A stretch of DNA of 64,000 nt from Elainella sp. Prado103. Its GTDB lineage: Bacteria; Cyanobacteriota; Cyanobacteriia; Elainellales; Elainellaceae. Below, in pieces: positions 1 through 64,000 of this stretch. Each line of letters starts with the position of its first letter. Positions within the stretch are counted from its first letter, which is position 1. The translations under genes were made by a program, and so were the position numbers. Below the pieces are notes generated by a model that had not been told where the DNA came from, made no database searches, and saw nothing but the letters and a program-made list of their open reading frames with translations. Location of the stretch: the NCBI GenBank assembly GCA_025454395.1, contig JALOOM010000025.1, positions 1 to 64,000 of the forward strand, written 5' to 3'.

Positions 1-429
1 AAGTGATGTCTGTCCATGCGCCAGCGCACCGCCATAGATCCACACCATCACAGGAAGCGGTTGGTTTGAAGCAGCAGGCTTCCAGACATTGAGGAACAGG
101 CAATCCTCTGATTTCAGTACAGAGTCGGTCTGCATACATTCTGCACCGAATTTGTCTGCTATTCTCACATCCGACCAGGGCTGAACAGGTTGGGGCACGC
201 GCCAACGCAGATTTCCGACAGGCGGGGCAGCGTAGGGAATGCCTTTGAAGCTAATCACATCACCAGTTGCCACACCGCGAACCTGACCACTGTCAATCTG
301 CACTAGAGTTGGATCGTTTATCGTGGGTTGAGTAACCTGAGCAGATGTCAGCAGGTTGAATCCGCTGAAGAATAAACCAACAAGGAAGACAATTGCTGTA
401 TAGCGTAGTAGTTTTTGATTTATTATCAT
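1..429 (-). CDS. Carboxylesterase type B, secreted, N-terminal part (cut by window edge)
   Basis: Not in the ORF track because it runs off the left edge. Reading back from ATG at 429 the frame is open for 143 codons. It begins with a signal peptide (LLRYTAIVFLVGLFFSGF, then SAQ), so the enzyme is probably exported. The alpha/beta-hydrolase carboxylesterase features follow in order: GVATGDVISFKGIPYAAPPVG, the type-B signature EDCLFLNVW and the oxyanion-region VWIYGG. The catalytic Ser, Glu and His lie beyond the window, so activity cannot be judged. It lies 285 bp beyond gvpG on the same strand, a gap with no clear terminator or gene; I do not assign it to the gas-vesicle operon. The substrate is unknown; the family hydrolyses carboxyl esters. 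Confidence 0.85.
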   Translation of the reverse strand, partial: MIINQKLLRYTAIVFLVGLFFSGFNLLTSAQVTQPTINDPTLVQIDSGQVRGVATGDVISFKGIPYAAPPVGNLRWRVPQPVQPWSDVRIADKFGAECMQTDSVLKSEDCLFLNVWKPAASNQPLPVMVWIYGGALAHGQTSL

Positions 430-714
430 CCGTTAAGTTGCACACTGCGTTAGTTGTAACCTTCTAAAGAGAAGAATCTCTAAGGAATTTAGGACAAAGT
501 AAATTTTTAGGAAATGGCTAAGAAATAAATATTAATCTTCAAAGGGCAAAGGCGTTAGTCAAATACAAATACTGTCAAGCCAGGATGTTACAGATGTGAT
601 TGCAGCACTGCCCCCAAAAGTAACCTAAGCCAGCTAACGATCAGTTAAATTACCGATCGCCTACCGTAACAAAAACTATATCCTCTACACAGCAACATCA
701 GAGGCTAATCGTCC

Positions 715-972
715 TCACGCTTCGATTTCTGTGGCTGCTTGCTCCGCGTCTTGGGCTGCTTGAATCGCTAGCAGTAACTCCTCTTCCTGAAGTTCAAACT
801 CGGCTTCTGGAATCTCGCCCATATCAAAAGCCATTTGTAAGGCTAGCAGTCGCTTCGCTAAGTTCTCTTTCTGGTTGAGTTCAGCACTGGCTTGTTCCAA
901 CACTTTTTCAGCAATCCAACTCAACCCAGTGACTGGTGCGGTAAGGGGAGCAAGAAGTAGATCTAAAAACAT
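715..972 (-). CDS. gvpG: Gas vesicle protein GvpG
   Basis: An 85-residue acidic, helical protein of the GvpG family, a minor gas-vesicle assembly factor. The start MFLDLLLAPLTAPVTGL and the following amphipathic helix are typical, as is the length. It is the last gene of the cluster, 15 bp after gvpF/L, so it is almost certainly co-transcribed. In the well-studied Anabaena flos-aquae cluster gvpV and gvpW follow gvpG; here only 285 bp without an ORF follow before an unrelated esterase. Known role: accessory protein needed for vesicle formation, probably working with GvpF/L; the precise activity is not shown by sequence. Confidence 0.93.
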   Translation of the reverse strand: MFLDLLLAPLTAPVTGLSWIAEKVLEQASAELNQKENLAKRLLALQMAFDMGEIPEAEFELQEEELLLAIQAAQDAEQAATEIEA

Positions 973-987
973 CTGTAATGCGCCTCC

Positions 988-1725
988 CTAATCCGCTAAC
1001 TGCGCGAAGTTAAAAGGTGCTGTGAAATTGTTGTAGCGAATCCGGAGCCGATCACCAAATTCAGTATCCAGTGATTCAACCACTTGACTAAATTGTGGCT
1101 CTGCTTCCCATTCAATCAAGTAGGCTGCATTATAGATCATTGCTTCGCTCAGTCCTTCATTTTCAACCATTTCAACGGTGAGTGAATTTAAAACCGTTCT
1201 GAACCGTTCAATGATTTCCTGTTTACGAGCATTCATCGCTTGCTCAATCGACTGACCGATCGCGATAATCTGATCCATGCTGAGGGATTTTCCTTCTAGG
1301 CGATCCCGCTCAAGTCGCAGCCGTTCATTCTCCCGCATTAAAGTTGCTAATTCTTGCTCCGCATCCCAAAAAATTTTAATGCCAACTTCTCGCCGACCAT
1401 TCAATTTATGAAATAATTGCTTGAGCTGCTCTCCTCTTGGTTGAATTAACTGCTGCTGCACCGTTGTCCAATCCTCAATGGTCATGCCAAATTGCAGAGG
1501 TAACAGGGCGCGACAGCCTTCCTCCATCGCTTTCTCCAAAACACGCTCATGTCCTAGCAAATTGCGCCGACTTGCCAGATAACGCTCCTGTCGCGCCATA
1601 GAGTAAAGGAAAACAAAGCTATCAATTTGATGCATTTGAACTGCCTGCTGATCTAATCCTTCCACTTCAAGGTGGGGTAAATTAGCCGCAGGGAGAATAC
1701 CGTAGAGATAAAGAGTTGATGCCAT
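988..1725 (-). CDS. gvpF: Gas vesicle protein of the GvpF/GvpL family
   Basis: A 245-residue protein with the GvpL/GvpF fold pattern: it begins STLYLYGILPA, has a central charged coiled-coil stretch (roughly residues 125-150, rich in RLRLERDRLEG) and ends with the ferredoxin-like C-terminal half (YLIEWEAEPQFSQVVESLD, then RIRYNNFTAPFNF). Family members contact GvpA and are thought to help place it at the growing vesicle. Many cyanobacterial clusters carry two members, gvpF and gvpL; only one is present here, so the F versus L label is by position (between gvpK and gvpG) and may be swapped. A 94-bp gap separates it from gvpK, the widest gap in the downstream part of the operon. Confidence 0.9.
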   Translation of the reverse strand: MASTLYLYGILPAANLPHLEVEGLDQQAVQMHQIDSFVFLYSMARQERYLASRRNLLGHERVLEKAMEEGCRALLPLQFGMTIEDWTTVQQQLIQPRGEQLKQLFHKLNGRREVGIKIFWDAEQELATLMRENERLRLERDRLEGKSLSMDQIIAIGQSIEQAMNARKQEIIERFRTVLNSLTVEMVENEGLSEAMIYNAAYLIEWEAEPQFSQVVESLDTEFGDRLRIRYNNFTAPFNFAQLAD

Positions 1726-1819
1726 AGGGGGAATGAGATCAAGAAATGATGATGATGAAATTTTGATGAGATAGTTTCACTAATCATCAGATGGATGATT
1801 AGATCATGAAATTACTCGA

Positions 1820-2299
1820 TTATTCGATCGGTCGAGAAGTCAAAACCAGTTGGAGCTTGGCATGAATCAGGTTCAGTTGCGCCACTCCTAAATCCACATT
1901 GCCTTGCAGTACCACGCCTGTATTCAGAAGCCGATCCAGCAATTCTAAAATTGAAGGACTGGTAGAAATTTCACCCGGATAATAGCCACCTTGCTTGGGG
2001 AAGAGACTACCCACTTCACCCAAATCAATATTCAGATCAGCCGGATCAATCTCAAAAATGTTACAGAGGTGGATCACCTGCTCTTCTAATTTTTGGAAAC
2101 TCTCAGCCGCTCGATCAAGATCCGCTTCACTGAGATACCCGGCATCCATCCGCCGAATCACTTGAGCTTCCATTAACTGACGAATCAACTCCACTACCGT
2201 CAATAACAACGAAGCAAGGCCATTCTTAGGAGACGGTGAAGTGTCTAGGGTTTCTAACCCAGAAGCAGGGGCAATTTCTAGATTGGCAATGGGAGACAT
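1820..2299 (-). CDS. gvpK: Gas vesicle protein GvpK
   Basis: A 159-residue GvpK-family protein. After a variable N-terminus the conserved core runs through GLASLLLTVVELIRQLMEAQVIRRMDAG, the LEEQVIHLC segment and the C-terminal GVVLQGNVDLGVAQLNLIHAKLQLVL. It starts 8 bp after gvpJ, so the two are translated from the same message. GvpK is one of the core accessory proteins found in nearly all gas-vesicle clusters; its biochemical action is not established. Length and order (J-K-F-G) agree with other cyanobacteria. Nothing looks truncated. Confidence 0.93.
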   Translation of the reverse strand: MSPIANLEIAPASGLETLDTSPSPKNGLASLLLTVVELIRQLMEAQVIRRMDAGYLSEADLDRAAESFQKLEEQVIHLCNIFEIDPADLNIDLGEVGSLFPKQGGYYPGEISTSPSILELLDRLLNTGVVLQGNVDLGVAQLNLIHAKLQLVLTSRPIE

Positions 2300-2307
2300 A
2301 GTCAGAC

Positions 2308-2670
2308 TCAGGGGGAAAGATTACCTTTAAGAGAGCAAAGCTCAGTTTCCAACGAATCCAAGCGGGTTTGCAGTTGCTGATTGGCTGCCAATAGTTGTTG
2401 ATTGGCTTCTAAGAGTTGGTGATTTTGGTGATTGAGATAGGGATCGTTCTCCCACCAATTGATGCCCATCTCTTTCGCTTTATCCACAGAAGCCACAAGT
2501 AGTCGAATCCGAATGCTCAGCAGCTCAGTTGCACCTACGGAAACAGCAATATCTCCAGCAATGACGATACCTTTATCTAACACGCGCTCTAGCACATCGG
2601 CTAACGATGAGCCTTGGGTGGCAGTGGCAATGGTGCGATCGGCAGGTCGGGTTGGCATGGTGATGGTCAT
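2308..2670 (-). CDS. gvpJ: Gas vesicle protein GvpJ (minor GvpA-like structural protein)
   Basis: A 120-residue protein whose core (about residues 22-72) is a GvpA homologue: [20 protein letters not shown], then [18 protein letters not shown]. It differs from GvpA by an N-terminal Thr/Arg-rich stretch and a C-terminal coiled-coil tail made of near-repeats ([25 protein letters not shown]). GvpJ is a minor shell or tip-assembly protein. The ATG overlaps the gvpN stop codon (ATGA), so translation is coupled to gvpN. The [10 protein letters not shown] motif after the core is typical of cyanobacterial GvpJ. Confidence 0.92.
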
Positions 2671-3935
2671 GCTCCAACCTCCTGCGTATCTGATGACAAC
2701 GCGGATTCAAGCGCCGGTGCAACGGCCAAATTGTCAGTCATCAAGGCAGAAAGCTGGTCAAGCTCGGCCATGAGTGAGTCTGCCACTCGCTGTTCCTCGG
2801 ATTGAGGCAATGCCACCGTTGAAGCGCTTTCAACCTGAGCAGGCACTTCAGCTAGCACAGATGGCACCGTAGGTAATGACTCTCCAGGGAGAAGATCCGT
2901 AGGCTCTTCAGCGAGCCATTGCCGCAAAACCGCTTCATCTTCAATTAAAGATGCTTCGCCGCGCTGAGTAGCACCTGCGCCGACTGGATGCTCCGCCTTG
3001 AGAATTCTCATTTGAGGCGCAAAATGCTGGGCATCCTGCTGCATCGCGTGCTCCGCAATCATTTCATTGAATACTTCCCAAAGTAACTGAGTGGAAGTGT
3101 CATAGGCTAAATTGGAGCGGGACAGCAAAATATCCTGGCAAATATCACGAAAATCCGGATTTTCTGGCATGGCTAAAATTTCATGCTCATGGCAAACTTT
3201 AGCCAGAATCAAACAAGCCCGTAGTCCAGAAGATTTCTCTGCCTCAATCCGCTTCCGAAAAGCACGCACGACCTGCACAATAATGACTGCACTTTCCCGA
3301 TCAATCCCAGTTTTTTGGATAATAATTTCTTGTTGCGTTAACTCATCTGGTTCAGGAATATTGATCGTGACGAGACGATCGAGCAGTGCATCTTGAGTAG
3401 CATGGACACCACAATATTCTTCTGGATTCGAAGTTAAGATCGCTCGAAACTGCGGATTGACCCGAATGTACTCATTCCGGCTACTGTTGGGAGGTAAAAC
3501 CAACAATTTCTCTTCTAAGGCAGATAACAAGACGTTATTAACTTCCGGGCGAGAGCGGTTAAACTCATCATAAATCAGGGTGAATCCTTCTCGACAAGCC
3601 AGCGTCAGACGTGAATCCACCCAATTGTGACGTAGCTCATCCTCAACTTTCACGACACTATGGATGAAATTATCCACCACTTTCTTGCGCGTGTAGCCGG
3701 TTTGGTTACCAATCAGATCGGATGTTTTGAAGTCATCATCTCCATACAGCAACATCATAGGACGAGCTAATAAATCCGCTAGATGAAGGGCTAACGTAGT
3801 TTTACCCGTTCCAGCAGGGCCACGTAAATGAACCGAAAAGCCAGATTGGAGGTAGCGGTAAGCCCGCATTACAACCCGTTCAATGGAAGGGGTACTGACA
3901 AAGCGCCGGGGGCTAGCTCTAAGAACAGTTGTCAC
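2667..3935 (-). CDS. gvpN: Gas vesicle AAA+ ATPase GvpN
   Basis: A 422-residue MoxR-like AAA+ ATPase. Walker A is [11 protein letters not shown] (about residue 39 on), Walker B is [11 protein letters not shown], and sensor 1 lies in [32 protein letters not shown] follows, so all ATPase motifs are intact. GvpN promotes growth of the vesicle shell. From about residue 300 there is an acidic, Ala/Glu/Ser-rich tail of about 110 residues that is not part of the ATPase core. The start is GTG, sharing GTGA with the end of gvpC, so translation is coupled. It ends in an ATGA overlap with gvpJ. Confidence 0.95.
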
Positions 3936-5059
3936 AGTTTTACATCCTCTTGAATCAGATAAATACTATTGCGCTGGGTCACCAGACCTTTACGAATCAA
4001 AGTTCTCAGGGTATCTACCGTTTGAAAGCGGTTTAAGCCCAACGCCGATTCAATCTCAGCAAGGCGAGCACCCTGAGACTCATAGATATGGGTATAGATC
4101 GCTTCTTCTAAAGGATTAGAAGAGTTAGGGGTATCAAAATTGAACTCTTCTGAATATTCATCATCTAATGTCGTCGCAGGCTGCATTACACGGGCCGTGG
4201 GTAAAGCGTTTTCAGCCCCAGATTTAGAAGCATTTACAGGCTTCGACTGTTGAGGTGAGGCTGGTGCTACCGTTAACTGAGTAGCAACCGGAGCAGAAAC
4301 CGGTGCCACGGAAGATTTATGAGGAGCAGTGGAGGCGGTAGAAGCTGGACTGGGCAATACAGGTTTGGCAGTTATCTGCTCAGGTACTGTAGCGATCGTC
4401 GGCTCCACTGCCTGCCGTTCACGCTCTATTTTCTCAAGGGTGAGGTTTTCACCCCAAACATATCGATGTAGATCTGCGCAATAATCCACTAACTCTCTGC
4501 GAAATGTGGCAAACTCGGCAAACAATTCAGCGACTTCCGCTTTACGACGATCGTTACTTGCTTGCAGCATCTGTCTAACTTGTACAGCTTGCAGTTGTCG
4601 GGTCACCCCAAATTCCTCAAGTTGCTGCTGTGTTTCCACTCGCAAAGATTCTAGATAAGCAGCTAGCTCCTGCATCAGTTGTAAATGGTTTTGCAGGCGC
4701 TCTTGTTGATAATTCTGTAGTTGCTCTGCGACATTCAATTTTCTCTGTTGCGTTCCGATTTGCAATTCATGACGCAACTCCCCAACGGTATCACTAAGTT
4801 GGGTGCGAAATTCATGTAGCTCTTGCCGCACCTGTTGCGACATTAAAGCTCGATCAGCGGCACACAAGGAAAGTAAGGCTTGCGTTTGCTGGCTTAACCG
4901 TTGTTGAAAAGCCTGTAAGTCTTGCCGCAGCGACACTGCCTGCGATTGTCGGCATTGGCTCCACTGCCGCAATTGCTCCTGAACAATCTGTTGCCGCTGT
5001 AGTAATTCTTGCTGTCGTTGCTGTCGTTGCTGCTGCCAGGATTCTTTGAGGGAAATCAC
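3932..5059 (-). CDS. gvpC: Gas vesicle outer protein GvpC with long C-terminal extension
   Basis: GvpC is the helical protein that binds outside the GvpA ribs and stiffens the vesicle. Start choice: the ORF track begins at 5113, but an ideal ribosome site AAGGAG (5072-5067) lies 7 nt before a GTG at 5059, and starting there gives MISLKESW, matching the MISL start of Anabaena GvpC; the ATG at 5065 is only 1 nt from that site. The product is 375 residues. Residues 1-205 are Gln-rich amphipathic helices with imperfect repeats of about 33 residues, closing with a YVWG motif like the FVSIFG end of Anabaena GvpC. Then comes a Pro/Ala/Ser linker (about 206-310) and a folded C-terminal domain (about 315-370) that looks like a winged helix: [20 protein letters not shown] then [16 protein letters not shown]. 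This makes it about twice the length of the 193-residue Anabaena protein. Confidence 0.85.
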
Positions 5060-5089
5060 TACCATTCTCCTTAAAACAAAAGCGGGAAA

Positions 5090-5132
5090 GTGCTGAGCAA
5101 GGCAGCAAACCATCGTGCTTGATGCCCAGCAC
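5090..5132 (-). terminator. Stem-loop between gvpA and gvpC, probable attenuator
   Basis: On the minus strand, 14 nt after the gvpA stop codon, GTGCTGGGCA pairs with TGCTCAGCAC (10 bp with one G-U), around a 23-nt loop, followed by T-rich sequence. It lies before the gvpC ribosome site. A partial terminator or mRNA-stabilising hairpin here would give far more gvpA than gvpC message, the ratio that gas vesicles need. The function is inferred; the stem is seen directly. Confidence 0.55.
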
Positions 5133-5146
5133 CAGAATGACTTGAT

Positions 5147-5365
5147 TTACGCAGCAGGAACCGCAGCTTGAGAGGTCAAACCAACGGCTTCGGCATACTT
5201 CAAGTAGGTTTCTACGGAAGCAATCACGATCCGAGCTTCAACCGACAACAGTTCGATCCCAACCAGGGAAACACGAACCCAAGCATCAACCACAATTCCT
5301 TTGTCCAGGATGCGATCAACCACTTCAGCCAAGCTAGAGGAGGAGTTTACTTTTTCAACAGCCAT
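5147..5365 (-). CDS. gvpA: Major gas vesicle structural protein GvpA
   Basis: A 72-residue GvpA, the small hydrophobic protein that forms the ribbed gas-permeable shell. The family sequence is nearly invariant and is seen here: [22 protein letters not shown], then [35 protein letters not shown] ribosome site AGGTGA sits 6 nt before the ATG. It is the first gene of the operon and present in a single copy (several cyanobacteria have tandem gvpA copies). The 713-bp gap upstream should hold the promoter; the hairpin just downstream probably sets its transcript level above that of gvpC. Confidence 0.98.
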
Positions 5366-6078
5366 GTTAGTTCACCTAAATTTCATTAAGGGGGACAAAA
5401 AGAGTCAAACCTGAAATCAACCGACTGAGGCTTCAAGTTAAGGATTCTCTAGTAGAGTAGGCGCTGGTGAGAATTGATCAGACAGCGAAAATGCCGAAAT
5501 CTTTACCTCAGTCAATCAGACCCTACGGGAAAGTACGGAATCCATTTCAAAAAGTCATGAGGTTCGGTTGACCTTTACCCAAACAACGCTCTCCAAACCC
5601 AGTACTTCAACTCAGTACTGAATGTTTGTAACGCAACATCAAATCAACTACTGATGCTAACTACACGGATTCGAATTCGTAGCCAAACCACAAATTTAAA
5701 TCTCGATAGCAAACTTCAAGTAAAGTGTTAGATCTTCATCTTTTGTTTGAGTAAACTCAGTCTGCCCAACCTGAATCAATTGCTAACAGCTACCGCAATT
5801 CAAAACATCTTTTAGGCCGATCGACGCGCTTTTTTGAAACCCATTGGCTCTTTCAGGCAGCAGTCAACGGATCAATTCCAGAAGCAGATCAATTCCAGAA
5901 GCAATAGAGAGCAGTAGAGAGCGACCGTGCATTGCCGTGAAAAATTACTCCTAGATTGATCCAGTCATCTTGCCAAAGATTTTGCACTGCTCAGAGTACA
6001 CAAGAAGATGGATGCATCGACATGCACGATCAAGGCAGCAATTATTCGATCGATTTGTCACTCCATCACAGGAGTTGA
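5366..6078. promoter_or_regulatory. 713-bp gap upstream of gvpA
   Basis: Lies between the end of dus and the start of gvpA, both on the minus strand, so it must hold the gvp operon promoter unless dus reads through. I found no good -35/-10 pair. Visible items are a small palindrome CTCTAGTAGAG near 5448-5458, a 17-bp unit (GATCAATTCCAGAAGCA) repeated twice at 5870-5903, and a 10-bp near-repeat at 5904-5923. The ORF-track entries here show no coding character. Confidence 0.4.
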
Positions 6079-7176
6079 TCAAACTTCCATTAATTGTGGT
6101 TCTTCTAATTGTGGGTTTTCAGTCCCACTTGTTTGCCCATCTGTTTGCCACTCCGTTGTCCAATCGGTCTGTTGTAACCGTTCAATCGCCCGATTAATCA
6201 ATGACACACCTTGGGTTAAATTCTCAATCACTGCCAGTTTTCCTCGCAGATCGGCAGCATCAGGGAAGCCTTTGGCATACCAGGTCATATGCTTACGCGC
6301 TTGTCGAATTCCCCGATCACCTTTATATTCCCACAGCATTTCTAAGTGATCGCGAGCACATTCCAATCGCTCGATCGGGCTGGGAGGAGTTCGCAGTTCT
6401 CCTGTTTTGAGAAAGTAATCCACTTCACCTACCAAAAATGGATAGCCCAATGTTCCGCGAGAGCACATCACCCCATCTGCCCGAGTGATTTCCAAACACC
6501 GCACTGCTGCCTCCACAGAGAAAATGTCACCATTGGCAATCACTGGGATCGACAACACCTCTTTCACCTTGGCGATCCACTCCCAACGGGCTGCTCCGTT
6601 ATAGCCTTGGGCCCGTGTTCTTCCATGCAGGGTGAGCATTTTTGCCCCAGCGTCCTCCATCCGCTGTGCAAATTCAACTGCGTTAATCTCCTTGTCACTC
6701 CAGCCAATTCGCGTTTTTACAGTGACTGGCACATCAACAGCCTGCACTACCGATCGGACAATGGCCTCTGCCACTTCCGGCTGACGCAAGAGAGAAGAAC
6801 CACCCCCATTCTTGGTAATTTTATTGACAGGACAACCCATATTGATGTCAACCGTATCTGCTCCTTCAGCCACCGCCATTTGTGCCGCTTCTGCCAGAAA
6901 ATCTGGGCGACAATCAAACAACTGAATACTGATCGGTCGCTCGTTTGGATCGATCTCCATAATTTTGGGCAGTTGTTTAACATAATGTAGCCCGGTGGCG
7001 TTGACCATCTCGGTATACATCATCGAGGTTGGTGCATAGCGACGAACCAAGCGCCGAAATACCAGATCCGTAACACCGGAAAGGGGCGACTGCAAAACAC
7101 GGCTATTGACTTCAAAATTGCCGATCCGCAGGGGTGTAGCCAAACGAGCTTGGAGGTCTGGAGAGAGCGTAACCAT
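6079..7176 (-). CDS. dus: tRNA-dihydrouridine synthase, DusB-like
   Basis: A 365-residue FMN enzyme that reduces uridine to dihydrouridine in tRNA. The family pattern is clear: VLQSPLSGVTDLVFRRL at the N-terminus, ISIQLFDCRPDFLAEAA, the active-site segment DINMGCPVNKITKNGGGSSLL with its catalytic Cys, VTVKTRIGW, LTLHGRTRAQGY, IPVIANGDIFS and SRGTLGYPFL. The C-terminal helical tRNA-binding part (ARKHMTWYAKGFP) is present, followed by a polar tail rich in Thr, Gln and Glu (TDWTTEWQTDGQTSGTENP). It starts at the ATG giving MVTLSPDLQARLATPLRIG. It is monocistronic as far as I can see. Confidence in function is high; DusA/B/C class is by overall resemblance. Confidence 0.95.
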   Translation of the reverse strand: MVTLSPDLQARLATPLRIGNFEVNSRVLQSPLSGVTDLVFRRLVRRYAPTSMMYTEMVNATGLHYVKQLPKIMEIDPNERPISIQLFDCRPDFLAEAAQMAVAEGADTVDINMGCPVNKITKNGGGSSLLRQPEVAEAIVRSVVQAVDVPVTVKTRIGWSDKEINAVEFAQRMEDAGAKMLTLHGRTRAQGYNGAARWEWIAKVKEVLSIPVIANGDIFSVEAAVRCLEITRADGVMCSRGTLGYPFLVGEVDYFLKTGELRTPPSPIERLECARDHLEMLWEYKGDRGIRQARKHMTWYAKGFPDAADLRGKLAVIENLTQGVSLINRAIERLQQTDWTTEWQTDGQTSGTENPQLEEPQLMEV

Positions 7177-7278
7177 GGGTCAATCTGAGGCAGATGGAGG
7201 ACTGTTATCTCTATCTTAAGCCGTTCAGTTCTCATTCTGAGAAGAACCGCTAGAGGAGAACTGCTGACCATAGACGAC

Positions 7279-7369
7279 TTAGACAAGTTACTCAGGCAAG
7301 TTACTTAGACAAGTTACTTAGACAAGTTACTTAGACAAGTTACTTAGACAAGTTACTTAGACAAGCGAC
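7279..7369. repeat. 13-bp tandem repeat, 7 units
   Basis: Seven head-to-tail copies of TTAGACAAGTTAC, five of them identical or nearly so. The stop codon of the minus-strand gene at 7357-7824 is formed inside the last unit, so the repeat begins at the end of that gene and fills the gap towards dus. Confidence 0.95.
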
Positions 7370-7824
7370 TCTTGCTCACGGCTCAGTGAATCTAAATCAA
7401 TTTGGAGCGAGACACCCCGCAATTGTGGGGCAGGATGGGTTTGTAAATAGGAGCGCAGAAGCTGCTGGCAAGCGTCTAGGTAGCCAAACGCCACCTCTAG
7501 TTGCTCCCAACTCGGGTTTTTACGAAAGATAATTCCCTGCCGTTTAGCCGCTTGCCGACAAGCTTGGTGAGATCCATACCGTCGTCTTAGCTCAGCTTGC
7601 TCAACAGGCATGGGAGCAGCAGGGAGTTGCGGCTGAGGCTGATGATTCCCTGATAACTCAGGTAGGCTGGTATGAGTTGATCGCGATCCAGCCTGACCTA
7701 ACTGATTGACTGCAACCTGGGCCACGGCGAAAATTGCAGCGGCATTTTGCAACTCTTGTTGTTGATTGACCTGAAGTTGTTCTAATAGTTGCGTAATGCG
7801 TTTCTTACCCATGGGTTCAGTCAT
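7357..7824 (-). CDS. Unknown protein, Gln-rich helix plus basic C-terminal domain
   Basis: The ORF track starts at 7962, but the real start is probably ATG at 7824 (MTEPMGKKRITQLLEQL), which overlaps the end of the upstream gene by 8 bp (ATGACTGA), the usual sign of translational coupling. The 155-residue product has a Gln/Asn-rich helix (about 10-40), a Pro/Gln linker, then a compact basic region, RRRYGSHQACRQAAKRQGIIF, followed by a helical segment WEQLEVAFGYLDACQQLLRSYL. I do not recognise the family. The basic domain could bind nucleic acid, but this is only a guess from charge. The gene ends inside a 13-bp tandem repeat. Confidence 0.65.
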   Translation of the reverse strand: MTEPMGKKRITQLLEQLQVNQQQELQNAAAIFAVAQVAVNQLGQAGSRSTHTSLPELSGNHQPQPQLPAAPMPVEQAELRRRYGSHQACRQAAKRQGIIFRKNPSWEQLEVAFGYLDACQQLLRSYLQTHPAPQLRGVSLQIDLDSLSREQESLV

Positions 7825-8404
7825 CCAGTAGCGATCGATTAATCGAAGCTTGATCTTGATGCATTCGAGGATTCTCGCGCCGATCGGCATCCCGTTCCTG
7901 CAGGTTGAGCGGTCGAGCAGCTCGTTGGGGAGGCAGTGGTAGGTTATCTGTCCCGCTTTCATCTTTCCAGAATAAAACGATCGCTTTCAAAGCCTTAATA
8001 AATTTGAAGAATCGGCTGGGTTGGGCCATGAAACCCGTCGGGCTTTCCACATCTGCAATTCCATCGAACGCTTCAACCAGTTGATCGAGCTGTCCAGACA
8101 TGGTGACAATCTGCTGCGTCAGTTCAGAAACAACCTGCTGGTTATGGGTCGTTAATTGCTGCTTCTCTAGATCTAATTGTTGAATCAGTTGTTGTAGCTG
8201 GGCAACTTCCGTACGAACTTGTAGAGTGGCTTGTTTATGTTCTTCGTTGCGGCGAATCAACTGGGCACGACTGCGATTGGTGAAAATGAGACAATCACGC
8301 ATTTCAGCATAGAGATGTTCCGCTTCAGAACGACTCAGTTGATCGATCGTTTTAGGAAATTCGGCAGCAGAGCGAAATCGAGCAGAGGATGATGACGATG
8401 TCAT
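7817..8404 (-). CDS. Unknown coiled-coil protein
   Basis: The ORF track starts at 8419; MTSSSSSARFRSAAEF at 8404 is a more natural start. The 195-residue product has a charged N-terminal helical region (LSRSEAEHLYAEMRDCLIFTNRSRAQLIRRNEE), a Gln/Leu coiled coil of about 60 residues (VAQLQQLIQQLDLEKQQL), a short hydrophobic stretch (FFKFIKALKAIVLFW) that could lie on a membrane, and a polar tail. Family not recognised. It precedes and overlaps the gene at 7357-7824, so the two probably form a two-gene unit with a shared role that I cannot name. Confidence 0.6.
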   Translation of the reverse strand: MTSSSSSARFRSAAEFPKTIDQLSRSEAEHLYAEMRDCLIFTNRSRAQLIRRNEEHKQATLQVRTEVAQLQQLIQQLDLEKQQLTTHNQQVVSELTQQIVTMSGQLDQLVEAFDGIADVESPTGFMAQPSRFFKFIKALKAIVLFWKDESGTDNLPLPPQRAARPLNLQERDADRRENPRMHQDQASINRSLLDD

Positions 8405-8804
8405 AGCAAAACATATCAATCTAACTTCAACGATCCTGCCACAGGAATATCAAGGTGGTGTCAGTAGAAGTATTTTTTTACTTAAACTTTGTATTCATCC
8501 ATCATCTTTTCATCAAGCATACGCATGACACCGTCCAAGCTAGCGTCCAAACAAGTCAGATCTTGAACGTGAAAATAGCAACCCATTAGAGAAATAGTCG
8601 CTGTATTTTCATTTTCACAGACTTTAGTCTACAGAATTTCATTGCTTGAAGGGGCCTGTCACAGACCCGAATTCTATCGGGGGAGCGATGAAGATCTCAA
8701 ACACCCATATCTCAAATCCCAACGCCAGCCTGACTATCAATGCAGCCTGAAGTGCCTCAACCTGCCCCAACCTTTAAATAGAACCTGCTTCAATTAAGTT
8801 TAGA
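8405..8804. promoter_or_regulatory. 400-bp divergent intergenic region
   Basis: Separates the minus-strand coiled-coil gene from the plus-strand ABC ATPase, so it should carry two divergent promoters. It is AT-rich around 8460-8640. I see no convincing consensus promoter, hairpin or RNA gene. The only repetition noted is a weak near-repeat (ATCTCAAACACCCATATCTCAAATCCC) near 8692. Confidence 0.35.
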
Positions 8805-9689
8805 ATGAAGACTTCAATGCATTCCTTCCTGATAGATATGCCAGCCGCTGTTTGTCTGCAAAGCGTTCATAAGGTTTATAACAACATTTCTGTCGTCGAT
8901 GATCTATCCCTGACGATCGAACCCGGTGAGATTTTTGGGCTATTGGGGCCCAATGGTGCTGGCAAATCGACCACCATTCGGATGGTGACCACCCTGACCC
9001 GCCCCACCCAAGGCGACATTGTGGTGGCAGGCTATGATGTGGTGCGGCAACCCTTTGGGGCTAAGAAACAGATCGGCGTTGTGTTGCAACAAACCAGCGT
9101 TGATCTGGATTTAACTGTCTGGGAAAACATGGAGTTCCATGGACGGATGCATCACATCCCCAACCCTCGACGGCAACGAGAAATCGATCGCTGGTTAGCC
9201 TATGTTGAGCTGAGCGATCGACGCAATGAGTTAGTGAGAACCCTATCGGGAGGGATGAAGCGCCGCCTACAAATCGCCAGGGCTTTACTGCACCAACCCC
9301 AAATTTTGCTGCTAGATGAGCCAACCGTCGGGCTGGATCCCCAAACCCGTCGTCGCCTCTGGGAAATCATCAAGGGTCTAAATCAGCAAGGCATGACCAT
9401 TTTGCTCACCACCCACTACATGGAAGAGGTAGAGTATCTTTGTGATCGGATCGGCATTATGGACAGCGGCCGGTTAATTGAGCTAGGCACCCTAGAGGAG
9501 TTACGCCAACGACATGGGCAAGGTTTAATCATGAAGCAGGAGGGCGAGCGGTGGCAATACCAGTTTTTCCCCACAATGCAAGATGCTAAAGCCTTTTTGG
9601 AGGAGCAACCTGATAAAACCGGCATGATGCTGCGGAGTTCCAATTTAGAAGACATCTTTGTAGAGCTGACTGGTAGAAACCTGGATTAA
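8805..9689 (+). CDS. ABC transporter ATP-binding protein, DrrA-like, without a permease neighbour
   Basis: A 294-residue ABC-2 type ATPase. All motifs are intact: Walker A GPNGAGKST, Q-loop VLQQTSVDLDLTVWENM, signature LSGGMKRRLQIARAL, Walker B ILLLDEPTVGLDP, and the switch His in LLTTHYMEE. A C-terminal extension (GQGLIMKQEGERWQYQF to EDIFVELTGRNLD) is typical of the subfamily that exports drugs, lipids or polysaccharides. The membrane partner is usually encoded next door; here the next gene is an unrelated one on the opposite strand, so the permease must lie elsewhere. An in-frame ATG 33 bp further in (MPAAVCLQSVHK) is an alternative start. Confidence 0.93.
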   Translation: MKTSMHSFLIDMPAAVCLQSVHKVYNNISVVDDLSLTIEPGEIFGLLGPNGAGKSTTIRMVTTLTRPTQGDIVVAGYDVVRQPFGAKKQIGVVLQQTSVDLDLTVWENMEFHGRMHHIPNPRRQREIDRWLAYVELSDRRNELVRTLSGGMKRRLQIARALLHQPQILLLDEPTVGLDPQTRRRLWEIIKGLNQQGMTILLTTHYMEEVEYLCDRIGIMDSGRLIELGTLEELRQRHGQGLIMKQEGERWQYQFFPTMQDAKAFLEEQPDKTGMMLRSSNLEDIFVELTGRNLD

Positions 9690-9886
9690 GACCGATGGAC
9701 ATTAATATCCGCGAATTAAGATCTGGAATCTGTTTATTTACTGGAGTCTGTCTATTTAAAGGTTCACCCCTTAAGGATCACCACAGCTTTCCTCATCTCC
9801 ACTGATTCGGTCAGATTGCAGACGTGTTACAAATGTATGCCATCTGTTTTACAGAGCGCTTCAGTTACTCTCTAGCATAATCCCAA

Positions 9887-10534
9887 CTATCTACGCGGTT
9901 CGAACATGCCAACTTCAGTACAGATTGCTTGGAGCGGCCGATCCCATGGATCAACTGGTAATCGCGGCAAGCGAGCAAATTCAAACACGATCCCGACCGT
10001 CGGAATTCTAGCCCAAGCTGGTGAACTCAGTAATCGATCGTAAAAACCGCCTCCATATCCCAAACGATAGCCTTTCACGTCGCAGGCGACTGCCGGAATC
10101 AGCATCAGGTCAACCTCATTGGGGTGCAGCATTGGACTATCAGGATGAGGTTCAGGAATACCATAAGTCCCTGTTTGGAGGAGCCACTGCTGGGAAGTGG
10201 GTTGCCATAAATGCCAGATCAAAGTTTTGCCTTCACAACGCGGAAATCCCCAACGATGGGGCAGCGTGAAAAGAGGGCTCAAGTCTGGCTCCTGACGAAA
10301 GCTAAAATAAGCCAGGATCGTTCGCGGCTGAGCCAACCAGTCCGAATGGGCAAGATGATGACAGAGCCGATCGCTCTTCTGCTGCCAAATTTCTTGGGGC
10401 ATCGATTGACGCGCCTTCAGCAACGATCGACGCAATTCAATTTTCTGAGTTGCTCGATCGGCTTTAGCACTCGCTACACTCACACTCGGCCGATCGGTTC
10501 CATGCTCCATGCCAGCATTGACTCCACTACTCAT
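9887..10534 (-). CDS. 5-formyltetrahydrofolate cyclo-ligase
   Basis: A 215-residue enzyme that converts 5-formyl-THF to 5,10-methenyl-THF with ATP. The C-terminal substrate- and ATP-binding motif YRLGYGGGFYDRLL is diagnostic, preceded by VDLMLIPAVACDVKG. The N-terminal basic helix region IELRRSLLKARQSMP and IWQQKSDRLCHHL match the family. The first about 30 residues (MSSGVNAGMEHGTDRPS) are not conserved, and the true start may be Met9 or later. Single gene; converges with the ABC ATPase and diverges from prxQ. Confidence 0.92.
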   Translation of the reverse strand: MSSGVNAGMEHGTDRPSVSVASAKADRATQKIELRRSLLKARQSMPQEIWQQKSDRLCHHLAHSDWLAQPRTILAYFSFRQEPDLSPLFTLPHRWGFPRCEGKTLIWHLWQPTSQQWLLQTGTYGIPEPHPDSPMLHPNEVDLMLIPAVACDVKGYRLGYGGGFYDRLLSSPAWARIPTVGIVFEFARLPRLPVDPWDRPLQAICTEVGMFEPRR

Positions 10535-10716
10535 GCACGCAAATTCGAGTTATCCATATTGTTTCTGCCGATAAAGTGTAGCGTGTCCCCACCGAAGTAG
10601 CACACCCGATCGACAAATACCCGCCTCTTCTAGCTCACCTTTGCACAAGTTAGGCAATCTGGACAATCCAACCTACAATCAAAAAACCGACACCTTACGA
10701 AAAAGAGCAGAGGATC

Positions 10717-11187
10717 ATGCCCTTACAAATCGGAGATCTGGCTCCCGACTTCTGCCTGCCCGATGCCGACGGCACACCAGTAAAGTTACAGGATCTACGC
10801 GGTCAGTGGGTTGTGCTTTACTTCTATCCACGAGATAACACGCCGGGATGCACCAAAGAAGCCTGCGGCTTTCGAGACATACATGCCGAGTATCAAGCTG
10901 AAAATGGGGTCGTGATCGGTGTTAGCACCGATGATGCCAAATCCCACACTAAATTCCTTCAGAAATTTAATTTGCCTTTTACTCTACTTTCCGATCCGGA
11001 TGGGCAAGTTGCGGCAGCCTATGATAGCTATGGTCTGAAGAAGTTTATGGGCAAAGAATATATGGGCATCAGTCGTAACACATTTTTGATCGATCCAGAA
11101 GGTATAATCCAGCGAATTTACCGCAAAGTTAAACCCGAAAATCATGCGACAGAAGTTTTGAGCGATTTAGCTCAACTCGCTTCATAA
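10717..11187 (+). CDS. prxQ: Peroxiredoxin Q / bacterioferritin-comigratory protein
   Basis: A 156-residue thiol peroxidase that reduces H2O2 and organic peroxides using thioredoxin. The peroxidatic Cys45 lies in NTPGCTKEACGF and the resolving Cys50 is five residues on, the hallmark of atypical 2-Cys PrxQ. The rest of the thioredoxin fold is present (WVVLYFYPRD, FTLLSDPDGQVAAAYDSYG, NTFLIDPEG). In cyanobacteria PrxQ protects the photosynthetic apparatus; cellular location is cytosolic by absence of a signal peptide. The ATG is preceded by AGAGGATC, a fair ribosome site. Confidence 0.96.
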   Translation: MPLQIGDLAPDFCLPDADGTPVKLQDLRGQWVVLYFYPRDNTPGCTKEACGFRDIHAEYQAENGVVIGVSTDDAKSHTKFLQKFNLPFTLLSDPDGQVAAAYDSYGLKKFMGKEYMGISRNTFLIDPEGIIQRIYRKVKPENHATEVLSDLAQLAS

Positions 11188-11521
11188 TCTTCACGTTACT
11201 GTAGTAACTGGACAGTGGCAATGTTATGAACTTGGTTATGAATTTGTTGTAATTACAAACTTACTGTGACGATGTTGTGACTGTGTTGTGACTGTTAGCG
11301 ACCATTCTATGCCAGGACTGCAACCCTCAACTGTCACACTGTTATACTGTCGTCCAGCCAGTCATACTGTCACTGGGATAATTGTTGATTCAAGATTGTT
11401 CACTCAAGTTGATTTTGCTCCCGATCCGAGTCCAGACAGAACACGATCGAACTCTAACCTGATCTTGGCAATCACTCTCGATCGATTCTGTTGTCTTAGT
11501 GCTTAAGGATGATCGCAGTCG
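11188..11521. other. 334-bp gap, low-complexity
   Basis: No gene found. The sequence is dominated by short variations of TGTTGTGACTGT and ACTGT. A small inverted repeat GTTACTGTAGTAAC (around 11197-11210) just after prxQ may be a weak terminator. The small ORF in the track here (72 residues) has no coding look. Confidence 0.4.
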
Positions 11522-11977
11522 ATGCTCCAATTGTGGCGATTTTTACAAACAGCTCTTGGCGTTATTTTTCGCCATCCCATTACTGGCACCAGCATTATTC
11601 CAGTCTTACCCGATGGCAGAATTGTCTTAGTCCAACGGCGAGATAACGGTCGCTGGAGTTTACCCGGTGGAATTATTGATTGGGGGGAAGATATCATCAC
11701 CTCGGTCAAGCGGGAATTAACCGAAGAGACTGGGCTGAAGCTGATCAAAATTAACCGATTAGTGGGAGTTTACTCCGATCCCCAGCGGGATCCGCGGTTT
11801 CATTCCATTTGTGTCGTCATTGAAGCCAATGTCGAAGGTGAAATGCAAGTCGAAGACACTCTCGAAATCATGAATATTCAGGCATTTTCACCGCTAGAGA
11901 TTCCCAAAGGTGAACTCTCCCACGACCACGATCGCCAGTTACAAGACTATTTCAGTGGCTCTACAGTGCTCGCATGA
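11522..11977 (+). CDS. Nudix hydrolase
   Basis: A 151-residue Nudix enzyme, which cleaves nucleoside diphosphates linked to another group, using a divalent metal. The Nudix box GX5EX7REUXEEXGU is complete from G50 (GGIIDWGEDIITSVKRELTE, then ETGL) with metal-binding E68 and E69. The segment VQRRDNGRWSLPGG before it is typical. A short hydrophobic N-terminus (LWRFLQTALGVIF) precedes the fold. Substrate cannot be told from sequence. The stop codon lies in the first unit of a 14-bp tandem repeat. Confidence 0.93.
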   Translation: MLQLWRFLQTALGVIFRHPITGTSIIPVLPDGRIVLVQRRDNGRWSLPGGIIDWGEDIITSVKRELTEETGLKLIKINRLVGVYSDPQRDPRFHSICVVIEANVEGEMQVEDTLEIMNIQAFSPLEIPKGELSHDHDRQLQDYFSGSTVLA

Positions 11978-12019
11978 TAGCGCTCGCATGACAGCACTCG
12001 CATGACAGCACTCGCATGA
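11964..12019. repeat. 14-bp tandem repeat, 4 units
   Basis: Four copies of a unit close to CAGCACTCGCATGA, the last two identical. The first copy forms the last residues and the stop codon of the Nudix gene; the others follow it. Confidence 0.9.
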
Positions 12020-12053
12020 GATTTAGGACGAGATTGGCATCACTGGCTCGGTG

Positions 12054-13583
12054 TCATCGCCTTCGATCGCAATAATCACAATGTCCACAGCCTGACTGTA
12101 ACTCCGCTGGAAACCCGAAGGACTCCAGCAGAAACTGCCAACGACAAGTCCGATGGTAGAGATAGCATTGCATCTGGCGAGCGGCGGTGATTTGCGATCC
12201 AGAAACTTGCGATCCAGAAACTTGCGATCCAGAAACTTGCGATCCAGATATTTGCGATTCAGGCAATCGATTTTTCTGTCGCGACGATTGATGGAATCGA
12301 TGAGGCTGAAGATGAGGCTGAATTTGATAATGAAACGGATCTTGCCATACTAACCGGCCAGTGCTATGCAGTAGCCCTAATGCTGCGCTCGCTTCTGGAA
12401 ACTGCCGTGAGACCTCTATCACATTGCCAGTGTTTGGGAGCTGCCGACTGAGCCGATCGGCTAGTTGCTGCTGCTTAAAAAACTGCTGCTTAAAAAATTT
12501 CTGCCGTTGGCGATCCTCTGGATCCAACCAACCCGTCGGTTCACTCGCCAAGGTCAAGGCTTCAGCAGGTTGACCATCTCGCCCGGCCCGACCCACCTCC
12601 TGCACATACTCAGACAGCAGCAGCGGCGCATGATAATGAATCACCCAGCGGACATTGGGTTTATTAATTCCCATGCCAAACGCCGAAGTACAGATGACGA
12701 AAGCCAAATTATCTTGCAACCAGGCTGTTTCGACCGATCGACGCTCCGAGGCACCCAGTCCAGCATGATAGGCCGCCGTGCGGTATCCCTGTTCGGTCAG
12801 CCAGTCCGCCAGTTGGATGCTATCACGCCGTGTTCGCACATAAACCAACCCAGACGAACCAGCTCGATCGCCGATGAACCGGAGTAACTGTTGTCGCCGC
12901 CCTCGCGGAGTCCAAATCGTTTGCACACCCAGATGCAAGTTCGATCGATAGGGGCTTTGTAAAAATTGGTGCGGTGTCTGTAAACCCAAGACCTGTTGAA
13001 TCACCTGCTGTGCTGCTGGATCCGCCGTCGCCGTAAAGGCTGCGATCGGAATCCGCGTTCCGGCAGGCTTGCATTGTAGTAAGGCCGTTCTGGCCGCACC
13101 CAAGCGCCGATAGGCAGGGCGAAAGGAGTCACCCCACTGCACCAGACAATGCGCCTCATCCAGAATCAATCCATTAATCTTCAAGGCAGGCTGAGTAAGA
13201 CGTTGCCAGACAGGGGGGCTGAGTAGGGTTTCAGGCGAAAGATACAAAAGTCGAAGCTGCTGTTTTTCTAATCGCCACAGCACCTGATGCCGACTTTGAG
13301 CCGACAACTCACTATGCAAAGAAGCCGCAGGCAATCGACGATCGACCAATTCCTTGACCTGATTTTCCATCAACGCCACCAATGGCGAAACCACCAGAGT
13401 CAGTCCTGTTGTCATCAAGGCTGGCAGTTGAAAGCAAATCGATTTGCCACCGCCTGTCGGCATCACAATCAGGGCATCCTGCTGAGTGAGGAGGGTATGG
13501 ACAATTTCACCTTGGGGTGGACGAAAATCTGGATAGCCCCAAATCTGCTGAAGCTTGGATCGAATTTGCTGTAGGTGATGCAT
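12054..13583 (-). CDS. recQ: RecQ-family ATP-dependent DNA helicase, short form
   Basis: A 509-residue 3'-5' superfamily 2 helicase. Motif 0 GYPDFRPPQGEIV, Walker A MPTGGGKS, motif II DEAHCLVQWGDSFRPAYRRL, motif III AFTATADP, the helicase-C motifs VYVRTRRDSIQLA, AYHAGL and TSAFGMGINKPNVRWVIHY, and motif VI QEVGRAGRDG are all intact. The RecQ zinc site is kept at the very end (CYLYHRTC, then GCGHCDYC), but the winged-helix (RQC) and HRDC domains of full RecQ (about 600 residues) are absent. Before the zinc site there is an insertion of SGSQV repeats made by a 15-bp DNA repeat. The likely role is DNA repair and recombination. Standalone gene. Confidence 0.92.
   Translation of the reverse strand: MHHLQQIRSKLQQIWGYPDFRPPQGEIVHTLLTQQDALIVMPTGGGKSICFQLPALMTTGLTLVVSPLVALMENQVKELVDRRLPAASLHSELSAQSRHQVLWRLEKQQLRLLYLSPETLLSPPVWQRLTQPALKINGLILDEAHCLVQWGDSFRPAYRRLGAARTALLQCKPAGTRIPIAAFTATADPAAQQVIQQVLGLQTPHQFLQSPYRSNLHLGVQTIWTPRGRRQQLLRFIGDRAGSSGLVYVRTRRDSIQLADWLTEQGYRTAAYHAGLGASERRSVETAWLQDNLAFVICTSAFGMGINKPNVRWVIHYHAPLLLSEYVQEVGRAGRDGQPAEALTLASEPTGWLDPEDRQRQKFFKQQFFKQQQLADRLSRQLPNTGNVIEVSRQFPEASAALGLLHSTGRLVWQDPFHYQIQPHLQPHRFHQSSRQKNRLPESQISGSQVSGSQVSGSQVSGSQITAARQMQCYLYHRTCRWQFLLESFGFPAELQSGCGHCDYCDRRR
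12196..12255. repeat. 15-bp in-frame tandem repeat inside recQ
   Basis: Four copies of GATCCAGAAACTTGC (last one degenerate, GATCCAGATATTTGC). The unit is a multiple of three, so it adds SGSQV units to the helicase without breaking the frame, in the linker before the zinc-binding end. Confidence 0.95.
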
Positions 13584-13658
13584 CCTGATTCATACCCCGT
13601 TGATGGGATTCGAGATGGAGTCAGCATTCCCTTAAAAGCCCCCGATCGATCCATCCCT

Positions 13659-14762
13659 TCAACTGTTGATTTGATCAGACTCTAAAATCTGCCGGAACCA
13701 GGCCTCTACTCGATCGCCCATGGCTACCATGGAAAACCGCGCCTCAGCCCGCTGCCGACAGATCTGCCGATCGATTTGATCTAACTGCCGAATTGCTGCC
13801 ACTAGCCCGATCACATCATCAGGTTCAACCAACCAACCCGTTTTGCCGGGCTCCACAATTTCCGCCGGGCCACCACGGCGATAGGCGATCACAGGCACAC
13901 CACAGGCCAGCGCCTCGATCGCCACATTCCCAAATGCTTCCACCCATTTAGGAGTCATTAACAATCCCTGACATTGACCCAGCCCTTGTTGCAGTTCAGC
14001 CGTTCCGCAAAACCCCTGGTAATTAAATCCCCCGTCTGGATAGGTCTGACAGATCCTTTGCCAATATTCTGCATCCGGCATCGCCCCCCAAATGTAAAGG
14101 GGTAGACCTGCCTGCGTAGCCGCAACGATCCCATCTTCAAGTCCTTTTTCAGGCGCAATCCGTCCAACCCAAGCCAACCGATCCTTGGCAGTCGCTTGAA
14201 ATTGATAGCAGGACAAATCCAACCCGTTCTCTAGGCAACAACAGCGATCACCAAAACTGAAGGTCGCCGCTTGGGCACGGCTATGGACTCCAATCGTACC
14301 AGGAAAGCGATCGAGGGTTTGACCCATCACTTGATCCATGGCATCGGTCAGCGATCCCATACTGACGAGGTGGGCGATCGGGCAGTCAAAAAATGGCGTG
14401 AGATAGAAGGGCAGCCAATCATAAGCAAAATTACAGATCAGATCATAACTCGCTTGGATCTGAAAAGCTGCCTGCCAAAGATTGGCCAACACAGCGTTTT
14501 CTGGCAAACAGATGGGCGATTGCCGAGTTGCAGTTTGAGCCGTGGACTGGAGTTGTCCGGCAATCTCAATCACCGGGATATTTTCCAAATAGGAACTCTG
14601 GGGAGCCAAGACCGTCACTTGATGCCCACGCTGCTGCATCGCTTGGGCAATATTGCGCAAGGTTAACTCTACTCCCCCACCGAGCCCCGATCCGATCGCT
14701 CCCACCGGAGTCGAGACAAACAGCAGCTTGAGGGAAGAGGTTCGGTTTACTGTACTTGGCAT
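13659..14762 (-). CDS. Glycosyltransferase family 4 protein
   Basis: A 367-residue GT-B glycosyltransferase (group 1). The N-terminal domain has the glycine-rich acceptor loop GSGLGGGVELTLRNIAQAMQ and HQVTVLAP; the C-terminal domain has LAWVGRIAPEKGLEDGI and the nucleotide-sugar motif EAFGNVAIEALACGVPVIAY followed by RGGPAEIVEPGKTGWLV. No signal or membrane segment, so it is cytosolic. Donor and acceptor sugars are unknown. It lies divergent to grpE, 161 bp away, and next to recQ on the same strand (75 bp), with no pathway context to narrow its role. Confidence 0.92.
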   Translation of the reverse strand: MPSTVNRTSSLKLLFVSTPVGAIGSGLGGGVELTLRNIAQAMQQRGHQVTVLAPQSSYLENIPVIEIAGQLQSTAQTATRQSPICLPENAVLANLWQAAFQIQASYDLICNFAYDWLPFYLTPFFDCPIAHLVSMGSLTDAMDQVMGQTLDRFPGTIGVHSRAQAATFSFGDRCCCLENGLDLSCYQFQATAKDRLAWVGRIAPEKGLEDGIVAATQAGLPLYIWGAMPDAEYWQRICQTYPDGGFNYQGFCGTAELQQGLGQCQGLLMTPKWVEAFGNVAIEALACGVPVIAYRRGGPAEIVEPGKTGWLVEPDDVIGLVAAIRQLDQIDRQICRQRAEARFSMVAMGDRVEAWFRQILESDQINS

Positions 14763-14923
14763 GATTCAAGGAATATCTGACGATGCAAATAGAGGAGGTT
14801 ACAATCAAAGGTGATTGTTTTAGCCATCTTCATTCTCGCCTGTTCGCCCATTGTCCACACAATTGTTGTTGCAGCCAGCAATAATTGGTCGGGATGGTCT
14901 GAACTGGGGCAGAATAGTGAGTT

Positions 14924-15691
14924 ATGGATGAAGGGAGAGTGCTCAGTGTTGATGAGACATCAGCTAACCTCTCCGTAGTTGTTGCACAAGTGGAAAGTGA
15001 ACCCATGTCTGCTGAAACCAATCTACCGACTGATCCGGAGGCAACGTTAGAGAACACGGCGGTCAAGGACGCTGAAGAGTCTGAAGTATTTACCCTTGAC
15101 CCAGACACCGAACCGTTTGACCTGAGCCCAGAGCAGCGTGAGGCATCAGGAAGCGACAGCATTGCGCTGACCGATTTACAGGCTACCGTCAGCGCCCTTA
15201 CTCAAGATATTGAGAAACTGAAGGCAGAGTTAGAAGATCGTACCGGACAATATATGCGGATTGCCGCAGATTTTGAAAACTTCCGTAAGCGCACTCAAAA
15301 AGAGAAAGAAGAACAAGAACAGCAGATCAAATGTGTCACTCTTAAGGAACTGTTGCCAGTTGTGGATAATTTTGAGCGAGCCCGATCGCAAATCAAACCT
15401 CAAACTGATGCTGAAATGACCATCCATAAGAGCTATCAAGGGGTTTACAAGCAATTAGTGGATACGCTCAAGAAAATTGGGGTATCTCCCATGCGGGCTG
15501 AAGGCAAAGAATTCGATCCCAACCTGCACGAGGCTGTAATGCGTGAGTCTACAGCAGAGCAACCCGAAGGGACTATCCTGGAGGAATTGGTGCGCGGATA
15601 TATGCTCGGTGAACGAGTCTTGCGGCACGCCATGGTGAAAGTTGCCTCAGCTCCTGAGGAGACCTCTTTGCCAGAAGAAGTGTCCAGTTAA
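14924..15691 (+). CDS. grpE: Nucleotide exchange factor GrpE
   Basis: A 255-residue GrpE, which drives ADP release from DnaK. The long acidic N-terminus (about residues 1-85) is disordered; a coiled coil follows (ALTQDIEKLKAELEDRTGQY), then the family signature RIAADFENFRKRTQKEKEE, ELLPVVDNFERA and the C-terminal beta domain GKEFDPNLHEAVMRE with EELVRGYMLGERVLRHAMVKV. It is the first gene of the chaperone block, 226 bp before dnaK. No CIRCE element is seen upstream. Met28 is a possible later start. A TACAAT box at 14800-14805 may be a -10 element, but I see no matching -35. Confidence 0.97.
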   Translation: MDEGRVLSVDETSANLSVVVAQVESEPMSAETNLPTDPEATLENTAVKDAEESEVFTLDPDTEPFDLSPEQREASGSDSIALTDLQATVSALTQDIEKLKAELEDRTGQYMRIAADFENFRKRTQKEKEEQEQQIKCVTLKELLPVVDNFERARSQIKPQTDAEMTIHKSYQGVYKQLVDTLKKIGVSPMRAEGKEFDPNLHEAVMRESTAEQPEGTILEELVRGYMLGERVLRHAMVKVASAPEETSLPEEVSS

Positions 15692-15917
15692 AACGAAGTT
15701 CTTTGAGCATGGGGGAGAAACCATCGAGTCAAGGCAAATCAGTTACCCAGGATGCATCGACTACGTGGATTACCATTTCCCTGATGAACATTTTGTGTGC
15801 GGCTGATCATATTCCCGGAAAATTGCGGAATACTGAGCTAGAAGCGAAACATTGAGCTGAACTCACTCACGACAGCCGCACCGTCATTCACTGAATACAT
15901 GTATGTAACCGCTAGAT

Positions 15918-17894
15918 ATGGGAAAAGTCATTGGCATCGACCTGGGCACAACAAATAGCTGTGTTGCCGTTCTGGAAGGCGGCAAACCGGTTGTAATTTC
16001 CAATTCAGAAGGAGGACGCACCACTCCGAGTATTGTCGGTTTTGGGAAAACCGGTGAGCGCCTCATTGGTCAACTTGCGAAACGGCAAGCTGTTACCAAT
16101 GCAGAAAACACGGTATTTAGCATCAAGCGCTTTATTGGTCGGCGCTGGAATGATACTGAAACTGAGCGGACTCGTGTTCCTTACACCTGTGTTCGGGGCA
16201 AAGATGATACCGTCGATGTCCAAATCCGGGGCAAAGCCTACACTTCTCAAGAAGTTTCAGCCATGATTCTGCAGAAGCTGAAGCAGGATGCCGAAAGTTA
16301 CTTAGGAGAAGCCGTTACACAAGCAGTAATTACGGTTCCGGCTTATTTCACAGATGCTCAGCGCCAAGCCACGAAAGATGCAGGCACGATCGCTGGACTA
16401 GAAGTATTACGGATCATCAACGAGCCCACGGCCGCTGCCCTTTCCTATGGGCTTGATAAGCAAGATCAAGATCAGAGTATCCTGGTTTTTGACTTGGGGG
16501 GCGGCACCTTTGATGTCTCGGTTCTGCAATTGGGCGATGGAGTGTTCGAGGTTAAAGCCACCTCTGGCAACAACCACCTCGGAGGAGATGACTTTGACAA
16601 CGTTTTAGTGCGCTGGATGATCGACAACTTCCGCGAACAGGAAGGCGTGGATCTCTCTGCTGATAAGATGGCGCTGCAACGGTTGCGCGAAGCGGCTGAA
16701 AAGGCCAAGATCGAGCTGTCTACCATGCTGACGACCACGATCAACCTACCCTTTATCACAGCAGATGAAACTGGACCAAAGCATCTGGAAACTGAGCTGA
16801 CCCGTGCCAAATTTGAAGAACTGGTTGGACATCTGATTCAAGCCACGATCGATCCCGTTGCCCAAGCCTTGAAAGATTGCGATCTGACAGCCGAGCAGAT
16901 CGATCGGATTATTCTAGTCGGGGGATCTACCCGTATTCCAGCCGTCCAAGAAGCAATTTCCGCCCATTTTGGAGGTAAAACTCCCGATCGATCAGTCAAT
17001 CCTGATGAGGCAGTTGCGCTTGGTGCAGCCATTCAAGCCGGAGTTTTGGGTGGAGAAGTCAAAGACCTGCTGCTACTGGATGTCACCCCCCTATCGTTAG
17101 GGATTGAAACCTTAGGCGAGGTTTTCACAAAAATCATCGAGCGGAACACGACCATTCCAACCAGCAAATCGCAGGTGTTCTCGACTGCAACCGATGGTCA
17201 GACCTCCGTAGAGATCCATGTCTTGCAGGGCGAGCGCGCCATGGTACGGGATAACAAAAGCTTGGGCAAATTTCAACTAACCGGGATTCCACCCGCTCCC
17301 CGGGGCGTACCGCAGATTGAGGTGTCCTTTGAAATTGATGCCAATGGCATTCTCTGTGTGTCAGCCCGCGATAAAGGAACTGGTCGCGAACAGAGCATTC
17401 AAATCTCCAACACAGGCGGATTGAGCGATGCCGAAGTCGAGCGGATGCGTCAAGAAGCTGAGCTTTACGCCGAAGAAGATCAACGGCGGAAAGAGTTGGT
17501 GGTCTTACGCAACCAAGCTGATACCCTGCTTTATAGCTACGAAACCACCCTGCGAGATAACGGTGAATTTATCTCTGACCAGCTTCGCAGTCTAGCAACA
17601 CAGCGGGTTGCCGAGTTACGGGCCGCCATTGCCGATCGGGGAATCAGCGTTGAAGAGATGCGTCACTGCTTAGATGCGTTGCAGCAAACCCTGCTGACGA
17701 TCGGCGAAGAGGTTTATCGGCAAGTGCAGCAGCCCAGCAGCACGGATGACTACAATTACGACAATGCACCAACCCAAGCGGCTCCTTGGGCCAATGGTCA
17801 TATGCCTGCGGATGCGGCACCGTTTGGAGAGGAGTATACCGAAGAGTTTATCGACGACGAAACCATTACGGCAGACTATGAAGCAGTCGATTAA
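15918..17894 (+). CDS. dnaK: Molecular chaperone DnaK (Hsp70)
   Basis: A 658-residue Hsp70. The ATPase domain shows [18 protein letters not shown], the phosphate loop [12 protein letters not shown] and [13 protein letters not shown]; the substrate-binding domain has [20 protein letters not shown]. The lid helices follow ([20 protein letters not shown]) and the C-terminus is acidic ([21 protein letters not shown]) in place of the EEVK-like end. The partner genes grpE and dnaJ flank it, as expected for the DnaK2-type general heat-shock system of cyanobacteria. The 226-bp gap upstream may carry its own promoter. Cytosolic. No CIRCE site visible. Confidence 0.98.
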
Positions 17895-18029
17895 GCAGCG
17901 TAGATTCAACAGGTAGTTTAGGATGGAGTAGTGAGATAGAGCTCTGCAATCGGCTATGATAGCGAGTGACTTCTGTCCTGCTCCTTTTGCTTTCCCTCTC
18001 ATTCCCCCATTTCTGAAACATAGCGCTTT

Positions 18030-19160
18030 ATGGCAGGTGACTACTACGACATCCTTGGCGTTTCTCGGAGTGCTGACAAAGAGGAAATTAAGCGGGCTTA
18101 CCGGCGTTTAGCTCGGAAGTTCCATCCCGATGTAAATAAAGACCCCGGAGCGGAAGAGCGGTTTAAGGAAATTAACCGAGCCTATGAAGTGCTTTCTGAC
18201 CCAGAAGTCAAAGCTCGCTACGATCGATTCGGCGAAGCAGGTGTTGGTTCAGCAGCCGGGGCAGGATATCAAGACTTCAGTGATTTGGGCGGCTTTGCCG
18301 ACATTTTCGAAAGCTTTTTCAGTGGTTTTTCAACCGGCATGGGGCAACAATCCCGTCGTCGAGCCGGCCCCACACGCGGGGATGATCTACGGCTTGATCT
18401 GAAGCTGGATTTTCGGGAGGCCGTGTTTGGGGGCGAGAAAGAAATTCGGATTAGCCACCTGGAAACTTGCACAGTCTGTAAGGGGAGTGGTGCAAAACCA
18501 GGTACTCAGCCCCGAGGTTGCCCCACCTGTAATGGAGCAGGACAAGTGCGGCGAGCCACCCGTACCCCCTTTGGTAGTTTTACCCAGGTTTCAGTTTGTC
18601 CTACCTGCAATGGCAATGGTCAGGTGATTGAAGACAAATGCGAATCCTGCGGGGGCAGTGGTCAGAAACAAGAGGCGAAGAAGCTAAAGATTACAATTCC
18701 AGCCGGTGTGGATAATGGCACGCGCTTACGAGTTTCTGGCGAAGGAGATGCTGGACAGCGAGGTGGGCCAGCAGGCGATCTCTATGTTTACTTGTTTGTC
18801 AACGAAGATGCCAAGTTCCAGCGGGATGGCATTAATATTCTCTCTGAAGTAAAAATTAGCTACTTACAAGCAATTCTGGGCGATCGAATTGAGATTGAAA
18901 CCGTAGATGGTGCGGTTGAAGTCACGATCAACCCCGGTACCCAACCCAATACTGTCCTGACCTTAGAACATCGAGGCGTTCCTCGGTTAGGTAATTCTGC
19001 CAGTCGGGGAGATCATCTCCTGACCATACAGGTGGACATTCCGACCAAGGTCAGCACTGAAGAGCGGGAATTGCTCGACAAGTTAGTGAAAATTCGCGGC
19101 GATCGATTGAGTAAGGGCGGAGGGATTGAAGGCTTTTTAGGAGGGCTCTTTCGCGGATGA
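18030..19160 (+). CDS. dnaJ: Co-chaperone DnaJ (Hsp40, type I)
   Basis: A 376-residue class I J-protein. The J domain (1-70) carries the HPD motif in [16 protein letters not shown]; a Gly/Phe-rich stretch follows ([17 protein letters not shown]), then four CxxCxGxG zinc repeats ([32 protein letters not shown]) and the C-terminal substrate domain. It stimulates DnaK ATPase and delivers unfolded clients. It is 135 bp after dnaK and overlaps the following tusA-like gene by 4 bp (ATGA). Confidence 0.98.
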
Positions 19161-19414
19161 GTCACCCTGAAGTCGATGACCAGATGGATTTGCGGGGCAC
19201 TCCTTGCCCACTCAATTTTGTGCGTACGAAGTTACGCCTGCAAAAGATGCCACCCGGAGCGTTGTTAGAAGTTTGGCTTGACCCAGGTGAACCGATCGAA
19301 CAGGTACCGGATAGTCTGCGCATGGCGGGCTACGAGATCGAACAAATTATTGACCAGGGGGACTTCTTTGCCTTAAAAATCCGCCGTCCGGCCTCTGAAT
19401 GGGCAGAGTGTTAA
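19157..19414 (+). CDS. TusA/SirA-family sulfur-carrier-like protein
   Basis: An 85-residue TusA-family protein with the family signature [19 protein letters not shown]; the conserved Cys17 of CPxP-type motifs is present as PCPLN. In TusA this Cys carries a persulfide for tRNA thiolation and cofactor synthesis. The start overlaps the dnaJ stop (ATGA), so it is translationally coupled to dnaJ, an arrangement I recall from other cyanobacteria. This suggests a role tied to chaperone or ribosome maturation genes, but that is inference. Confidence 0.9.
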
Positions 19415-19439
19415 CAGGTCAACTCTTTGGAACTCACAT

Positions 19440-20570
19440 TTGAGCGCTGAGTCTTGTATGGGTGATGGCTGCTTTGATCCACCCGATCAGGGGCACTCTG
19501 ATGCTGCCCTACTGGGCACGGTATTGGCCGTACAAGCCAATTACTACTGGGTCAGGCTGGCTCAGACAGTCAGGGTTGATGTCAGCAGCGAGCCGATCGA
19601 GTTTCTGCTCTGCACCCGTCGTACCCGGCTGAAGAAAATTGGTCAGCAGGTGATGGTTGGCGATCGAGTGCAAGTTGAAGAACCGGATTGGTCAGGTCAT
19701 AGAGGAGCCATTACCCAAGTGTTGCCTCGTCAGACCCAACTCGATCGTCCGCCAATTGCCAACGTTGATCAGATTTTACTGGTGTTTGCTCTAGCAGAAC
19801 CCGCTCTGGATCCAGTCCAGCTCAGTCGTTTTCTGATCAAAGCTGAATCGACTGGACTTCAGATCAGTCTGACACTCAACAAAGCCGACCTACTTGCCGT
19901 TGATACCCAGGTATCTTGGCAGCAGCGCTTACAGCAATGGGGCTATAATCCAATGTTGCTGAGCTTGCAACACCGTCAAGGATTAGCAGCCATTCAAACC
20001 CAGCTCGATCGAAGAATTACTGTGGTTTCAGGGCCTTCTGGAGTTGGCAAATCCAGTTTAATTAATGCCCTGATTCCCAAAATTGAACTACGCACCAGCA
20101 CCGTATCGGGTAAATTGGGCCGAGGCCGCCACACTACGCGGCATGTCGAATTATTCGAACTACCCACGGGCGGACTCCTTGCAGACACACCTGGCTTTAA
20201 TCAACCTGACCTGACCTGTGGCCCCGCCGAACTCGCCCGTTATTTTCCAGAAGCTCGTCAACGTCTTGAGCAAGCCGCCTGCCAATTTAGCAACTGCCTA
20301 CATCGGGATGAGCCCAACTGCGTGGTTCGAGGCGACTGGGAACGATATACCCATTATTTAACCTTTTTGGAAGAGGCGATCCTTTACCAGCAGGCAATCG
20401 ATCGGCGGGGCGAAGAAGAATCAACTCTGAAGGTGAAATCAAAGGGGAATGGCTTACGACAATCTGAACCCAAACTGGCTGCCAAGAAGTATCGTCGTCC
20501 CTCCCGCCGCACTGAAAAACAGACTCTGCGCGAACTCTATCAAGATAGCGATGACCAGGATGCCGATTGA
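19440..20570 (+). CDS. rsgA: Ribosome small-subunit-dependent GTPase RsgA
   Basis: A 376-residue circularly permuted GTPase that assists late 30S maturation. The order is diagnostic: N-terminal OB fold (GTVLAVQANYYWVRL), then G4 LTLNKADLL before G1 GPSGVGKSSLIN and G3 DTPGFN, then the zinc finger CQFSNCLHRDEPNC. The assigned start is TTG; an ATG 18 bp in (MGDGCFDPP) is an alternative. The last about 50 residues are basic (SKGNGLRQSEPKLAAKKYRR) and could contact rRNA. It is 25 bp after the tusA-like gene and ends the chaperone block. Confidence 0.95.
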   Translation: MSAESCMGDGCFDPPDQGHSDAALLGTVLAVQANYYWVRLAQTVRVDVSSEPIEFLLCTRRTRLKKIGQQVMVGDRVQVEEPDWSGHRGAITQVLPRQTQLDRPPIANVDQILLVFALAEPALDPVQLSRFLIKAESTGLQISLTLNKADLLAVDTQVSWQQRLQQWGYNPMLLSLQHRQGLAAIQTQLDRRITVVSGPSGVGKSSLINALIPKIELRTSTVSGKLGRGRHTTRHVELFELPTGGLLADTPGFNQPDLTCGPAELARYFPEARQRLEQAACQFSNCLHRDEPNCVVRGDWERYTHYLTFLEEAILYQQAIDRRGEEESTLKVKSKGNGLRQSEPKLAAKKYRRPSRRTEKQTLRELYQDSDDQDAD

Positions 20571-20682
20571 AGCGATGTGCAACGAGGCGGAGCAGGGTGA
20601 AGGCTGGCTGAACGATGCAGATGAATTATCCAAGGGCGAAAAATGCAGGAATTGCCGCATCTTGCGAGCATTCCAGTCTTTT

Positions 20683-20733
20683 TATTGATAATCCGTGATT
20701 ATTGATAATCCGTGATTATTGATAATCCGTGAC
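20683..20733. repeat. 17-bp tandem repeat, 3 units
   Basis: Three near-perfect copies of TATTGATAATCCGTGAT. The stop codon of the minus-strand SpoIID-like gene lies at the junction of units two and three, so the last codons of that gene are repeat-derived. Confidence 0.95.
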
Positions 20734-21900
20734 AATGCGACTCACCCCTGTACTGGGATAGTAATTCGCCAGAATTTGGAGATATGTATATCCTTGTTCA
20801 GCCAGGTTTAACGCACCCAGTTGGCTCATTCCCTGTCCCCGAAACGCTTCGGCGACAATATCGTCAGAAGCCGCATACAGGGATTCCACAATTCCCCCTC
20901 GATAGCTGACAAATTCTCCGGCGGTTTGATCAACCGCTTGGCTGGTTTCAGGAGCTTCTCGGTAAATGCCGCTATAAACCTGATAGTATTCTGTCGCACC
21001 CAAGTGAAACAGCGAACTCATGGGTTTGAAGTAATAAGTGAGGGCATAGGATCGAGCCGCTACCGCCTGAGCCTTTAATGCTTCAGAATGCCAACTCGGT
21101 GAAACCTCACTCGCTACGACACTATGCAGATAGTTGCGCAGATTGACCAGATTGACCACCCAAAGCTCACCGGCATCATTGACCAGCAAGAGTCGGCCAC
21201 GATAGGTACGATCGCCCAAGGTCAGCAGTCCTCCCTCCACAGGTTCGATCAAAGTCACAGTCGGCACGGCTGAATCATTCATCTGAAGACCATCACTACT
21301 CGGCTGCACGGTATATCCCCCTGCCGCCAAAGTGGTCAATGGATTGCGACTCTGATCCATCACCACTAACCCTTTTGTACTACCTACGATCGCCTTAGGC
21401 ACGCCCTCTGCAATGGCCACCCGCATTTCAATCAGAGCATCGACCGAAGCCGCCGAGCTAGTAAAATTGGCTTTGTACTGCTGGTTGAGGGCTTGCTGCT
21501 CAGGAGTCAACGCCGGTTTTGCTGAGTTGGCCGTCTGGGCTGGCGGTGGGGTGGCTTTGGTGGCAGTTTTGGTCGCTGCTTTGCCTGAAGGCTGAGTCGC
21601 TGGGTCAGAAGCAGACAAGCCTGGAGCAGGGGTGCCTGAGAGATGGGTTGCGCGATCTGATCCAGTCACCATCGGATCACCAATGGATTGGATTGTTTTC
21701 TGCAATGAACGATCCGCAGAGACTCCCTCGGTCAAGCGATTGCCGGAGGCTACGATCGGCGTGGATTGAGACGAAACAGATTGACGATGGAGAAATGCCA
21801 ATACCAGCCCCAGTTGCAGGGTTGCCAATAGCAAAATCAGAAGCAAGGGATAGCGCTGAAACTGACGTTGAATCCATTGAACAGGTTGTGACTTTCCCAT
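20716..21900 (-). CDS. SpoIID/LytB-domain protein, membrane-anchored
   Basis: A 394-residue protein with one N-terminal membrane anchor (LLLILLLATLQLGLVLAFL), a Ser/Thr/Pro/Ala-rich linker (about 40-130) and a SpoIID (amidase enhancer) domain: LLLVNDAGELWVVNLVNLRNYL, then VVASEVSPSWHSEALKAQAVAARSYAL. SpoIID enzymes cleave denuded glycan strands of peptidoglycan (a lytic transglycosylase activity). The C-terminal motif is FRGQGMSQLGALNLAEQGY; the paralogue at 40127-42067 has GHGVGMSQTGA, so the first His is Gln here. It faces the periplasm and probably acts in wall remodelling. The last residues fall in a tandem repeat. Confidence 0.88.
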   Translation of the reverse strand: MGKSQPVQWIQRQFQRYPLLLILLLATLQLGLVLAFLHRQSVSSQSTPIVASGNRLTEGVSADRSLQKTIQSIGDPMVTGSDRATHLSGTPAPGLSASDPATQPSGKAATKTATKATPPPAQTANSAKPALTPEQQALNQQYKANFTSSAASVDALIEMRVAIAEGVPKAIVGSTKGLVVMDQSRNPLTTLAAGGYTVQPSSDGLQMNDSAVPTVTLIEPVEGGLLTLGDRTYRGRLLLVNDAGELWVVNLVNLRNYLHSVVASEVSPSWHSEALKAQAVAARSYALTYYFKPMSSLFHLGATEYYQVYSGIYREAPETSQAVDQTAGEFVSYRGGIVESLYAASDDIVAEAFRGQGMSQLGALNLAEQGYTYLQILANYYPSTGVSRIVTDYQ

Positions 21901-22074
21901 AGGATGATTTCAGATGACTCCTGCTGATCCGAGAGCGTACTCCATCATCACCAAACCTACAAGTGTTAAGTGATTTGTCTGTATTGAGTGTATCGACTCC
22001 AGACATTTTTAGTGATTTTTATATTTCCTACAGATTTACCAGTTCAACTGCTCGAAATGTAACAGTTTGCAACA

Positions 22075-22080
22075 TATAAT
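22075..22080 (+). promoter_or_regulatory. Candidate -10 element of the crtP promoter
   Basis: TATAAT, a perfect sigma-70 -10 hexamer, lies 44 bp before the crtP ATG. At 17-bp spacing the -35 position reads TCGAAA, a weak match, so the promoter would rely on the -10 box or an activator. Confidence 0.5.
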
Positions 22081-22115
22081 ATGAAGGTCAATAAGCCATC
22101 AATTGTTGAAGGTAG

Positions 22116-23546
<1,431 letters not shown>

Positions 23547-23584
23547 AGGAGGGTGCTTCAAATGTCCGGCGCTAGTTTACTGGG

Positions 23585-23616
23585 ATCGAGGAATCACGAT
23601 ATCGAGGAATCACGAT
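23585..23616. repeat. 16-bp direct repeat in the crtP-crtB gap
   Basis: Two exact adjacent copies of ATCGAGGAATCACGAT. No other gene or clear terminator is seen in this 215-bp gap. Confidence 0.9.
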
Positions 23617-23761
23617 ACGGATCGAGAAACCGATCACCCTTTGTAGACACTGATTGTAAAGAGCCACTGTTGATTTGCTGCGTTGATTCCACCTTCGTAG
23701 GAGAATAGCTTGATAGCTTGCTCGAATCTCCACTTTTCGTCAACCTTCAGCTTGCGATGTA

Positions 23762-24685
23762 ATGCTGCAACTGCCTGAATCTCCCCGTATCACCACTCTG
23801 GCTCCTCTGGAGGATGCCTACGAACTTTGTCGGCAAATTACGGCAGAGTACTCCAAAACGTTCTATTTGGGCACTTTGCTCATGCCTGAGGAGAAACGTC
23901 GAGCAATCTGGGCCATTTACGTCTGGTGTCGTCGCACCGATGAGCTGGTCGATGGCCCGAAAGCAGAACAGACGACTGATTCTACCCTCGATCAGTGGGA
24001 GCAACATCTAGAATCTCTGTTTGCTGGACACCCGATCGAAGCAGTTGACGTGGCCTTAGTGGATACGCTGGAACGGTTCCCGATCGGCATCCAACCCTTC
24101 CGAGATATGATTGCTGGACAACGGATGGATCTCTATCGCAGCCGTTATGAAACCTTCGACGAGTTAAAGCTTTACTGCTATCGGGTAGCAGGCACCGTAG
24201 GGCTGATGACCACTCCAGTGATGGGGGTCGATCACAGTTGCCTCAGTGCCCCTTGGATCCAAGCAGTGCATAGTCCTGAGCCAGAAGCCGTTGCGCTAGG
24301 GATTGCCAACCAGCTCACCAACATTCTGCGCGATGTCGGGGAAGATGCGCGGCGGGGACGTATCTACTTACCCTTGGAGGATTTAGAGCGCTTTCAGTAC
24401 AGCGAGAAAGATCTCCTCAACGGGGTAGTAGACGAGCGCTGGTGCCGTCTCATGCAGTTTCAAATTACACGGGCCCGACGATTCTTTACAGAAGCAGAAC
24501 AGGGCATTAGCTTGTTGAGTCCAGATGCGCGTTTTCCAGTCTGGGCAGCGTTAATGCTGTACCGTGGCATCTTAGACATCATCGAAAAAAATCAATACGA
24601 TGTCTTCCACAAACGCGCCTATGTGCCAGGGTGGCAAAAATTGTTCTACCTGCCTTTAGCCAAAGTGCGATCGGAAGTCCTCTAG
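23762..24685 (+). CDS. crtB: 15-cis-phytoene synthase CrtB
   Basis: A 307-residue enzyme that joins two geranylgeranyl diphosphates into phytoene. The two Asp-rich Mg-binding motifs of the squalene/phytoene synthase family are intact: YVWCRRTDELVDGP (first DxxxD) and NQLTNILRDVGEDARRGR (second). YCYRVAGTVGLMTTPVMG and the C-terminal IEKNQYDVFHKRAYVP agree with cyanobacterial CrtB. It follows crtP, so the pair supplies zeta-carotene for beta-carotene and xanthophylls in the photosystems. The start ATG gives MLQLPESPRITTLAPLEDAY. Length is normal. Confidence 0.97.
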   Translation: MLQLPESPRITTLAPLEDAYELCRQITAEYSKTFYLGTLLMPEEKRRAIWAIYVWCRRTDELVDGPKAEQTTDSTLDQWEQHLESLFAGHPIEAVDVALVDTLERFPIGIQPFRDMIAGQRMDLYRSRYETFDELKLYCYRVAGTVGLMTTPVMGVDHSCLSAPWIQAVHSPEPEAVALGIANQLTNILRDVGEDARRGRIYLPLEDLERFQYSEKDLLNGVVDERWCRLMQFQITRARRFFTEAEQGISLLSPDARFPVWAALMLYRGILDIIEKNQYDVFHKRAYVPGWQKLFYLPLAKVRSEVL

Positions 24686-24711
24686 CGCTCACTCCCTATT
24701 GCGGACTTCCA

Positions 24712-24753
24712 GCAACGATATGCAAGCAACGGTATGCAAGCAACGGTATGCAA
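24712..24753. repeat. 14-bp tandem repeat carrying the ldcA start codon
   Basis: Three copies of GCAACGGTATGCAA (first GCAACGATATGCAA). Each copy holds one ATG. Because 14 is not a multiple of three, only the third ATG (24748) is in frame with the downstream gene. Confidence 0.95.
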
Positions 24754-25659
24754 ATTTGCCAATTGCCCCCGCCCCTCAAACCTGGAGATACGTTTGCAGT
24801 CATCGCGCCCAGCGGCACCTTACGGGAACGGGAAGCCCTGGAAAAGGGATTGCAGATTTTCCAGTCACGGGGCTACCAGGTTAAGCTTTGTTCAGGGTAT
24901 GACCGGCGCTGGGGCTATTTGGCAGGCACGGATACCGAACGACGCAGTCAGCTAGCAACCCTTCTCCAAGATCCCGCTTATCCAGCCCTATTGTGTTTGC
25001 GCGGGGGCTATGGGGGAGCCAGACTCTTGGAAGATTGGCACTGGCCGATCGCTGCACCAAAATGGTTGATTGGGTTCTCTGATATCACCAGCCTACTCTG
25101 GAGTTATGGCAAGCAAGGAGTTTCAGGAGTTCATGCTCCTCTGCTAACGACTATTCATGCAGAACCCGACTGGTCGATTCAACGGTTGTTTAACTGGCTG
25201 GAAGGCCGATCGATCGAGCCCCTCCAGGGGACGAGTTGGCGGGGTGGTCATAGCCTGGGTCTCCTGCTGCCTGCTAATTTAACCGTTGCTACGCACCTCT
25301 TGGGCACCGCCGCCCAACCCTGTCTCGAACAAGTGATCTTGGCCTTTGAAGATGTGGCAGAAGCGCCTTATCGGATCGATCGAATGTTGACTCAATGGCG
25401 GATGCTAGGACTTTTCAAGCAAATCAGCGGGATCGCCCTGGGACGTTTTAGCCAATGTGAACCCACTCCACATTTACCCAGTTTCACGGTAACGGAAGTC
25501 TTACAGGATCGTTTAGCGGACTTGAACATTCCGATCGTCGCCGATTTGCCTTTTGGGCATGATGGAGTCAATGCGGCTTTGCCGGTGGGGAGATGGGTTG
25601 AACTGGATGGGGATCGGGGCACACTAGCCGTCCTCAACTCCTCAAGCCCTGACAATTAG
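24748..25659 (+). CDS. ldcA: Muramoyltetrapeptide (LD-) carboxypeptidase, S66 family
   Basis: The ORF track begins at 24631 inside crtB; the ATG at 24748 gives MQICQLPPPLKPGDTFAVIA, which aligns with the family start. The 303-residue serine peptidase removes the terminal D-Ala from murein tetrapeptides in wall recycling. Family marks: VIAPSGTLREREALEKG, LLCLRGGYGGARLL, the nucleophile region IGFSDITSLLWS, the Glu in LAFEDVAEAPYRIDRML and the His in LPFGHDGVNAALPVG, giving a plausible Ser-Glu-His triad. No signal peptide. The start codon sits in a tandem repeat with no evident ribosome site, so expression could depend on that repeat. Confidence 0.93.
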   Translation: MQICQLPPPLKPGDTFAVIAPSGTLREREALEKGLQIFQSRGYQVKLCSGYDRRWGYLAGTDTERRSQLATLLQDPAYPALLCLRGGYGGARLLEDWHWPIAAPKWLIGFSDITSLLWSYGKQGVSGVHAPLLTTIHAEPDWSIQRLFNWLEGRSIEPLQGTSWRGGHSLGLLLPANLTVATHLLGTAAQPCLEQVILAFEDVAEAPYRIDRMLTQWRMLGLFKQISGIALGRFSQCEPTPHLPSFTVTEVLQDRLADLNIPIVADLPFGHDGVNAALPVGRWVELDGDRGTLAVLNSSSPDN

Positions 25660-25681
25660 CAACCTGGTTCATCCCCATCCG

Positions 25682-28582
25682 CTAAGCCATCGTTAGGCAA
25701 CCTTCCAGAGCTTGCAGCAAATCTTTATCCAGATAGGGCTTCGTTAAGTAGGCTTTAGCCCCCAACTGGGTTGCCAACTGACGATATTTTTCGCTACTGC
25801 GATAGGTCAACATCAAAACAGGGACGGTGATTCCTTGTTGACGACAGCGGCTTAACACCTCTAACCCATTCATGCGGGGCATTTCAATATCACAGATCAG
25901 CGCTGCCACATCGGTATGCAATCTGAGTTGGGCGATCGCTTCCCAACCATCCTTGGCTTGCAGCACTTGATAGCCCGCCTTGGCTAATGTTTTGGAGAGG
26001 GCGTGACGAATCGTCAGCGAATCATCCGCAATCAAAATTTTGGGAACGGCAGGGGTTCGACGAGCTTGAATTGGCATAGATTCCCGTGGTAGTTGAGACA
26101 CCTGCCGCCATTTCTCAACCAATGCTGAGCCATCTAACACCGGCACCAACCGACCATCCACCAGAATCGTACAGCCCGACAAACAGGCAGGGGGCGCAAT
26201 CGCATCGTTAAAAGGTTTCACCATCATGTCTTGCTCTAAAACAATGTGATCGACCTTCAAGGCCAGGATCATGCCACCATGGGACAACAACAGTAAGGGA
26301 AAGTTCTTTGTCCGTTGCCAGGCCGGATCAGACCGCTTTAAGGGTTTTTCACCCTCTAGCACACGGGGGTAATGATAGGTCAATAGCAAAGATTCGGGAT
26401 AGATCGGCACAAACTGGCCTTGCCAATGGTAGTACTGATACCCAGCTTCGGTTTGGAACACTTGTTCCGAGGCGACAGTAATCGCCTCTAACATCTCAAC
26501 GGGGATCGCCAGCAAATTCTCCTGAATACTGAACACCAGCAGCTTCGTGATGGTCAGGGTCAGCGGTAAGCGTAGGGTGAAGCTCGTGCCTTTACCAGGC
26601 TGAGAATCAACCGTGACCGCCCCTTTCATGGCTTGAATTTGAGCTTGCACGGCATATAAGCCCATGCCCCGACCGGAGAGATCATTGACTTCTTCGGTTG
26701 TAGAAAAACCTGGAGCAAACAAATAATCCATCAGTTGTTGATGGGTCAGAGCTGCTGCCGTTTCTGCTGCAATCAAATTGAGGGCGATCACAGTTGTCCG
26801 CACCTGATCAAAATCAATGCCTTGACCATCATCCCGTACCTCTAGATAGGTCTGATTACCCCGATGCCAGGCCCGAATCGTAATGTGACCTTGGGCGGGT
26901 TTGCCAAGCATTTGCCGGACTTCCGCTGGCTCGATACCATGATCAAACGCATTCCGTACCAGGTGAACGAGTGGATCATAAAGCTTTTGCAGGATGGCTT
27001 TATCAACCAGAGTCTGCGTGCCTTTGAGTTCTAAAACCACGGGTTTTTGTTCCGCTTCGGCCAGGTCACGCACCATGCGGGGAAATTGGTTGAGTAATTC
27101 GCTGACTGGCAGCATCTGCGCCTGAAACAGGTTGCGCTGTACTTGCTTCAGTGTTTTTTGTTTTTGTTTATCAATCTGCTGTAACCGCTGATCCAGCAGC
27201 ATCAGATCTTGGATTGCCTCACCGAACTGCGCCAGTTCTTCCACGATCGACTGGGTGGTGGACTGTAAGTAAGCCTGTCCTCGGGCTTGCAGGCGACGAG
27301 AGCGCTGCTGATCTGCTGTCACCGCTAGCCGAGAAGCCGGTTGCTGTTGTGCCCAGCGGCTTAAACTGACCGCCAGTTGCCGGACGCGACCGAAAGATTG
27401 GGTCAGAAATTCTAAGGTTTCGATTTGCTGATCTCGCTGCGATCGAAATCGATTATCTTGCGTGACCAACTCACTCACTAAATTGGTCAGTGGCTCTAGC
27501 TGTCCGCCTTCCGGCCGCAAACCCAACCGTGGGGTCGGCGGGGGAGACAGCCGGGTCGAAAACATCGGTTGGGCCGGCACCAGCGCAGTGGTGGTAGGAG
27601 GGGGAGTATGCGGAGAGTCTTCCCACCCAGCAGTCCGCCGTTCTGGTGCTGCCAATTCCGCCAGGCTCGATCGAGCATAGGAGCTATGGCTTTCAAGACT
27701 CAGAGACAGCAGATCAGCATCTGGGAGGGCCTGGAGGGCTTGCCAAATTGCCTGACTGATCGATCGCACCTGATCCGGTCGATTTTGGAGGTCAGATAAC
27801 CCTTGCTCTGCCACCTGAATGAGGCGATCGTTCTGAGCCAATTCACCCAAACCTCTAAAAATTTCGAGCTGGGCAGCCAGCACACTGGCATTCGTAAATG
27901 CTTCGGCAGCCACCTGGGTATCACCACCAGACTCACTCCCAGCTTGCCAATCCAGTTGGGAGCGCAGGACATCTAGCCGGTGGATGCCAGACCTTAATTC
28001 TTGCAGGAACAAATCCTGGCTGAAGAATTCAACCGATGCCTGCTCGCCTGAATGGGCTACTTCTGGAGCTTCTATTCTCACTGGCAGAGTCGAATCAACC
28101 GTTGGCAGCGAGTAGCTGAGCGGGATGACGGGCGGCTGCCAGTCCTCCTCCTGCCCGGTAAACGACACAGGAGCGGCCAGGGTTTTGAGTTGAGTCGCTA
28201 GCGTTTGCCAAACTGGGCTACTGAGAGCAGCCAAGGCGATATCATCACTACAGCCGGTTTCCAGTTCTTCTAGCAGGGGCATTTTCAAACAGTCAAACGC
28301 CTGCAAAATCAGATTTTCCAGGGCAAGGTCGATCGGAACAGCGCGATCGGAACAGGCCTTCAGCACCGTTTCTAATTGATGTGCCAAAGTTTGAATCTGC
28401 CCTAAACCTACACAGGCAGCCCCCCCTTTGAGCGAGTGAGCCGCTCGCATGAGCCGATAAATTTTCGCCACACTGTGGTCAGACTTTAAGTCTAGTAGCC
28501 CTTCCTCCAGGGTTTGTAAGAGTTCCGGTACTTCTTGGAGGAAGAACTGATAAGACTCAGAGGGACGGAAGTCAGAAACCAT
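25682..28582 (-). CDS. pixL: CheA-type hybrid histidine kinase of a phototaxis system (PixL-like)
   Basis: A 966-residue chemotaxis kinase. Domains in order: Hpt (1-110) with the phosphoryl-accepting His49 in RAAHSLKGGAACVG; a variable region; a dimerisation helix region; ATPase with N box LVHLVRNAFDHGIEP, G1 DDGQGIDF and G2 GRGMGLYAVQAQI; a CheW-like domain (SIQENLLAIPVEMLEAI); and a C-terminal receiver (about 845-963) with phospho-Asp in ALICDIEMPRMNGLEVL and Lys in AYLTKPY. CheA plus receiver is the PixL/TaxAY1 and PilL layout. It follows pixJ by 75 bp, a gap with a 15-bp unit (TAAAATGACGAGGTC) repeated twice. It should receive signal from PixJ through PixI and pass phosphate to pilus-motor regulators. 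pixG and pixH are not in the window. Confidence 0.93.
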   Translation of the reverse strand: MVSDFRPSESYQFFLQEVPELLQTLEEGLLDLKSDHSVAKIYRLMRAAHSLKGGAACVGLGQIQTLAHQLETVLKACSDRAVPIDLALENLILQAFDCLKMPLLEELETGCSDDIALAALSSPVWQTLATQLKTLAAPVSFTGQEEDWQPPVIPLSYSLPTVDSTLPVRIEAPEVAHSGEQASVEFFSQDLFLQELRSGIHRLDVLRSQLDWQAGSESGGDTQVAAEAFTNASVLAAQLEIFRGLGELAQNDRLIQVAEQGLSDLQNRPDQVRSISQAIWQALQALPDADLLSLSLESHSSYARSSLAELAAPERRTAGWEDSPHTPPPTTTALVPAQPMFSTRLSPPPTPRLGLRPEGGQLEPLTNLVSELVTQDNRFRSQRDQQIETLEFLTQSFGRVRQLAVSLSRWAQQQPASRLAVTADQQRSRRLQARGQAYLQSTTQSIVEELAQFGEAIQDLMLLDQRLQQIDKQKQKTLKQVQRNLFQAQMLPVSELLNQFPRMVRDLAEAEQKPVVLELKGTQTLVDKAILQKLYDPLVHLVRNAFDHGIEPAEVRQMLGKPAQGHITIRAWHRGNQTYLEVRDDGQGIDFDQVRTTVIALNLIAAETAAALTHQQLMDYLFAPGFSTTEEVNDLSGRGMGLYAVQAQIQAMKGAVTVDSQPGKGTSFTLRLPLTLTITKLLVFSIQENLLAIPVEMLEAITVASEQVFQTEAGYQYYHWQGQFVPIYPESLLLTYHYPRVLEGEKPLKRSDPAWQRTKNFPLLLLSHGGMILALKVDHIVLEQDMMVKPFNDAIAPPACLSGCTILVDGRLVPVLDGSALVEKWRQVSQLPRESMPIQARRTPAVPKILIADDSLTIRHALSKTLAKAGYQVLQAKDGWEAIAQLRLHTDVAALICDIEMPRMNGLEVLSRCRQQGITVPVLMLTYRSSEKYRQLATQLGAKAYLTKPYLDKDLLQALEGCLTMA

Positions 28583-28657
28583 ATTTGAACGCCATTGAAC
28601 ACAGTTAAAATGACGAGGTCTAAAATGACGGGGTCTGGAGGAGCGAGTATCTCAGCA

Positions 28658-31600
28658 TTACTGCACTTTGAATTGGGCCGCACTTTCTTGCAGCTCATGG
28701 GCCACGCCCAACAACTGCTGGAAAGAAGCCGCAACTTGTACCGATTGCTCGGAAGTGGTGTGAGCAATTACCTCAACCTCTTGCATGGTGCAAGACACCG
28801 AAGTAGAAGCCTTGGTTTGAGCCACCGCAGCTTGAGCCATTTGTTCGACCAACTCCCGAATTTCGCCGCTGACGATCGCAATCGAGTTAAGCTTTTGGCG
28901 AGTGGTTTCGACCAGTTCCGTTCCTGAGATCACCTGATCTAGCCCAGACTCCATCGCCATCACGACCTGGTTGGTTTCCGCCTGAATCTCTTCCACAATT
29001 TGTTCAATTTCACGGGTGGCTGCACTCGATCGCTCCGCCAAAGAACGCACCTCTTCTGCTACCACCACAAAGCCCTGTCCTTCTGAAGAACTGTTGGCTT
29101 CAATGGAAGCATTCAAGGCCAGCACATGAGTTTGATTCGCCAAATCCCGAATTAGGCTAACCACCCGCGAGATCTTCTGGGAAGCTTCACCCAATCGCTT
29201 CACTTTTTGGGCTGTTTCACCCACCGTTTCTTGGATCGTCAAGATCCCATCCACGGTTCGATTCATCGCCTCATCCCCATCCCGGAGAGTTTGGTTCGCC
29301 TGCTGCACCTTCAGTTTTGCCGCCTGAGCATTAGCCGCAACCCCTTGCAGGGACTCTGCCATCATTTGAATCTGCCCGAGAGCAGTGGTAATCGCCTCCG
29401 CCTGACGTAACGCCTCCGTTGATAGCGTGTTGACCTCCTCTTCGCTACTGCGGGCCGTTTGACCCACCGCATGAGCCGCCGACTGCACTTGCAGCACAAT
29501 CTGCTGAAGGTTACCGATCGTGGCATTGAGGAACTCCGCCACCGTCCCAATTTCACCCTCCAACTGGCGACCCCGCACTGTGAGATCCCCCTGCAACACA
29601 TCCCTGACATCCGTCAATAAGTTTTCCAGTTGATTTTGGATGGCTTCTTTTTGTTGGCGCTGCTCTTGGGAGGCGAGTTCCGCCTGCTGTCGGGATTGCT
29701 CTAAGGTTTCAATAAACCGAATGTGATCGAGTGCATATTCTAATTGGGTCGCGAGTTCAGAGAAAAAGTCAATATCGGTTCGATGCCATGCCCTTGCGCC
29801 AGAACAGTGGTGGGCAATCAGCAGCCCTGCCAAGCCACCGGACTGGCGAATCGGGGCCACCAAGTTCGCTTTGACATCATATTGCTCTAGCGTTCGGATA
29901 TGACAATCGGACAGTCCCGGTTCTTCGTAAATATTGTTGATCGCCCGAACCCGCCCATTCCGATACAGCTCCACATAGCGCCCCCGAAAACAAGGGTCGT
30001 CGATTTTAGCATCCAGCACCTTGGGAAATCCGGGCATCACGGCTTCTGCCACCATCGTGCCACTCCAATCGGCATTGAACCAATACACCATCACCCGATC
30101 GGTTTTCAGCATACGCAATGCCCCTTGCACCGTCGTTTTATAAACATCTTCCCGGCTGAGGGATTGGCGGGCTCGAAAGGCAATATCACCGAACAGGCGC
30201 GATCGACCGAGCACCGCTTGACTGCGCTCCAGGAAGCTCAAATGTTCGATAGCATAGTCCAGTTGGGTGGCGAGTTGAGCAAAGAAGTCAATCTCGGTCT
30301 GGCTCCAAACACGGGTCGAGGCACATTGATGGGCGATCAAGAGCCCAGTCAGTTCATTGTTTTGCCGCAGCGGTGCGACCAGATTGGCCTTCACGCCATA
30401 TTTTTCCAGGGTACGAATATGGCAATCGGTCAGCCCAGGTTCCTGGCGAATATTGTTGATCGCCCGAACCCGCCCATTGCGATACAGTTCAACATAGCGC
30501 CCTCGAAAACAGGGGTCATCAATTTTTTCATGCAGCACCTGCGGAAATCCCGCCGTTACGGATTCTGCAATCATGGTGCCGCTCCAGTCTGGATTGAACT
30601 GATACACCAGCACCCGATCGGTGTTGAGCATCTGTCGGGCTCCCTGCACCGCTACCTGAATTACATCCTGGAGATCGGCAGATTGGCGAGCCCGAAAGGC
30701 GATTTCACCGAAGAACCAAGCCCGTTGTGCCGCTGCCTCCTGCTGGTTAAAGGAGGTGACATAGTCGAGGGCATATTCCACTTCTGTGGCCAGTTGGGAC
30801 AAAAAATCAATATCAGCTTGCGTCCATTGGCGAGCACTCAAGCACTGATGGGCAATCAGCAGTCCGTAGAGGGCTTCATCTTGGCGAATCGGCACCACAA
30901 GATTGGCCCGCACCCGGTATTGCTCCAACAGACGGATATGGCAGTCTGTGAGTCCCGGCTCTTTATAAATATCTGTGATCGCTCTTGTCCGTCCATTTTG
31001 ATATTGCAGTGCATGACGCTGCCGAAAACAAGGATCACCGATGGTTTCATTCAGCACCTTGGGTAATCCCGGTGCGATCGACTCCGCCACCATTGTGCCG
31101 CTCCAATCAGGGTTAAATCGATAAATGACGACGCGATCGGCGGCCAAAAACTGTCGGGCTCCTTCTACCGTCGCCTCATACAACACAGACAGCTTAGGAG
31201 ACTGGCGCGTCCGAAAAGAGAGATTACTCAAAAGCTGCCGCTGCTGGGTCTGGCGAGCCTGTTGCTTAGACATCATTTGCAACTGGGCAGAGAGCTGTTT
31301 CAGCTTTTCCTCTAACCGCACCAGCTCATTGCCTTCCACATGGCTCAACCGACCTTGTCCCAGTTGATTCACCACCGCATTGGCACTCTCTAGCGGTCGC
31401 AGCACCCGCTGAGTCAACAAATTGGCAGCAATCGCAGCAACCATCGCAGTGAATAGACTGCCAAACACCACTGTATTGAGGGGACTCGGAAAAAAGTAGC
31501 TGATCCAGCCAATCAATAAGACCGGCATCGTACTAAAAATCACTGCGCCGATCGCAATTTGCTGCTTCAGCCCCAACCCCATCCAACCACTCGACGGCAG

Positions 31601-31771
31601 CACGGGAGCAGGCAACCCAGATTTCACCACATCAGAGGGTGCTCCGACCTCTTCTTCTAAGTCAGGAGAGAACTCCAACTCATCTAGAATGCTAGCGGAG
31701 AACGGGTTTTCGCCTAGAGAAGGACTCTCCGGAGAATTGATATCTGAGAATTGATGGAAATTTTCGGGCAT
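28658..31771 (-). CDS. pixJ: PixJ-like phototaxis receptor: methyl-accepting protein with three DXCF cyanobacteriochrome GAF domains
   Basis: A 1037-residue receptor. A cytoplasmic N-terminus (1-70) is followed by two membrane segments (about 72-94 and 101-120) and a HAMP-like region (120-175). Three GAF domains lie at about 185-340, 355-512 and 530-685, repeating every 173 residues. Each has both cysteines of DXCF-type cyanobacteriochromes: DPCF at C248, C421 and C594 and the bilin-binding Cys-His at C277, C450 and C623, always 29 apart. The C-terminus (about 760-1037) is an MCP signalling domain with tip LANQTHVLALNASIEA. This matches PixJ/TaxD1, where a phycoviolobilin-type GAF senses blue/green light for type IV pilus phototaxis. 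GAF2 and GAF3 share long identical stretches, pointing to recent duplication. Whether all three bind bilin is inferred. Confidence 0.92.
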   Translation of the reverse strand: MPENFHQFSDINSPESPSLGENPFSASILDELEFSPDLEEEVGAPSDVVKSGLPAPVLPSSGWMGLGLKQQIAIGAVIFSTMPVLLIGWISYFFPSPLNTVVFGSLFTAMVAAIAANLLTQRVLRPLESANAVVNQLGQGRLSHVEGNELVRLEEKLKQLSAQLQMMSKQQARQTQQRQLLSNLSFRTRQSPKLSVLYEATVEGARQFLAADRVVIYRFNPDWSGTMVAESIAPGLPKVLNETIGDPCFRQRHALQYQNGRTRAITDIYKEPGLTDCHIRLLEQYRVRANLVVPIRQDEALYGLLIAHQCLSARQWTQADIDFLSQLATEVEYALDYVTSFNQQEAAAQRAWFFGEIAFRARQSADLQDVIQVAVQGARQMLNTDRVLVYQFNPDWSGTMIAESVTAGFPQVLHEKIDDPCFRGRYVELYRNGRVRAINNIRQEPGLTDCHIRTLEKYGVKANLVAPLRQNNELTGLLIAHQCASTRVWSQTEIDFFAQLATQLDYAIEHLSFLERSQAVLGRSRLFGDIAFRARQSLSREDVYKTTVQGALRMLKTDRVMVYWFNADWSGTMVAEAVMPGFPKVLDAKIDDPCFRGRYVELYRNGRVRAINNIYEEPGLSDCHIRTLEQYDVKANLVAPIRQSGGLAGLLIAHHCSGARAWHRTDIDFFSELATQLEYALDHIRFIETLEQSRQQAELASQEQRQQKEAIQNQLENLLTDVRDVLQGDLTVRGRQLEGEIGTVAEFLNATIGNLQQIVLQVQSAAHAVGQTARSSEEEVNTLSTEALRQAEAITTALGQIQMMAESLQGVAANAQAAKLKVQQANQTLRDGDEAMNRTVDGILTIQETVGETAQKVKRLGEASQKISRVVSLIRDLANQTHVLALNASIEANSSSEGQGFVVVAEEVRSLAERSSAATREIEQIVEEIQAETNQVVMAMESGLDQVISGTELVETTRQKLNSIAIVSGEIRELVEQMAQAAVAQTKASTSVSCTMQEVEVIAHTTSEQSVQVAASFQQLLGVAHELQESAAQFKVQ

Positions 31772-31783
31772 CCGGGCTCACCT

Positions 31784-32296
31784 CTAATCTGCTTTTAATA
31801 AATCCAAAATTTTTTCGCCATCTAGAATCAGCATCGTTTTTTGCTCACTGATTTGATAAGAACCTTTCAGGCAAAAGGCCAATCGTGGAGTCATTTCGAT
31901 CACCAGGGCAGGCTGCAAGGGTTGAATTTTGTGGCTGGGCAGTAGAATCAGTTGCCCAACTTGCCGCACAGCGACCCCCACATGCGATTGAAACCGCTTA
32001 ATCACCATGACACTATAAAGCTGGCGATAATTTTGCGTAAATAAGGATTCAAACCCCAGCAAACAGGCTAAGTCAACAATCCATAACACCTCACCTCGGT
32101 GATTCGAAATGCCCATAATGGCATCCGAGAGATCAAAAATAGGCACAATCTGCCCAGATTCAAGGCTGAGAATTTCCTCGAGTTGATCCGTCGGCAGCAG
32201 TGCTTGTATCTCGGTTGTGACATCAAAACTCAAAAATTGTTGGGATCGAGCGGGTCTTACGGCGGCTGGCTCAGTTAGGCCGGAAGTATCACTCAT
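31784..32296 (-). CDS. pixI: CheW-like adaptor of the phototaxis operon (PixI-like)
   Basis: A 170-residue CheW-domain protein that couples the receptor to the CheA-type kinase. The core matches the fold: FLSFDVTTEIQALLPTDQLEEIL, IVPIFDLSDAIMGISNHRGEVLWIVDLACLLG and VAVRQVGQLILLPSHKIQPL. It is 12 bp upstream of pixJ and on the same strand, so pixI-pixJ-pixL form one operon. The two response regulators (pixG, pixH) that open the Synechocystis operon are missing here. A 9-bp perfect inverted repeat GCTCGATCG/CGATCGAGC (32363-32403) lies in its leader or promoter region. Confidence 0.9.
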   Translation of the reverse strand: MSDTSGLTEPAAVRPARSQQFLSFDVTTEIQALLPTDQLEEILSLESGQIVPIFDLSDAIMGISNHRGEVLWIVDLACLLGFESLFTQNYRQLYSVMVIKRFQSHVGVAVRQVGQLILLPSHKIQPLQPALVIEMTPRLAFCLKGSYQISEQKTMLILDGEKILDLLKAD

Positions 32297-32913
32297 CTGG
32301 CATTCTCCTTGCGGGCTGAACTCGCCTACACATCAGGCACACCAGACCGAGGGCAACTGTAAGCTCGATCGACCGAGGGGATCTCGTGGGCTCGCGATCG
32401 AGCAATCATCAAGTGTTCTGATGTTGCGCTGCTTTTTCAGAGCCAATTCAGGCACTGCATTTTCAATCGTAACTCCGAATCCTACCCTTCCTGTCCCCCG
32501 GTTCCAGTAATTATTATGAGATCCAAGTATCGAGTTTATCCACTGATCACGGAGAACACCCCGGTTTGAATCGATGAATCCACCAGAATTCAGTTTTGCA
32601 GGTTTTCTTTTAAAGACTAAGATTTGAATTAAGCGCTATTGGGTCGATCGGCTGGATCGGGGGATGGACATAGATGACTCATCAAGTGCTACTTGGGGAG
32701 TGCCGATCGCTCTTTTTGGCTATTTGCTGCCGAGTCACTTTGCTGCCGAGTCACTTTGCTGCCAGGTCACTTTGCTGCCAGGTCACTTTGCCGCCAAGTC
32801 ACTGGCTCAGGTGCCTTAAGACTGCCACGCTCCCATCACGCAGGTAATGTCCGGACAAGACAACCCGAGCGGAACTGATTGATCGATATTATTGCCGTAG
32901 TGCGTTATCTGCC
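32297..32913. promoter_or_regulatory. 617-bp divergent region between pixI and the WD40 kinase
   Basis: It must contain divergent promoters for the phototaxis operon and the kinase. A 9-bp inverted repeat with a 23-nt loop (32363-32403) is near pixI. A 16-bp tandem repeat fills 32723-32802. I see no -35/-10 pair good enough to call and no RNA gene. Confidence 0.4.
32723..32802. repeat. 16-bp tandem repeat, 5 units
   Basis: Five copies of TTTGCTGCCGAGTCAC drifting to TTTGCTGCCAGGTCAC and TTTGCCGCCAAGTCAC. Located about 110 bp before the WD40 kinase start. Confidence 0.95.
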
Positions 32914-34965
32914 ATGATCTGCTGTCTCAACCCTCGTTGCCAAAAACCACTGAACCCTGATGATGCCAAGGTTTGTCAAAGTTGCGGGACTCCTCTCGTC
33001 TTGCTGCGGGGACGCTATCAAGCGGTGCAGTTGCTGGGACAAGGCGGGTTTGGGAGAACCTATCTGGCATTGGATGAGGATCGGCTGAAATCGGCTTGTG
33101 TGATTAAGCAATTCTCGCCTCAAGTTCAAGGCACCAAATCCCTGGAAAAAGCCGTGCGTCTATTTAACCAGGAAGCCGTCCGCCTCCATGAACTGGGAGA
33201 ACATGCCCAAATTCCAGCCCTGTTAGCCTATTTTGAACAAGAAGGCTATCTCTATTTGGTGCAGCAATTTATTGAAGGGCAAAGTCTGCTGCAAGAAATG
33301 AAACAGCAGGGTGCGTTTAGCGAGCGTCAGATCCGGGATGTTTTGGCCGATGTTTTACCCATTCTGCGATTTGTCCATCGCCATCAGGTGATTCATCGTG
33401 ATATTACCCCTATGAATATTCTGCGGCGACAGGCAGACGATCGCTTGATGCTGATTGATTTTGGAGTCGCAAAACAGCTCAGCGAAGAGATTCCCGGCGA
33501 AGTTGGAACCCGGATTGGTACAGAAGGCTATGCCCCGATGGAGCAGTTTCGGGGTGGTAAAGCATTTCCTTCCAGCGATCTGTATAGCTTAGGAGCAACC
33601 TGCCTGCATTTAATGACCGAAACCCGCCCCGATAGCCTTTACGATCCTCTGAATGGGCGTTGGCTCTGGCGGGAATACCTTCAGCGTGAAAAAGGTGTCT
33701 TGGTCAGCGATCAACTGGCTCACATCCTGGATCATCTCCTGAAAGATCTGGTGAATGACCGCTATCAGTCGGCTGATGAAGTCATGCGTGACCTGAATGC
33801 GGATTCTTTCTTACCGGATCCTCCGCGATCGACCTCGACCGCTCTACCTTCCACTTCTGCTGCCGCCTATCCTCAAACTCCGCGATCGATTCCCTCCCCC
33901 CCAGCCCGTCCACCCGTCTCTAAAGTCCCAAGTTTTCCCCCTGCACTGACCTCTAAACCCCCCCTGTCTAAACAACCCATTTCAAAGCCACCGATCTCCA
34001 AACCCCCGATCTCCAAACCACCGACCTCTAAGCCACCGACCCCGATTCCGACGCGCCCAACAGGATCGCCCTCTCGCGGCTCGCGCTGTATTTACACCTT
34101 GACCGCCCACTCTTCCTGGGTAACCTGTATTGCGGTCAGTCCTAATGCATCCACCTTTGCCAGCAGCAGTTTAGATGACACAATCAAGGTCTGGAACCTT
34201 AATACTGGCGAACTCTTACTGAATCTAACCGGGCATAACCGAGGCGTTAACACGATTACGATCAGCCCAGATGGCCGAACGCTCGTCAGTGGCAGCGATG
34301 ATTACACCGTGCGGGTTTGGAGTTTCCTCAATGGGGCTTTACTGGGTGCATTGACGGGGCACAACCGAGATGTCAATGCGGTGGCCATTAGCCCTGATGG
34401 CAAATTGCTGATCAGTGGCGGAGAGGATCGCACCATTCGACTCTGGAGCATGAGCACCGGGGCATTACTGAAAACCTTGGCAGAAGTCGCAGGCATGATC
34501 AAGACGATCGCCATTAGCCCCGATGGAAAACGCTTGGCCAGCGGGGGCTTAGACAACAAGGTGAAACTCTGGAATCTGCGGACGGGTGAGTATTTGCAAA
34601 CTTGCGTAGGCCATCTCAACCCGGTTCATGCCATCACGTTTACGCCAGATGGCAATACCGTAATCACGGGTAGCAAAGACAAAACCATTCGCCTTTGGGA
34701 TGTGCAAACTGGGCAACTAATTCGCACCTTGACCGATCACATTCGGGATGTGAATGCCCTGACAATCACGCAGAATGGCAAAGTTTTAATTAGTGGCAGC
34801 AGTGATAGCACGATTAAGGTTTGGGATTTAGCCGCAGGTAAGGTGATCGCCACTTGGTCCGATCACACTGACACGGTTAACTCGATCGCCCTCAGCCCTG
34901 ACGAGCGCTATCTGATTAGCGGTAGCTCAGATAAAACGGTCAAGGTCTGGCAACTCCTATTTTGA
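32914..34965 (+). CDS. Ser/Thr protein kinase with N-terminal zinc ribbon and seven WD40 repeats
   Basis: A 683-residue eukaryotic-type kinase of the cyanobacterial 4-Cys class. Residues 1-28 form a zinc ribbon ([19 protein letters not shown]). The kinase domain (about 32-295) has the Gly loop [12 protein letters not shown], the Lys in ACVIKQFS, catalytic loop [12 protein letters not shown] and [10 protein letters not shown], and [10 protein letters not shown] in the activation segment. In the loop the usual Lys of HRDxKPxN is Thr. A Ser/Lys/Pro linker follows, with SKPPIS repeats coded by 15-bp DNA repeats. Seven WD40 blades (about 390-683) make a complete propeller, a likely substrate-docking platform. 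Target unknown. Its last 26 bp overlap the end of ndhD on the other strand. Confidence 0.93.
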
Positions 34966-36565
34966 GCCCTGAGATCAGATCCTGAGTTTCGCTACCCATC
35001 ACCACTGGGGCTGTTAAACCAGGCTGGGAAAAATGCAGAGGCTGGGCCGCAACCAATGGCAACACTTGACGCACTTGGGCTGCTACTTCCACCGTTTTCA
35101 CATCGTAGGTTTGGGTTGCCAGCTTCGGATAGACTCCAATCCCGACGATAGGCATTAGCAGGCAGAGCGTGATAAACACCTCGCGCGGCTTCGCATCCCT
35201 GAACGAGAGCGCTGCCCCTGAAGCGGGTATTTGTCCGTAAAAGACGGTGCGCAACATGGAAAGCAAATAGATCGGGGAAAGGATAACTCCCACGGCTGCC
35301 AGTAACACAATCACCACTTTGAATGAGGTACTGTAGGCATCGCTCGTTGCAAACCCCAGAAACACAGCGATCTCTCCCACAAAGCCACTCATTCCAGGCA
35401 AGGCCAGCGAGGCCATTGAACCTGCCGTAAACAGCGCAAACAAGGCTGGCATGGGTTTAGCCATCCCCCCCATCTGATCCATCATCAGCGTGTGAGTTTG
35501 CTCATACACCACCCCAGACAAGAAGAACAGGCTCGCAGCAATCAATCCATGGGATACCATCTGCATCACTGCCCCACTCAGCCCCAACTCGGTGAACGAG
35601 GCAACGCCAATTAACACAAACCCCATGTGGGCGATCGAAGAATAGGCTAAACGACGCTTCAGATTAACCTGAGCAAAGGCAGTCAAAGAGGCATACACAA
35701 TCCCTACCGCTCCCAACACGGCCAGCACGGGGGCAAAGTAGAAGTTGGCTTGAGGTAGCATTTCCAGATTGATCCGGATCAAGGCATAGCCTGCCATCTT
35801 CAGCAGCACCCCCGCTAAAATCATGGAGACCGGCGCAGGAGCCTCGCTGTGGGCATCGGGAAGCCAGGTATGGAAGGGGAAAATCGGCAACTTCACACCA
35901 AAGGCCAGCAGGAATGCAGCGTAAAGGGCAATCTCTAATCCGAGGGGATAATGCTTCAGCGCTAACGCCTGCATGTCGAAGGTGACCTGATCGCCATAAA
36001 ACGCCATCGCCAAGGCTGGAATCAAGATAAAAACTGAGCCGATCGCCGTATAGAGAATAAATTTAGTCGCGGCATAGAGCCGTTTCTGTCCTCCCCAGAT
36101 GGCAATCAGCAAATAAACCGGCACCAGTTCCAGTTCCCACATCAGGAAAAATAAGAGCAGATCCTGCGCCAGAAAAACGCCCACCTGCGCGCTATACATC
36201 ACCAGCATGAGGAAGTAGAACAGTCGAGCCTTATGCTGAATCTTCCAGGCAGCAAGCATGGCTAAGGTGGTGACGAGCCCCGCTAACAAGACCAAGGGCA
36301 TGGAGAGTCCATCCACAGCCAATGACCAACTCAAGCCGATCTGCGGCAACCAAGCATAGGATTCAACCAATTGGAAAGCCGGATCGGTCGCATCATACTG
36401 AGTCCAAAAGGCATAAACCATCAAACTAAATTCGATCAGACCTACACTCAGAGCATAGGAACGAATGGTTTTCCCATACTTATCCGGCAGAAGCGGGATG
36501 GGAATTGCCGCAACGAATGGTAGCAAAGTCAGTAAGGTGAGCCAAGGGAATTGCGTACTGATCAT
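34940..36565 (-). CDS. ndhD: NDH-1 complex proton-pumping subunit NdhD (NuoM homologue)
   Basis: A 541-residue multi-spanning membrane protein of the thylakoid NDH-1 complex, used in respiration, cyclic electron flow and, for some NdhD isoforms, CO2 uptake. Family marks: [22 protein letters not shown] with the conserved Glu, [25 protein letters not shown], and [15 protein letters not shown]. About fourteen membrane helices are visible. The neighbouring ndhF expected in an ndhF-ndhD pair is not here, so isoform D1/D2 versus D3/D4 cannot be set by context; sequence looks like the D1/D2 type. Its stop codon lies inside the 3' end of the WD40 kinase gene (26-bp convergent overlap). Confidence 0.95.
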
Positions 36566-37395
36566 GAGAGCCTACCCAAGTGGTTGTAGAGAGAACGGGT
36601 ATGCAGATTGCCGAGAAACAACAACCTGCGCCTAGTCTGCGACAATCACACCGCAGGAATTGCCAAAGCTGAGGCAGTCAGCACTCTCAAACTTGCAAAC
36701 CAATAGACCTGAAGACAAGTCGATCGAAAGCGAGTACTGGAGCATTGGAATTGCACCCATCTCATCCATCTCCTAAACCAGTGATGGCTTGATTGCACTC
36801 CTTACCCCAAGCTTTTCCTGGCAGACCAAGCAAATCGCCAGCATCAGACACTGAAACAAGCAAGTAGCGATCGAACTTCAAGCGGGAACAGCAATTCCAA
36901 CTGGGCAATTCCCACTGGGCGATTCCAACTGAATGAACAATCGAATGAGACTCGATCGCATTCTTGCCGATTCACATGCCTGATATATTAACTTATGTTA
37001 ATTTTGTTGACAAAAAATCCATTTGATCTTGATAGAGTCTTCACCTCACTTCTTTGAAAACAGAGTTTCAACGGGAAAAATTGCCTTTTCCTGCCTTATA
37101 GAGTTCCCTGAAGAGGATAGGAGTAACGAAACCAGACTTTGCATTGATTCTTTACATGACTCGAAATTCACTGAGTCAAGTCATGCCAGGGTTAACCCCC
37201 CTAACCCAGATTATTGATCTGCTCATTGACCTGCTCACTGTCCTACTCAATGACCCGCTCATTGACCTGCTCATTGACCCGCTCACCGCCTTACTCATTA
37301 ACCTGCCAGACGTGAACCCATTCCCCAGTCGATTGGGTGATTATCCTGACCTGTCGCTATAATTGCTTCATCAGAGAATTTTGGGATGGATCGCG
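36566..37395. other. 830-bp gap upstream of ndhD and of the Pro-rich protein
   Basis: Divergent region. No gene is supported; the ORF-track entries at 37023 and 37144 are driven by a repeat. A TTGACA at 37007 lacks a fitting -10 box. A repeated phrase CCAACTGGGCAATTCCCACTGGGCGATTCC lies near 36897. A 12-bp tandem repeat occupies 37219-37302. The ndhD promoter should lie in the left part. Confidence 0.4.
37219..37302. repeat. 12-bp tandem repeat, 7 degenerate units
   Basis: Seven units close to CTGCTCATTGAC (CTGCTCACTGTC, CTACTCAATGAC, CCGCTCATTGAC and so on). More diverged than the other tracts, so probably older. The 12-bp length keeps a frame open and creates the false ORF at 37144-37362. 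Confidence 0.9.
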
Positions 37396-38001
37396 ATGCA
37401 TCAAGCTAATCTTGCTCTCCGCCGAATTGCTTCCCTGGCGGTCTACCTATCAGGTTTGTCCATGCTTGGTTTGGGGATCGACGCTCCCACCCAGGCCCAG
37501 GAAACTCCTGTGATCGCGGCTCCCACCCTGCCCTCCGTCAATCCACAGCAGTTGCGACCTGCGGCTGCGACTACTCCTGTAGATGTCAATATCACACCTG
37601 ATTTGCCAGCAGTTCCCCTCGTTCAGCCTCCCAATGTCCCCACCCCTGCAGTCCCCACTGTGGAACCGGGTGAAAGCCAACTAGCTGAACCGAGTTTCCA
37701 GGCTTCTCCCTTCAATGCCCCCCAATTTAATGCTCCCCAGTTCGTGAATCCAATTCTGACCGCACCCACCTTAGCAGCACCCGCTTTTACCGCTCCAACG
37801 CTTACAGGCTTACAAACGGGTGGAGCCCAATTTGCCGCTCCCGCTTTTACCGCCCCGACCTTTGCTTCTCCCACGCTCAACGCTCCCACATTGACCGCTC
37901 CAACCCTCACTTTCATTCAGGCACCGCCGGAAGCTGCCGTACAACCCGTCACAGTTCCAGCCGCTCAAATTCCAGTCCCAACAGTGGACTTGGGCAATTG
38001 A
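37396..38001 (+). CDS. Secreted Pro/Ala-rich protein with five-residue repeats
   Basis: The ORF track uses a TTG at 37363; ATG at 37396 gives MHQANLALRRIASLAVYLSG, a good signal peptide ending near APTQAQ. The 201-residue product is Pro/Ala/Thr-rich, with no Cys after the signal. Residues about 105-175 repeat every five residues with the pattern [FL]-x-A-P-x (FNAPQ FNAPQ, LTAPT, LAAPA, FTAPT, LNAPT LTAPT), about fourteen units. This is not the canonical pentapeptide-repeat A[DN]Lxx: Ala and Leu are three apart, not two, and Pro sits next to Ala. It is probably an extended, surface or periplasmic protein. No homologue recognised. Confidence 0.65.
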   Translation: MHQANLALRRIASLAVYLSGLSMLGLGIDAPTQAQETPVIAAPTLPSVNPQQLRPAAATTPVDVNITPDLPAVPLVQPPNVPTPAVPTVEPGESQLAEPSFQASPFNAPQFNAPQFVNPILTAPTLAAPAFTAPTLTGLQTGGAQFAAPAFTAPTFASPTLNAPTLTAPTLTFIQAPPEAAVQPVTVPAAQIPVPTVDLGN

Positions 38002-38136
38002 TCTAAATCATGTCACTCTACTCCTAGCCCCTATGAAGTTAGATAGAAGTTAGGGCAGAGAGTGATCTTTAGAATCATGATCAGCATTGAATGAAATGAA
38101 TAAACTGGATTTGATGGATTTCAGTTCATTCCTGGT

Positions 38137-38190
38137 GATTAACAATCCAGGACTGATCAACAATCCAGGACTAGCCAACAATCCAGCCCA
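38137..38190. repeat. 18-bp tandem repeat, 3 units, upstream of the CHAD gene
   Basis: Units GATTAACAATCCAGGACT, GATCAACAATCCAGGACT and a degenerate third, AGCCAACAATCCAGCCCA. In the ORF track it appears as NNPGLINNPGLANNP, but it probably lies before the true start. Confidence 0.85.
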
Positions 38191-38209
38191 GAATGCCAGG
38201 AAGCGTATT

Positions 38210-39160
38210 ATGTCTAAAACTGCGGTGAAGCAAGGCAAAGCAGCCAGCAGTCCGGCTCCATCAGGATCAGGTTGTGCAACCGTCACGTTGGGAAGCTATG
38301 CCCAAACTGTTTTAACGAAACATTACGAACGTTTGGTCAAACAGGAAACTGGGGTGTTAGAAGACAGCGATCCAGAATATTTGCATCAAATGCGGGTGGC
38401 CACTCGGCGCTTGCGCACTGCGCTACAAGTGTTTGGTGGCGCTGTACATCTGCCTAAAGCCGGACGTGAGAAACAAGTGCAAACCCTGACGCGCGTGCTA
38501 GGACAATTGCGCGATTTAGATGTGCAGATTGCCGCCTTACTCACTGAGTATCGACCCGGCTTACCTGAAACAGAACAAAAGTGGCTCGATCGAGCGATTA
38601 CCAAGCTTCAGAAACAGCGTGATAAGACCTTTGTAGCAGTAGAGCAATTTCTCAATAGCTCCACTTACCACGATCTGAAGGCGGCTTACGCGACTTGGTG
38701 TGCTCAACCGAGCTTTACCCCGATCGCCGAATTACCCCTCCATACAGTCTTACCTGACTTGCTCAGTCCCCTGTTATCTAAGCTCCTCCTGCATCCGGGT
38801 TGGCTGATTGCTGCGGCACAATCGAATCAAGAAGGGATTGGGCTGCATGAGTTGCGTAAGACTTGCAAGCAAGCTCGCTACCAGGCTGAGTTTTTTGTCG
38901 ATTGGTATCCGCCCGCATTTCGCACCTGGGTTGATGAACTGAAGCAGATTCAGTCCGATTTGGGTACTGTTCAAGATAGCCATGTGCTGCTGGAGATTTT
39001 GGCAGAGAAGGGATCCAAGCCGTCAAATCTACCCTCGCTACATCAAGCGATCCATCAGCAACAAACTGATGCGCTCAAACAGTGGGACGAGGTGCGATCG
39101 AAATATGTAGATCAATCATTCCGTTACGAGCTTTACCAAATGATTCTGACACCGCAGTAA
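38210..39160 (+). CDS. CHAD-domain protein
   Basis: CHAD domains are histidine-rich helical bundles that bind polyphosphate. The ORF track starts at 38087, but that stretch is a tandem repeat; ATG at 38210 has an AGGAAG ribosome site 6 nt upstream and gives MSKTAVKQGKAA. The 316-residue product has the two CHAD halves with conserved His and Arg: EYLHQMRVATRRLRTALQVF and LHELRKTCKQARYQAEFF, plus LGQLRDLDVQIA and LGTVQDSHVLLEIL. No cyclase/TTM domain is fused. It lies 208 bp after the Pro-rich gene. The role is probably polyphosphate-granule association, by family. Confidence 0.88.
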   Translation: MSKTAVKQGKAASSPAPSGSGCATVTLGSYAQTVLTKHYERLVKQETGVLEDSDPEYLHQMRVATRRLRTALQVFGGAVHLPKAGREKQVQTLTRVLGQLRDLDVQIAALLTEYRPGLPETEQKWLDRAITKLQKQRDKTFVAVEQFLNSSTYHDLKAAYATWCAQPSFTPIAELPLHTVLPDLLSPLLSKLLLHPGWLIAAAQSNQEGIGLHELRKTCKQARYQAEFFVDWYPPAFRTWVDELKQIQSDLGTVQDSHVLLEILAEKGSKPSNLPSLHQAIHQQQTDALKQWDEVRSKYVDQSFRYELYQMILTPQ

Positions 39161-39999
<839 letters not shown>

Positions 40000-40022
40000 A
40001 TCAAAGCGCCAATAGTTTCCCC

Positions 40023-40066
40023 AAAAACTCAGGAGTCTGTCATGATCGATCGCCTCCTGAGTTTTT
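40023..40066. terminator. Bidirectional Rho-independent terminator after petF
   Basis: A perfect 13-bp stem, AAAAACTCAGGAG with CTCCTGAGTTTTT, and an 18-nt loop. T runs occur on both strands, so it can end petF on the plus strand and the SpoIID gene on the minus strand. Confidence 0.9.
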
Positions 40067-40126
40067 CTATTGTTCTTTCTATTGAAAGGGAGCTTCGCTG
40101 ACCAGGAGTTGGTTCATACTCAGCCC

Positions 40127-42067
40127 CTACTTCGTAGAAATAGACGGTTCTCGCCAGAATGCGATCGAGGGGTTAAGCGGCTGAAGCTGGGTACCAGGAT
40201 AATAGAAGCGAACAATACGTTCACTCGACCAGCCGAGATCACCCAGATGGTACGCCCCCGTTTGGCTCATCCCCACACCGTGACCTAAACCACCCCCCAC
40301 AAACCGATACCCTTTTAGGATCTTGGGTTCAGGGCTAGCCGCTGGGCTAGCGGTTGGACTCGATGCTGCGGTAGGGGGGGTGGCAACCTCTGTTTCTGAC
40401 CCTGCCTGAATTGTCGCTGAACCTGCGATCGGGGTTATCAGCGGCGAGCCTGCCGTTGAGGTAGTCGTTGAAGTTGTGGAAGTTGCTGAAGTTGTGGAAG
40501 TTGCAGAGGGGCTAGGTTGAGGTCGGGGCGCTTCGTAGATTGGATCGAGGTAGAACAGCGTACTATTTGGTGCGTATAGGGCCCGTAAAATCTCATCTTT
40601 TTCCAGCTCAATGCGACCTCGATCGGTTTCCACTGCCATCTTTTGCACCCGACCCGCTGCCGATCGTTCTAAAATTTGCAGTCCTTTAATTTGGGTGAAA
40701 TTGGCTAAGGGGTGTTGTTTACTCTGTAAATAAGTCCGCAGATCCTTAGCAATGTCGGTTAAGGGGCTTTCTACCTGCCAACGGAACATATCCCAGCCCA
40801 CTTCATTAAAGCCTTGCTTACGACTAATGAAGGCACGGAAATTATTTTCCTCAGCGAGGCTCTGACGCGAAAGATCCCAGGCTCCATTCACTGAATCCAC
40901 GACCGCTTGCAAGTAGGGTCGATCGGGCCCATTCCAAACATTACTGAAAGGAGCGGTCACTCCACCCGTCGTGGAGGAGTAAAGCGCATCCACTAACTCA
41001 TTCTGGAAGGTTAGCACCAGCCCCCGCGTCGCTGCGATCGCTCGATCGGACTCTGGAGCGGCACCATTTAAGCCCCAATACACCTGGCATTGCGTGTCTG
41101 CACAAATCTGATAATTATCGACGGCAAAGCGCCGCAGGTTACGCAGCACATAGGTTCGCGCCAAAATTGCCTGAGCTTCGATCGTAGTTGGGGGCGCACC
41201 CAGCCCAATCTCATGGGGCACCACCCCTCGCAAATAGGTCTCCAACGGCACCTGATTCACTAAGGTGTAAGTCCCATAGGCATTCGGTTGCAGTTTCAAG
41301 CTGCCAGCATAGAGGCGCGTACCATGGTCATTGCGATTAAAACTCACATCAATGCGATTTGTGGTTGCCGTAAAAGCAATTTCATCTTGCTGATAACGAG
41401 TACCGTTAATCGTGATAGCGGCTTTCGGCTCCTGATTTTGCACCTGCGTATCAATAAAAGCCGTTTTCGCACCATGGGATTGCAAATTCTGCATCAGCAA
41501 GCGCCGCAGTAGGGGTGTTTTGTAAGTGTCTCGCTTGGCCCAAACCTGCCACTGTCGCGGCTGAGCAACTTCAACCTCGATCCCTTGAGTTTTCCACTGT
41601 AATGCACTATCCTCAGCACTCTCAAAACTACGGTGTGTACTCAATACAACTCGCTCGGTAACCTTCGGCTGAGGGAGCGACTGCATCTCCACTTGAATCT
41701 TGACATCACCTGTAGTCGTCACCGTCTGAGGCTGGTCTGCCACATTAAACTTGAGGGTGAGTTGATCGCCTGGTGTTGGCTTGAGGGTCATCGCATCCTG
41801 CGGCTCAGTCCCAAACCGTTGTACCACACCGACATCTAGGGTGGGATTGAGTGGGGCTTCTTGCGCAGCAACAGGCTGAGCAACCCCATTGCTACCCACT
41901 GCAATCATGACGATCCCTAGCCAGGTGAGCCAGGAAGGACAAGCTTGATCAGAGGGTTGATGATCAGAGGGTTGATCAAACAACATCGGGGTAAAAGTCG
42001 CATGATCAGTAGGCACTGGAATCAGTCTCCTCAACAAGACAGAATGGACACGAACCACAGCAAGCAT
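40127..42067 (-). CDS. SpoIID/LytB-domain protein, large secreted form
   Basis: A 646-residue protein. The annotated N-terminus has a hydrophobic segment at about 46-68 (WLTWLGIVMIAVGSNGVAQPVAAQ) ending like a signal-peptide site, so a start nearer to it (MLFDQPSDHQ) is possible. After a beta-rich region comes the SpoIID domain: VPLETYLRGVVPHEIG, EAQAILARTYVLRNLRRFAV, and ALYSSTTGGVTAPFSNVW, then a Thr/Ser-rich linker from DNA repeats (SATSTTSATSTTST) and the C-terminal motif GGGLGHGVGMSQTGAYHLG. Family members cleave denuded peptidoglycan glycan strands. Unlike the shorter paralogue at 20716-21900, the GHGxGMSQ His is kept. Periplasmic. Confidence 0.9.
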   Translation of the reverse strand: MLAVVRVHSVLLRRLIPVPTDHATFTPMLFDQPSDHQPSDQACPSWLTWLGIVMIAVGSNGVAQPVAAQEAPLNPTLDVGVVQRFGTEPQDAMTLKPTPGDQLTLKFNVADQPQTVTTTGDVKIQVEMQSLPQPKVTERVVLSTHRSFESAEDSALQWKTQGIEVEVAQPRQWQVWAKRDTYKTPLLRRLLMQNLQSHGAKTAFIDTQVQNQEPKAAITINGTRYQQDEIAFTATTNRIDVSFNRNDHGTRLYAGSLKLQPNAYGTYTLVNQVPLETYLRGVVPHEIGLGAPPTTIEAQAILARTYVLRNLRRFAVDNYQICADTQCQVYWGLNGAAPESDRAIAATRGLVLTFQNELVDALYSSTTGGVTAPFSNVWNGPDRPYLQAVVDSVNGAWDLSRQSLAEENNFRAFISRKQGFNEVGWDMFRWQVESPLTDIAKDLRTYLQSKQHPLANFTQIKGLQILERSAAGRVQKMAVETDRGRIELEKDEILRALYAPNSTLFYLDPIYEAPRPQPSPSATSTTSATSTTSTTTSTAGSPLITPIAGSATIQAGSETEVATPPTAASSPTASPAASPEPKILKGYRFVGGGLGHGVGMSQTGAYHLGDLGWSSERIVRFYYPGTQLQPLNPSIAFWREPSISTK

Positions 42068-42154
42068 CTTTCGATCGGCAATAGTCTCTGATTATGCACG
42101 CTAAATCCTAGTTCAACAATTTGATCGCCATACAATTCATCAAATCGATCGGAT

Positions 42155-42203
42155 TATGACTGATTGACTATGACTGATTAACCATGACTGATTGACTATG
42201 ACT
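42155..42203. repeat. 14-bp tandem repeat interrupted by the MITE-like element
   Basis: Three units close to TATGACTGATTGAC and a fourth cut after TATGACT, where the element starts. The sequence resumes as TATGACTGATTG on the far side of the element (42380). Confidence 0.85.
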
Positions 42204-42379
42204 GCTGATTGACTGACAAATCTTTTCCCCTCATCCCTCAATCCCTTCTCCCACTAGGGGCGAAGGGACTTGCAATCAAATCCTGGTTCAAAAGCCCCTC
42301 GCCCGCTCTGGGAGAGGGGTTGGGGTGTAGCTCGCTTCTGCGTAGCAGTGGGTAGTTTGAGTTTTGTCAGTCAATCAGC
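42204..42379. mobile_element. MITE-like element, 176 bp, 17-bp terminal inverted repeats
   Basis: Ends are perfect inverted repeats: GCTGATTGACTGACAAA (42204-42220) and TTTGTCAGTCAATCAGC (42363-42379). Directly outside both ends lies TATGACT (42197-42203 and 42380-42386), a 7-bp target-duplication pattern. The core is a large imperfect palindrome (CATCCCTCAATCCCTTCTCCCA against TGGGAGAGGGGTTGGGGTG) like the dispersed CCCTCTCCCA-type repeats common in filamentous cyanobacteria. It has no ORF, so mobilisation would need a transposase in trans. Confidence 0.75.
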
Positions 42380-42805
42380 TATGACTGATTGCTGGATTCG
42401 GTTCAAGATTGGCTCTGTCCAAGGTTAACACCTCGAATTTAACCAACTCTGCTGCTCCCCCTTGTTATAACCTGCTGCTTCGTCATCTGGGCACGCCTAA
42501 TACATTCAGACGAGCTGATGAGCTGGGTAAGCCTATCAATGCATCTAACCAAGCTTCTTGTTGATCTAGACGAACCTATTATCTAATAGATCCCGCTGCG
42601 ATCAGGACAGATCGGGGGGTTGCATCAAGAAAATTCTTAGGAAAATCGATCAACCATCATTTTAATCAATTGCTTAGCTCGAACAGTCTGCTGGAGAAAT
42701 CTAAAAATAAAGTGAAGCTTGGGAAGGGCAGATTGCAGGAGTCTTCATGATGAAAGAGGAAAACTGCATCGTTTAATTCGATCTCTCACGTTCAAGCAGC
42801 AAACT

Positions 42806-42850
42806 GTTTCAGTAGTCCCAGTTTCAGTAGTCCCAGTTTTAGTAGTCCCA
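42806..42850. repeat. 15-bp tandem repeat, 3 units
   Basis: Three copies of GTTTCAGTAGTCCCA (third GTTTTAGTAGTCCCA), upstream of the aldehyde dehydrogenase. Confidence 0.9.
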
Positions 42851-42981
42851 GTCACAACGCCCTCTTTCCAGCAAGTATTATCCCAGCGACCTTCAATTTC
42901 AACGGTACTTCAAGCGGCACCTAAATCGGCAGTTAAAGCGGTAGTTAAAGCGGTACTTCAAAAAGCATTCAAGAGGCACTT

Positions 42982-44454
42982 ATGGAAAAGCTGACTCACT
43001 ATCCCATGGTTATTGGCGAAGAATTGATTGAAACAGGCAGCGAAGATTTAATCGAACCGGCCACAGGCAAACCTTTCGCAACCGTAGCACTGGGCACAGC
43101 AGCCGATGTCGATCGAGCCGTAGCCGCTGCCAGAACAGCACAGGTAGGCTGGGCTGCCCTTTCCTATGGTGAACGTAGCATCGCCCTGATGAAATTTGCA
43201 GATGCCCTTGAAGCGAAGAGTGAGACCCTGGCCCATCTGGAAAGCCGCAACGCAGGCAAACCACTCAAGTTGACCATGGGGGGAGATATTCCCTTCGCGA
43301 TCGATAACCTGCGCTATTTTGCCGCCGTTGTGCGCCGCCAGGAAGGATCGGCTGCTGGAGAATATGTCGGTGGCTACACCAGCCTGACCCGACGTGAACC
43401 GATCGGCGTGGTAGGAGCGATTACTCCCTGGAACTACCCCTTTATGATGGCGATCTGGAAACTGGGGCCCGCCCTGGCAGCAGGCAACGCTGTGGTGATC
43501 AAGCCTGCTCCCAACACACCTGCGACAACGATCGAACTGGCCAAAATCGCCCTGGAGTCGGGTTTGCCCGCTGGGTTAATCAATGTAGTCACCGGTGGGG
43601 CTGAGGTCGGAGAAGCAATCTGTACCCATCCGGATATTCGCATGATTAGCTTTACGGGTAGCACCCGAACAGGCAAGCGGATCGCGACTCTGGCTGGCCC
43701 AATGGTGAAGCGGGTCACCCTAGAGTTGGGCGGAAAAGCTCCCTTTATTGTCTTTGCCGATGCAGATATTGAGGCAGCAGCCCGGGGCGCAATCCCAGCG
43801 GCATTTATGAATAGCGGACAAGACTGTACAGCCGCCACTCGTATTTATGTTCAAAGCCCAGTCTTCGATCGGTTCTTAGCCCGATTTACAGAACTGACTG
43901 AATCAATTCGCGTGGGAGACCCATTCGCCGAAACCACCGATATCGGGCCACTGGCTAGTGCAACTCAACGGCTAAAAGTGCATGGTTTTGTGGAAGAAGC
44001 GCAACAACAAGGCGTGAAGGTGGCAACGGGAGGCGTAATACCCACGGGGGAAGGCTTCTATTATCCACCCACCATTCTGGCGGAGGCAGCCCAGTCTGCT
44101 AGCTGCGTGCAGGAAGAAATCTTCGGCCCGGTCGTTGTCGTGAACCGTTTTGAGGATGAGTCTGAAGCAATTCAACTGGCCAATGATATCCCTTACGGTT
44201 TAGCAGGCAGTGTCTGGACTCTCAACGTGCAACGAGCCATGCGGATGGCCGCAGTCATGGAATGTGGCACGGTTTGGGTGAACGATCATTTACCGATTGC
44301 TAGTGAGCAACCTCACGGGGGATTCAAACAGAGTGGCATTGGCAAAGATATGTCTTACTACGCTTTGGAAGAATATACCGTTGTCAAGCATGTCATGTTT
44401 GATATCACCGGAGACCAGAAGAAGGCTTGGCATTCTGTGGTGTTTGACGGATAG
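42982..44454 (+). CDS. NAD(P)-dependent aldehyde dehydrogenase, aminobutyraldehyde/betaine-aldehyde type
   Basis: A 490-residue ALDH. The cofactor fold shows GAITPWNYPFMMAIWKLGPAL, VVIKPAPNTP and the ISFTGSTRTGKRI loop; the general base Glu is in TLELGGKAPFIVFADAD and the nucleophilic Cys in FMNSGQDCTAATR. EIFGPVVVV and HGGFKQSGIGKDM close the fold. The DCTA active site and overall look resemble gamma-aminobutyraldehyde dehydrogenase (PatD), which turns 4-aminobutanal into GABA in putrescine breakdown; betaine aldehyde dehydrogenases are close relatives, so substrate is not certain. No partner genes are near. The start ATG follows the repeat-rich gap. Confidence 0.9.
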   Translation: MEKLTHYPMVIGEELIETGSEDLIEPATGKPFATVALGTAADVDRAVAAARTAQVGWAALSYGERSIALMKFADALEAKSETLAHLESRNAGKPLKLTMGGDIPFAIDNLRYFAAVVRRQEGSAAGEYVGGYTSLTRREPIGVVGAITPWNYPFMMAIWKLGPALAAGNAVVIKPAPNTPATTIELAKIALESGLPAGLINVVTGGAEVGEAICTHPDIRMISFTGSTRTGKRIATLAGPMVKRVTLELGGKAPFIVFADADIEAAARGAIPAAFMNSGQDCTAATRIYVQSPVFDRFLARFTELTESIRVGDPFAETTDIGPLASATQRLKVHGFVEEAQQQGVKVATGGVIPTGEGFYYPPTILAEAAQSASCVQEEIFGPVVVVNRFEDESEAIQLANDIPYGLAGSVWTLNVQRAMRMAAVMECGTVWVNDHLPIASEQPHGGFKQSGIGKDMSYYALEEYTVVKHVMFDITGDQKKAWHSVVFDG

Positions 44455-44561
44455 CAATGGGTTGTCCTGAGTTGCAGTTCTCTTCAAGTAGCCAAAAGTC
44501 AGGTTATGCAGACATTTAGGTAAAGGGGAGTCGGCAAAGGGGAGCCCAGTTTGTTGAATAT

Positions 44562-44819
44562 CTAAAGGAATTCAATGGATTGTTCTCCCGATTGTTCTTG
44601 CAGCGATTGCCAACCAGCTTGCCAAAGCGATCGATCCTTGAGTTGCTTGGCATTCAGCCAAAATCGCACTGAGGGATCGCAGGCAGCCACCATCTCAGCA
44701 AAAACCCAGGCTCCTTCATTTTTGCGATTCACCACCTGAAAGTGTCGCCAACCCCAGGTGGTTTGTTGAGAAGTCCACTTCGAACCAACCAGGTAGGGAA
44801 ATTTTTGTTTCTTTGCCAT
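44562..44819 (-). CDS. Small Trp-rich conserved protein (TIGR02450-like)
   Basis: An 85-residue protein with seven Trp residues: GSKWTSQQTTWGWRHFQVV, FWLNAKQLKDRSLWQAGWQSL. The SKWT start, the middle hydrophobic strand and the W-x-(4,5)-LKD-x-x-x-W-x-x-GW ending match the Trp-rich family TIGR02450 (DUF2389) as I know it. Function unknown. It is basic at the start, soluble by sequence, and stands alone on the minus strand, converging with the aldehyde dehydrogenase. Confidence 0.75.
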   Translation of the reverse strand: MAKKQKFPYLVGSKWTSQQTTWGWRHFQVVNRKNEGAWVFAEMVAACDPSVRFWLNAKQLKDRSLWQAGWQSLQEQSGEQSIEFL

Positions 44820-45554
44820 ACGGTTGAACCGTTTTCAATCGAAATGATCAGAAATCACTAGCAATATTGAGTCAATCACCGATCAATTGAGGAAAGACAT
44901 TAGGGCTATTCAGTTTACTATTCCCTATTTTGTAACAAAAAATAACGCGAAGAAAAAAATGGAATTCTTGGCAATTTAGCCTTGTTTTTTCTCCCAGTTC
45001 TCAAATGTTCGGTTATGCTGAATTCATAACAAATCTCCCATCAACCCTTGCATCTCGTTCCAGTCGGGAGCACTTCCTGAAAATTTTGCTTTGTGGAGCC
45101 ATCCGGTTTGAAAGATTTTGTTGCTTGCAAAGAAATTGGTGTAACTTTCAGCAGATCGAGCCTGCTTTTCAGGTTTTTCAACTTTTCAAGACGAGAATTG
45201 TGAAAAAGCGTGCAACTTTTGTGAGAAAAGTTACAATCGGAGAGGTTTCGGCAAAATCCGCAGGCAATGATTCCCGTTTTGGTGCGGTTCCCAGCATGTG
45301 CTGAGGAAGAGCATGGTGCCTTCTGGAGTAGCTACCGGCTAGCATGATGAATTGGTCTTATTCATTTGTGGCAAGAGATCTATGGTTAGAGATCATGATG
45401 TTGTTCAAGCTCGTGACTCCTGTCCACCGATGATTCAAACCCACCGGTACTCAAGCCGACTTTTGAACAAAGACTCACCCAATGACCAGGTCGTGATAAT
45501 CCTTGGTTTTTGATTAACCTTTTTACTTGAAATAAGGAGCATGAGGAGCGCGGC
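44820..45554. promoter_or_regulatory. 735-bp region upstream of sigA
   Basis: Divergent region between the Trp-rich gene and sigA. AT-rich at 44920-45000. It contains a perfect palindrome next to TACAAT (listed separately). The ORF at 45005-45304 has poor coding character and I do not call it. Long leaders are common for group 1 sigma genes, so promoters may lie several hundred bases upstream. Confidence 0.4.
45214..45237 (+). promoter_or_regulatory. Palindrome AACTTTT-GTGAG-AAAAGTT abutting a TACAAT box
   Basis: Perfect 7-bp arms (45214-45220 and 45226-45232) around a 5-nt centre, with TACAAT at 45232-45237 overlapping the right arm. It could be an operator over the -10 box of a distal sigA promoter. 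A weak TGCAAC -35 lies 15 bp upstream of TACAAT. Confidence 0.35.
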
Positions 45555-46700
45555 ATGACCCAGGCTAATGACGTACTCGAAACCCTTGATCAGACCGAGA
45601 GTAACCTTGATGAACTCTTGATTGACGGAGGAGATGATCGAGACGATATGTTTGATGCCCAGCCTGACGACGAGGAGGATGGCGATGGCAAAGCGGCGAA
45701 GGGAGGAGCTCGCCGCCGGACACAAGCCAAAAAGAAGCACTATACGGAAGATTCAATTCGTCTTTACCTGCAAGAAATTGGTCGAATTCGCCTCTTGAGA
45801 GCAGATGAAGAGATTGAATTGGCTCGCAAAATTGCTGATTTGCTGGAGTTAGAGCGAATTCGCGATAAGTTGTGTGAACGCCTCGATCGGACACCTCAAG
45901 ATTTTGAAAGAAATTTGGAGATCTGGGCCAATGAGGTCAATCAGCCTCTTCCGAAGTTCCGCCGTCGTTTGCATGAAGGACGACGTGCTAAGGAGAAAAT
46001 GGTGCAGTCGAACCTGCGGTTGGTTGTTTCAATCGCTAAGAAATACATGAACCGTGGTTTATCGTTCCAGGATTTGATCCAGGAAGGTAGCTTAGGTCTG
46101 ATTCGAGCGGCTGAAAAGTTCGACCACGAAAAAGGCTACAAGTTCTCGACCTACGCAACTTGGTGGATTCGTCAGGCGATTACACGCGCCATTGCCGATC
46201 AATCTCGGACGATTCGGTTGCCGGTTCACCTCTATGAAACCATTTCGCGCATCAAGAAAACGACCAAGTTGCTCTCGCAGGAGATGGGGCGGAAGCCAAC
46301 TGAGGAAGAGATTGCAACGCGGATGGAGATGACGATTGAAAAGCTCCGGTTTATTGCCAAATCTGCTCAATTGCCCATTTCGTTGGAAACACCGATCGGT
46401 AAAGAGGAAGATTCTCGCTTGGGAGACTTCATTGAATCCGATGGTGAAACTCCTGAGGATCAGGTTTCCAAGAATTTGCTCCGCGAAGATCTGGAGAATG
46501 TTTTGGGTACCCTGAGCCCCCGTGAACGAGATGTGTTGCGCCTACGCTATGGTTTGGATGATGGGCGGATGAAAACCCTAGAGGAGATCGGGCAGATCTT
46601 CAACGTAACGCGGGAACGCATCCGGCAGATTGAAGCCAAAGCCCTCCGCAAACTACGTCATCCCAATCGCAATAGTGTGCTGAAGGAATATATCCGCTAA
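45555..46700 (+). CDS. sigA: Principal RNA polymerase sigma factor SigA (RpoD)
   Basis: A 381-residue group 1 sigma-70 factor. An acidic N-terminus (1-60) is followed by region 1.2 ([21 protein letters not shown]), the cyanobacterial spacer, region 2 ([42 protein letters not shown], the -10 recognition helix), region 3 ([16 protein letters not shown]) and region 4 with the -35-binding helix ([27 protein letters not shown]). It directs housekeeping transcription. The ATG follows ATGAGGAGCGCGGC, giving a GAGGAG ribosome site. Monocistronic with a terminator after the stop. Confidence 0.97.
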
Positions 46701-46723
46701 ATCAAGCTCCAATTTCATGCATT

Positions 46724-46756
46724 GCAACCTGTCTCTAACAAAGGCAGGTTTTTTGT
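46724..46756 (+). terminator. Rho-independent terminator after sigA
   Basis: AACCTGTC pairs with GGCAGGTT (one G-U), with a 9-nt loop, followed by TTTT. Located 24 bp after the sigA stop. Confidence 0.8.
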
Positions 46757-46790
46757 TGCCTCTAAAAACTGGCAGGCATGAGAACAGGCA

Positions 46791-47609
46791 TTAGAATTCG
46801 TAGGGGTTTGCAGGCGTGGGAATAGGGGTTAAGGTTTTAGCATTGATCACAAGTTGTCGTTTATCCGCTAACGTTTCGGTGATCATTTCACCTTCTATCC
46901 GAAACCATTGATCCGGTTTATAGGCAGAACGATCGCCTGCCGGTAACTTCACAGGGAGCCCCACTGGATAAGCATCAGCCGCACAGCAGGTAATCACAAA
47001 TCGGGCAATGCCCACATAGGTTTCAGGGATATCCGGCAAATGGATCGCGAACCCTTCAACATTTACTTTTTGCCCTGTATAAGCATCCGGTTCGGGATAA
47101 ACATTGAGCAGCCGAATCCATTCAATCAAGGTGCGATTTTCCGGCTTGGTAGCACCGCGAAAAGCTTGGGGCTGCGATCGAGTCATGGTCAGCGTTTCCG
47201 TTACCCCACGATCGAGCGCCATCTGACTACTAAACGGTTGAGGCACAAACTGAAGCCCGAACAGCGCAATGACCACTAGCAACAGGCTACTCCAAGTGGG
47301 AGGAAACAAGGAAAGATGGGGCGCGGTGATCGGGAAAGGTTGATTGGTTTGACGCAAACGAGCTTTGAGCACAAGACTCAGTTGCACCAATTTAACGATT
47401 GTCAAACCAATCAAGAAAAAGCCAGCACTGTACGCGAGCCAGATGTAATTCGGATGCAGCAGCAGTTTGATCTTGCCCGTCAACCAATATTGCAACAGGA
47501 GAACACCCCAAGCCAGGATAGCAGCCATATCCAGGAATGCTTGCCGCCAAAACGCACTTTTAGAGGGACGTAGCGGCGAAGCTGTTTCTAAGTCAGATTG
47601 AATCGTCAT
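46791..47609 (-). CDS. TIGR03943-family membrane protein (YcgQ-like)
   Basis: A 272-residue protein with about three membrane segments in the N-terminal half (FLDMAAILAWGVLLLQYWLTG, YIWLAYSAGFFLIGLTIVKLV, SSLLLVVIALFGLQFV) and a C-terminal beta-rich soluble domain with a CC pair (VITCCAADAYPVGLPV). This matches the family encoded beside COG0701 permeases, as in Bacillus ycgR-ycgQ, and here the permease gene lies 18 bp upstream on the same strand. The two likely form one membrane complex; the transported substrate is unknown. Confidence 0.85.
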   Translation of the reverse strand: MTIQSDLETASPLRPSKSAFWRQAFLDMAAILAWGVLLLQYWLTGKIKLLLHPNYIWLAYSAGFFLIGLTIVKLVQLSLVLKARLRQTNQPFPITAPHLSLFPPTWSSLLLVVIALFGLQFVPQPFSSQMALDRGVTETLTMTRSQPQAFRGATKPENRTLIEWIRLLNVYPEPDAYTGQKVNVEGFAIHLPDIPETYVGIARFVITCCAADAYPVGLPVKLPAGDRSAYKPDQWFRIEGEMITETLADKRQLVINAKTLTPIPTPANPYEF

Positions 47610-47627
47610 GCTGCCTCGATCGAGCTT

Positions 47628-48710
47628 TTAGCTTACGTAGAGATTGATCAGCAGGGTGACCAGAAAGGTGAGCTGCCCCGCTAACACAAAAATATAGACA
47701 ATAGCCCGGGGGCGGAAAACGGTGACCAACAGGGCAAAATTCTTCAGGTCGATCATTGGGCCAAAAATCAAAAAGGCCAGCAATGAACCCGTCGTGAACG
47801 TAGAGGCAAAGGATAGAGCAAAGAAGGCATCAACCGTGGAGCAGATCGATACCACTGCCGCCAGAGTCATCATTGCCACAATCGAGCTAACCGTGCCTTG
47901 CCCCAAACTCAAAATCATTTCTCGAGGCACAGCCACTTGCACGATCGCCGCGATCGCCGATCCAATAATCAAAATCCCGCCCAACTCACGCAATTCCTGA
48001 ATGACATTATCCATCATCAATCGCAAGCGTTCTGGCACCGGACGAGACAGATTAGCGTCAACCATCATGGCTGCAGCTTGACCACTCCCATCAAACTGTA
48101 AGGGTTGGTTCGACTGCCCCAGGAAAAAAGTACCCGATTGTAGAAGGGGAGAATCTAAGCCCGCAGCAGATGAGGTGGAAGTTGCCCTAGATGGTCTGTG
48201 TGCTCGACGAGCAGCTTGCGGCACCAACATGGCACGTGCCACCGCCGGTTGCATTAACGGACGCAAATCCGTCTGACTACTAAACACCCAACCGATCAAG
48301 GTGGCAATCAGCAGCGAGAACCCGATGCGCAGAAACACCATTTCCGGTTGATCGCGAAAGGCCACCCAAGTCGCCCAAAACACAACGGGATTGACCACCG
48401 GAGCCGCCAACAAAAACCCGATCGCCATGGCAGCCGGTGCGCCCTGAATGATCAACCGTCGAGCCACGGGCACATTGCCACATTCACAAACTGGAAACAA
48501 GAAACCGATCAAACTACCGGCCAATGCCGCCAAGAGAGGATGTTTGGGAATTGCGGCAACGAGCTTTCGTTCATCTACAAAAAAGAGCAAAGCGCTCGAA
48601 AATAACACCCCAATTAACAAAAAGGGGATCGCTTCAACGAGCAAACTAAAAAACAGGGTCAGCGTTGCATTCAGATGGGTCATGCCTGGTGTGGGAGTCG
48701 AGGAAATCAA
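47628..48710 (-). CDS. Predicted permease, DUF318/COG0701 family (YcgR-like)
   Basis: A 360-residue polytopic membrane protein with about eight membrane helices and the family motif FPVCECGNVPVARRLIIQGAPAAMAIGFLLAAPVVNPVV near the first third, plus ICSTVDAFFALSFASTF and GPMIDLKNF later. A charged cytoplasmic loop (about 155-215, RRAHRPSRATSTSSAAG) divides the two halves. COG0701 members include arsenical permeases, but the CECG motif and the TIGR03943 partner suggest a distinct, uncharacterised metal- or anion-related role. Met10 (48683) is an alternative start that fits the first helix better. Confidence 0.85.
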   Translation of the reverse strand: MISSTPTPGMTHLNATLTLFFSLLVEAIPFLLIGVLFSSALLFFVDERKLVAAIPKHPLLAALAGSLIGFLFPVCECGNVPVARRLIIQGAPAAMAIGFLLAAPVVNPVVFWATWVAFRDQPEMVFLRIGFSLLIATLIGWVFSSQTDLRPLMQPAVARAMLVPQAARRAHRPSRATSTSSAAGLDSPLLQSGTFFLGQSNQPLQFDGSGQAAAMMVDANLSRPVPERLRLMMDNVIQELRELGGILIIGSAIAAIVQVAVPREMILSLGQGTVSSIVAMMTLAAVVSICSTVDAFFALSFASTFTTGSLLAFLIFGPMIDLKNFALLVTVFRPRAIVYIFVLAGQLTFLVTLLINLYVS

Positions 48711-48850
48711 ACAGTTAGAGCAGGCGAGCCTGATGGGTCATTGTACCTGATTCGATCGAGTTTTCAGTCCTATCCATCATAAAGACTCCCCCCAGATCTA
48801 CCTCTGACTGGATTGATTCCAATCGGTTCAAACGCTCTAACTCGCCGTTT

Positions 48851-50344
48851 TTAGGTCGCAAATCGCTGCACTGCCAACACCAGATTTTCCGTCCAGTATT
48901 CAGTTAATTCAACACTGGCGGCTTCGACCATGACACGAATGACAGGTTCGGTGCCAGAAGCTCGCACTAACACCCGCCCCTGATCGCCCATTTCTGCCTC
49001 AGCGTGAGCGATCGCCTGTTGCAATTGATCATCCTGTTGCCAGTTCAACCGCCGCTCACGATCCTCAACCCGCACATTTTTGAGAATTTGCGGATAGGTC
49101 TGGAAACTTTGATCCATCAAGTCGGCCAACGAAGTATCCGAACGCTGAACGAGAGCCGCCAGATGCAAGGCCGTTAGTAGCCCATCTCCCGAAACGCCAT
49201 AGTGAGGACAGAGAATATGCCCCGACTGTTCACCCCCTAACTTGGCTCCCAGCTTCAGCATTTCTGCATGGACATACTGATCGCCCACCGCTGTCCGCAC
49301 CAGTGAACCACCCTGGTTTTGCCAAGCTCGCTCAAAGCCTAGATTGGCCATCACCGTCGAGATAATTAAGTTCTCTGGCAGTTGATTGGCTTGCCGCAAG
49401 TCTTGCCCCCAGAAATACAAAATGTAGTCCCCATCGACCACCCGCCCAGAAGCATCGACCGCCATCACCCGATCGGCATCACCATCAAACGCAAAGCCCA
49501 GATCAGCTCCATGGTTGGCCACAGCAGCCTTCAGGGGTTCTAAGTGAGTTGAGCCACAATTCACATTGATGCGATTCCCATCCGCATAGTCATGCAGACA
49601 AATCAACTTAGCACCCATTTGTTCAAACACTTGCGGAGCCACACCTGTCGCTGCTCCCCAGGCCAAATCAAGCACCACCTTCATGCCAGTTAAATTCACC
49701 TGGGGTAACAAGGGACGATGCAGCGCAGCCATGTAGTCTTGAATTAATTCTGGACGGTGATAGTGTTGCCCCCATTGATTGACGGCAGGCTTGGTGGGCG
49801 GCATGACCCCATACCGATCGGATCCATCCAGGGCTGGCAGGCATTTTCCCCGCAGGGCTGATTCGATCGCAGTTTGTAGGGGTGCCGCCAGTTTCGTGCC
49901 ATCTGCCCCAAAAAACTTGATGCCATTATCTTCCGGCGGGTTATGGCTGGCTGAAATCATTACCCCCCCGATCGCTTCCGTCGCATAGGTGAGGTAGGAA
50001 ACCGTTGGGGTGGGGCAAAGTCCAAGGTTCCAAACTTCCAGTCCGGCTGCGGTTAACCCGGCTGACAACGCCATTGCCAGCATGTGGCTTGAGTTACGAG
50101 AATCTTGTCCCAAAATAATCGTGCGGCTCATCGAACTCTGGGTTTGCAACACCTGACCCGCCCAATAGCCGATTTGCAGCGCCAGAGGAGCCGTCAGCAG
50201 TTCCCCCGCCTTACCTCGAATCCCATCTGTCCCAAACAACCGAGAAGCAGGCAGAGACAACGTTCCCCAAGGGTGAGCGCCAGCAGTTGGTGCAAACTCC
50301 GGCAGAGAATTAGCAGGATTGCCCGAAGCAGACGATAAAACCAT
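48851..50344 (-). CDS. glmM: Phosphoglucosamine mutase GlmM
   Basis: The enzyme converts glucosamine-6-phosphate to glucosamine-1-phosphate, the precursor of UDP-GlcNAc for peptidoglycan and lipid A. The ORF track starts at 50650, but its first 102 residues come from an 18-bp tandem repeat (CRHFGT units) and intergenic sequence; ATG at 50344 ([17 protein letters not shown]) gives 497 residues. Motifs: [16 protein letters not shown], the phosphoserine loop [20 protein letters not shown], metal-binding [11 protein letters not shown], sugar-binding [19 protein letters not shown] and phosphate-binding [14 protein letters not shown]. All are intact. It sits 140 bp upstream of the permease pair, not clearly linked. 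Confidence 0.95.
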
Positions 50345-50710
50345 ATTCCGTTTCACTCCACATACCACACTCACAGCGGAGGATAGCACAATCCACTCAG
50401 AATAAGCACATTTCCCTAGCCATTTCACTATTCGCTGAGCAAAGGGGCAGTCCGGAAAGCCTCCATACTGGAAAGCCTCAACTCGCTTGATCAAAACTTT
50501 AGAGTAGTTGAGATAACCAGCAGTGCCAAAGTGCCTGCAAGTACCAAAGTGCCTGCAAGTGCCAAAGTGCCTGCAAGTGCTCACTTTACAGTGCTCACTC
50601 GAGTTTCTCGGCTGATCCCGAATTCGGGGGCAAGCTAGTATCCTCAGCAACTTGCGGTTACTTTATGCAGATTACTTTACGCAGATTACTTGAAACCACC
50701 AACCTCCTGT
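50345..50710. other. 366-bp gap with an 18-bp tandem repeat
   Basis: Upstream of glmM and downstream of the small gene at 50711. It holds an 18-bp tandem repeat at 50523-50576 and two near-copies of GCAGATTACTT at 50666-50690. The glmM promoter must be here or further up; no clear box is seen. Confidence 0.45.
50523..50576. repeat. 18-bp tandem repeat, 3 units
   Basis: Three copies of GTGCCAAAGTGCCTGCAA (second with GTACCAAAG). In frame it yields the CRHFGT repeat at the false N-terminus of the glmM ORF. Confidence 0.95.
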
Positions 50711-51052
50711 TTAGACCCCAACCTCTTCAAGCAACGCCAGCATCGCCGCCAGTGACAGATTTTGCTGGATATAGCGGGGGCAATCCGGTTGATAGGGAGC
50801 TTGCAATCGATCGATCGATTCTACGGTTGCCGTCTCAGGTAGGATCGGCACATCCGGATCAAAAGCAGTTGGGCGCATGAGTGAGCTAGAAAACCCCTTG
50901 AAGATCGAGATCTCATCTGCCTCACCCTCTACAATTGCTTTCACGAGCAACACTTCCTGAGGTCGGCGTAGAGTGTATTGCTCCAGGCGATAGCCAATAG
51001 ATTGTTTCACAGTACTTTTCTTCTTTTGAGTTTTCTTTATCTTTTCATCCAA
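50711..51052 (-). CDS. Small conserved-looking protein of unknown function
   Basis: 113 residues. A Lys-rich start (MDEKIKKTQKKKSTVKQS) is followed by a compact part: GYRLEQYTLRRPQEVLLVKAIVEGEADEISIFKGFSSSLMRPTAFDPDVP, which looks like a small beta-rich fold, and a C-terminal helix. I do not recognise the family with certainty. Well-formed hydrophobic patterning and a plausible start support a real gene. No operon partner; it is divergent to lpxD and 366 bp upstream of glmM on the same strand. Confidence 0.6.
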   Translation of the reverse strand: MDEKIKKTQKKKSTVKQSIGYRLEQYTLRRPQEVLLVKAIVEGEADEISIFKGFSSSLMRPTAFDPDVPILPETATVESIDRLQAPYQPDCPRYIQQNLSLAAMLALLEEVGV

Positions 51053-51372
51053 ATTTTAATGACATTTTAATAAATCATTGTTAATACTTCATGATTAACA
51101 ACCGATAACGACCGTAATCCTGAATTGGATTTGAACGAACTCAGCATTTTGCGGCAATTGCAACTTTTGCAAATCTTGTGGCAACTCAACTCTGAAGCAA
51201 CTCAACTCTGAAGCAACTCAACTCTGAAGCAACTCAAGTCTGAAGCAACTCAACTAAAAAGTAATAAGATTAAGCGGTTCAACGCTGGATGCTCAAACAT
51301 TCACCCGCACCCGCACCCGCCGGAAATTCTAGTTGGATGAAGTCAGTTGGATGAAGATAGAAGTGAATCAAG
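51053..51372. promoter_or_regulatory. 320-bp divergent gap upstream of lpxD1
   Basis: Carries the 16-bp tandem repeat at 51181-51256, a short CCCGCA triplet repeat near 51304 and a doubled AGTTGGATGAAG at 51331-51355. No clear promoter hexamers; AT-rich at 51053-51090. Confidence 0.4.
51181..51256. repeat. 16-bp tandem repeat, 4.7 units
   Basis: Units of GCAACTCAACTCTGAA, the first three identical, the fourth GCAACTCAAGTCTGAA, then a partial unit. Confidence 0.95.
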
Positions 51373-52488
51373 ATGAAGTTTAGCCAGTTGATCCAGTCTC
51401 TTAGCAGCGATCAGGCTGAGTTAGTTCAGACCTCAAGCTTGATCGAGCACCCTGCTTGCGATCCTGACCTGACCAGCCTAGCCGCGATCGAGGAAGCTCA
51501 GGCGGGTAGTCTCAGCTACATTGAGGGCAGTAAGTTTGCCCGTGCCGTGCAAATCACCCAGGCAAGCGCCGTCATTTTGCCAATGCAAGCGAGTTTGCAA
51601 CAAATGGCCACCGATCGCCACATTGCCTGGATCGCCTCCTCGGAACCAAAACTCTTGTTCGCCTATGCGGTTCGGTTATTTTACCAACCCTTGCCCCTGG
51701 AACCCGGAATTCATCCGACAGCCGTGATCGATCCAACGGTGGAACTGGCAGAAGATGTGGCGATCGGAGCCTACGCAGTGATCCGGGCGGGTGTGAAGCT
51801 GGGCAGGGGTGTCACCATACATCCGCAAGTGGTGATCTACCCAGAGGTCAACATTGGCGATCGAACGACTCTCCATGCGGGCTGCATCATCCATGAACGC
51901 ACCCAAATCGGTAGAGATTGCGTGATCCACAGTGGAGCAGTAATTGGGGCGGAAGGATTTGGCTTCGTCCCCTCTGCCAAGGGTTGGGTGAAATTGGAAC
52001 AGTCGGGCGTGACCGTGTTAGAAGATCAGGTAGAGGTAGGCTGCAATGCCACGATCGATCGCCCTGCGGTGGGAGAAACACGGATCGGCTACAACTCTAA
52101 GTTGGATAACCTGGTGCATGTCGGACACAATTGCCAGATCAGTCCCAATTGCATTTTGGCGGCACAGGTCGGCATGGCCGGGGGCAGCAAAACAGGGCAG
52201 TGGGTGATTTTAGGCGGGCAGGTAGGGGTCGCCAACCAAACTGACATTGGGGACAAGGTGCAGGCAGGAGCGAAAGCCGGACTCCATGGCACGATCGCCC
52301 CTGGCAGCATTATGATGGGCAATCCGGCCAGCCCCTACAAAACCTTCCTGAAAGCCTCCGCTATTTACAATCGCTTACCTGCCATGCACCAAACCTTGCG
52401 GCAACTCCAACAACAGGTCGAGTTCTTACAGCAGCAAATCCAGGAATTACAAGACCAGGCGAATTCTCATGAGAGCCGGTCTGATTGA
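51373..52488 (+). CDS. lpxD: UDP-3-O-acylglucosamine N-acyltransferase LpxD, copy 1
   Basis: A 371-residue left-handed beta-helix acyltransferase of lipid A synthesis that adds the N-linked acyl chain. The N-terminal uridine-binding domain ([20 protein letters not shown]) precedes hexapeptide repeats from about residue 110 ([20 protein letters not shown]) and the catalytic His in [34 protein letters not shown] is a family mark. The C-terminal helix is longer than in copy 2 (QQQVEFLQQQIQELQDQ). A second lpxD follows at once on the same strand, so this is a tandem paralogue pair. Confidence 0.94.
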   Translation: MKFSQLIQSLSSDQAELVQTSSLIEHPACDPDLTSLAAIEEAQAGSLSYIEGSKFARAVQITQASAVILPMQASLQQMATDRHIAWIASSEPKLLFAYAVRLFYQPLPLEPGIHPTAVIDPTVELAEDVAIGAYAVIRAGVKLGRGVTIHPQVVIYPEVNIGDRTTLHAGCIIHERTQIGRDCVIHSGAVIGAEGFGFVPSAKGWVKLEQSGVTVLEDQVEVGCNATIDRPAVGETRIGYNSKLDNLVHVGHNCQISPNCILAAQVGMAGGSKTGQWVILGGQVGVANQTDIGDKVQAGAKAGLHGTIAPGSIMMGNPASPYKTFLKASAIYNRLPAMHQTLRQLQQQVEFLQQQIQELQDQANSHESRSD

Positions 52489-52498
52489 TGAATTCGTT

Positions 52499-52615
52499 TG
52501 GTTCAGAGCCACTTGATTCAGAGCCACTTGAGAGCCACTTAATTCAGAATTCAGAGTCACTTGAGAGCCACTTAATTCAGAATTCAGAGTCACTTGATTC
52601 AAAGCCACTTGATTC
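52499..52615. repeat. Composite tandem repeat between the two lpxD genes
   Basis: About eight copies of TTCAGAGCCACTTGA-like units (15 bp), some fused with a CTTAATTCAGAA insert to make a larger repeated block. It fills nearly the whole gap. Confidence 0.9.
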
Positions 52616-52645
52616 AGACAGAGCGACTTTAATCGGAGCAACACC

Positions 52646-53680
52646 TTGAAACTGAGCCAACTCATCCAAACCCTAGGGATCACAGAATTTCATCTCGCTG
52701 ACGATCCAGACATTACAGGAGCCAGCCCGATCGAAGCACCCCAGCCCCAAACCATCAGCTACATTGAGGGCAGCAAGTTTGCTAGCCACATCAACAGCAC
52801 CACCGCCAGTGCATTGATCTTGCCCAACGATCCCACCCTACAACAACAGGCCACCGATCGCCAATTAGCCTGGCTGGCCGATCCTCAACCCCGGAAAGTC
52901 TTCGCTCAGGTGATTGCGCTGTTTTATCAGCCGTTTCGCCTGCCGATCGGCATTCATCCCACAGCCGTGATCGATCCCAGCGTGGTCTTGGGTCAAGCGG
53001 TGGCGATTGGAGCCCATGTCGTGATCCAGGCAGGCGTGAAAATTGGCAACGAGGTTTCCATCCATCCCAATGTGGTGATTTATCCAGACACTCAGATTGG
53101 CGATCGAACCATCATTCATGCCAATGCCACCATCCATGAACGCACCCAGATCGGAGCCGATTGCCTGATTCAGAGTGGAGCTGTGATTGGGGCAGAAGGG
53201 TTCGGCTTTGTGCCAACGCCAGAAGGCTGGCTGAAAATGGAACAATCTGGGCAGGTTCTCATTGAAGATCAGGTAGAAATTGGCTGTAACTCAACCATCG
53301 ATCGCCCGGCCTTAGGCAATACCCGCATCGGACACTCCACCAAAATTGATAACCTGGTACATATTGGGCATGGCTGCCAAATTGGTGCAGGCTGTATTCT
53401 GGCTGGACAAGTGGGGCTAGCCGGGGCAGTTCAAGTGGGCAAGCGGGTGATTATGGCAGGGCAAGTCGGCATTGTGGATCATGTCAAAATTGGGGACAAT
53501 GCCATTGCTTCTGCTAAGGCCGGCGTGCATAGCGATGTAGAAGCGGGGGCGATCGTCACCGGAGTACCTGCTATTCCCCATAAGCTGTTTGTTAAAGCCA
53601 CTGCGGTGTTTAACCGGCTACCCGAAATGTATCAATCTCTGCGTCAGATTCAAAAACAAATGGGCGTGGAGCGCAAGTGA
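52646..53680 (+). CDS. lpxD: UDP-3-O-acylglucosamine N-acyltransferase LpxD, copy 2
   Basis: A 344-residue paralogue of the gene just upstream, with the same architecture: [20 protein letters not shown] in the uridine domain, hexapeptide repeats from [35 protein letters not shown] and catalytic His in [13 protein letters not shown]. The start is TTG ([10 protein letters not shown]), which aligns with MKFSQLIQSL of copy 1. Both copies keep the key residues, so both may be active, perhaps with different acyl-chain length or N- versus O-site preference; that is inference. Its last 31 bp overlap the SUMF1-domain gene on the other strand. Confidence 0.93.
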
Positions 53681-54570
53681 GGTTCAATCAATCGCACCAC
53701 TCGAAACCCAACATCATAGAGCTGACTAGCCGGATCCAACTTACCGCGAAAAGCCGATCGACAAGTTCGCGGACTACTATTCCAAGAACCGCCTCGCACC
53801 ACTCGCAAGTTTGAATCCCCCTCGCTCAGCCAGGCCCGACCGTCAGTGGGAGCGGCAGCATAGCTGTCATGCCAATGATCTTGACACCACTCACGCACCA
53901 AACCGTGCATATCATAGAGCCCGAAAGCATTCGCCACTTTGAAACTACCGACCTCCGTGGTTTCGCGACGATCGATCCCCATTGGCCCCGCTCCATAGGC
54001 ACCTTTGCTACACACCTTGCCTCCATATTCCCAGTCGATTCCAGAATAATTGGCGAGATCGGTCGTAATCGTTTCACCAAAATGAAAGGGCGTAGTCGTT
54101 TTGGCGCGACAGGCATATTCCCATTCGGACTCAGTCGGCAAACGATGAATCTGCCCAAAATACTGCGTGAGTCGATCGCAAAACTCGACGGCTTCATCCC
54201 AAGAGACTTGCTCCACGGGTCGCTGGCTGCCAGAAAAACAGGCAGGTTTGGGCTTGAGGGGTAAGTTCACAGCAGCCATCCTCGCAACCACTTCCCACTG
54301 TTGCTGCGTCACTGGATATTGCCCCATCCAGACTGCATCGATCGTCACTGGATGTTGGGGAGCTTGGCTAGGATGCCAACCGATCTCTGCTCGTGGACTG
54401 CCCATCTCAAAGTGACCAGGCGGAATTTTGATTAGCGTTAAACTCACGGCATCCGTCAAAGTTTCCCGACAGGCTTCACTCATGCTCTGTTGTGGTGGCT
54501 GTCGATCGCCGGTTGAGTCCAGCGTTTGCCATTCAAATTGCACAATAAACGACTGAGATGATGGCTCCAT
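53650..54570 (-). CDS. SUMF1 / formylglycine-generating-enzyme-domain protein, probably not an FGE
   Basis: A 306-residue protein with one FGE-sulfatase domain: [92 protein letters not shown] and [19 protein letters not shown]. The active FGE needs a pair of Cys near the end; only one Cys (PRTCRS) is in that segment, so sulfatase activation is unlikely. Such domains are common in cyanobacteria, often linked with kinases or as C-type-lectin-like folds. The sensor kinase gene ends 90 bp upstream on the same strand, so they may be co-expressed. Confidence 0.88.
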
Positions 54571-54660
54571 AGGACGGATGAGATGATAGTTATTTGAGAT
54601 GATAGTTATTTACGTTTAGTTACGTTGCTAACATAAGGCTGACAGGAATCAATCTAATCT

Positions 54661-57600
54661 TCATGCCAACATCACTTGAGTAAAATCTAGAAGAACATCA
54701 AACCGAAAATCATGGATCAGCATAGATAATAATTTGGCGAAATCCTCTGATTCAGGAGGAAGTTGTTGAATCAACTGATAACAGTTCCCTTGATCAAGAC
54801 TGGATATCGCTTCATAAAACTGCTGCCGCCAAGCCAAAGAGGTGGTCTTGAAACCCGAGATCAGCGCTGACGATAGCCCCAGATCCAATGATTGTGCCAA
54901 ACTCGCTGCGTTGAGCGGGCTGTCAAGCGAACTGTCAAGTGAACTGCTGAGTGAACTACTGGGTAAACTTTTGGATGAACTATCGAGTGAACTTTTGAGC
55001 GAGCTAATACAATTGGCGTGACTGAGTTGAATCGTTTGACGGGTTAGGTTTGCGTGACAGGTTAGGTTTATTTGACCCGATTGATTCGTCTGGCTCCTTT
55101 GCTCCGTCTGGCTGAGATAATTGCTTGGATTTGTCGGGTTGGTTAGGCTAGTTTGCCAGGTTTGAGTCAGTGGATTCGGCAGATCTATTCCTGGTTCTGC
55201 CCCAAATTCATCCTGCACGGCTTGCACAGGCAGGCAAACTTGAAACTGCGATCCTTGTCCCAGTTGGCTCTTGACGGAGATCTTACCTCCCATGAGTTCC
55301 ACAAGCCGTTGGCTGATGGATAGCCCCAACCCAGCTCCGGACGGAAAACTTTGATTGTGTTCTGCTTGCACAAACGGTTGAAAAATACGATCGAGATCAA
55401 CAGGTGCAATTCCCACCCCTGTATCCTGAACCGTGACAATCAACCAAATTGGCTGTTCATGCCGCCACCGATTAGGTAGGTCGGGCGATTCATCTCGGCT
55501 GCGAATGAATGCTGGCGATCGAGAGGTTGACGGGTGAGCTGCTAGTATCCTGGATTCAGGTGAGTTCAATTCCGACCGGCTCGATTCGGTTTTTATAGAT
55601 GCGGTTTTTATAGATGCGGTTTTTACTTGTAAATTAACTTTCCCCTGTTCAGTAAACTTGATCGCATTAGTGAGCAGATTTAATAACACCTGGCGTAACT
55701 TCACAGCATCAGTCATAATTTTGCGGGGGATCGGATCATCCATCACCACACATAGATCAATCCCCTTCAAGCTAGCCCCCAACTGCACCATTTGGCTTAC
55801 ATCCTGCAGAAGATCTATCAAGACGATCTCAACTGTCTGCAAAGTCATTTGAGATGCATCTGATCGGGCAATATCTAATACATTATTGAGTACCTCCAGC
55901 AAATGTTCACCACTACGCAATATTGGGTATATTTGGTCTCTTTGTTCAAATGTTAGTTTTTGATCGCTCAACAACAATTGACTAAATCCCAAAATGGCAT
56001 TGAGAGGAGTACGCAATTCATGACTCATGTTAGCCAAGAACAATCCCTTAGCCCGATCGGCCGCCTCAGCCGCTTCTCGGGCTTGCTGTAATTCTGTCAC
56101 ATCCCAACCAACTGCCTGAAACTCAATCAGTTGAGCTGTTTCATCAAAAATCGCTAGATTCACCCATTGTTGCCACAGAATCCGACCGTCTGTTTTTTCC
56201 ACTAAATGGGTTTGAGTGAGTAAGGGCTGTTGGGGGGTGAGGGTCTTCAGCTCCTCTAACAACTGCACAACATGGGAACGCCCAGCCACTGGCACGAGCT
56301 CCAAAAAATTCATCCCCAGCAATTCAGTATCCAATCGCTCGAAATATCGGCAATAGGCTGGATTAACCAAGGTTAGGGTGCCATCTGGCAGAAAGCGGCA
56401 AATCAGTTCGGTTTGGGTTTCCACCACCATGCGATAGCGTTCTTCACTTTGCTGAAGCGCCTGATTGACGCGATCGAAGGTCTGATTGAGCTGATCTGCC
56501 ATTTGATTAAAGGCTTGGCCCATGGCTTGCAATTCAACGATCGGCAGATTGGTAGGCAATCGGGCTTCAAACTGGCCCGCTGCCAAGGCAGAACTCACCT
56601 GTTGTAATCGCAAAATTGGTCGCACCAACCAATCGGAAACTGCTAGGCTCATCACCAACCCCACACTGGCAACCCCGGCACAGAGCCAGAGCGTCAGCCG
56701 ATTATTGAGATGAATTTGAGCTGTAAAATTCTCCTCTGGCACCAAGGTCACGATCAGCCAATCTAAACCGTGCGGGTCTTGCCAAGGAATCACTTGCAAA
56801 AACTGCGGCACTCCCTGAATTTGCACTCGTTGCTGTTGTCGGTGTTGGATCTGCGCTAGGGCTGGAAATTGCTGCAAAGTTTGAGCCGTTTCTCGAATCA
56901 GCGGATCGGAGCTATGGAGTGCTAGCTCCGGAGCCAGGGAAGACTGGGCACAGTAATCTGGTATTTCCCGCGAGGAAGCAATCAAATGCCCCGATCGATC
57001 GAGAATGAGGCTTTCTCGTCGATTGCTGAGCGGCAAATCCGCAGGCAGTTGCCGCAGGAAGTGATGAATATCATTGAGTCGTACTTGGGCCGCCATCACA
57101 GCCTGTAAGGGAGGCGGCTGATCGGGGAACTGATCGGGGGGCGACTCACCATATAGTGGATAAACTGCTGCCATGCCTAACTCACAGCGATCGTTCCGAT
57201 AGATTGGACTCCAAGTTGAACCCTGAGCCTGCCGTGCCGCTGTATACCAGGGCAATTGCTGCACATCTTCCTGGAGTTGATCAATGCTCACCTCAGCCCC
57301 CAGCGGTTCTTGGCTACTGATCCCATCGCGATGTGGCCGATCGATCAACCCAATCTCCTCCACCTGCAAGTTTCGGTTAACGGCAAGGGAGTACTGGTTA
57401 GTTTGCCCCTGTTCTAGAATGACTATCTGACCCTGTTCTGTTGCAACCATCACTGAAGTCACCGCTGGGAACACACGGATCTGTTGCAAGAAATCTCGTC
57501 CTACAGTCAAGGGGTGATTAATTGGGAAATGGCCATCCTGCCAGCGCAATCCATTCAGTTGATTGACTTGATGGGGTGCCTCCAGGAAGGTTTGGAGTTG

Positions 57601-57798
57601 CAGTACAATTCGATCGCCCACCTCTGCTTGCAGGTGACTGACTAAAGCCTGTGTATTATTGTGTCCATTGCGCCAAGAGAAGTAGCCGGTTAGCCCTACC
57701 ACCGTTAAAACGGGAACGACACCTAGCGCAGTAATCATCAGCCGTAAAGAAATTCGATCCGATCGGTGCAGCAGATAGCGAAAGCAAGACCCTATCAT
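54661..57798 (-). CDS. Large sensor histidine kinase (Cache-HAMP-PAS-HisKA-HATPase) with repeat-built tail
   Basis: A 1045-residue membrane kinase. Order: TM1 (about 20-42), periplasmic Cache-like sensor (43-370), TM2 (about 378-396), HAMP (397-450), PAS (455-575), HisKA with phospho-His in [20 protein letters not shown], and HATPase with N box [14 protein letters not shown]1 VQDTGVGI and G2 [18 protein letters not shown]. Between HisKA and the G boxes is a short repeat insert ([13 protein letters not shown]). After about 850 comes a 100-residue low-complexity tail of Thr/Asn- then Ser/Leu-rich repeats ([14 protein letters not shown]), then a helical end ([31 protein letters not shown]) of the sort found behind receiver domains in cyanobacterial hybrid kinases. 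No receiver is present. Signal unknown. Confidence 0.9.
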
Positions 57799-57882
57799 TT
57801 GAATCTAAAACTGAATCTAAAACCTGACCAGGGAACCATTCAAGCCAAAGCTTGTCTCTGAATGTAGGCAGCGTTGTTGGGA

Positions 57883-58007
57883 CATCACAGCCAAACTCAT
57901 CACAGCCAAACTCATCACAATCAGACTTCATCACAACCAGACTTCATCACAACCAGACTTCATCACAATCAGATTTCATCACAACCAGACTTCATCACAG
58001 TTAAACT
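57883..58007. repeat. 15/16-bp tandem repeat, 8 units, in a 389-bp gap
   Basis: Eight units starting CATCACA: 15-bp CATCACAGCCAAACT (twice), then 16-bp CATCACAATCAGACTT / CATCACAACCAGACTT (five), then CATCACAGTTAAACT. The rest of the gap 57799-58187 shows no gene. Confidence 0.95.
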
Positions 58008-58187
58008 GAGCGCAGTTCCATCTATCCTGACTCGCCAAAATATCGAGCCGAGGGTAGATGATTTTTACTGCTTTTTCACCATCTTTCACCATCGCATGGA
58101 TGGTAGCAAAGAAAAAAGGGGGCACAAGCCCATCAATGAGCCTGAATTGTTTTTTTAGTAGGATTTACCGCCACTCACCCTACCCTT

Positions 58188-58493
58188 GTGAGGCTCTCTA
58201 TCCACGATTCCGGGCGATCGAGCAGGTTCCGGCTTTTTCTAGTGGCAGGGCTCGGAGGGGTAATCATGTCACTGGTTTTAGCGAGTTGTATGGTCTTACT
58301 CGTTTTCAGTAAGGCGATCGAATCAAGTTTCAGATTCAGTACAGGCATCTGGACTACGTTGGGACAGCCTCTCCGACCCGAGGCACGGGACGATCGCACA
58401 ATTGCCCCGCTCCCAATCAATTACACCGGAATCAATTACACCGACCTCCTTAATCCCCATCTCTTAGCAGCCCAAGCCCATAAAACTCCGTGA
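58188..58493 (+). CDS. Possible small membrane protein
   Basis: 101 residues from a GTG start, or 75 from ATG at 58266. One strong membrane segment (GLGGVIMSLVLASCMVLLVFS), then a polar tail with INYTGINYTD from a 12-bp repeat. No family recognised and no clear ribosome site. It lies 121 bp upstream of the coiled-coil/TPR gene on the same strand and may be its partner. I give it moderate-to-low confidence as a gene. Confidence 0.4.
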   Translation: MRLSIHDSGRSSRFRLFLVAGLGGVIMSLVLASCMVLLVFSKAIESSFRFSTGIWTTLGQPLRPEARDDRTIAPLPINYTGINYTDLLNPHLLAAQAHKTP

Positions 58494-58614
58494 GATCCAC
58501 CAACATCCGGCATAATTTTGATTACCCTTGAAAAGATGGGCGTTAATTGCAACTGCTGCCTGGCTGAGCCGGATCGCCTGCTCTCCACCATGTATGAGAC
58601 AGAGGAAGACTGGG

Positions 58615-61551
58615 ATGAAACCAAAATTCAATGATTGGGTAGGTTGGTCAAAGCATCTAGCAATTTCGTTGCTCGTGCTACCCGTCAGCGTCACCTCCGT
58701 GTCAATGGTTTCAGCCAATGTGGCCAACCCACCGCTCCAGCGATCGACCTTGACACTCGCCCAAGTACCAGCTTCGAGTCTTACCCCGGCTTCGACGGAT
58801 CCGGCCATTCAACAGCGACTGGATGCTCTCGATCGCACGACTACTCTTTTCAATGTCATGCTGGGCACACTTGTCGTGATTGCGGGTGGCTCTCTCGTCG
58901 CTCTGTATCTGCTGCGGCGATCAGTCATTCGAGAAGTGGCAGCGATCGTCAACACGCACTTGAAAGAAATTGGTGATCTGGAAACCCAGATTAGTGGGGC
59001 TAAACAAGAAATCAAACGCCTCTTGCGTAACTATGAAGATTACGCGGCTGATTTAGGAGAAGAGGCGGATGGGTTTCAGCAAGATCTAGCCTCTAAACAG
59101 GATGGGTTGGCTCGGTTGGTCTCGGAAGCCGCGCAACGTCAGCAAGACAGCCTGCGAGCCTTAGAAGAGCAACTGCAAACAACGCAACAACGATTAGGGC
59201 AACTCGAGTCTGAGGCGATCGTGCGACTGACCAATTTACAAGGATCTGTGCAACACCGACGCGATGAGGTCGTGCAGGCGATCGAGCAGAATCAACATCA
59301 GTTTGCCGGTCAATTAACTGCGATCGAAGCCGATACTCGACAGCATAAGGAAACGGCCATTCAACGCTTAGTCGATCTGCAAGCTGATTTTGGCTCCTAT
59401 CTCAGTGATTTGCGGCAAACCGTTTCTACGACCGTCGCCCAACAACGGGATCAAACCCTAGAACGGTTGCGATCGATCGAGGCAGACTGTATTGCCAATC
59501 TGAACCAGCTCCAAACCGATGCCGCCCACCACCGCAACGAGCTCTACGCCAACCTGGAAAAATTCCGACTGGAACTGACCGCTCAATTGTCCCAACTGCA
59601 AGGTGATATTTTGGCTCAGCGCGACACAATCCGCCAAACGCTAGAGCATCTTTCAACCGAGTTAGTGGCCCAGCGTTCTAACGCCCAAGTTGAAATTCAG
59701 GCACAAAAGGAGCTGGTTCGTCAGGATATTGCCCAGTTGCGCACCGACTTTGCAGCCCAACGGGGAGAACTGCAAGCGGATGTACAGGCCCGCCAAGCTG
59801 AACTGCAACGCATTCTTCACCAATCGGAAGCGGAGTTTAGTGCTCGCTTGACCCAACTGCAAGCCGATATGCAAACCCAGCGGCAGGCGATCCGCCAAAA
59901 CCTGGAGCGGCTAGATGCCGAATTTGCAGCCCAACAGTCTGAGCTTCAAATGGCAGCTCAAACCAAGCAAATTGAACTACGGCAACTGCTCGATCAACTG
60001 CAAACCGAGGTGATCACTCAACAGGCGAATTTACAATCGATCGCTGCCAGCAAACAGGTGGAACTCCAGCAAACCTTGCAGCAAATTGAAGCCGAGTTCG
60101 TCAGCCAGCGATCGGACTTGCAGGTGGAATCCCAAACCCAAAAAGAAGCCCTGCGGCAGTTGGTGGAACAACTTCAAACCGAAGTTGCAGACCAGCTCAG
60201 CCAGTTGCAGACCAGTAGCCAGGAAAGTCGGAGCTTGATGCTGCAAAACTTGCAAAAAGCCGAAGCCGATTTGATCAACCAGCTCTCAACCCTCAAACAG
60301 GATGTGCAGATGCAGCGCGATCGAATGCGGCAAAATCTGGAAAAATTGGAAGGGCGTTATGTGGCTCAGTTGGGTGAACTGCAAACCAGTACCGAAGGGC
60401 AGAAAGAACAAACGCTCCTGAAACTTCAGCAAACCGAAGCCGACTTGATCAACCAGCTCACGACCCTGCAAGCCGAAGCCGAAGCCGAAAAAGCCACGAT
60501 TTTGCAAAAGATGGGTGAGATTACGCCCCAGTATCTAGCCGATGCATTTGTAACGGAAACGCAGCAACAGCTGACCTATCTGAATGAGCAGATCGATCGG
60601 CTGAAGTCCAGTCAGCCGGAGCTATTTTATCTACCTCAAGACTACATCCAACGGGGCGAGACCCTATTGACCGAGGGGAACTACGAAGCCGCGATCGAGC
60701 AGTATGACAAGGCTCTAGCCGCTTACGCCAACAATGCGCCAGAAACGGCTGAGATTTGGATGAAACGCGGTCGGGCTCTGGAAGACATGAAACGGTTAGA
60801 AGGGGCGCTCTCAGCATACGATCGGGCTGCTAAACTGCAACCTCAAAACCCACTAGCCTGGTATCATCAAGGCATCGTGTTAATGGAACTACGGCAATAT
60901 GATGCGGCGATTGCGCTCTTCGATCGAGCCGTAGAACTCCAGCCCCAAGACTATAAAACCTGGCTGAATCGCGGCATTACCCTCAGCCGCACCAAGCAAT
61001 ATGATCAGGCTCTTGATTCCTTTGATCGCGCCTTACAAATTAAACCGGATTACTCAGAAGCCTTTGTGAATCGGGGTGTTGTACTCGGCACCTTACAACG
61101 ATCGGAGGAAGCTCTAGCCGCCTTTGATCAAGCCACTCAAGTTGATCCAGAAAACCCGACGGCCTGGCTCAATCGCGGCTTAGCACTCTTGTCCTTAGAA
61201 CGTTATCCCGATGCCGTTGCAGCCCTCGATCGGGTCACCGAACTCAAACCAGACTCCCATAAAGCCTGGGATAGTCGTGGCTATGCGCTGCTGCAACTCA
61301 ACCGCGATCGAGAAGCCTTGGCGAGTTTCAACCGATCCATCAAGATCAAACCCGACTTTGCCACCGCTTATTACAATCGGGCCATTTGCTATACCCAGCA
61401 AGGAGAACCCGACTCCGCCTTACAAAATCTGCAAAAGGCGATCGATCTTAACCCGAAATATCGCAAAGAAGTTAAAACCGATCCCAACTTTGAGGCTTTG
61501 AGGGGCAACGATTGGTTCCAAGATCTGACGACATCAGGAAGTTCTGCGTAG
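58615..61551 (+). CDS. Membrane-anchored protein with 29-residue coiled-coil repeats and eight TPRs
   Basis: The ORF track starts at a TTG (58528); ATG at 58615 has GAGGAAG 7 nt upstream and gives MKPKFNDWVGWSKHLAISLL, a signal-peptide-like start. The product is 978 residues. Order: signal or first membrane segment (about 13-35), a second membrane segment (LFNVMLGTLVVIAGGSLVALYLL, about 78-100), a charged helix, then fifteen consecutive repeats (59227-60543) of 29 residues each except one of 33, pattern LxxLQxxxxxxKxxLRQxLxxLxxEFxAQ, a continuous rod; then eight TPR units (for example AWYHQGIVLMELRQYDAAIALFDRAVELQP). It looks like a scaffold holding a TPR docking head about 60 nm from the membrane. 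No known homologue recognised; function unknown. Confidence 0.88.
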   Translation: MKPKFNDWVGWSKHLAISLLVLPVSVTSVSMVSANVANPPLQRSTLTLAQVPASSLTPASTDPAIQQRLDALDRTTTLFNVMLGTLVVIAGGSLVALYLLRRSVIREVAAIVNTHLKEIGDLETQISGAKQEIKRLLRNYEDYAADLGEEADGFQQDLASKQDGLARLVSEAAQRQQDSLRALEEQLQTTQQRLGQLESEAIVRLTNLQGSVQHRRDEVVQAIEQNQHQFAGQLTAIEADTRQHKETAIQRLVDLQADFGSYLSDLRQTVSTTVAQQRDQTLERLRSIEADCIANLNQLQTDAAHHRNELYANLEKFRLELTAQLSQLQGDILAQRDTIRQTLEHLSTELVAQRSNAQVEIQAQKELVRQDIAQLRTDFAAQRGELQADVQARQAELQRILHQSEAEFSARLTQLQADMQTQRQAIRQNLERLDAEFAAQQSELQMAAQTKQIELRQLLDQLQTEVITQQANLQSIAASKQVELQQTLQQIEAEFVSQRSDLQVESQTQKEALRQLVEQLQTEVADQLSQLQTSSQESRSLMLQNLQKAEADLINQLSTLKQDVQMQRDRMRQNLEKLEGRYVAQLGELQTSTEGQKEQTLLKLQQTEADLINQLTTLQAEAEAEKATILQKMGEITPQYLADAFVTETQQQLTYLNEQIDRLKSSQPELFYLPQDYIQRGETLLTEGNYEAAIEQYDKALAAYANNAPETAEIWMKRGRALEDMKRLEGALSAYDRAAKLQPQNPLAWYHQGIVLMELRQYDAAIALFDRAVELQPQDYKTWLNRGITLSRTKQYDQALDSFDRALQIKPDYSEAFVNRGVVLGTLQRSEEALAAFDQATQVDPENPTAWLNRGLALLSLERYPDAVAALDRVTELKPDSHKAWDSRGYALLQLNRDREALASFNRSIKIKPDFATAYYNRAICYTQQGEPDSALQNLQKAIDLNPKYRKEVKTDPNFEALRGNDWFQDLTTSGSSA

Positions 61552-61605
61552 CCGCGAAACTAGGCTTTTCAGCATCAGTCCGGCTTTTTAGACAGCATTG
61601 AAAAT

Positions 61606-61890
61606 TTAGACAGAATATTGGCGTTCCAACCAGATACGAACTTCATTTTCAGAGTCAAATTGATGAAGTTTTTCATCAGTAGGACAGTAGAGATACCATG
61701 CCATCCGGCCTTGCCGATCGGAGGCTTGCCAAACTTCTGGCTGCGTCGCAAATAGGGTCGCTTTCAGATATTTCCAGCCATTTTGCCATCGCGTTCCCAT
61801 CGAAGTTGCATGGGAAGCGGTAGGCAGAGGTTGACCGGGAGGTGCTTGTTGACTCCAGTGCGGAGATTTCCAGGTGATAGAAGATTTCAT
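61606..61890 (-). CDS. Small unknown protein, Trp-rich
   Basis: 94 residues from ATG at 61890 (MKSSITWKSPHWSQQAPP); the ORF track begins 18 bp earlier at a GTG. A polar, Pro-rich N-terminus precedes a compact end: WQNGWKYLKATLFATQPEVWQASDRQGRMAWYLYCPTDEKLHQF, then ENEVRIWLERQY. Seven Trp in 94 residues. No family recognised. The folded half looks real because of its alternating hydrophobic pattern. It converges with the coiled-coil/TPR gene. Confidence 0.6.
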   Translation of the reverse strand: MKSSITWKSPHWSQQAPPGQPLPTASHATSMGTRWQNGWKYLKATLFATQPEVWQASDRQGRMAWYLYCPTDEKLHQFDSENEVRIWLERQYSV

Positions 61891-62069
61891 AGGTGCATTT
61901 ATCCTCACTTCTCGACATCTCCAGCCTATGAATTCCGAACGATCAGTGGCAAAAACTAGCTTTCATCACTTCCATGAATAGAATTCATAGTCAGAGGAGC
62001 CGTATAGCAAAACAGGCTGAGCCCCTCAAGACCCAACCTGCCTGCCCAACAAGTTTAATTAAAAACCGC

Positions 62070-62954
62070 TTAGATTTCAGCCACTGCCCGTTCGATCAGC
62101 CGTCGAGCCAGGGTTTGTAAACCTGTATGACGGTAGTATTTCACCGATACATCCAGAAACGCACCTAGGTAGTCCATTTTGTCGCTGGTAATTTCCACAA
62201 ACTTGGATAAGTTATTGACCAGACCAGCCTGTGTAATACCCCGATCGGTCACAAAACCTTCCATCCAGCCTTTGGTCGATTCAAAACTCTCTGTAATGAA
62301 AGCGAGTTTACCGGCATCATTGCCACCTGGAATTAAATCTTCTACCCCCTTGAAAGTTTGATTATGGCTCAACTCAGATGGGCTCATTCCCTTCACCAAG
62401 CTCAGCGCCTTATCGGCAAAGGTCGCTCCTAACGGAATAATGCCATCAAAGCTAACCAGGGCAGCCATTCGCATCAGAGACTCGCCACTATAGTCCTTCA
62501 GGGCGGACAGGAAGTCACCGATGCTGTCACCAGGAATGCCATTAATTTGGCAGAAAGCTACCAGTTCTGTCACTAACTTCACTGATAAGTCAATGCTCTG
62601 GGCCCGTTCGGGCTTAGGAGTCAGGTTTTTCAAGAAGCCCAAAAAGGTATCTTGGCCAATCCGGTTGGCGATCGCCGCCGCACCCAGCAGTCCGGAGGCG
62701 GAATCCACCGTTTCGTAAAGCCAGAGCGCTCGCTGATAGCCCTGAGATTTATCGTTAAACAGTGCTACTGCCCGTTCACCAATCTGCTGAATCAAGGCCT
62801 CATCCGTCTCGCCAGTGACAGCACGGATCGTATTATCAAAACCAACCAGATTATTCCACTGTCCAGGGACAACAAAATCTAAGGATTTGAGTGCAGCAAC
62901 GGTCAAACCCCCTTTGGGTAGATCATCCACCAGTTCATAAATCGGTTTACTCAC
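62070..62954 (-). CDS. Unknown, mostly helical soluble protein
   Basis: 294 residues with no signal or membrane segment. It begins MSKPIYELVDDLPKGGLTVAAL and is built of helices through the end (LQTLARRLIERAVAEI). Segments such as ALFNDKSQGYQRALWLYETVDSAS and LIPGGNDAGKLAFITESFEST are well patterned. A GGAGCC-type ribosome site precedes the ATG. I do not recognise the family. The lipoprotein gene ends 37 bp upstream on the same strand, so the two are probably one transcript. Confidence 0.7.
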   Translation of the reverse strand: MSKPIYELVDDLPKGGLTVAALKSLDFVVPGQWNNLVGFDNTIRAVTGETDEALIQQIGERAVALFNDKSQGYQRALWLYETVDSASGLLGAAAIANRIGQDTFLGFLKNLTPKPERAQSIDLSVKLVTELVAFCQINGIPGDSIGDFLSALKDYSGESLMRMAALVSFDGIIPLGATFADKALSLVKGMSPSELSHNQTFKGVEDLIPGGNDAGKLAFITESFESTKGWMEGFVTDRGITQAGLVNNLSKFVEITSDKMDYLGAFLDVSVKYYRHTGLQTLARRLIERAVAEI

Positions 62955-62991
62955 AATGGGCTCCTTATTATTAGGTCATGCGGTAATTGGC

Positions 62992-63600
62992 TCAGGTTGC
63001 AGGCTGAGGTACCAGGACAGGCGGCCGGGCAGGGGCAGGTTTGGGCTGAGGAGCCGGTGAAACTGCTTTTGCCGTTGCTGCATCTAATCCTTTCAGTTTG
63101 GCTAGTCCACGCAAATCAAATTTTTGGAGCCACGCTTCTCGATCTTCCTGAGTAAATTCTGGATCGCGTGACAGCACTTTGACCTGATAGCGACCATTCA
63201 CCAATAACCCCGTTGCCGTTGTGCCCTGGTTGATCGCCGGAAAGCCTGCTATTTTTTCGGTACTATTTTGATACTTCACAGCGGCAGTGGGTAAGCTGCT
63301 CGTATCGCTAATCGATAACATCGCGACCGTCTTACCATCTTTATTGAGCTTATATTCAGCAAACCCTTTCTTCTCCTGAGCAGGAACCACATCATAAGTA
63401 CCAGTCGGATCGGGGAAGAACTTATTAAACGTTGCGCCTTGTTCAGCCGTTTTGACAACTGCTGCTGGGGCATTGCGGCCGGTCGTCTCCTTCTGCACAT
63501 CTGCATAGCGAGAAGTAGTTTTGGGAGCACAGGCAGTCAAAAACAGGAGCAAGCTAAGGAAAAGAGGGGCAAACACCCTCAGCCAGCGAGCGGGAATCAT
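62992..63600 (-). CDS. Lipoprotein of unknown function
   Basis: ATG at 63600 (MIPARWLRVFAPLFLSLLLF) is preferred to the ORF-track start at 63621 since it opens a clean lipoprotein signal; the lipobox is LTAC with the lipid-modified Cys at residue 24, and a GGAGATACCC ribosome site lies just before it. The 202-residue product has a beta-rich middle (TFNKFFPDPTGTYDVVPAQEKKGFAEYKLNKDGK, YQVKVLSRDPEFTQEDREAWLQKF) and a Pro-rich tail. It resembles cyanobacterial lipoproteins of no known function. It probably sits in the thylakoid or cytoplasmic membrane facing the lumen or periplasm. Confidence 0.8.
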   Translation of the reverse strand: MIPARWLRVFAPLFLSLLLFLTACAPKTTSRYADVQKETTGRNAPAAVVKTAEQGATFNKFFPDPTGTYDVVPAQEKKGFAEYKLNKDGKTVAMLSISDTSSLPTAAVKYQNSTEKIAGFPAINQGTTATGLLVNGRYQVKVLSRDPEFTQEDREAWLQKFDLRGLAKLKGLDAATAKAVSPAPQPKPAPARPPVLVPQPAT

Positions 63601-63732
63601 GGGTATCTCCTGAAAATGCATCGGAACATTTGGATCTTATCGAAAGAAGTAATTCGATTGATGTGTTCGCAAAATAAAGCAAATATTGGGGAACGGATAT
63701 ATTCTCCTCCAATTTCAGTAAGTTGATAATCC

Positions 63733-63818
63733 TACTTTTGACAGCATTTGTAACTTATGAAATCAATCTAATTGATCGAAAAACCGAATCGATCGCCACT
63801 GTAAATCTGTCAAAAGTA
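63733..63818. terminator. Long inverted repeat, TACTTTTGACAG arms, after the edge gene
   Basis: Perfect 12-bp arms (63733-63744 and 63807-63818) around 62 nt that include a smaller hairpin (ATCAAT-CTA-ATTGAT). It starts 16 bp after the stop of the minus-strand edge gene and lies upstream of the lipoprotein. It may be a terminator or a regulatory hairpin; each arm also holds a TTGACA. Confidence 0.5.
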
Positions 63819-63834
63819 AGAGGCTTGTCAAGCC

Positions 63835-64000
63835 TTAAATCTCTAGAGCAGCTTTAATTTTAGACAGAGCAGCAGCTTCTTCCGTACTGACTTTGGGATT
63901 GCCCGATCCAAACAAACCACTCCCTGCGGCATTAGCCACTGCATCTGCACAAGCATAGATAAACTGTTTAAACTCGGTTACTTCTGCTGGAGTCGCTTTG
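63835..64000 (-). CDS. C-terminal end of a gene cut by the window edge
   Basis: The last 54 codons and the TAA stop (63837-63835) are visible on the minus strand; not in the ORF track. The sequence reads KATPAEVTEFKQFIYACADA, then VANAAGSGLFGSGNPKVSTEEAAAL and a short helix. The frame is open to the edge and coding in character. I do not recognise the family from this fragment. Confidence 0.65.
   Translation of the reverse strand, partial: KATPAEVTEFKQFIYACADAVANAAGSGLFGSGNPKVSTEEAAALSKIKAALEI

Follow-up and report, generated by a model that had tools for sequence, protein, structure and literature searches.

Cyanobacterial light receptors that carry several GAF domains are already known. 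PixJ1/TaxD1 of Synechocystis, which belongs to the pixGHIJL cluster, is a membrane MCP with GAF domains and with CheW and CheA partners; it has two such domains, and bilin is found only in the second (PMC5812497), which fits the background given in an earlier sequence-only reading of the present locus, where PixJ is a receptor with a single photoactive GAF. PtxD of Nostoc punctiforme (NpF2164) is a phototaxis receptor with seven GAF domains, at least six of them bilin-binding (PMC5812497), and PixJ proteins have been described with one to five (PMC13383048). The receptor analysed here, encoded in a 64,000-nucleotide window of DNA from Elainella sp. Prado103, therefore joins a known kind; what is notable about it is that its array is of a single class and anciently fixed. 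It resembles PixJ1/TaxD1 in architecture and partners but has three GAF domains instead of two. With PtxD it shares the combination of a multi-CBCR MCP and a che-like cluster, whereas PtxD displays photoconversions between six colours and has two two-cysteine domains, all three GAF domains of the window protein being DXCF. No paper on a triple-DXCF MCP was found in the literature searched, in which coverage of specialist DXCF-class journals was thin, and a prior description is possible. The features of the locus, in window positions, are the following.

28658..31771, minus strand: PixJ-like MCP with three DXCF CBCR GAF domains, 1037 aa (ORF, Pfam and PDB sequence match)
31412..31564, minus strand: two hydrophobic segments, a probable transmembrane hairpin, residues about 70-120 (translation read by eye)
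30728..31246, minus strand: GAF1, residues 176-348 (C248 codon 31028-31030, C277 codon 30941-30943)
30209..30727, minus strand: GAF2, residues 349-521 (C421 codon 30509-30511, C450 codon 30422-30424)
29690..30208, minus strand: GAF3, residues 522-694 (C594 codon 29990-29992, C623 codon 29903-29905)
28772..29233, minus strand: MCP signalling domain, residues 847-1000 (Pfam PF00015, E 3.1e-32)
31784..32296, minus strand: CheW (PixI-like), immediately upstream (Pfam PF01584, E 1.1e-16)
25682..28582, minus strand: CheA-REC hybrid kinase (PixL-like: Hpt, HATPase, CheW, receiver), immediately downstream (Pfam)

The residues, spacings and coordinates given by the sequence-only reading for three tandem GAF domains with DPCF and Cys-His motifs all proved correct on the translation. 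In the 1037-aa product, Pfam recognizes three GAF stretches (E 1.1e-61) and the MCP signalling domain, which together with the membrane anchor, read from the sequence by eye only, give the layout of a PixJ-type MCP. Each GAF domain contains a DPCF motif (C248, C421 and C594) and a (T/S)DCH motif with the Cys-His residues (C277, C450 and C623), the two cysteines being 29 residues apart in all three pairs. The domains succeed one another with a period of exactly 173 residues and zero indels, and the period was identical in all five orthologues measured. Chance can be ruled out for the array, given the constant period and the retention of each cysteine by 32 of the 33 domains compared. Pairwise identity amounts to 54% between GAF1 and GAF2, 55% between GAF1 and GAF3 and 66% between GAF2 and GAF3. 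Around the DPCF motif, GAF2 and GAF3 reach 86% nucleotide identity as compared with about 70% outside; recent gene conversion was considered and rejected, because a peak of the same kind, if lower (73-80%), is seen in the orthologues and constraint suffices to account for it. A 388-aa ORF lies antisense to the GAF array on the plus strand (29900-31066); it probably arises incidentally from the repeats in the coding sequence.

Judged by their sequences, the three GAF domains fall into the DXCF lineage of cyanobacteriochromes. The best PDB sequence match is TePixJ (3vv4, E 1.9e-38), and in a tree of 110 GAF rows, with TePixJ, AnPixJg2 and NpR6012g4 among the references, all three fall within one group; of its 28 rows, 27 have both DXCF and Cys-His/Tyr. 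Cys-less GAF domains lie mostly outside this group. The match and the tree agree with the DXCF class proposed earlier for this PixJ-like MCP, as do those pocket residues that are kept (Tyr463, Asp492 and Arg507), and the grouping is with Cys-bearing DXCF domains rather than with Cys-less ones. The TePixJ domain (3vv4, 4glq) has the same DPCF and Cys-His ligands and the same Asp492, Arg507 and Tyr463, and is likewise part of an MCP protein; however, it is only about 42% identical to window GAF3 and occupies another DXCF branch of the tree. Its cysteines (C494 and C522) are 28 residues apart instead of 29 because one residue is inserted directly before the Cys-His ligand in the window protein ('EPGL' in place of 'AGL'). 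In the 33 domains of the window protein and ten orthologues, the equivalents of Asp492 and Tyr463 (TePixJ numbering) are kept throughout, those of Arg507, the DXCF cysteine Cys494 and the canonical cysteine Cys522 in 32 each, and Phe495 in 32 or 33, while position 523 is His in 29 domains and Tyr in 4. The sole exception for the cysteines is GAF3 of the L056 orthologue, from Xenococcus sp. MO_188.B8, in which both were lost at once; the domain itself remains, its motifs now reading DPFF and DFY.

The pocket also departs from that of TePixJ. His498 is replaced mostly by Arg, Trp499 mostly by His or Tyr, and Gln526 by Leu, Thr or Met; in TePixJ, His498 and Trp499 touch the B-ring propionate of the bilin (PMC6955287). 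Blue/green sensing, as had been suggested for all three domains, is the default of the DXCF class with PVB (PMC11284453), but in view of these changes the colours, or the occupancy of the pockets, could differ from it. Several columns are, moreover, fixed differently at the GAF1, GAF2 and GAF3 positions. Among them is the propionate contact 499, which is His in GAF1 and Tyr in GAF2 and GAF3; position 515 of GAF2 is mostly Arg. From the few sequences behind these position-specific residues, there is a hint that one pocket could not simply stand in for another.

Across cyanobacteria, the GAF1s, GAF2s and GAF3s cluster by position in the 110-row tree, and the array was therefore made once, before these lineages split; by this phylogenetic evidence it is old and has been long retained. 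Orthologues with three DPCF domains occur in Pegethrix bostrychoides, apparently within the genus of the window genome, in another genus of the family (G017), in Xenococcaceae, Hyella and Prochloraceae, and in others; two of the loci, L033 and L051, were counted once, being of equal length (146,566 bases) and apparently one contig. Among 390 genomes sampled from the class, four beyond the window's own match the array, with 64-80% identity, and the gene is patchy, being present in two of the five genomes searched in its genus. Array length has altered by one copy in an orthologue with four DPCF domains (L153, genome G357). A two-GAF, 545-aa ORF of the same receptor family (L058 / L168), whose L168 match contains one in-frame TAA, is possibly a broken gene. 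Nostocales also possess MCPs with three tandem DPCF GAF domains; that of Brasilonema (L061), in which Pfam detects the MCP domain, aligns to the window protein over nearly its full length at about 42%. Unlike the window protein, the Nostocales receptors are without the 'EPG' insertion, and an adjacent CheA was not found in most of the loci examined. In other branches, too, DPCF domains stand in tandem, with the number of copies ranging from three to at least five. The five-fold MCP of Gloeomargarita sp. SKYG116 (L098) and its relatives (L155-L158) resemble the window protein in joining such arrays to an MCP domain, but their five copies are mostly of the CHLQQ type, have two linker lengths and form separate tree groups.

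In an AlphaFold monomer model (pLDDT 82.7, pTM 0.56), unbroken helices of about 46 residues join the GAF domains, and each canonical cysteine is placed at the start of a helix; in Foldseek, the model matches phytochromes and a cyanobacteriochrome kinase best. The stretch between the end of one GAF domain and the next measures 68 residues in 186 and 75 in 21 of the 216 joints from all loci, which are distinct but related and hence not independent. The two lengths, a step of seven residues apart, together account for 207 of the 216. Regular spacing in CBCR tandems has been noted before and read as coiled-coil coupling (PMC6798134).

The CheW gene is likewise upstream of the receptor gene in Pegethrix (L051) and Prochloraceae (L053), and CheA comes after the MCP in seven orthologous loci. 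Beyond these neighbours at the window locus, a kinase-WD40 gene in divergent orientation comes next upstream, and a peptidase S66 gene in convergent orientation next downstream. The pixGHIJL cluster holds a PATAN-CheY and a CheY; in contrast, no match to a PixG-type PATAN-CheY was found at the window locus, and no adjacent CheY (PixH) is present among the genes beside the receptor. The genome encodes heme oxygenases, three ferredoxin-dependent bilin reductase family genes and pilT. When its CBCRs were collected by family search, contigs C72 and C101 proved to encode PixJ proteins of the canonical type, which combine a single GAF lacking DXCF with a single DPCF GAF; CheW and PATAN genes lie close by on both. 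PATAN and CheW genes accompany MCP-type GAF proteins on three contigs of G000 (C72, C84 and C101). The receptor at 28658-31771 is not the genome's canonical pixJ. Accordingly, the PixJ-like assignment holds as far as a PixJ-type MCP with CheW and CheA-REC neighbours is concerned; a phototaxis role is what we infer, because the canonical-type proteins sit at C72 and C101 and the present locus is without a PATAN gene.

These observations bear on how many of the domains work as photosensors. It is highly improbable that they are non-bilin GAF domains sensing another ligand, with incidental cysteines: the replaced propionate contacts and Gln526 would agree with this, but the tree position and the conservation of Asp492, Cys494, Arg507, Cys522 and Tyr463 led us to reject it, and in the L056 exception the cysteine pair was lost jointly. 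An unlikely, though less remote, alternative is that only one or two of the three domains are photoactive in the cell, while the rest keep their cysteines but serve as spacers for structure or dimerisation, a role that GAF1 of Synechocystis PixJ1 may have. The single bilin of PixJ1 speaks for this, as do the residues fixed differently by position. Silent domains would, however, be expected to lose their cysteines, yet all three positions keep both outside L056 GAF3; and among the loci collected there is no GAF domain with DXCF alone, those without the Cys-His ligand being without DXCF too.

Somewhat more plausible, while still improbable in our estimation, is that the receptor reads light for something other than phototaxis, such as sensitivity, adaptation or another output. 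In Phormidium lacuna, PixJ is a light-induced down-regulator of photophobotaxis sensitivity and not the sensor itself (PMC13383048), and the PATAN genes that accompany CheW and MCPs elsewhere in the genome are absent here. On the other hand, CheW and CheA-REC flank the receptor, pilT is present, and clusters can share response regulators.

We consider it likely that the gene encodes a membrane-anchored PixJ-type receptor in which three bilin-binding, photoswitching DXCF GAF domains feed the MCP tip and CheA-REC. Each domain would bind a phycobilin, PCB being attached at the Cys-His cysteine, and the DPCF cysteine would form a second, light-labile link, so that light may switch the domain from a state absorbing blue to one absorbing at a longer wavelength, probably green, and back. 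The long continuous helices could relay the state of all three domains along one stalk to the MCP tip, which with the adjacent CheW would control how active the neighbouring CheA-REC kinase is; the kinase might then act on type IV pilus motility via response regulators encoded elsewhere. It is tempting to speculate, although we regard this as rather doubtful, that the readout combines the three related yet distinct blue/green switches, so that a single CheA receives a graded or cooperative signal of light intensity or of colour ratio. The cysteine loss in L056 GAF3 is a natural test of a receptor with two active GAF domains. A same-class array with fixed spacing, distinct by position, is a cleaner system than the mixed-colour PtxD, and appears well suited to asking why cyanobacteria stack their light sensors, whether for colour range, sensitivity or integration.

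Follow-up and report, generated by a model that had tools for sequence, protein, structure and literature searches.

A cyanobacterial membrane protein with a putative coiled-coil rod of 29-residue units that changes length mostly in phase-keeping steps

INTRODUCTION

A gene of Elainella sp. Prado103, found within a 64,000-nucleotide stretch of contig JALOOM010000025.1 (the whole of which was analysed and is hereafter called the window), encodes a 978-residue protein in which a long array of 29-residue units lies between a membrane segment and a tetratricopeptide repeat (TPR) domain. The locus raises the question of what evolution preserves in such an array: its length, the geometry set by its period, or neither, the period being simply inherited by duplication. 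A first-pass annotation of the same DNA had proposed that the period itself is under selection and that the rod behaves as a ruler.

The 29-residue coiled-coil period is in itself already known. SF-assemblin is built of consecutive 29-residue coiled-coil motifs, made of four heptads and a skip residue (PMC8435291; PMC6070942). Bacterial rods mixing heptads and hendecads are known as well, namely FilP and Scy of Streptomyces, which show little supercoil, have a cytoskeletal or scaffold role and carry an N-terminal DivIVA-like motif (PMC9858780).

RESULTS

Gene start and domain layout

Based on the open reading frame list and on the starts of the orthologues, the whole coding sequence was placed at 58615..61551 (+). 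The mechanically listed start, a TTG at 58528, is probably not the start. We have preferred the ATG at 58615 because AGAGGAAG lies just 5' of it and because the corresponding position is where most orthologues begin (MKR...).

From the N to the C terminus, the protein comprises a signal-like segment, a transmembrane (TM) helix, a juxtamembrane helix, the rod and eight TPRs. Two segments, residues 15-33 and 81-99, stood out as hydrophobic in the hydropathy scan. The first resembles a signal peptide (58657..58713, +; mean hydropathy 2.01) and in the orthologue N-termini is often followed by an A-x-A-Q motif; we infer that this segment is cleaved. The second belongs to a TM helix of about residues 77-102 (58843..58920, +), which gives the hydropathy maximum of the protein (2.2) and ends in LLRR. 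Around the end of this helix L100, R101, V104 and E107 are invariant across 20 orthologues, in which R102 is near-invariant. The juxtamembrane helix that follows (58912..59064, +) begins LLRRSVIREV in the window, reads LRR(S/A)V(I)REVtaIV..HLkElgDLE.QI..AK.E...LL..YE.YA..LG in the orthologue alignment and has the highest conservation outside the TPRs.

At the other end of the rod, a junction helix (60526..60630, +; SPQFIADSF... in orthologues) ends in (Q/R)PxLF just N-terminal of the TPRs, and P638, F645, P668 and F671 of this region are invariant among orthologues. The C-terminal domain (60631..61464, +) contains eight TPR_1 stretches and an end-of-group helix (Pfam TPR_1, 1.6e-61). Its 34-residue helix-turn-helix repeats scored above the TPR cut-off, NF047558 also matched above its cut-off, and the fold matches consensus TPR structures. 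Hydropathy and the TPR_1 matches thus recovered both the N-terminal anchor and the eight TPRs of the first-pass annotation. Matches to ThiD2, DUF948 and SMC were weak and local, and we have taken them as composition effects.

The 29-residue array

Segmentation with a unit profile, iterated over 23 proteins, together with autocorrelation and Fourier analysis, delimited a rod of 18 units of 29 residues at 58969..60543 (+), with one unit of 33 residues and one junction of 28. The 15 consecutive units reported earlier (59227..60543, +; fourteen of 29 residues and one of 33, 439 residues in all) coincided exactly with our segmentation, but the count was low, as the iterated profile added three further units upstream. 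The 33-residue unit (29 + 4, a stutter) was located from the unit spacing lists as the third of the 15 (59401..59499, +) and stands at the matching place in nearly all segmented orthologues. In orthologues it is often preceded by a proline, whereas the window copy is not; among the 18 rods of the window's length class, 11 have a proline at offset 120. The only proline of the window rod lies at its extreme end.

Whole-rod BLOSUM62 self-similarity was highest at lag 29 (mean 0.92), followed by lags 58, 87, 145 and 116, and stood far above 500 shuffled controls, in which no lag scored above -0.007. The Fourier spectrum of the hydrophobic residues gave a sharp peak at 3.625 residues, which equals 29/8. 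In the unit profile, the hydrophobic positions 1, 4, 8, 15, 19, 22 and 26 are separated by steps of 3-4 / (7)-4 / 3-4-4 and a polar turn occurs at Q11-K/R12. Both the steps and the Fourier peak agreed with the earlier description of the unit as 7+11+11 residues making eight turns of 3.625. At this number of residues per turn, the seven positions fall between 25 and 99 degrees; the stripe that they share is therefore straight and narrow, being about 75 degrees wide. Core positions are 85% hydrophobic (alanine included) versus 20% elsewhere, and LIVMFYW account for only 26% of rod residues.

No DNA tandem repeat was detectable within the rod units of the window gene, so the units have drifted. 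Since the protein period persists in this gene, we have rejected the explanation that it is a DNA-repeat artefact. A search of the same genome for rod paralogues found none at E 0.01.

Predicted structure

AlphaFold2, supplied with 20 orthologues and modelling a single chain, produced one unbroken helix over residues 69-633, then the junction helix and then a TPR superhelix. The pLDDT was above 90 over most of the superhelix and 50-70 in the rod, where the low values may reflect missing partner chains. The model of the Planktothrix orthologue, of low confidence, contained helices 66-361 and 363-518. These models agree with the earlier expectation that the rod is continuous and not divided into separate helices, and the unbroken helix and the periodic stripe are consistent with a coiled coil. 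A Foldseek search returned relatives of the TPR domain only.

An undistorted helix has 3.63 residues per turn (PMC9858780). Because the sequence period is 3.625, the rod is predicted to be nearly straight and to have almost no supercoil. The first-pass annotation had likewise called it nearly straight, but its further description as weakly right-handed does not hold at a period so close to the undistorted value.

Orthologues and their conservation

When genome contigs were searched, the lone protein gave no matches and an alignment query retrieved orthologues. The rod was present in 23 of the 40 nearest genomes, and the gene in 151 of 390 Cyanobacteriia genomes (60 of 160 genera), the majority of the sampled genomes of this class therefore lacking it. 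Named carriers are Elainella, Moorena, Symploca, Planktothrix, Mastigocoleus, Xenococcus, Hyella, Lyngbya, Petrachloros and a Thermosynechococcus MAG. Signal-like segment, TM helix, rod and TPRs followed one another in the same order throughout the Cyanobacteriia orthologues. Unit length, whose variation had been named beforehand as evidence against a selected period, did not vary: in all complete orthologues analysed, self-similarity was strongest at lag 29 or 58 and the period was 3.62-3.63.

Mean identity was 61% in the TPRs, 58% in the TM and juxtamembrane helices and 42% in the rod. The TPR domain, which exceeds the rod in conservation, is the likely partner-binding end. In a 20-sequence alignment, the N-terminal tail carried 8.05 indels per 100 residues, compared with 0.28 for the rod and 0.40 for the TPRs.

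Evolution of rod length

Rod length was taken as the distance between a juxtamembrane profile and a profile of the rod-TPR junction in 92 non-redundant complete proteins, a measure in which linkers can move an anchor by one or two residues. Orthologues whose tail profile matched only in part (f32 and f16 g84), and whose end anchor was thus unreliable, were left out of the length statistics; four of them, inspected by eye, had the same architecture. The anchor distance was 500 in the window protein and in most members of its family, and spanned 353 to 703 residues overall. Across the class, this spoke against a fixed-length ruler, as rods between the same anchors extend from about 350 to 700 residues, even though most of the window's family keeps a constant 500.

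The lengths 355, 384, 413, 442, 471, 500, 529, 674 and 703 are congruent modulo 29. Among the 26 distinct lengths other than 500, 8 were congruent to 500 modulo 29, with about 0.9 expected (p about 2e-6), and none of the other moduli from 20 to 40 gave an excess of congruent lengths. The anchors and the TPR domain were used to build a tree, on which the root state is arbitrary and the length changes are not fully independent; parsimony required 37 length changes there, 15 of them exact multiples of 29 (p about 5e-13). Sixteen of the remaining 22 fell within {4, 7, 11, 18, 22, 25} (p about 4e-7), integers that lie close to a multiple of 3.625; this phase-keeping set comes from coiled-coil theory but was applied after the first lengths had been seen.

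The rods of Symplocastrum (L083:3653-5400) and Moorena (L077:6368-7035) contain 174-bp tandem DNA copies, corresponding to 58 residues or two units. These copies are evidence of recent unit gain and show the route by which units are gained. Computationally, the rod is thus shown to evolve through gain and loss of whole units and through other phase-keeping steps. That length changes are multiples of 29 or keep the phase argues that the period is constrained across the family, in line with the selection on the period proposed earlier. The argument made for it at that time, conservation of unit length in spite of sequence drift, is insufficient on its own, and the phase-keeping length changes are the stronger evidence. 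Relatives gain and lose whole units yet seldom break the rhythm, which suggests selection on the geometry of a stiff tether and not on its length.

Comparison with known systems

By sequence, SF-assemblin and beta-giardin of algae and protists (PF06705) have the same 29-residue units and the same mean period of 3.625 as the window rod. SF-assemblin is, however, a eukaryotic protein with a rod of about 240 residues and a non-helical head, has neither TM helix nor TPRs and forms 2-nm filaments, whereas the window protein has both a TM helix and TPRs and a rod of more than 500 residues. The latter did not reach the PF06705 gathering score (25.0 vs 30.6 bits; 28.2 bits for the first 673 residues alone). 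Like FilP and Scy, the window rod mixes heptad and hendecad spacings in its unit profile. FilP and Scy are not known to have a TM helix or TPRs, and the Pfam scan found no DivIVA match in the window protein. We have therefore filed the protein under neither group, given the SF-assemblin score and layout and the absence of the DivIVA motif.

The exchangeable apolipoprotein model PF01442 gave 16.3 bits against a cut-off of 90. These apolipoproteins have 11/22-residue helices punctuated by prolines, unlike the window rod with its 29-residue period and single proline. A PDB search with the window rod alone returned no significant match.

Golgins are membrane-anchored long coiled-coil tethers of eukaryotes that have a capture site at the far end and bind vesicles and small GTPases; with them we draw a functional analogy only and claim no homology. 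The ZorA tail of the Zorya system is another long helical rod on a membrane protein. Its profile match was weak, not significant (E 0.025) and confined to the coil and, unlike ZorA, the window protein has no MotA-like part in the Pfam scan.

Nearest by organism and theme, not by architecture, are the coiled-coil-rich proteins of cyanobacteria and the TPR protein All4981 of Anabaena, which are thought to be cytoskeletal (PMC7002697). All4981 has about 650 residues, and the coils predicted in it correspond to its TPRs; in the passages of that study covered here, none of the nine cyanobacterial candidates, the largest of about 650 residues, is described as having a TM helix, a 29-residue rod and TPRs.

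Genomic context

No neighbour conserved across the whole rod-gene family was found and, for this reason, gene neighbourhood was dropped as a clue to function or partner. About ten genomes, nearly all of a single family, f13 (L145, L146, L147, L148, L155, L158, L172, L177, L178 and L198), have a pentapeptide-repeat gene on the strand of the rod gene and upstream of it, in nearly every case immediately so. Beyond it, many of these genomes have a SagB/ThcOx-like oxidoreductase gene on the other strand. Neither gene was found near the window gene.

Short tandem arrays with units of 11-18 bp are numerous across the window (1-64000), and several are intergenic (for example 7277-7365, 20682-20732, 32723-32803 and 51181-51255). 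A 16-bp tandem repeat (CATCACAACCAGACTT) occurs in about 7 copies at 57883-57999, just upstream of a divergently transcribed histidine kinase gene (54661-57798, -). Two LpxD-like hexapeptide acyltransferase genes are adjacent on the same strand (51373-52488 and 52646-53680), and so are two genes without Pfam match (62070-62954 and 62992-63621, -), the product of 62992-63621 beginning with a lipoprotein-like signal (LLFLTACAP).

DISCUSSION

With moderate confidence, we lean towards reading the protein as a cytoplasmic, membrane-anchored coiled-coil tether or scaffold. The N-terminal tail would be exported and cleaved, and the rod and TPRs would lie in the cytoplasm, an orientation taken only from the positive-inside rule and the conserved RR after the TM helix. 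Along the straight hydrophobic stripe, identical chains are predicted to pair and form a parallel, nearly unsupercoiled coiled coil of about 75-85 nm (565 helical residues, each adding about 0.15 nm); packing in register is favoured because the stripe is so regular. At the far end, the TPR superhelix would bind a partner, either holding it off the membrane or linking it to the membrane. The selected feature would be the continuous straight stripe that keeps the chains in register, and the rod length would shift between lineages mostly by 29-residue steps.

We consider it unlikely that the protein is instead a filament-forming cytoskeletal protein, in which the rods would join side by side or by their ends into fibres like those of intermediate filaments or SF-assemblin, below the membrane and with the TM helix as attachment point. 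SF-assemblin, itself a filament former, shares the 29-residue repeat, and the Pfam model for it hits each of the 20 members scanned (best 7e-11), although long coils match many coil models and the window protein itself stays below the cut-off. One study reports that cyanobacterial coiled-coil-rich proteins and All4981 form filaments, but also that the N-terminal TM domain of Syc2039 was counted by its authors against genuine filament formation (PMC7002697). The variation in rod length across lineages and the lack of the gene in most sampled genomes also argue against filaments.

Rather less probable is a role in signal relay or chaperone docking for which only the TPRs and juxtamembrane parts matter; the rod would then be a passive stalk, its period handed down by duplication and its geometry under no selection. 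Such a role would fit the lower conservation of the rod relative to the TPRs and the juxtamembrane helix, as well as the visible gain of units through DNA duplication, but duplication alone leaves unexplained the 16 of 22 non-unit changes that keep the phase and the rarity of other indels. A lipid-binding amphipathic helix like those of exchangeable apolipoproteins, lying on the membrane or on a lipid body and not projecting, seems improbable: the apolipoprotein A1/A4/E model matches 20 of 20 members scanned and the best PDB profile matches are apolipoproteins A-I and A-IV (E 1e-10), but the strongly hydrophobic positions lie on a narrow stripe and LIVMFYW are few in the rod as a whole, the window rod is not punctuated by prolines as apolipoprotein repeats are, and its period of 3.625 differs from the 11/3 = 3.67 of 11/22-residue repeats.

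Returning to the membrane-anchored tether or scaffold, we found no description of a membrane-rod-TPR family in the open-access literature, subscription journals being mostly outside the coverage, and the family seems undescribed. A more tentative possibility is that it represents a widespread class of cyanobacterial tethers, in which the rod changes by exact 29-residue steps of about 4.3 nm while the straight, unsupercoiled geometry is kept. Such a modular spacer might perhaps set the gap between the membrane and a partner structure, for instance a second membrane or the machinery of division or cell shape.

The occurrence of the same rod with differing numbers of units across lineages amounts to a natural experiment, in which evolution keeps the helical phase and not the length. 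If the tether reading is true, an adjustable-length, membrane-bound spacer would be added to the toolkit of cyanobacterial cell architecture, and protein design could draw on the family as a natural series of straight rods.
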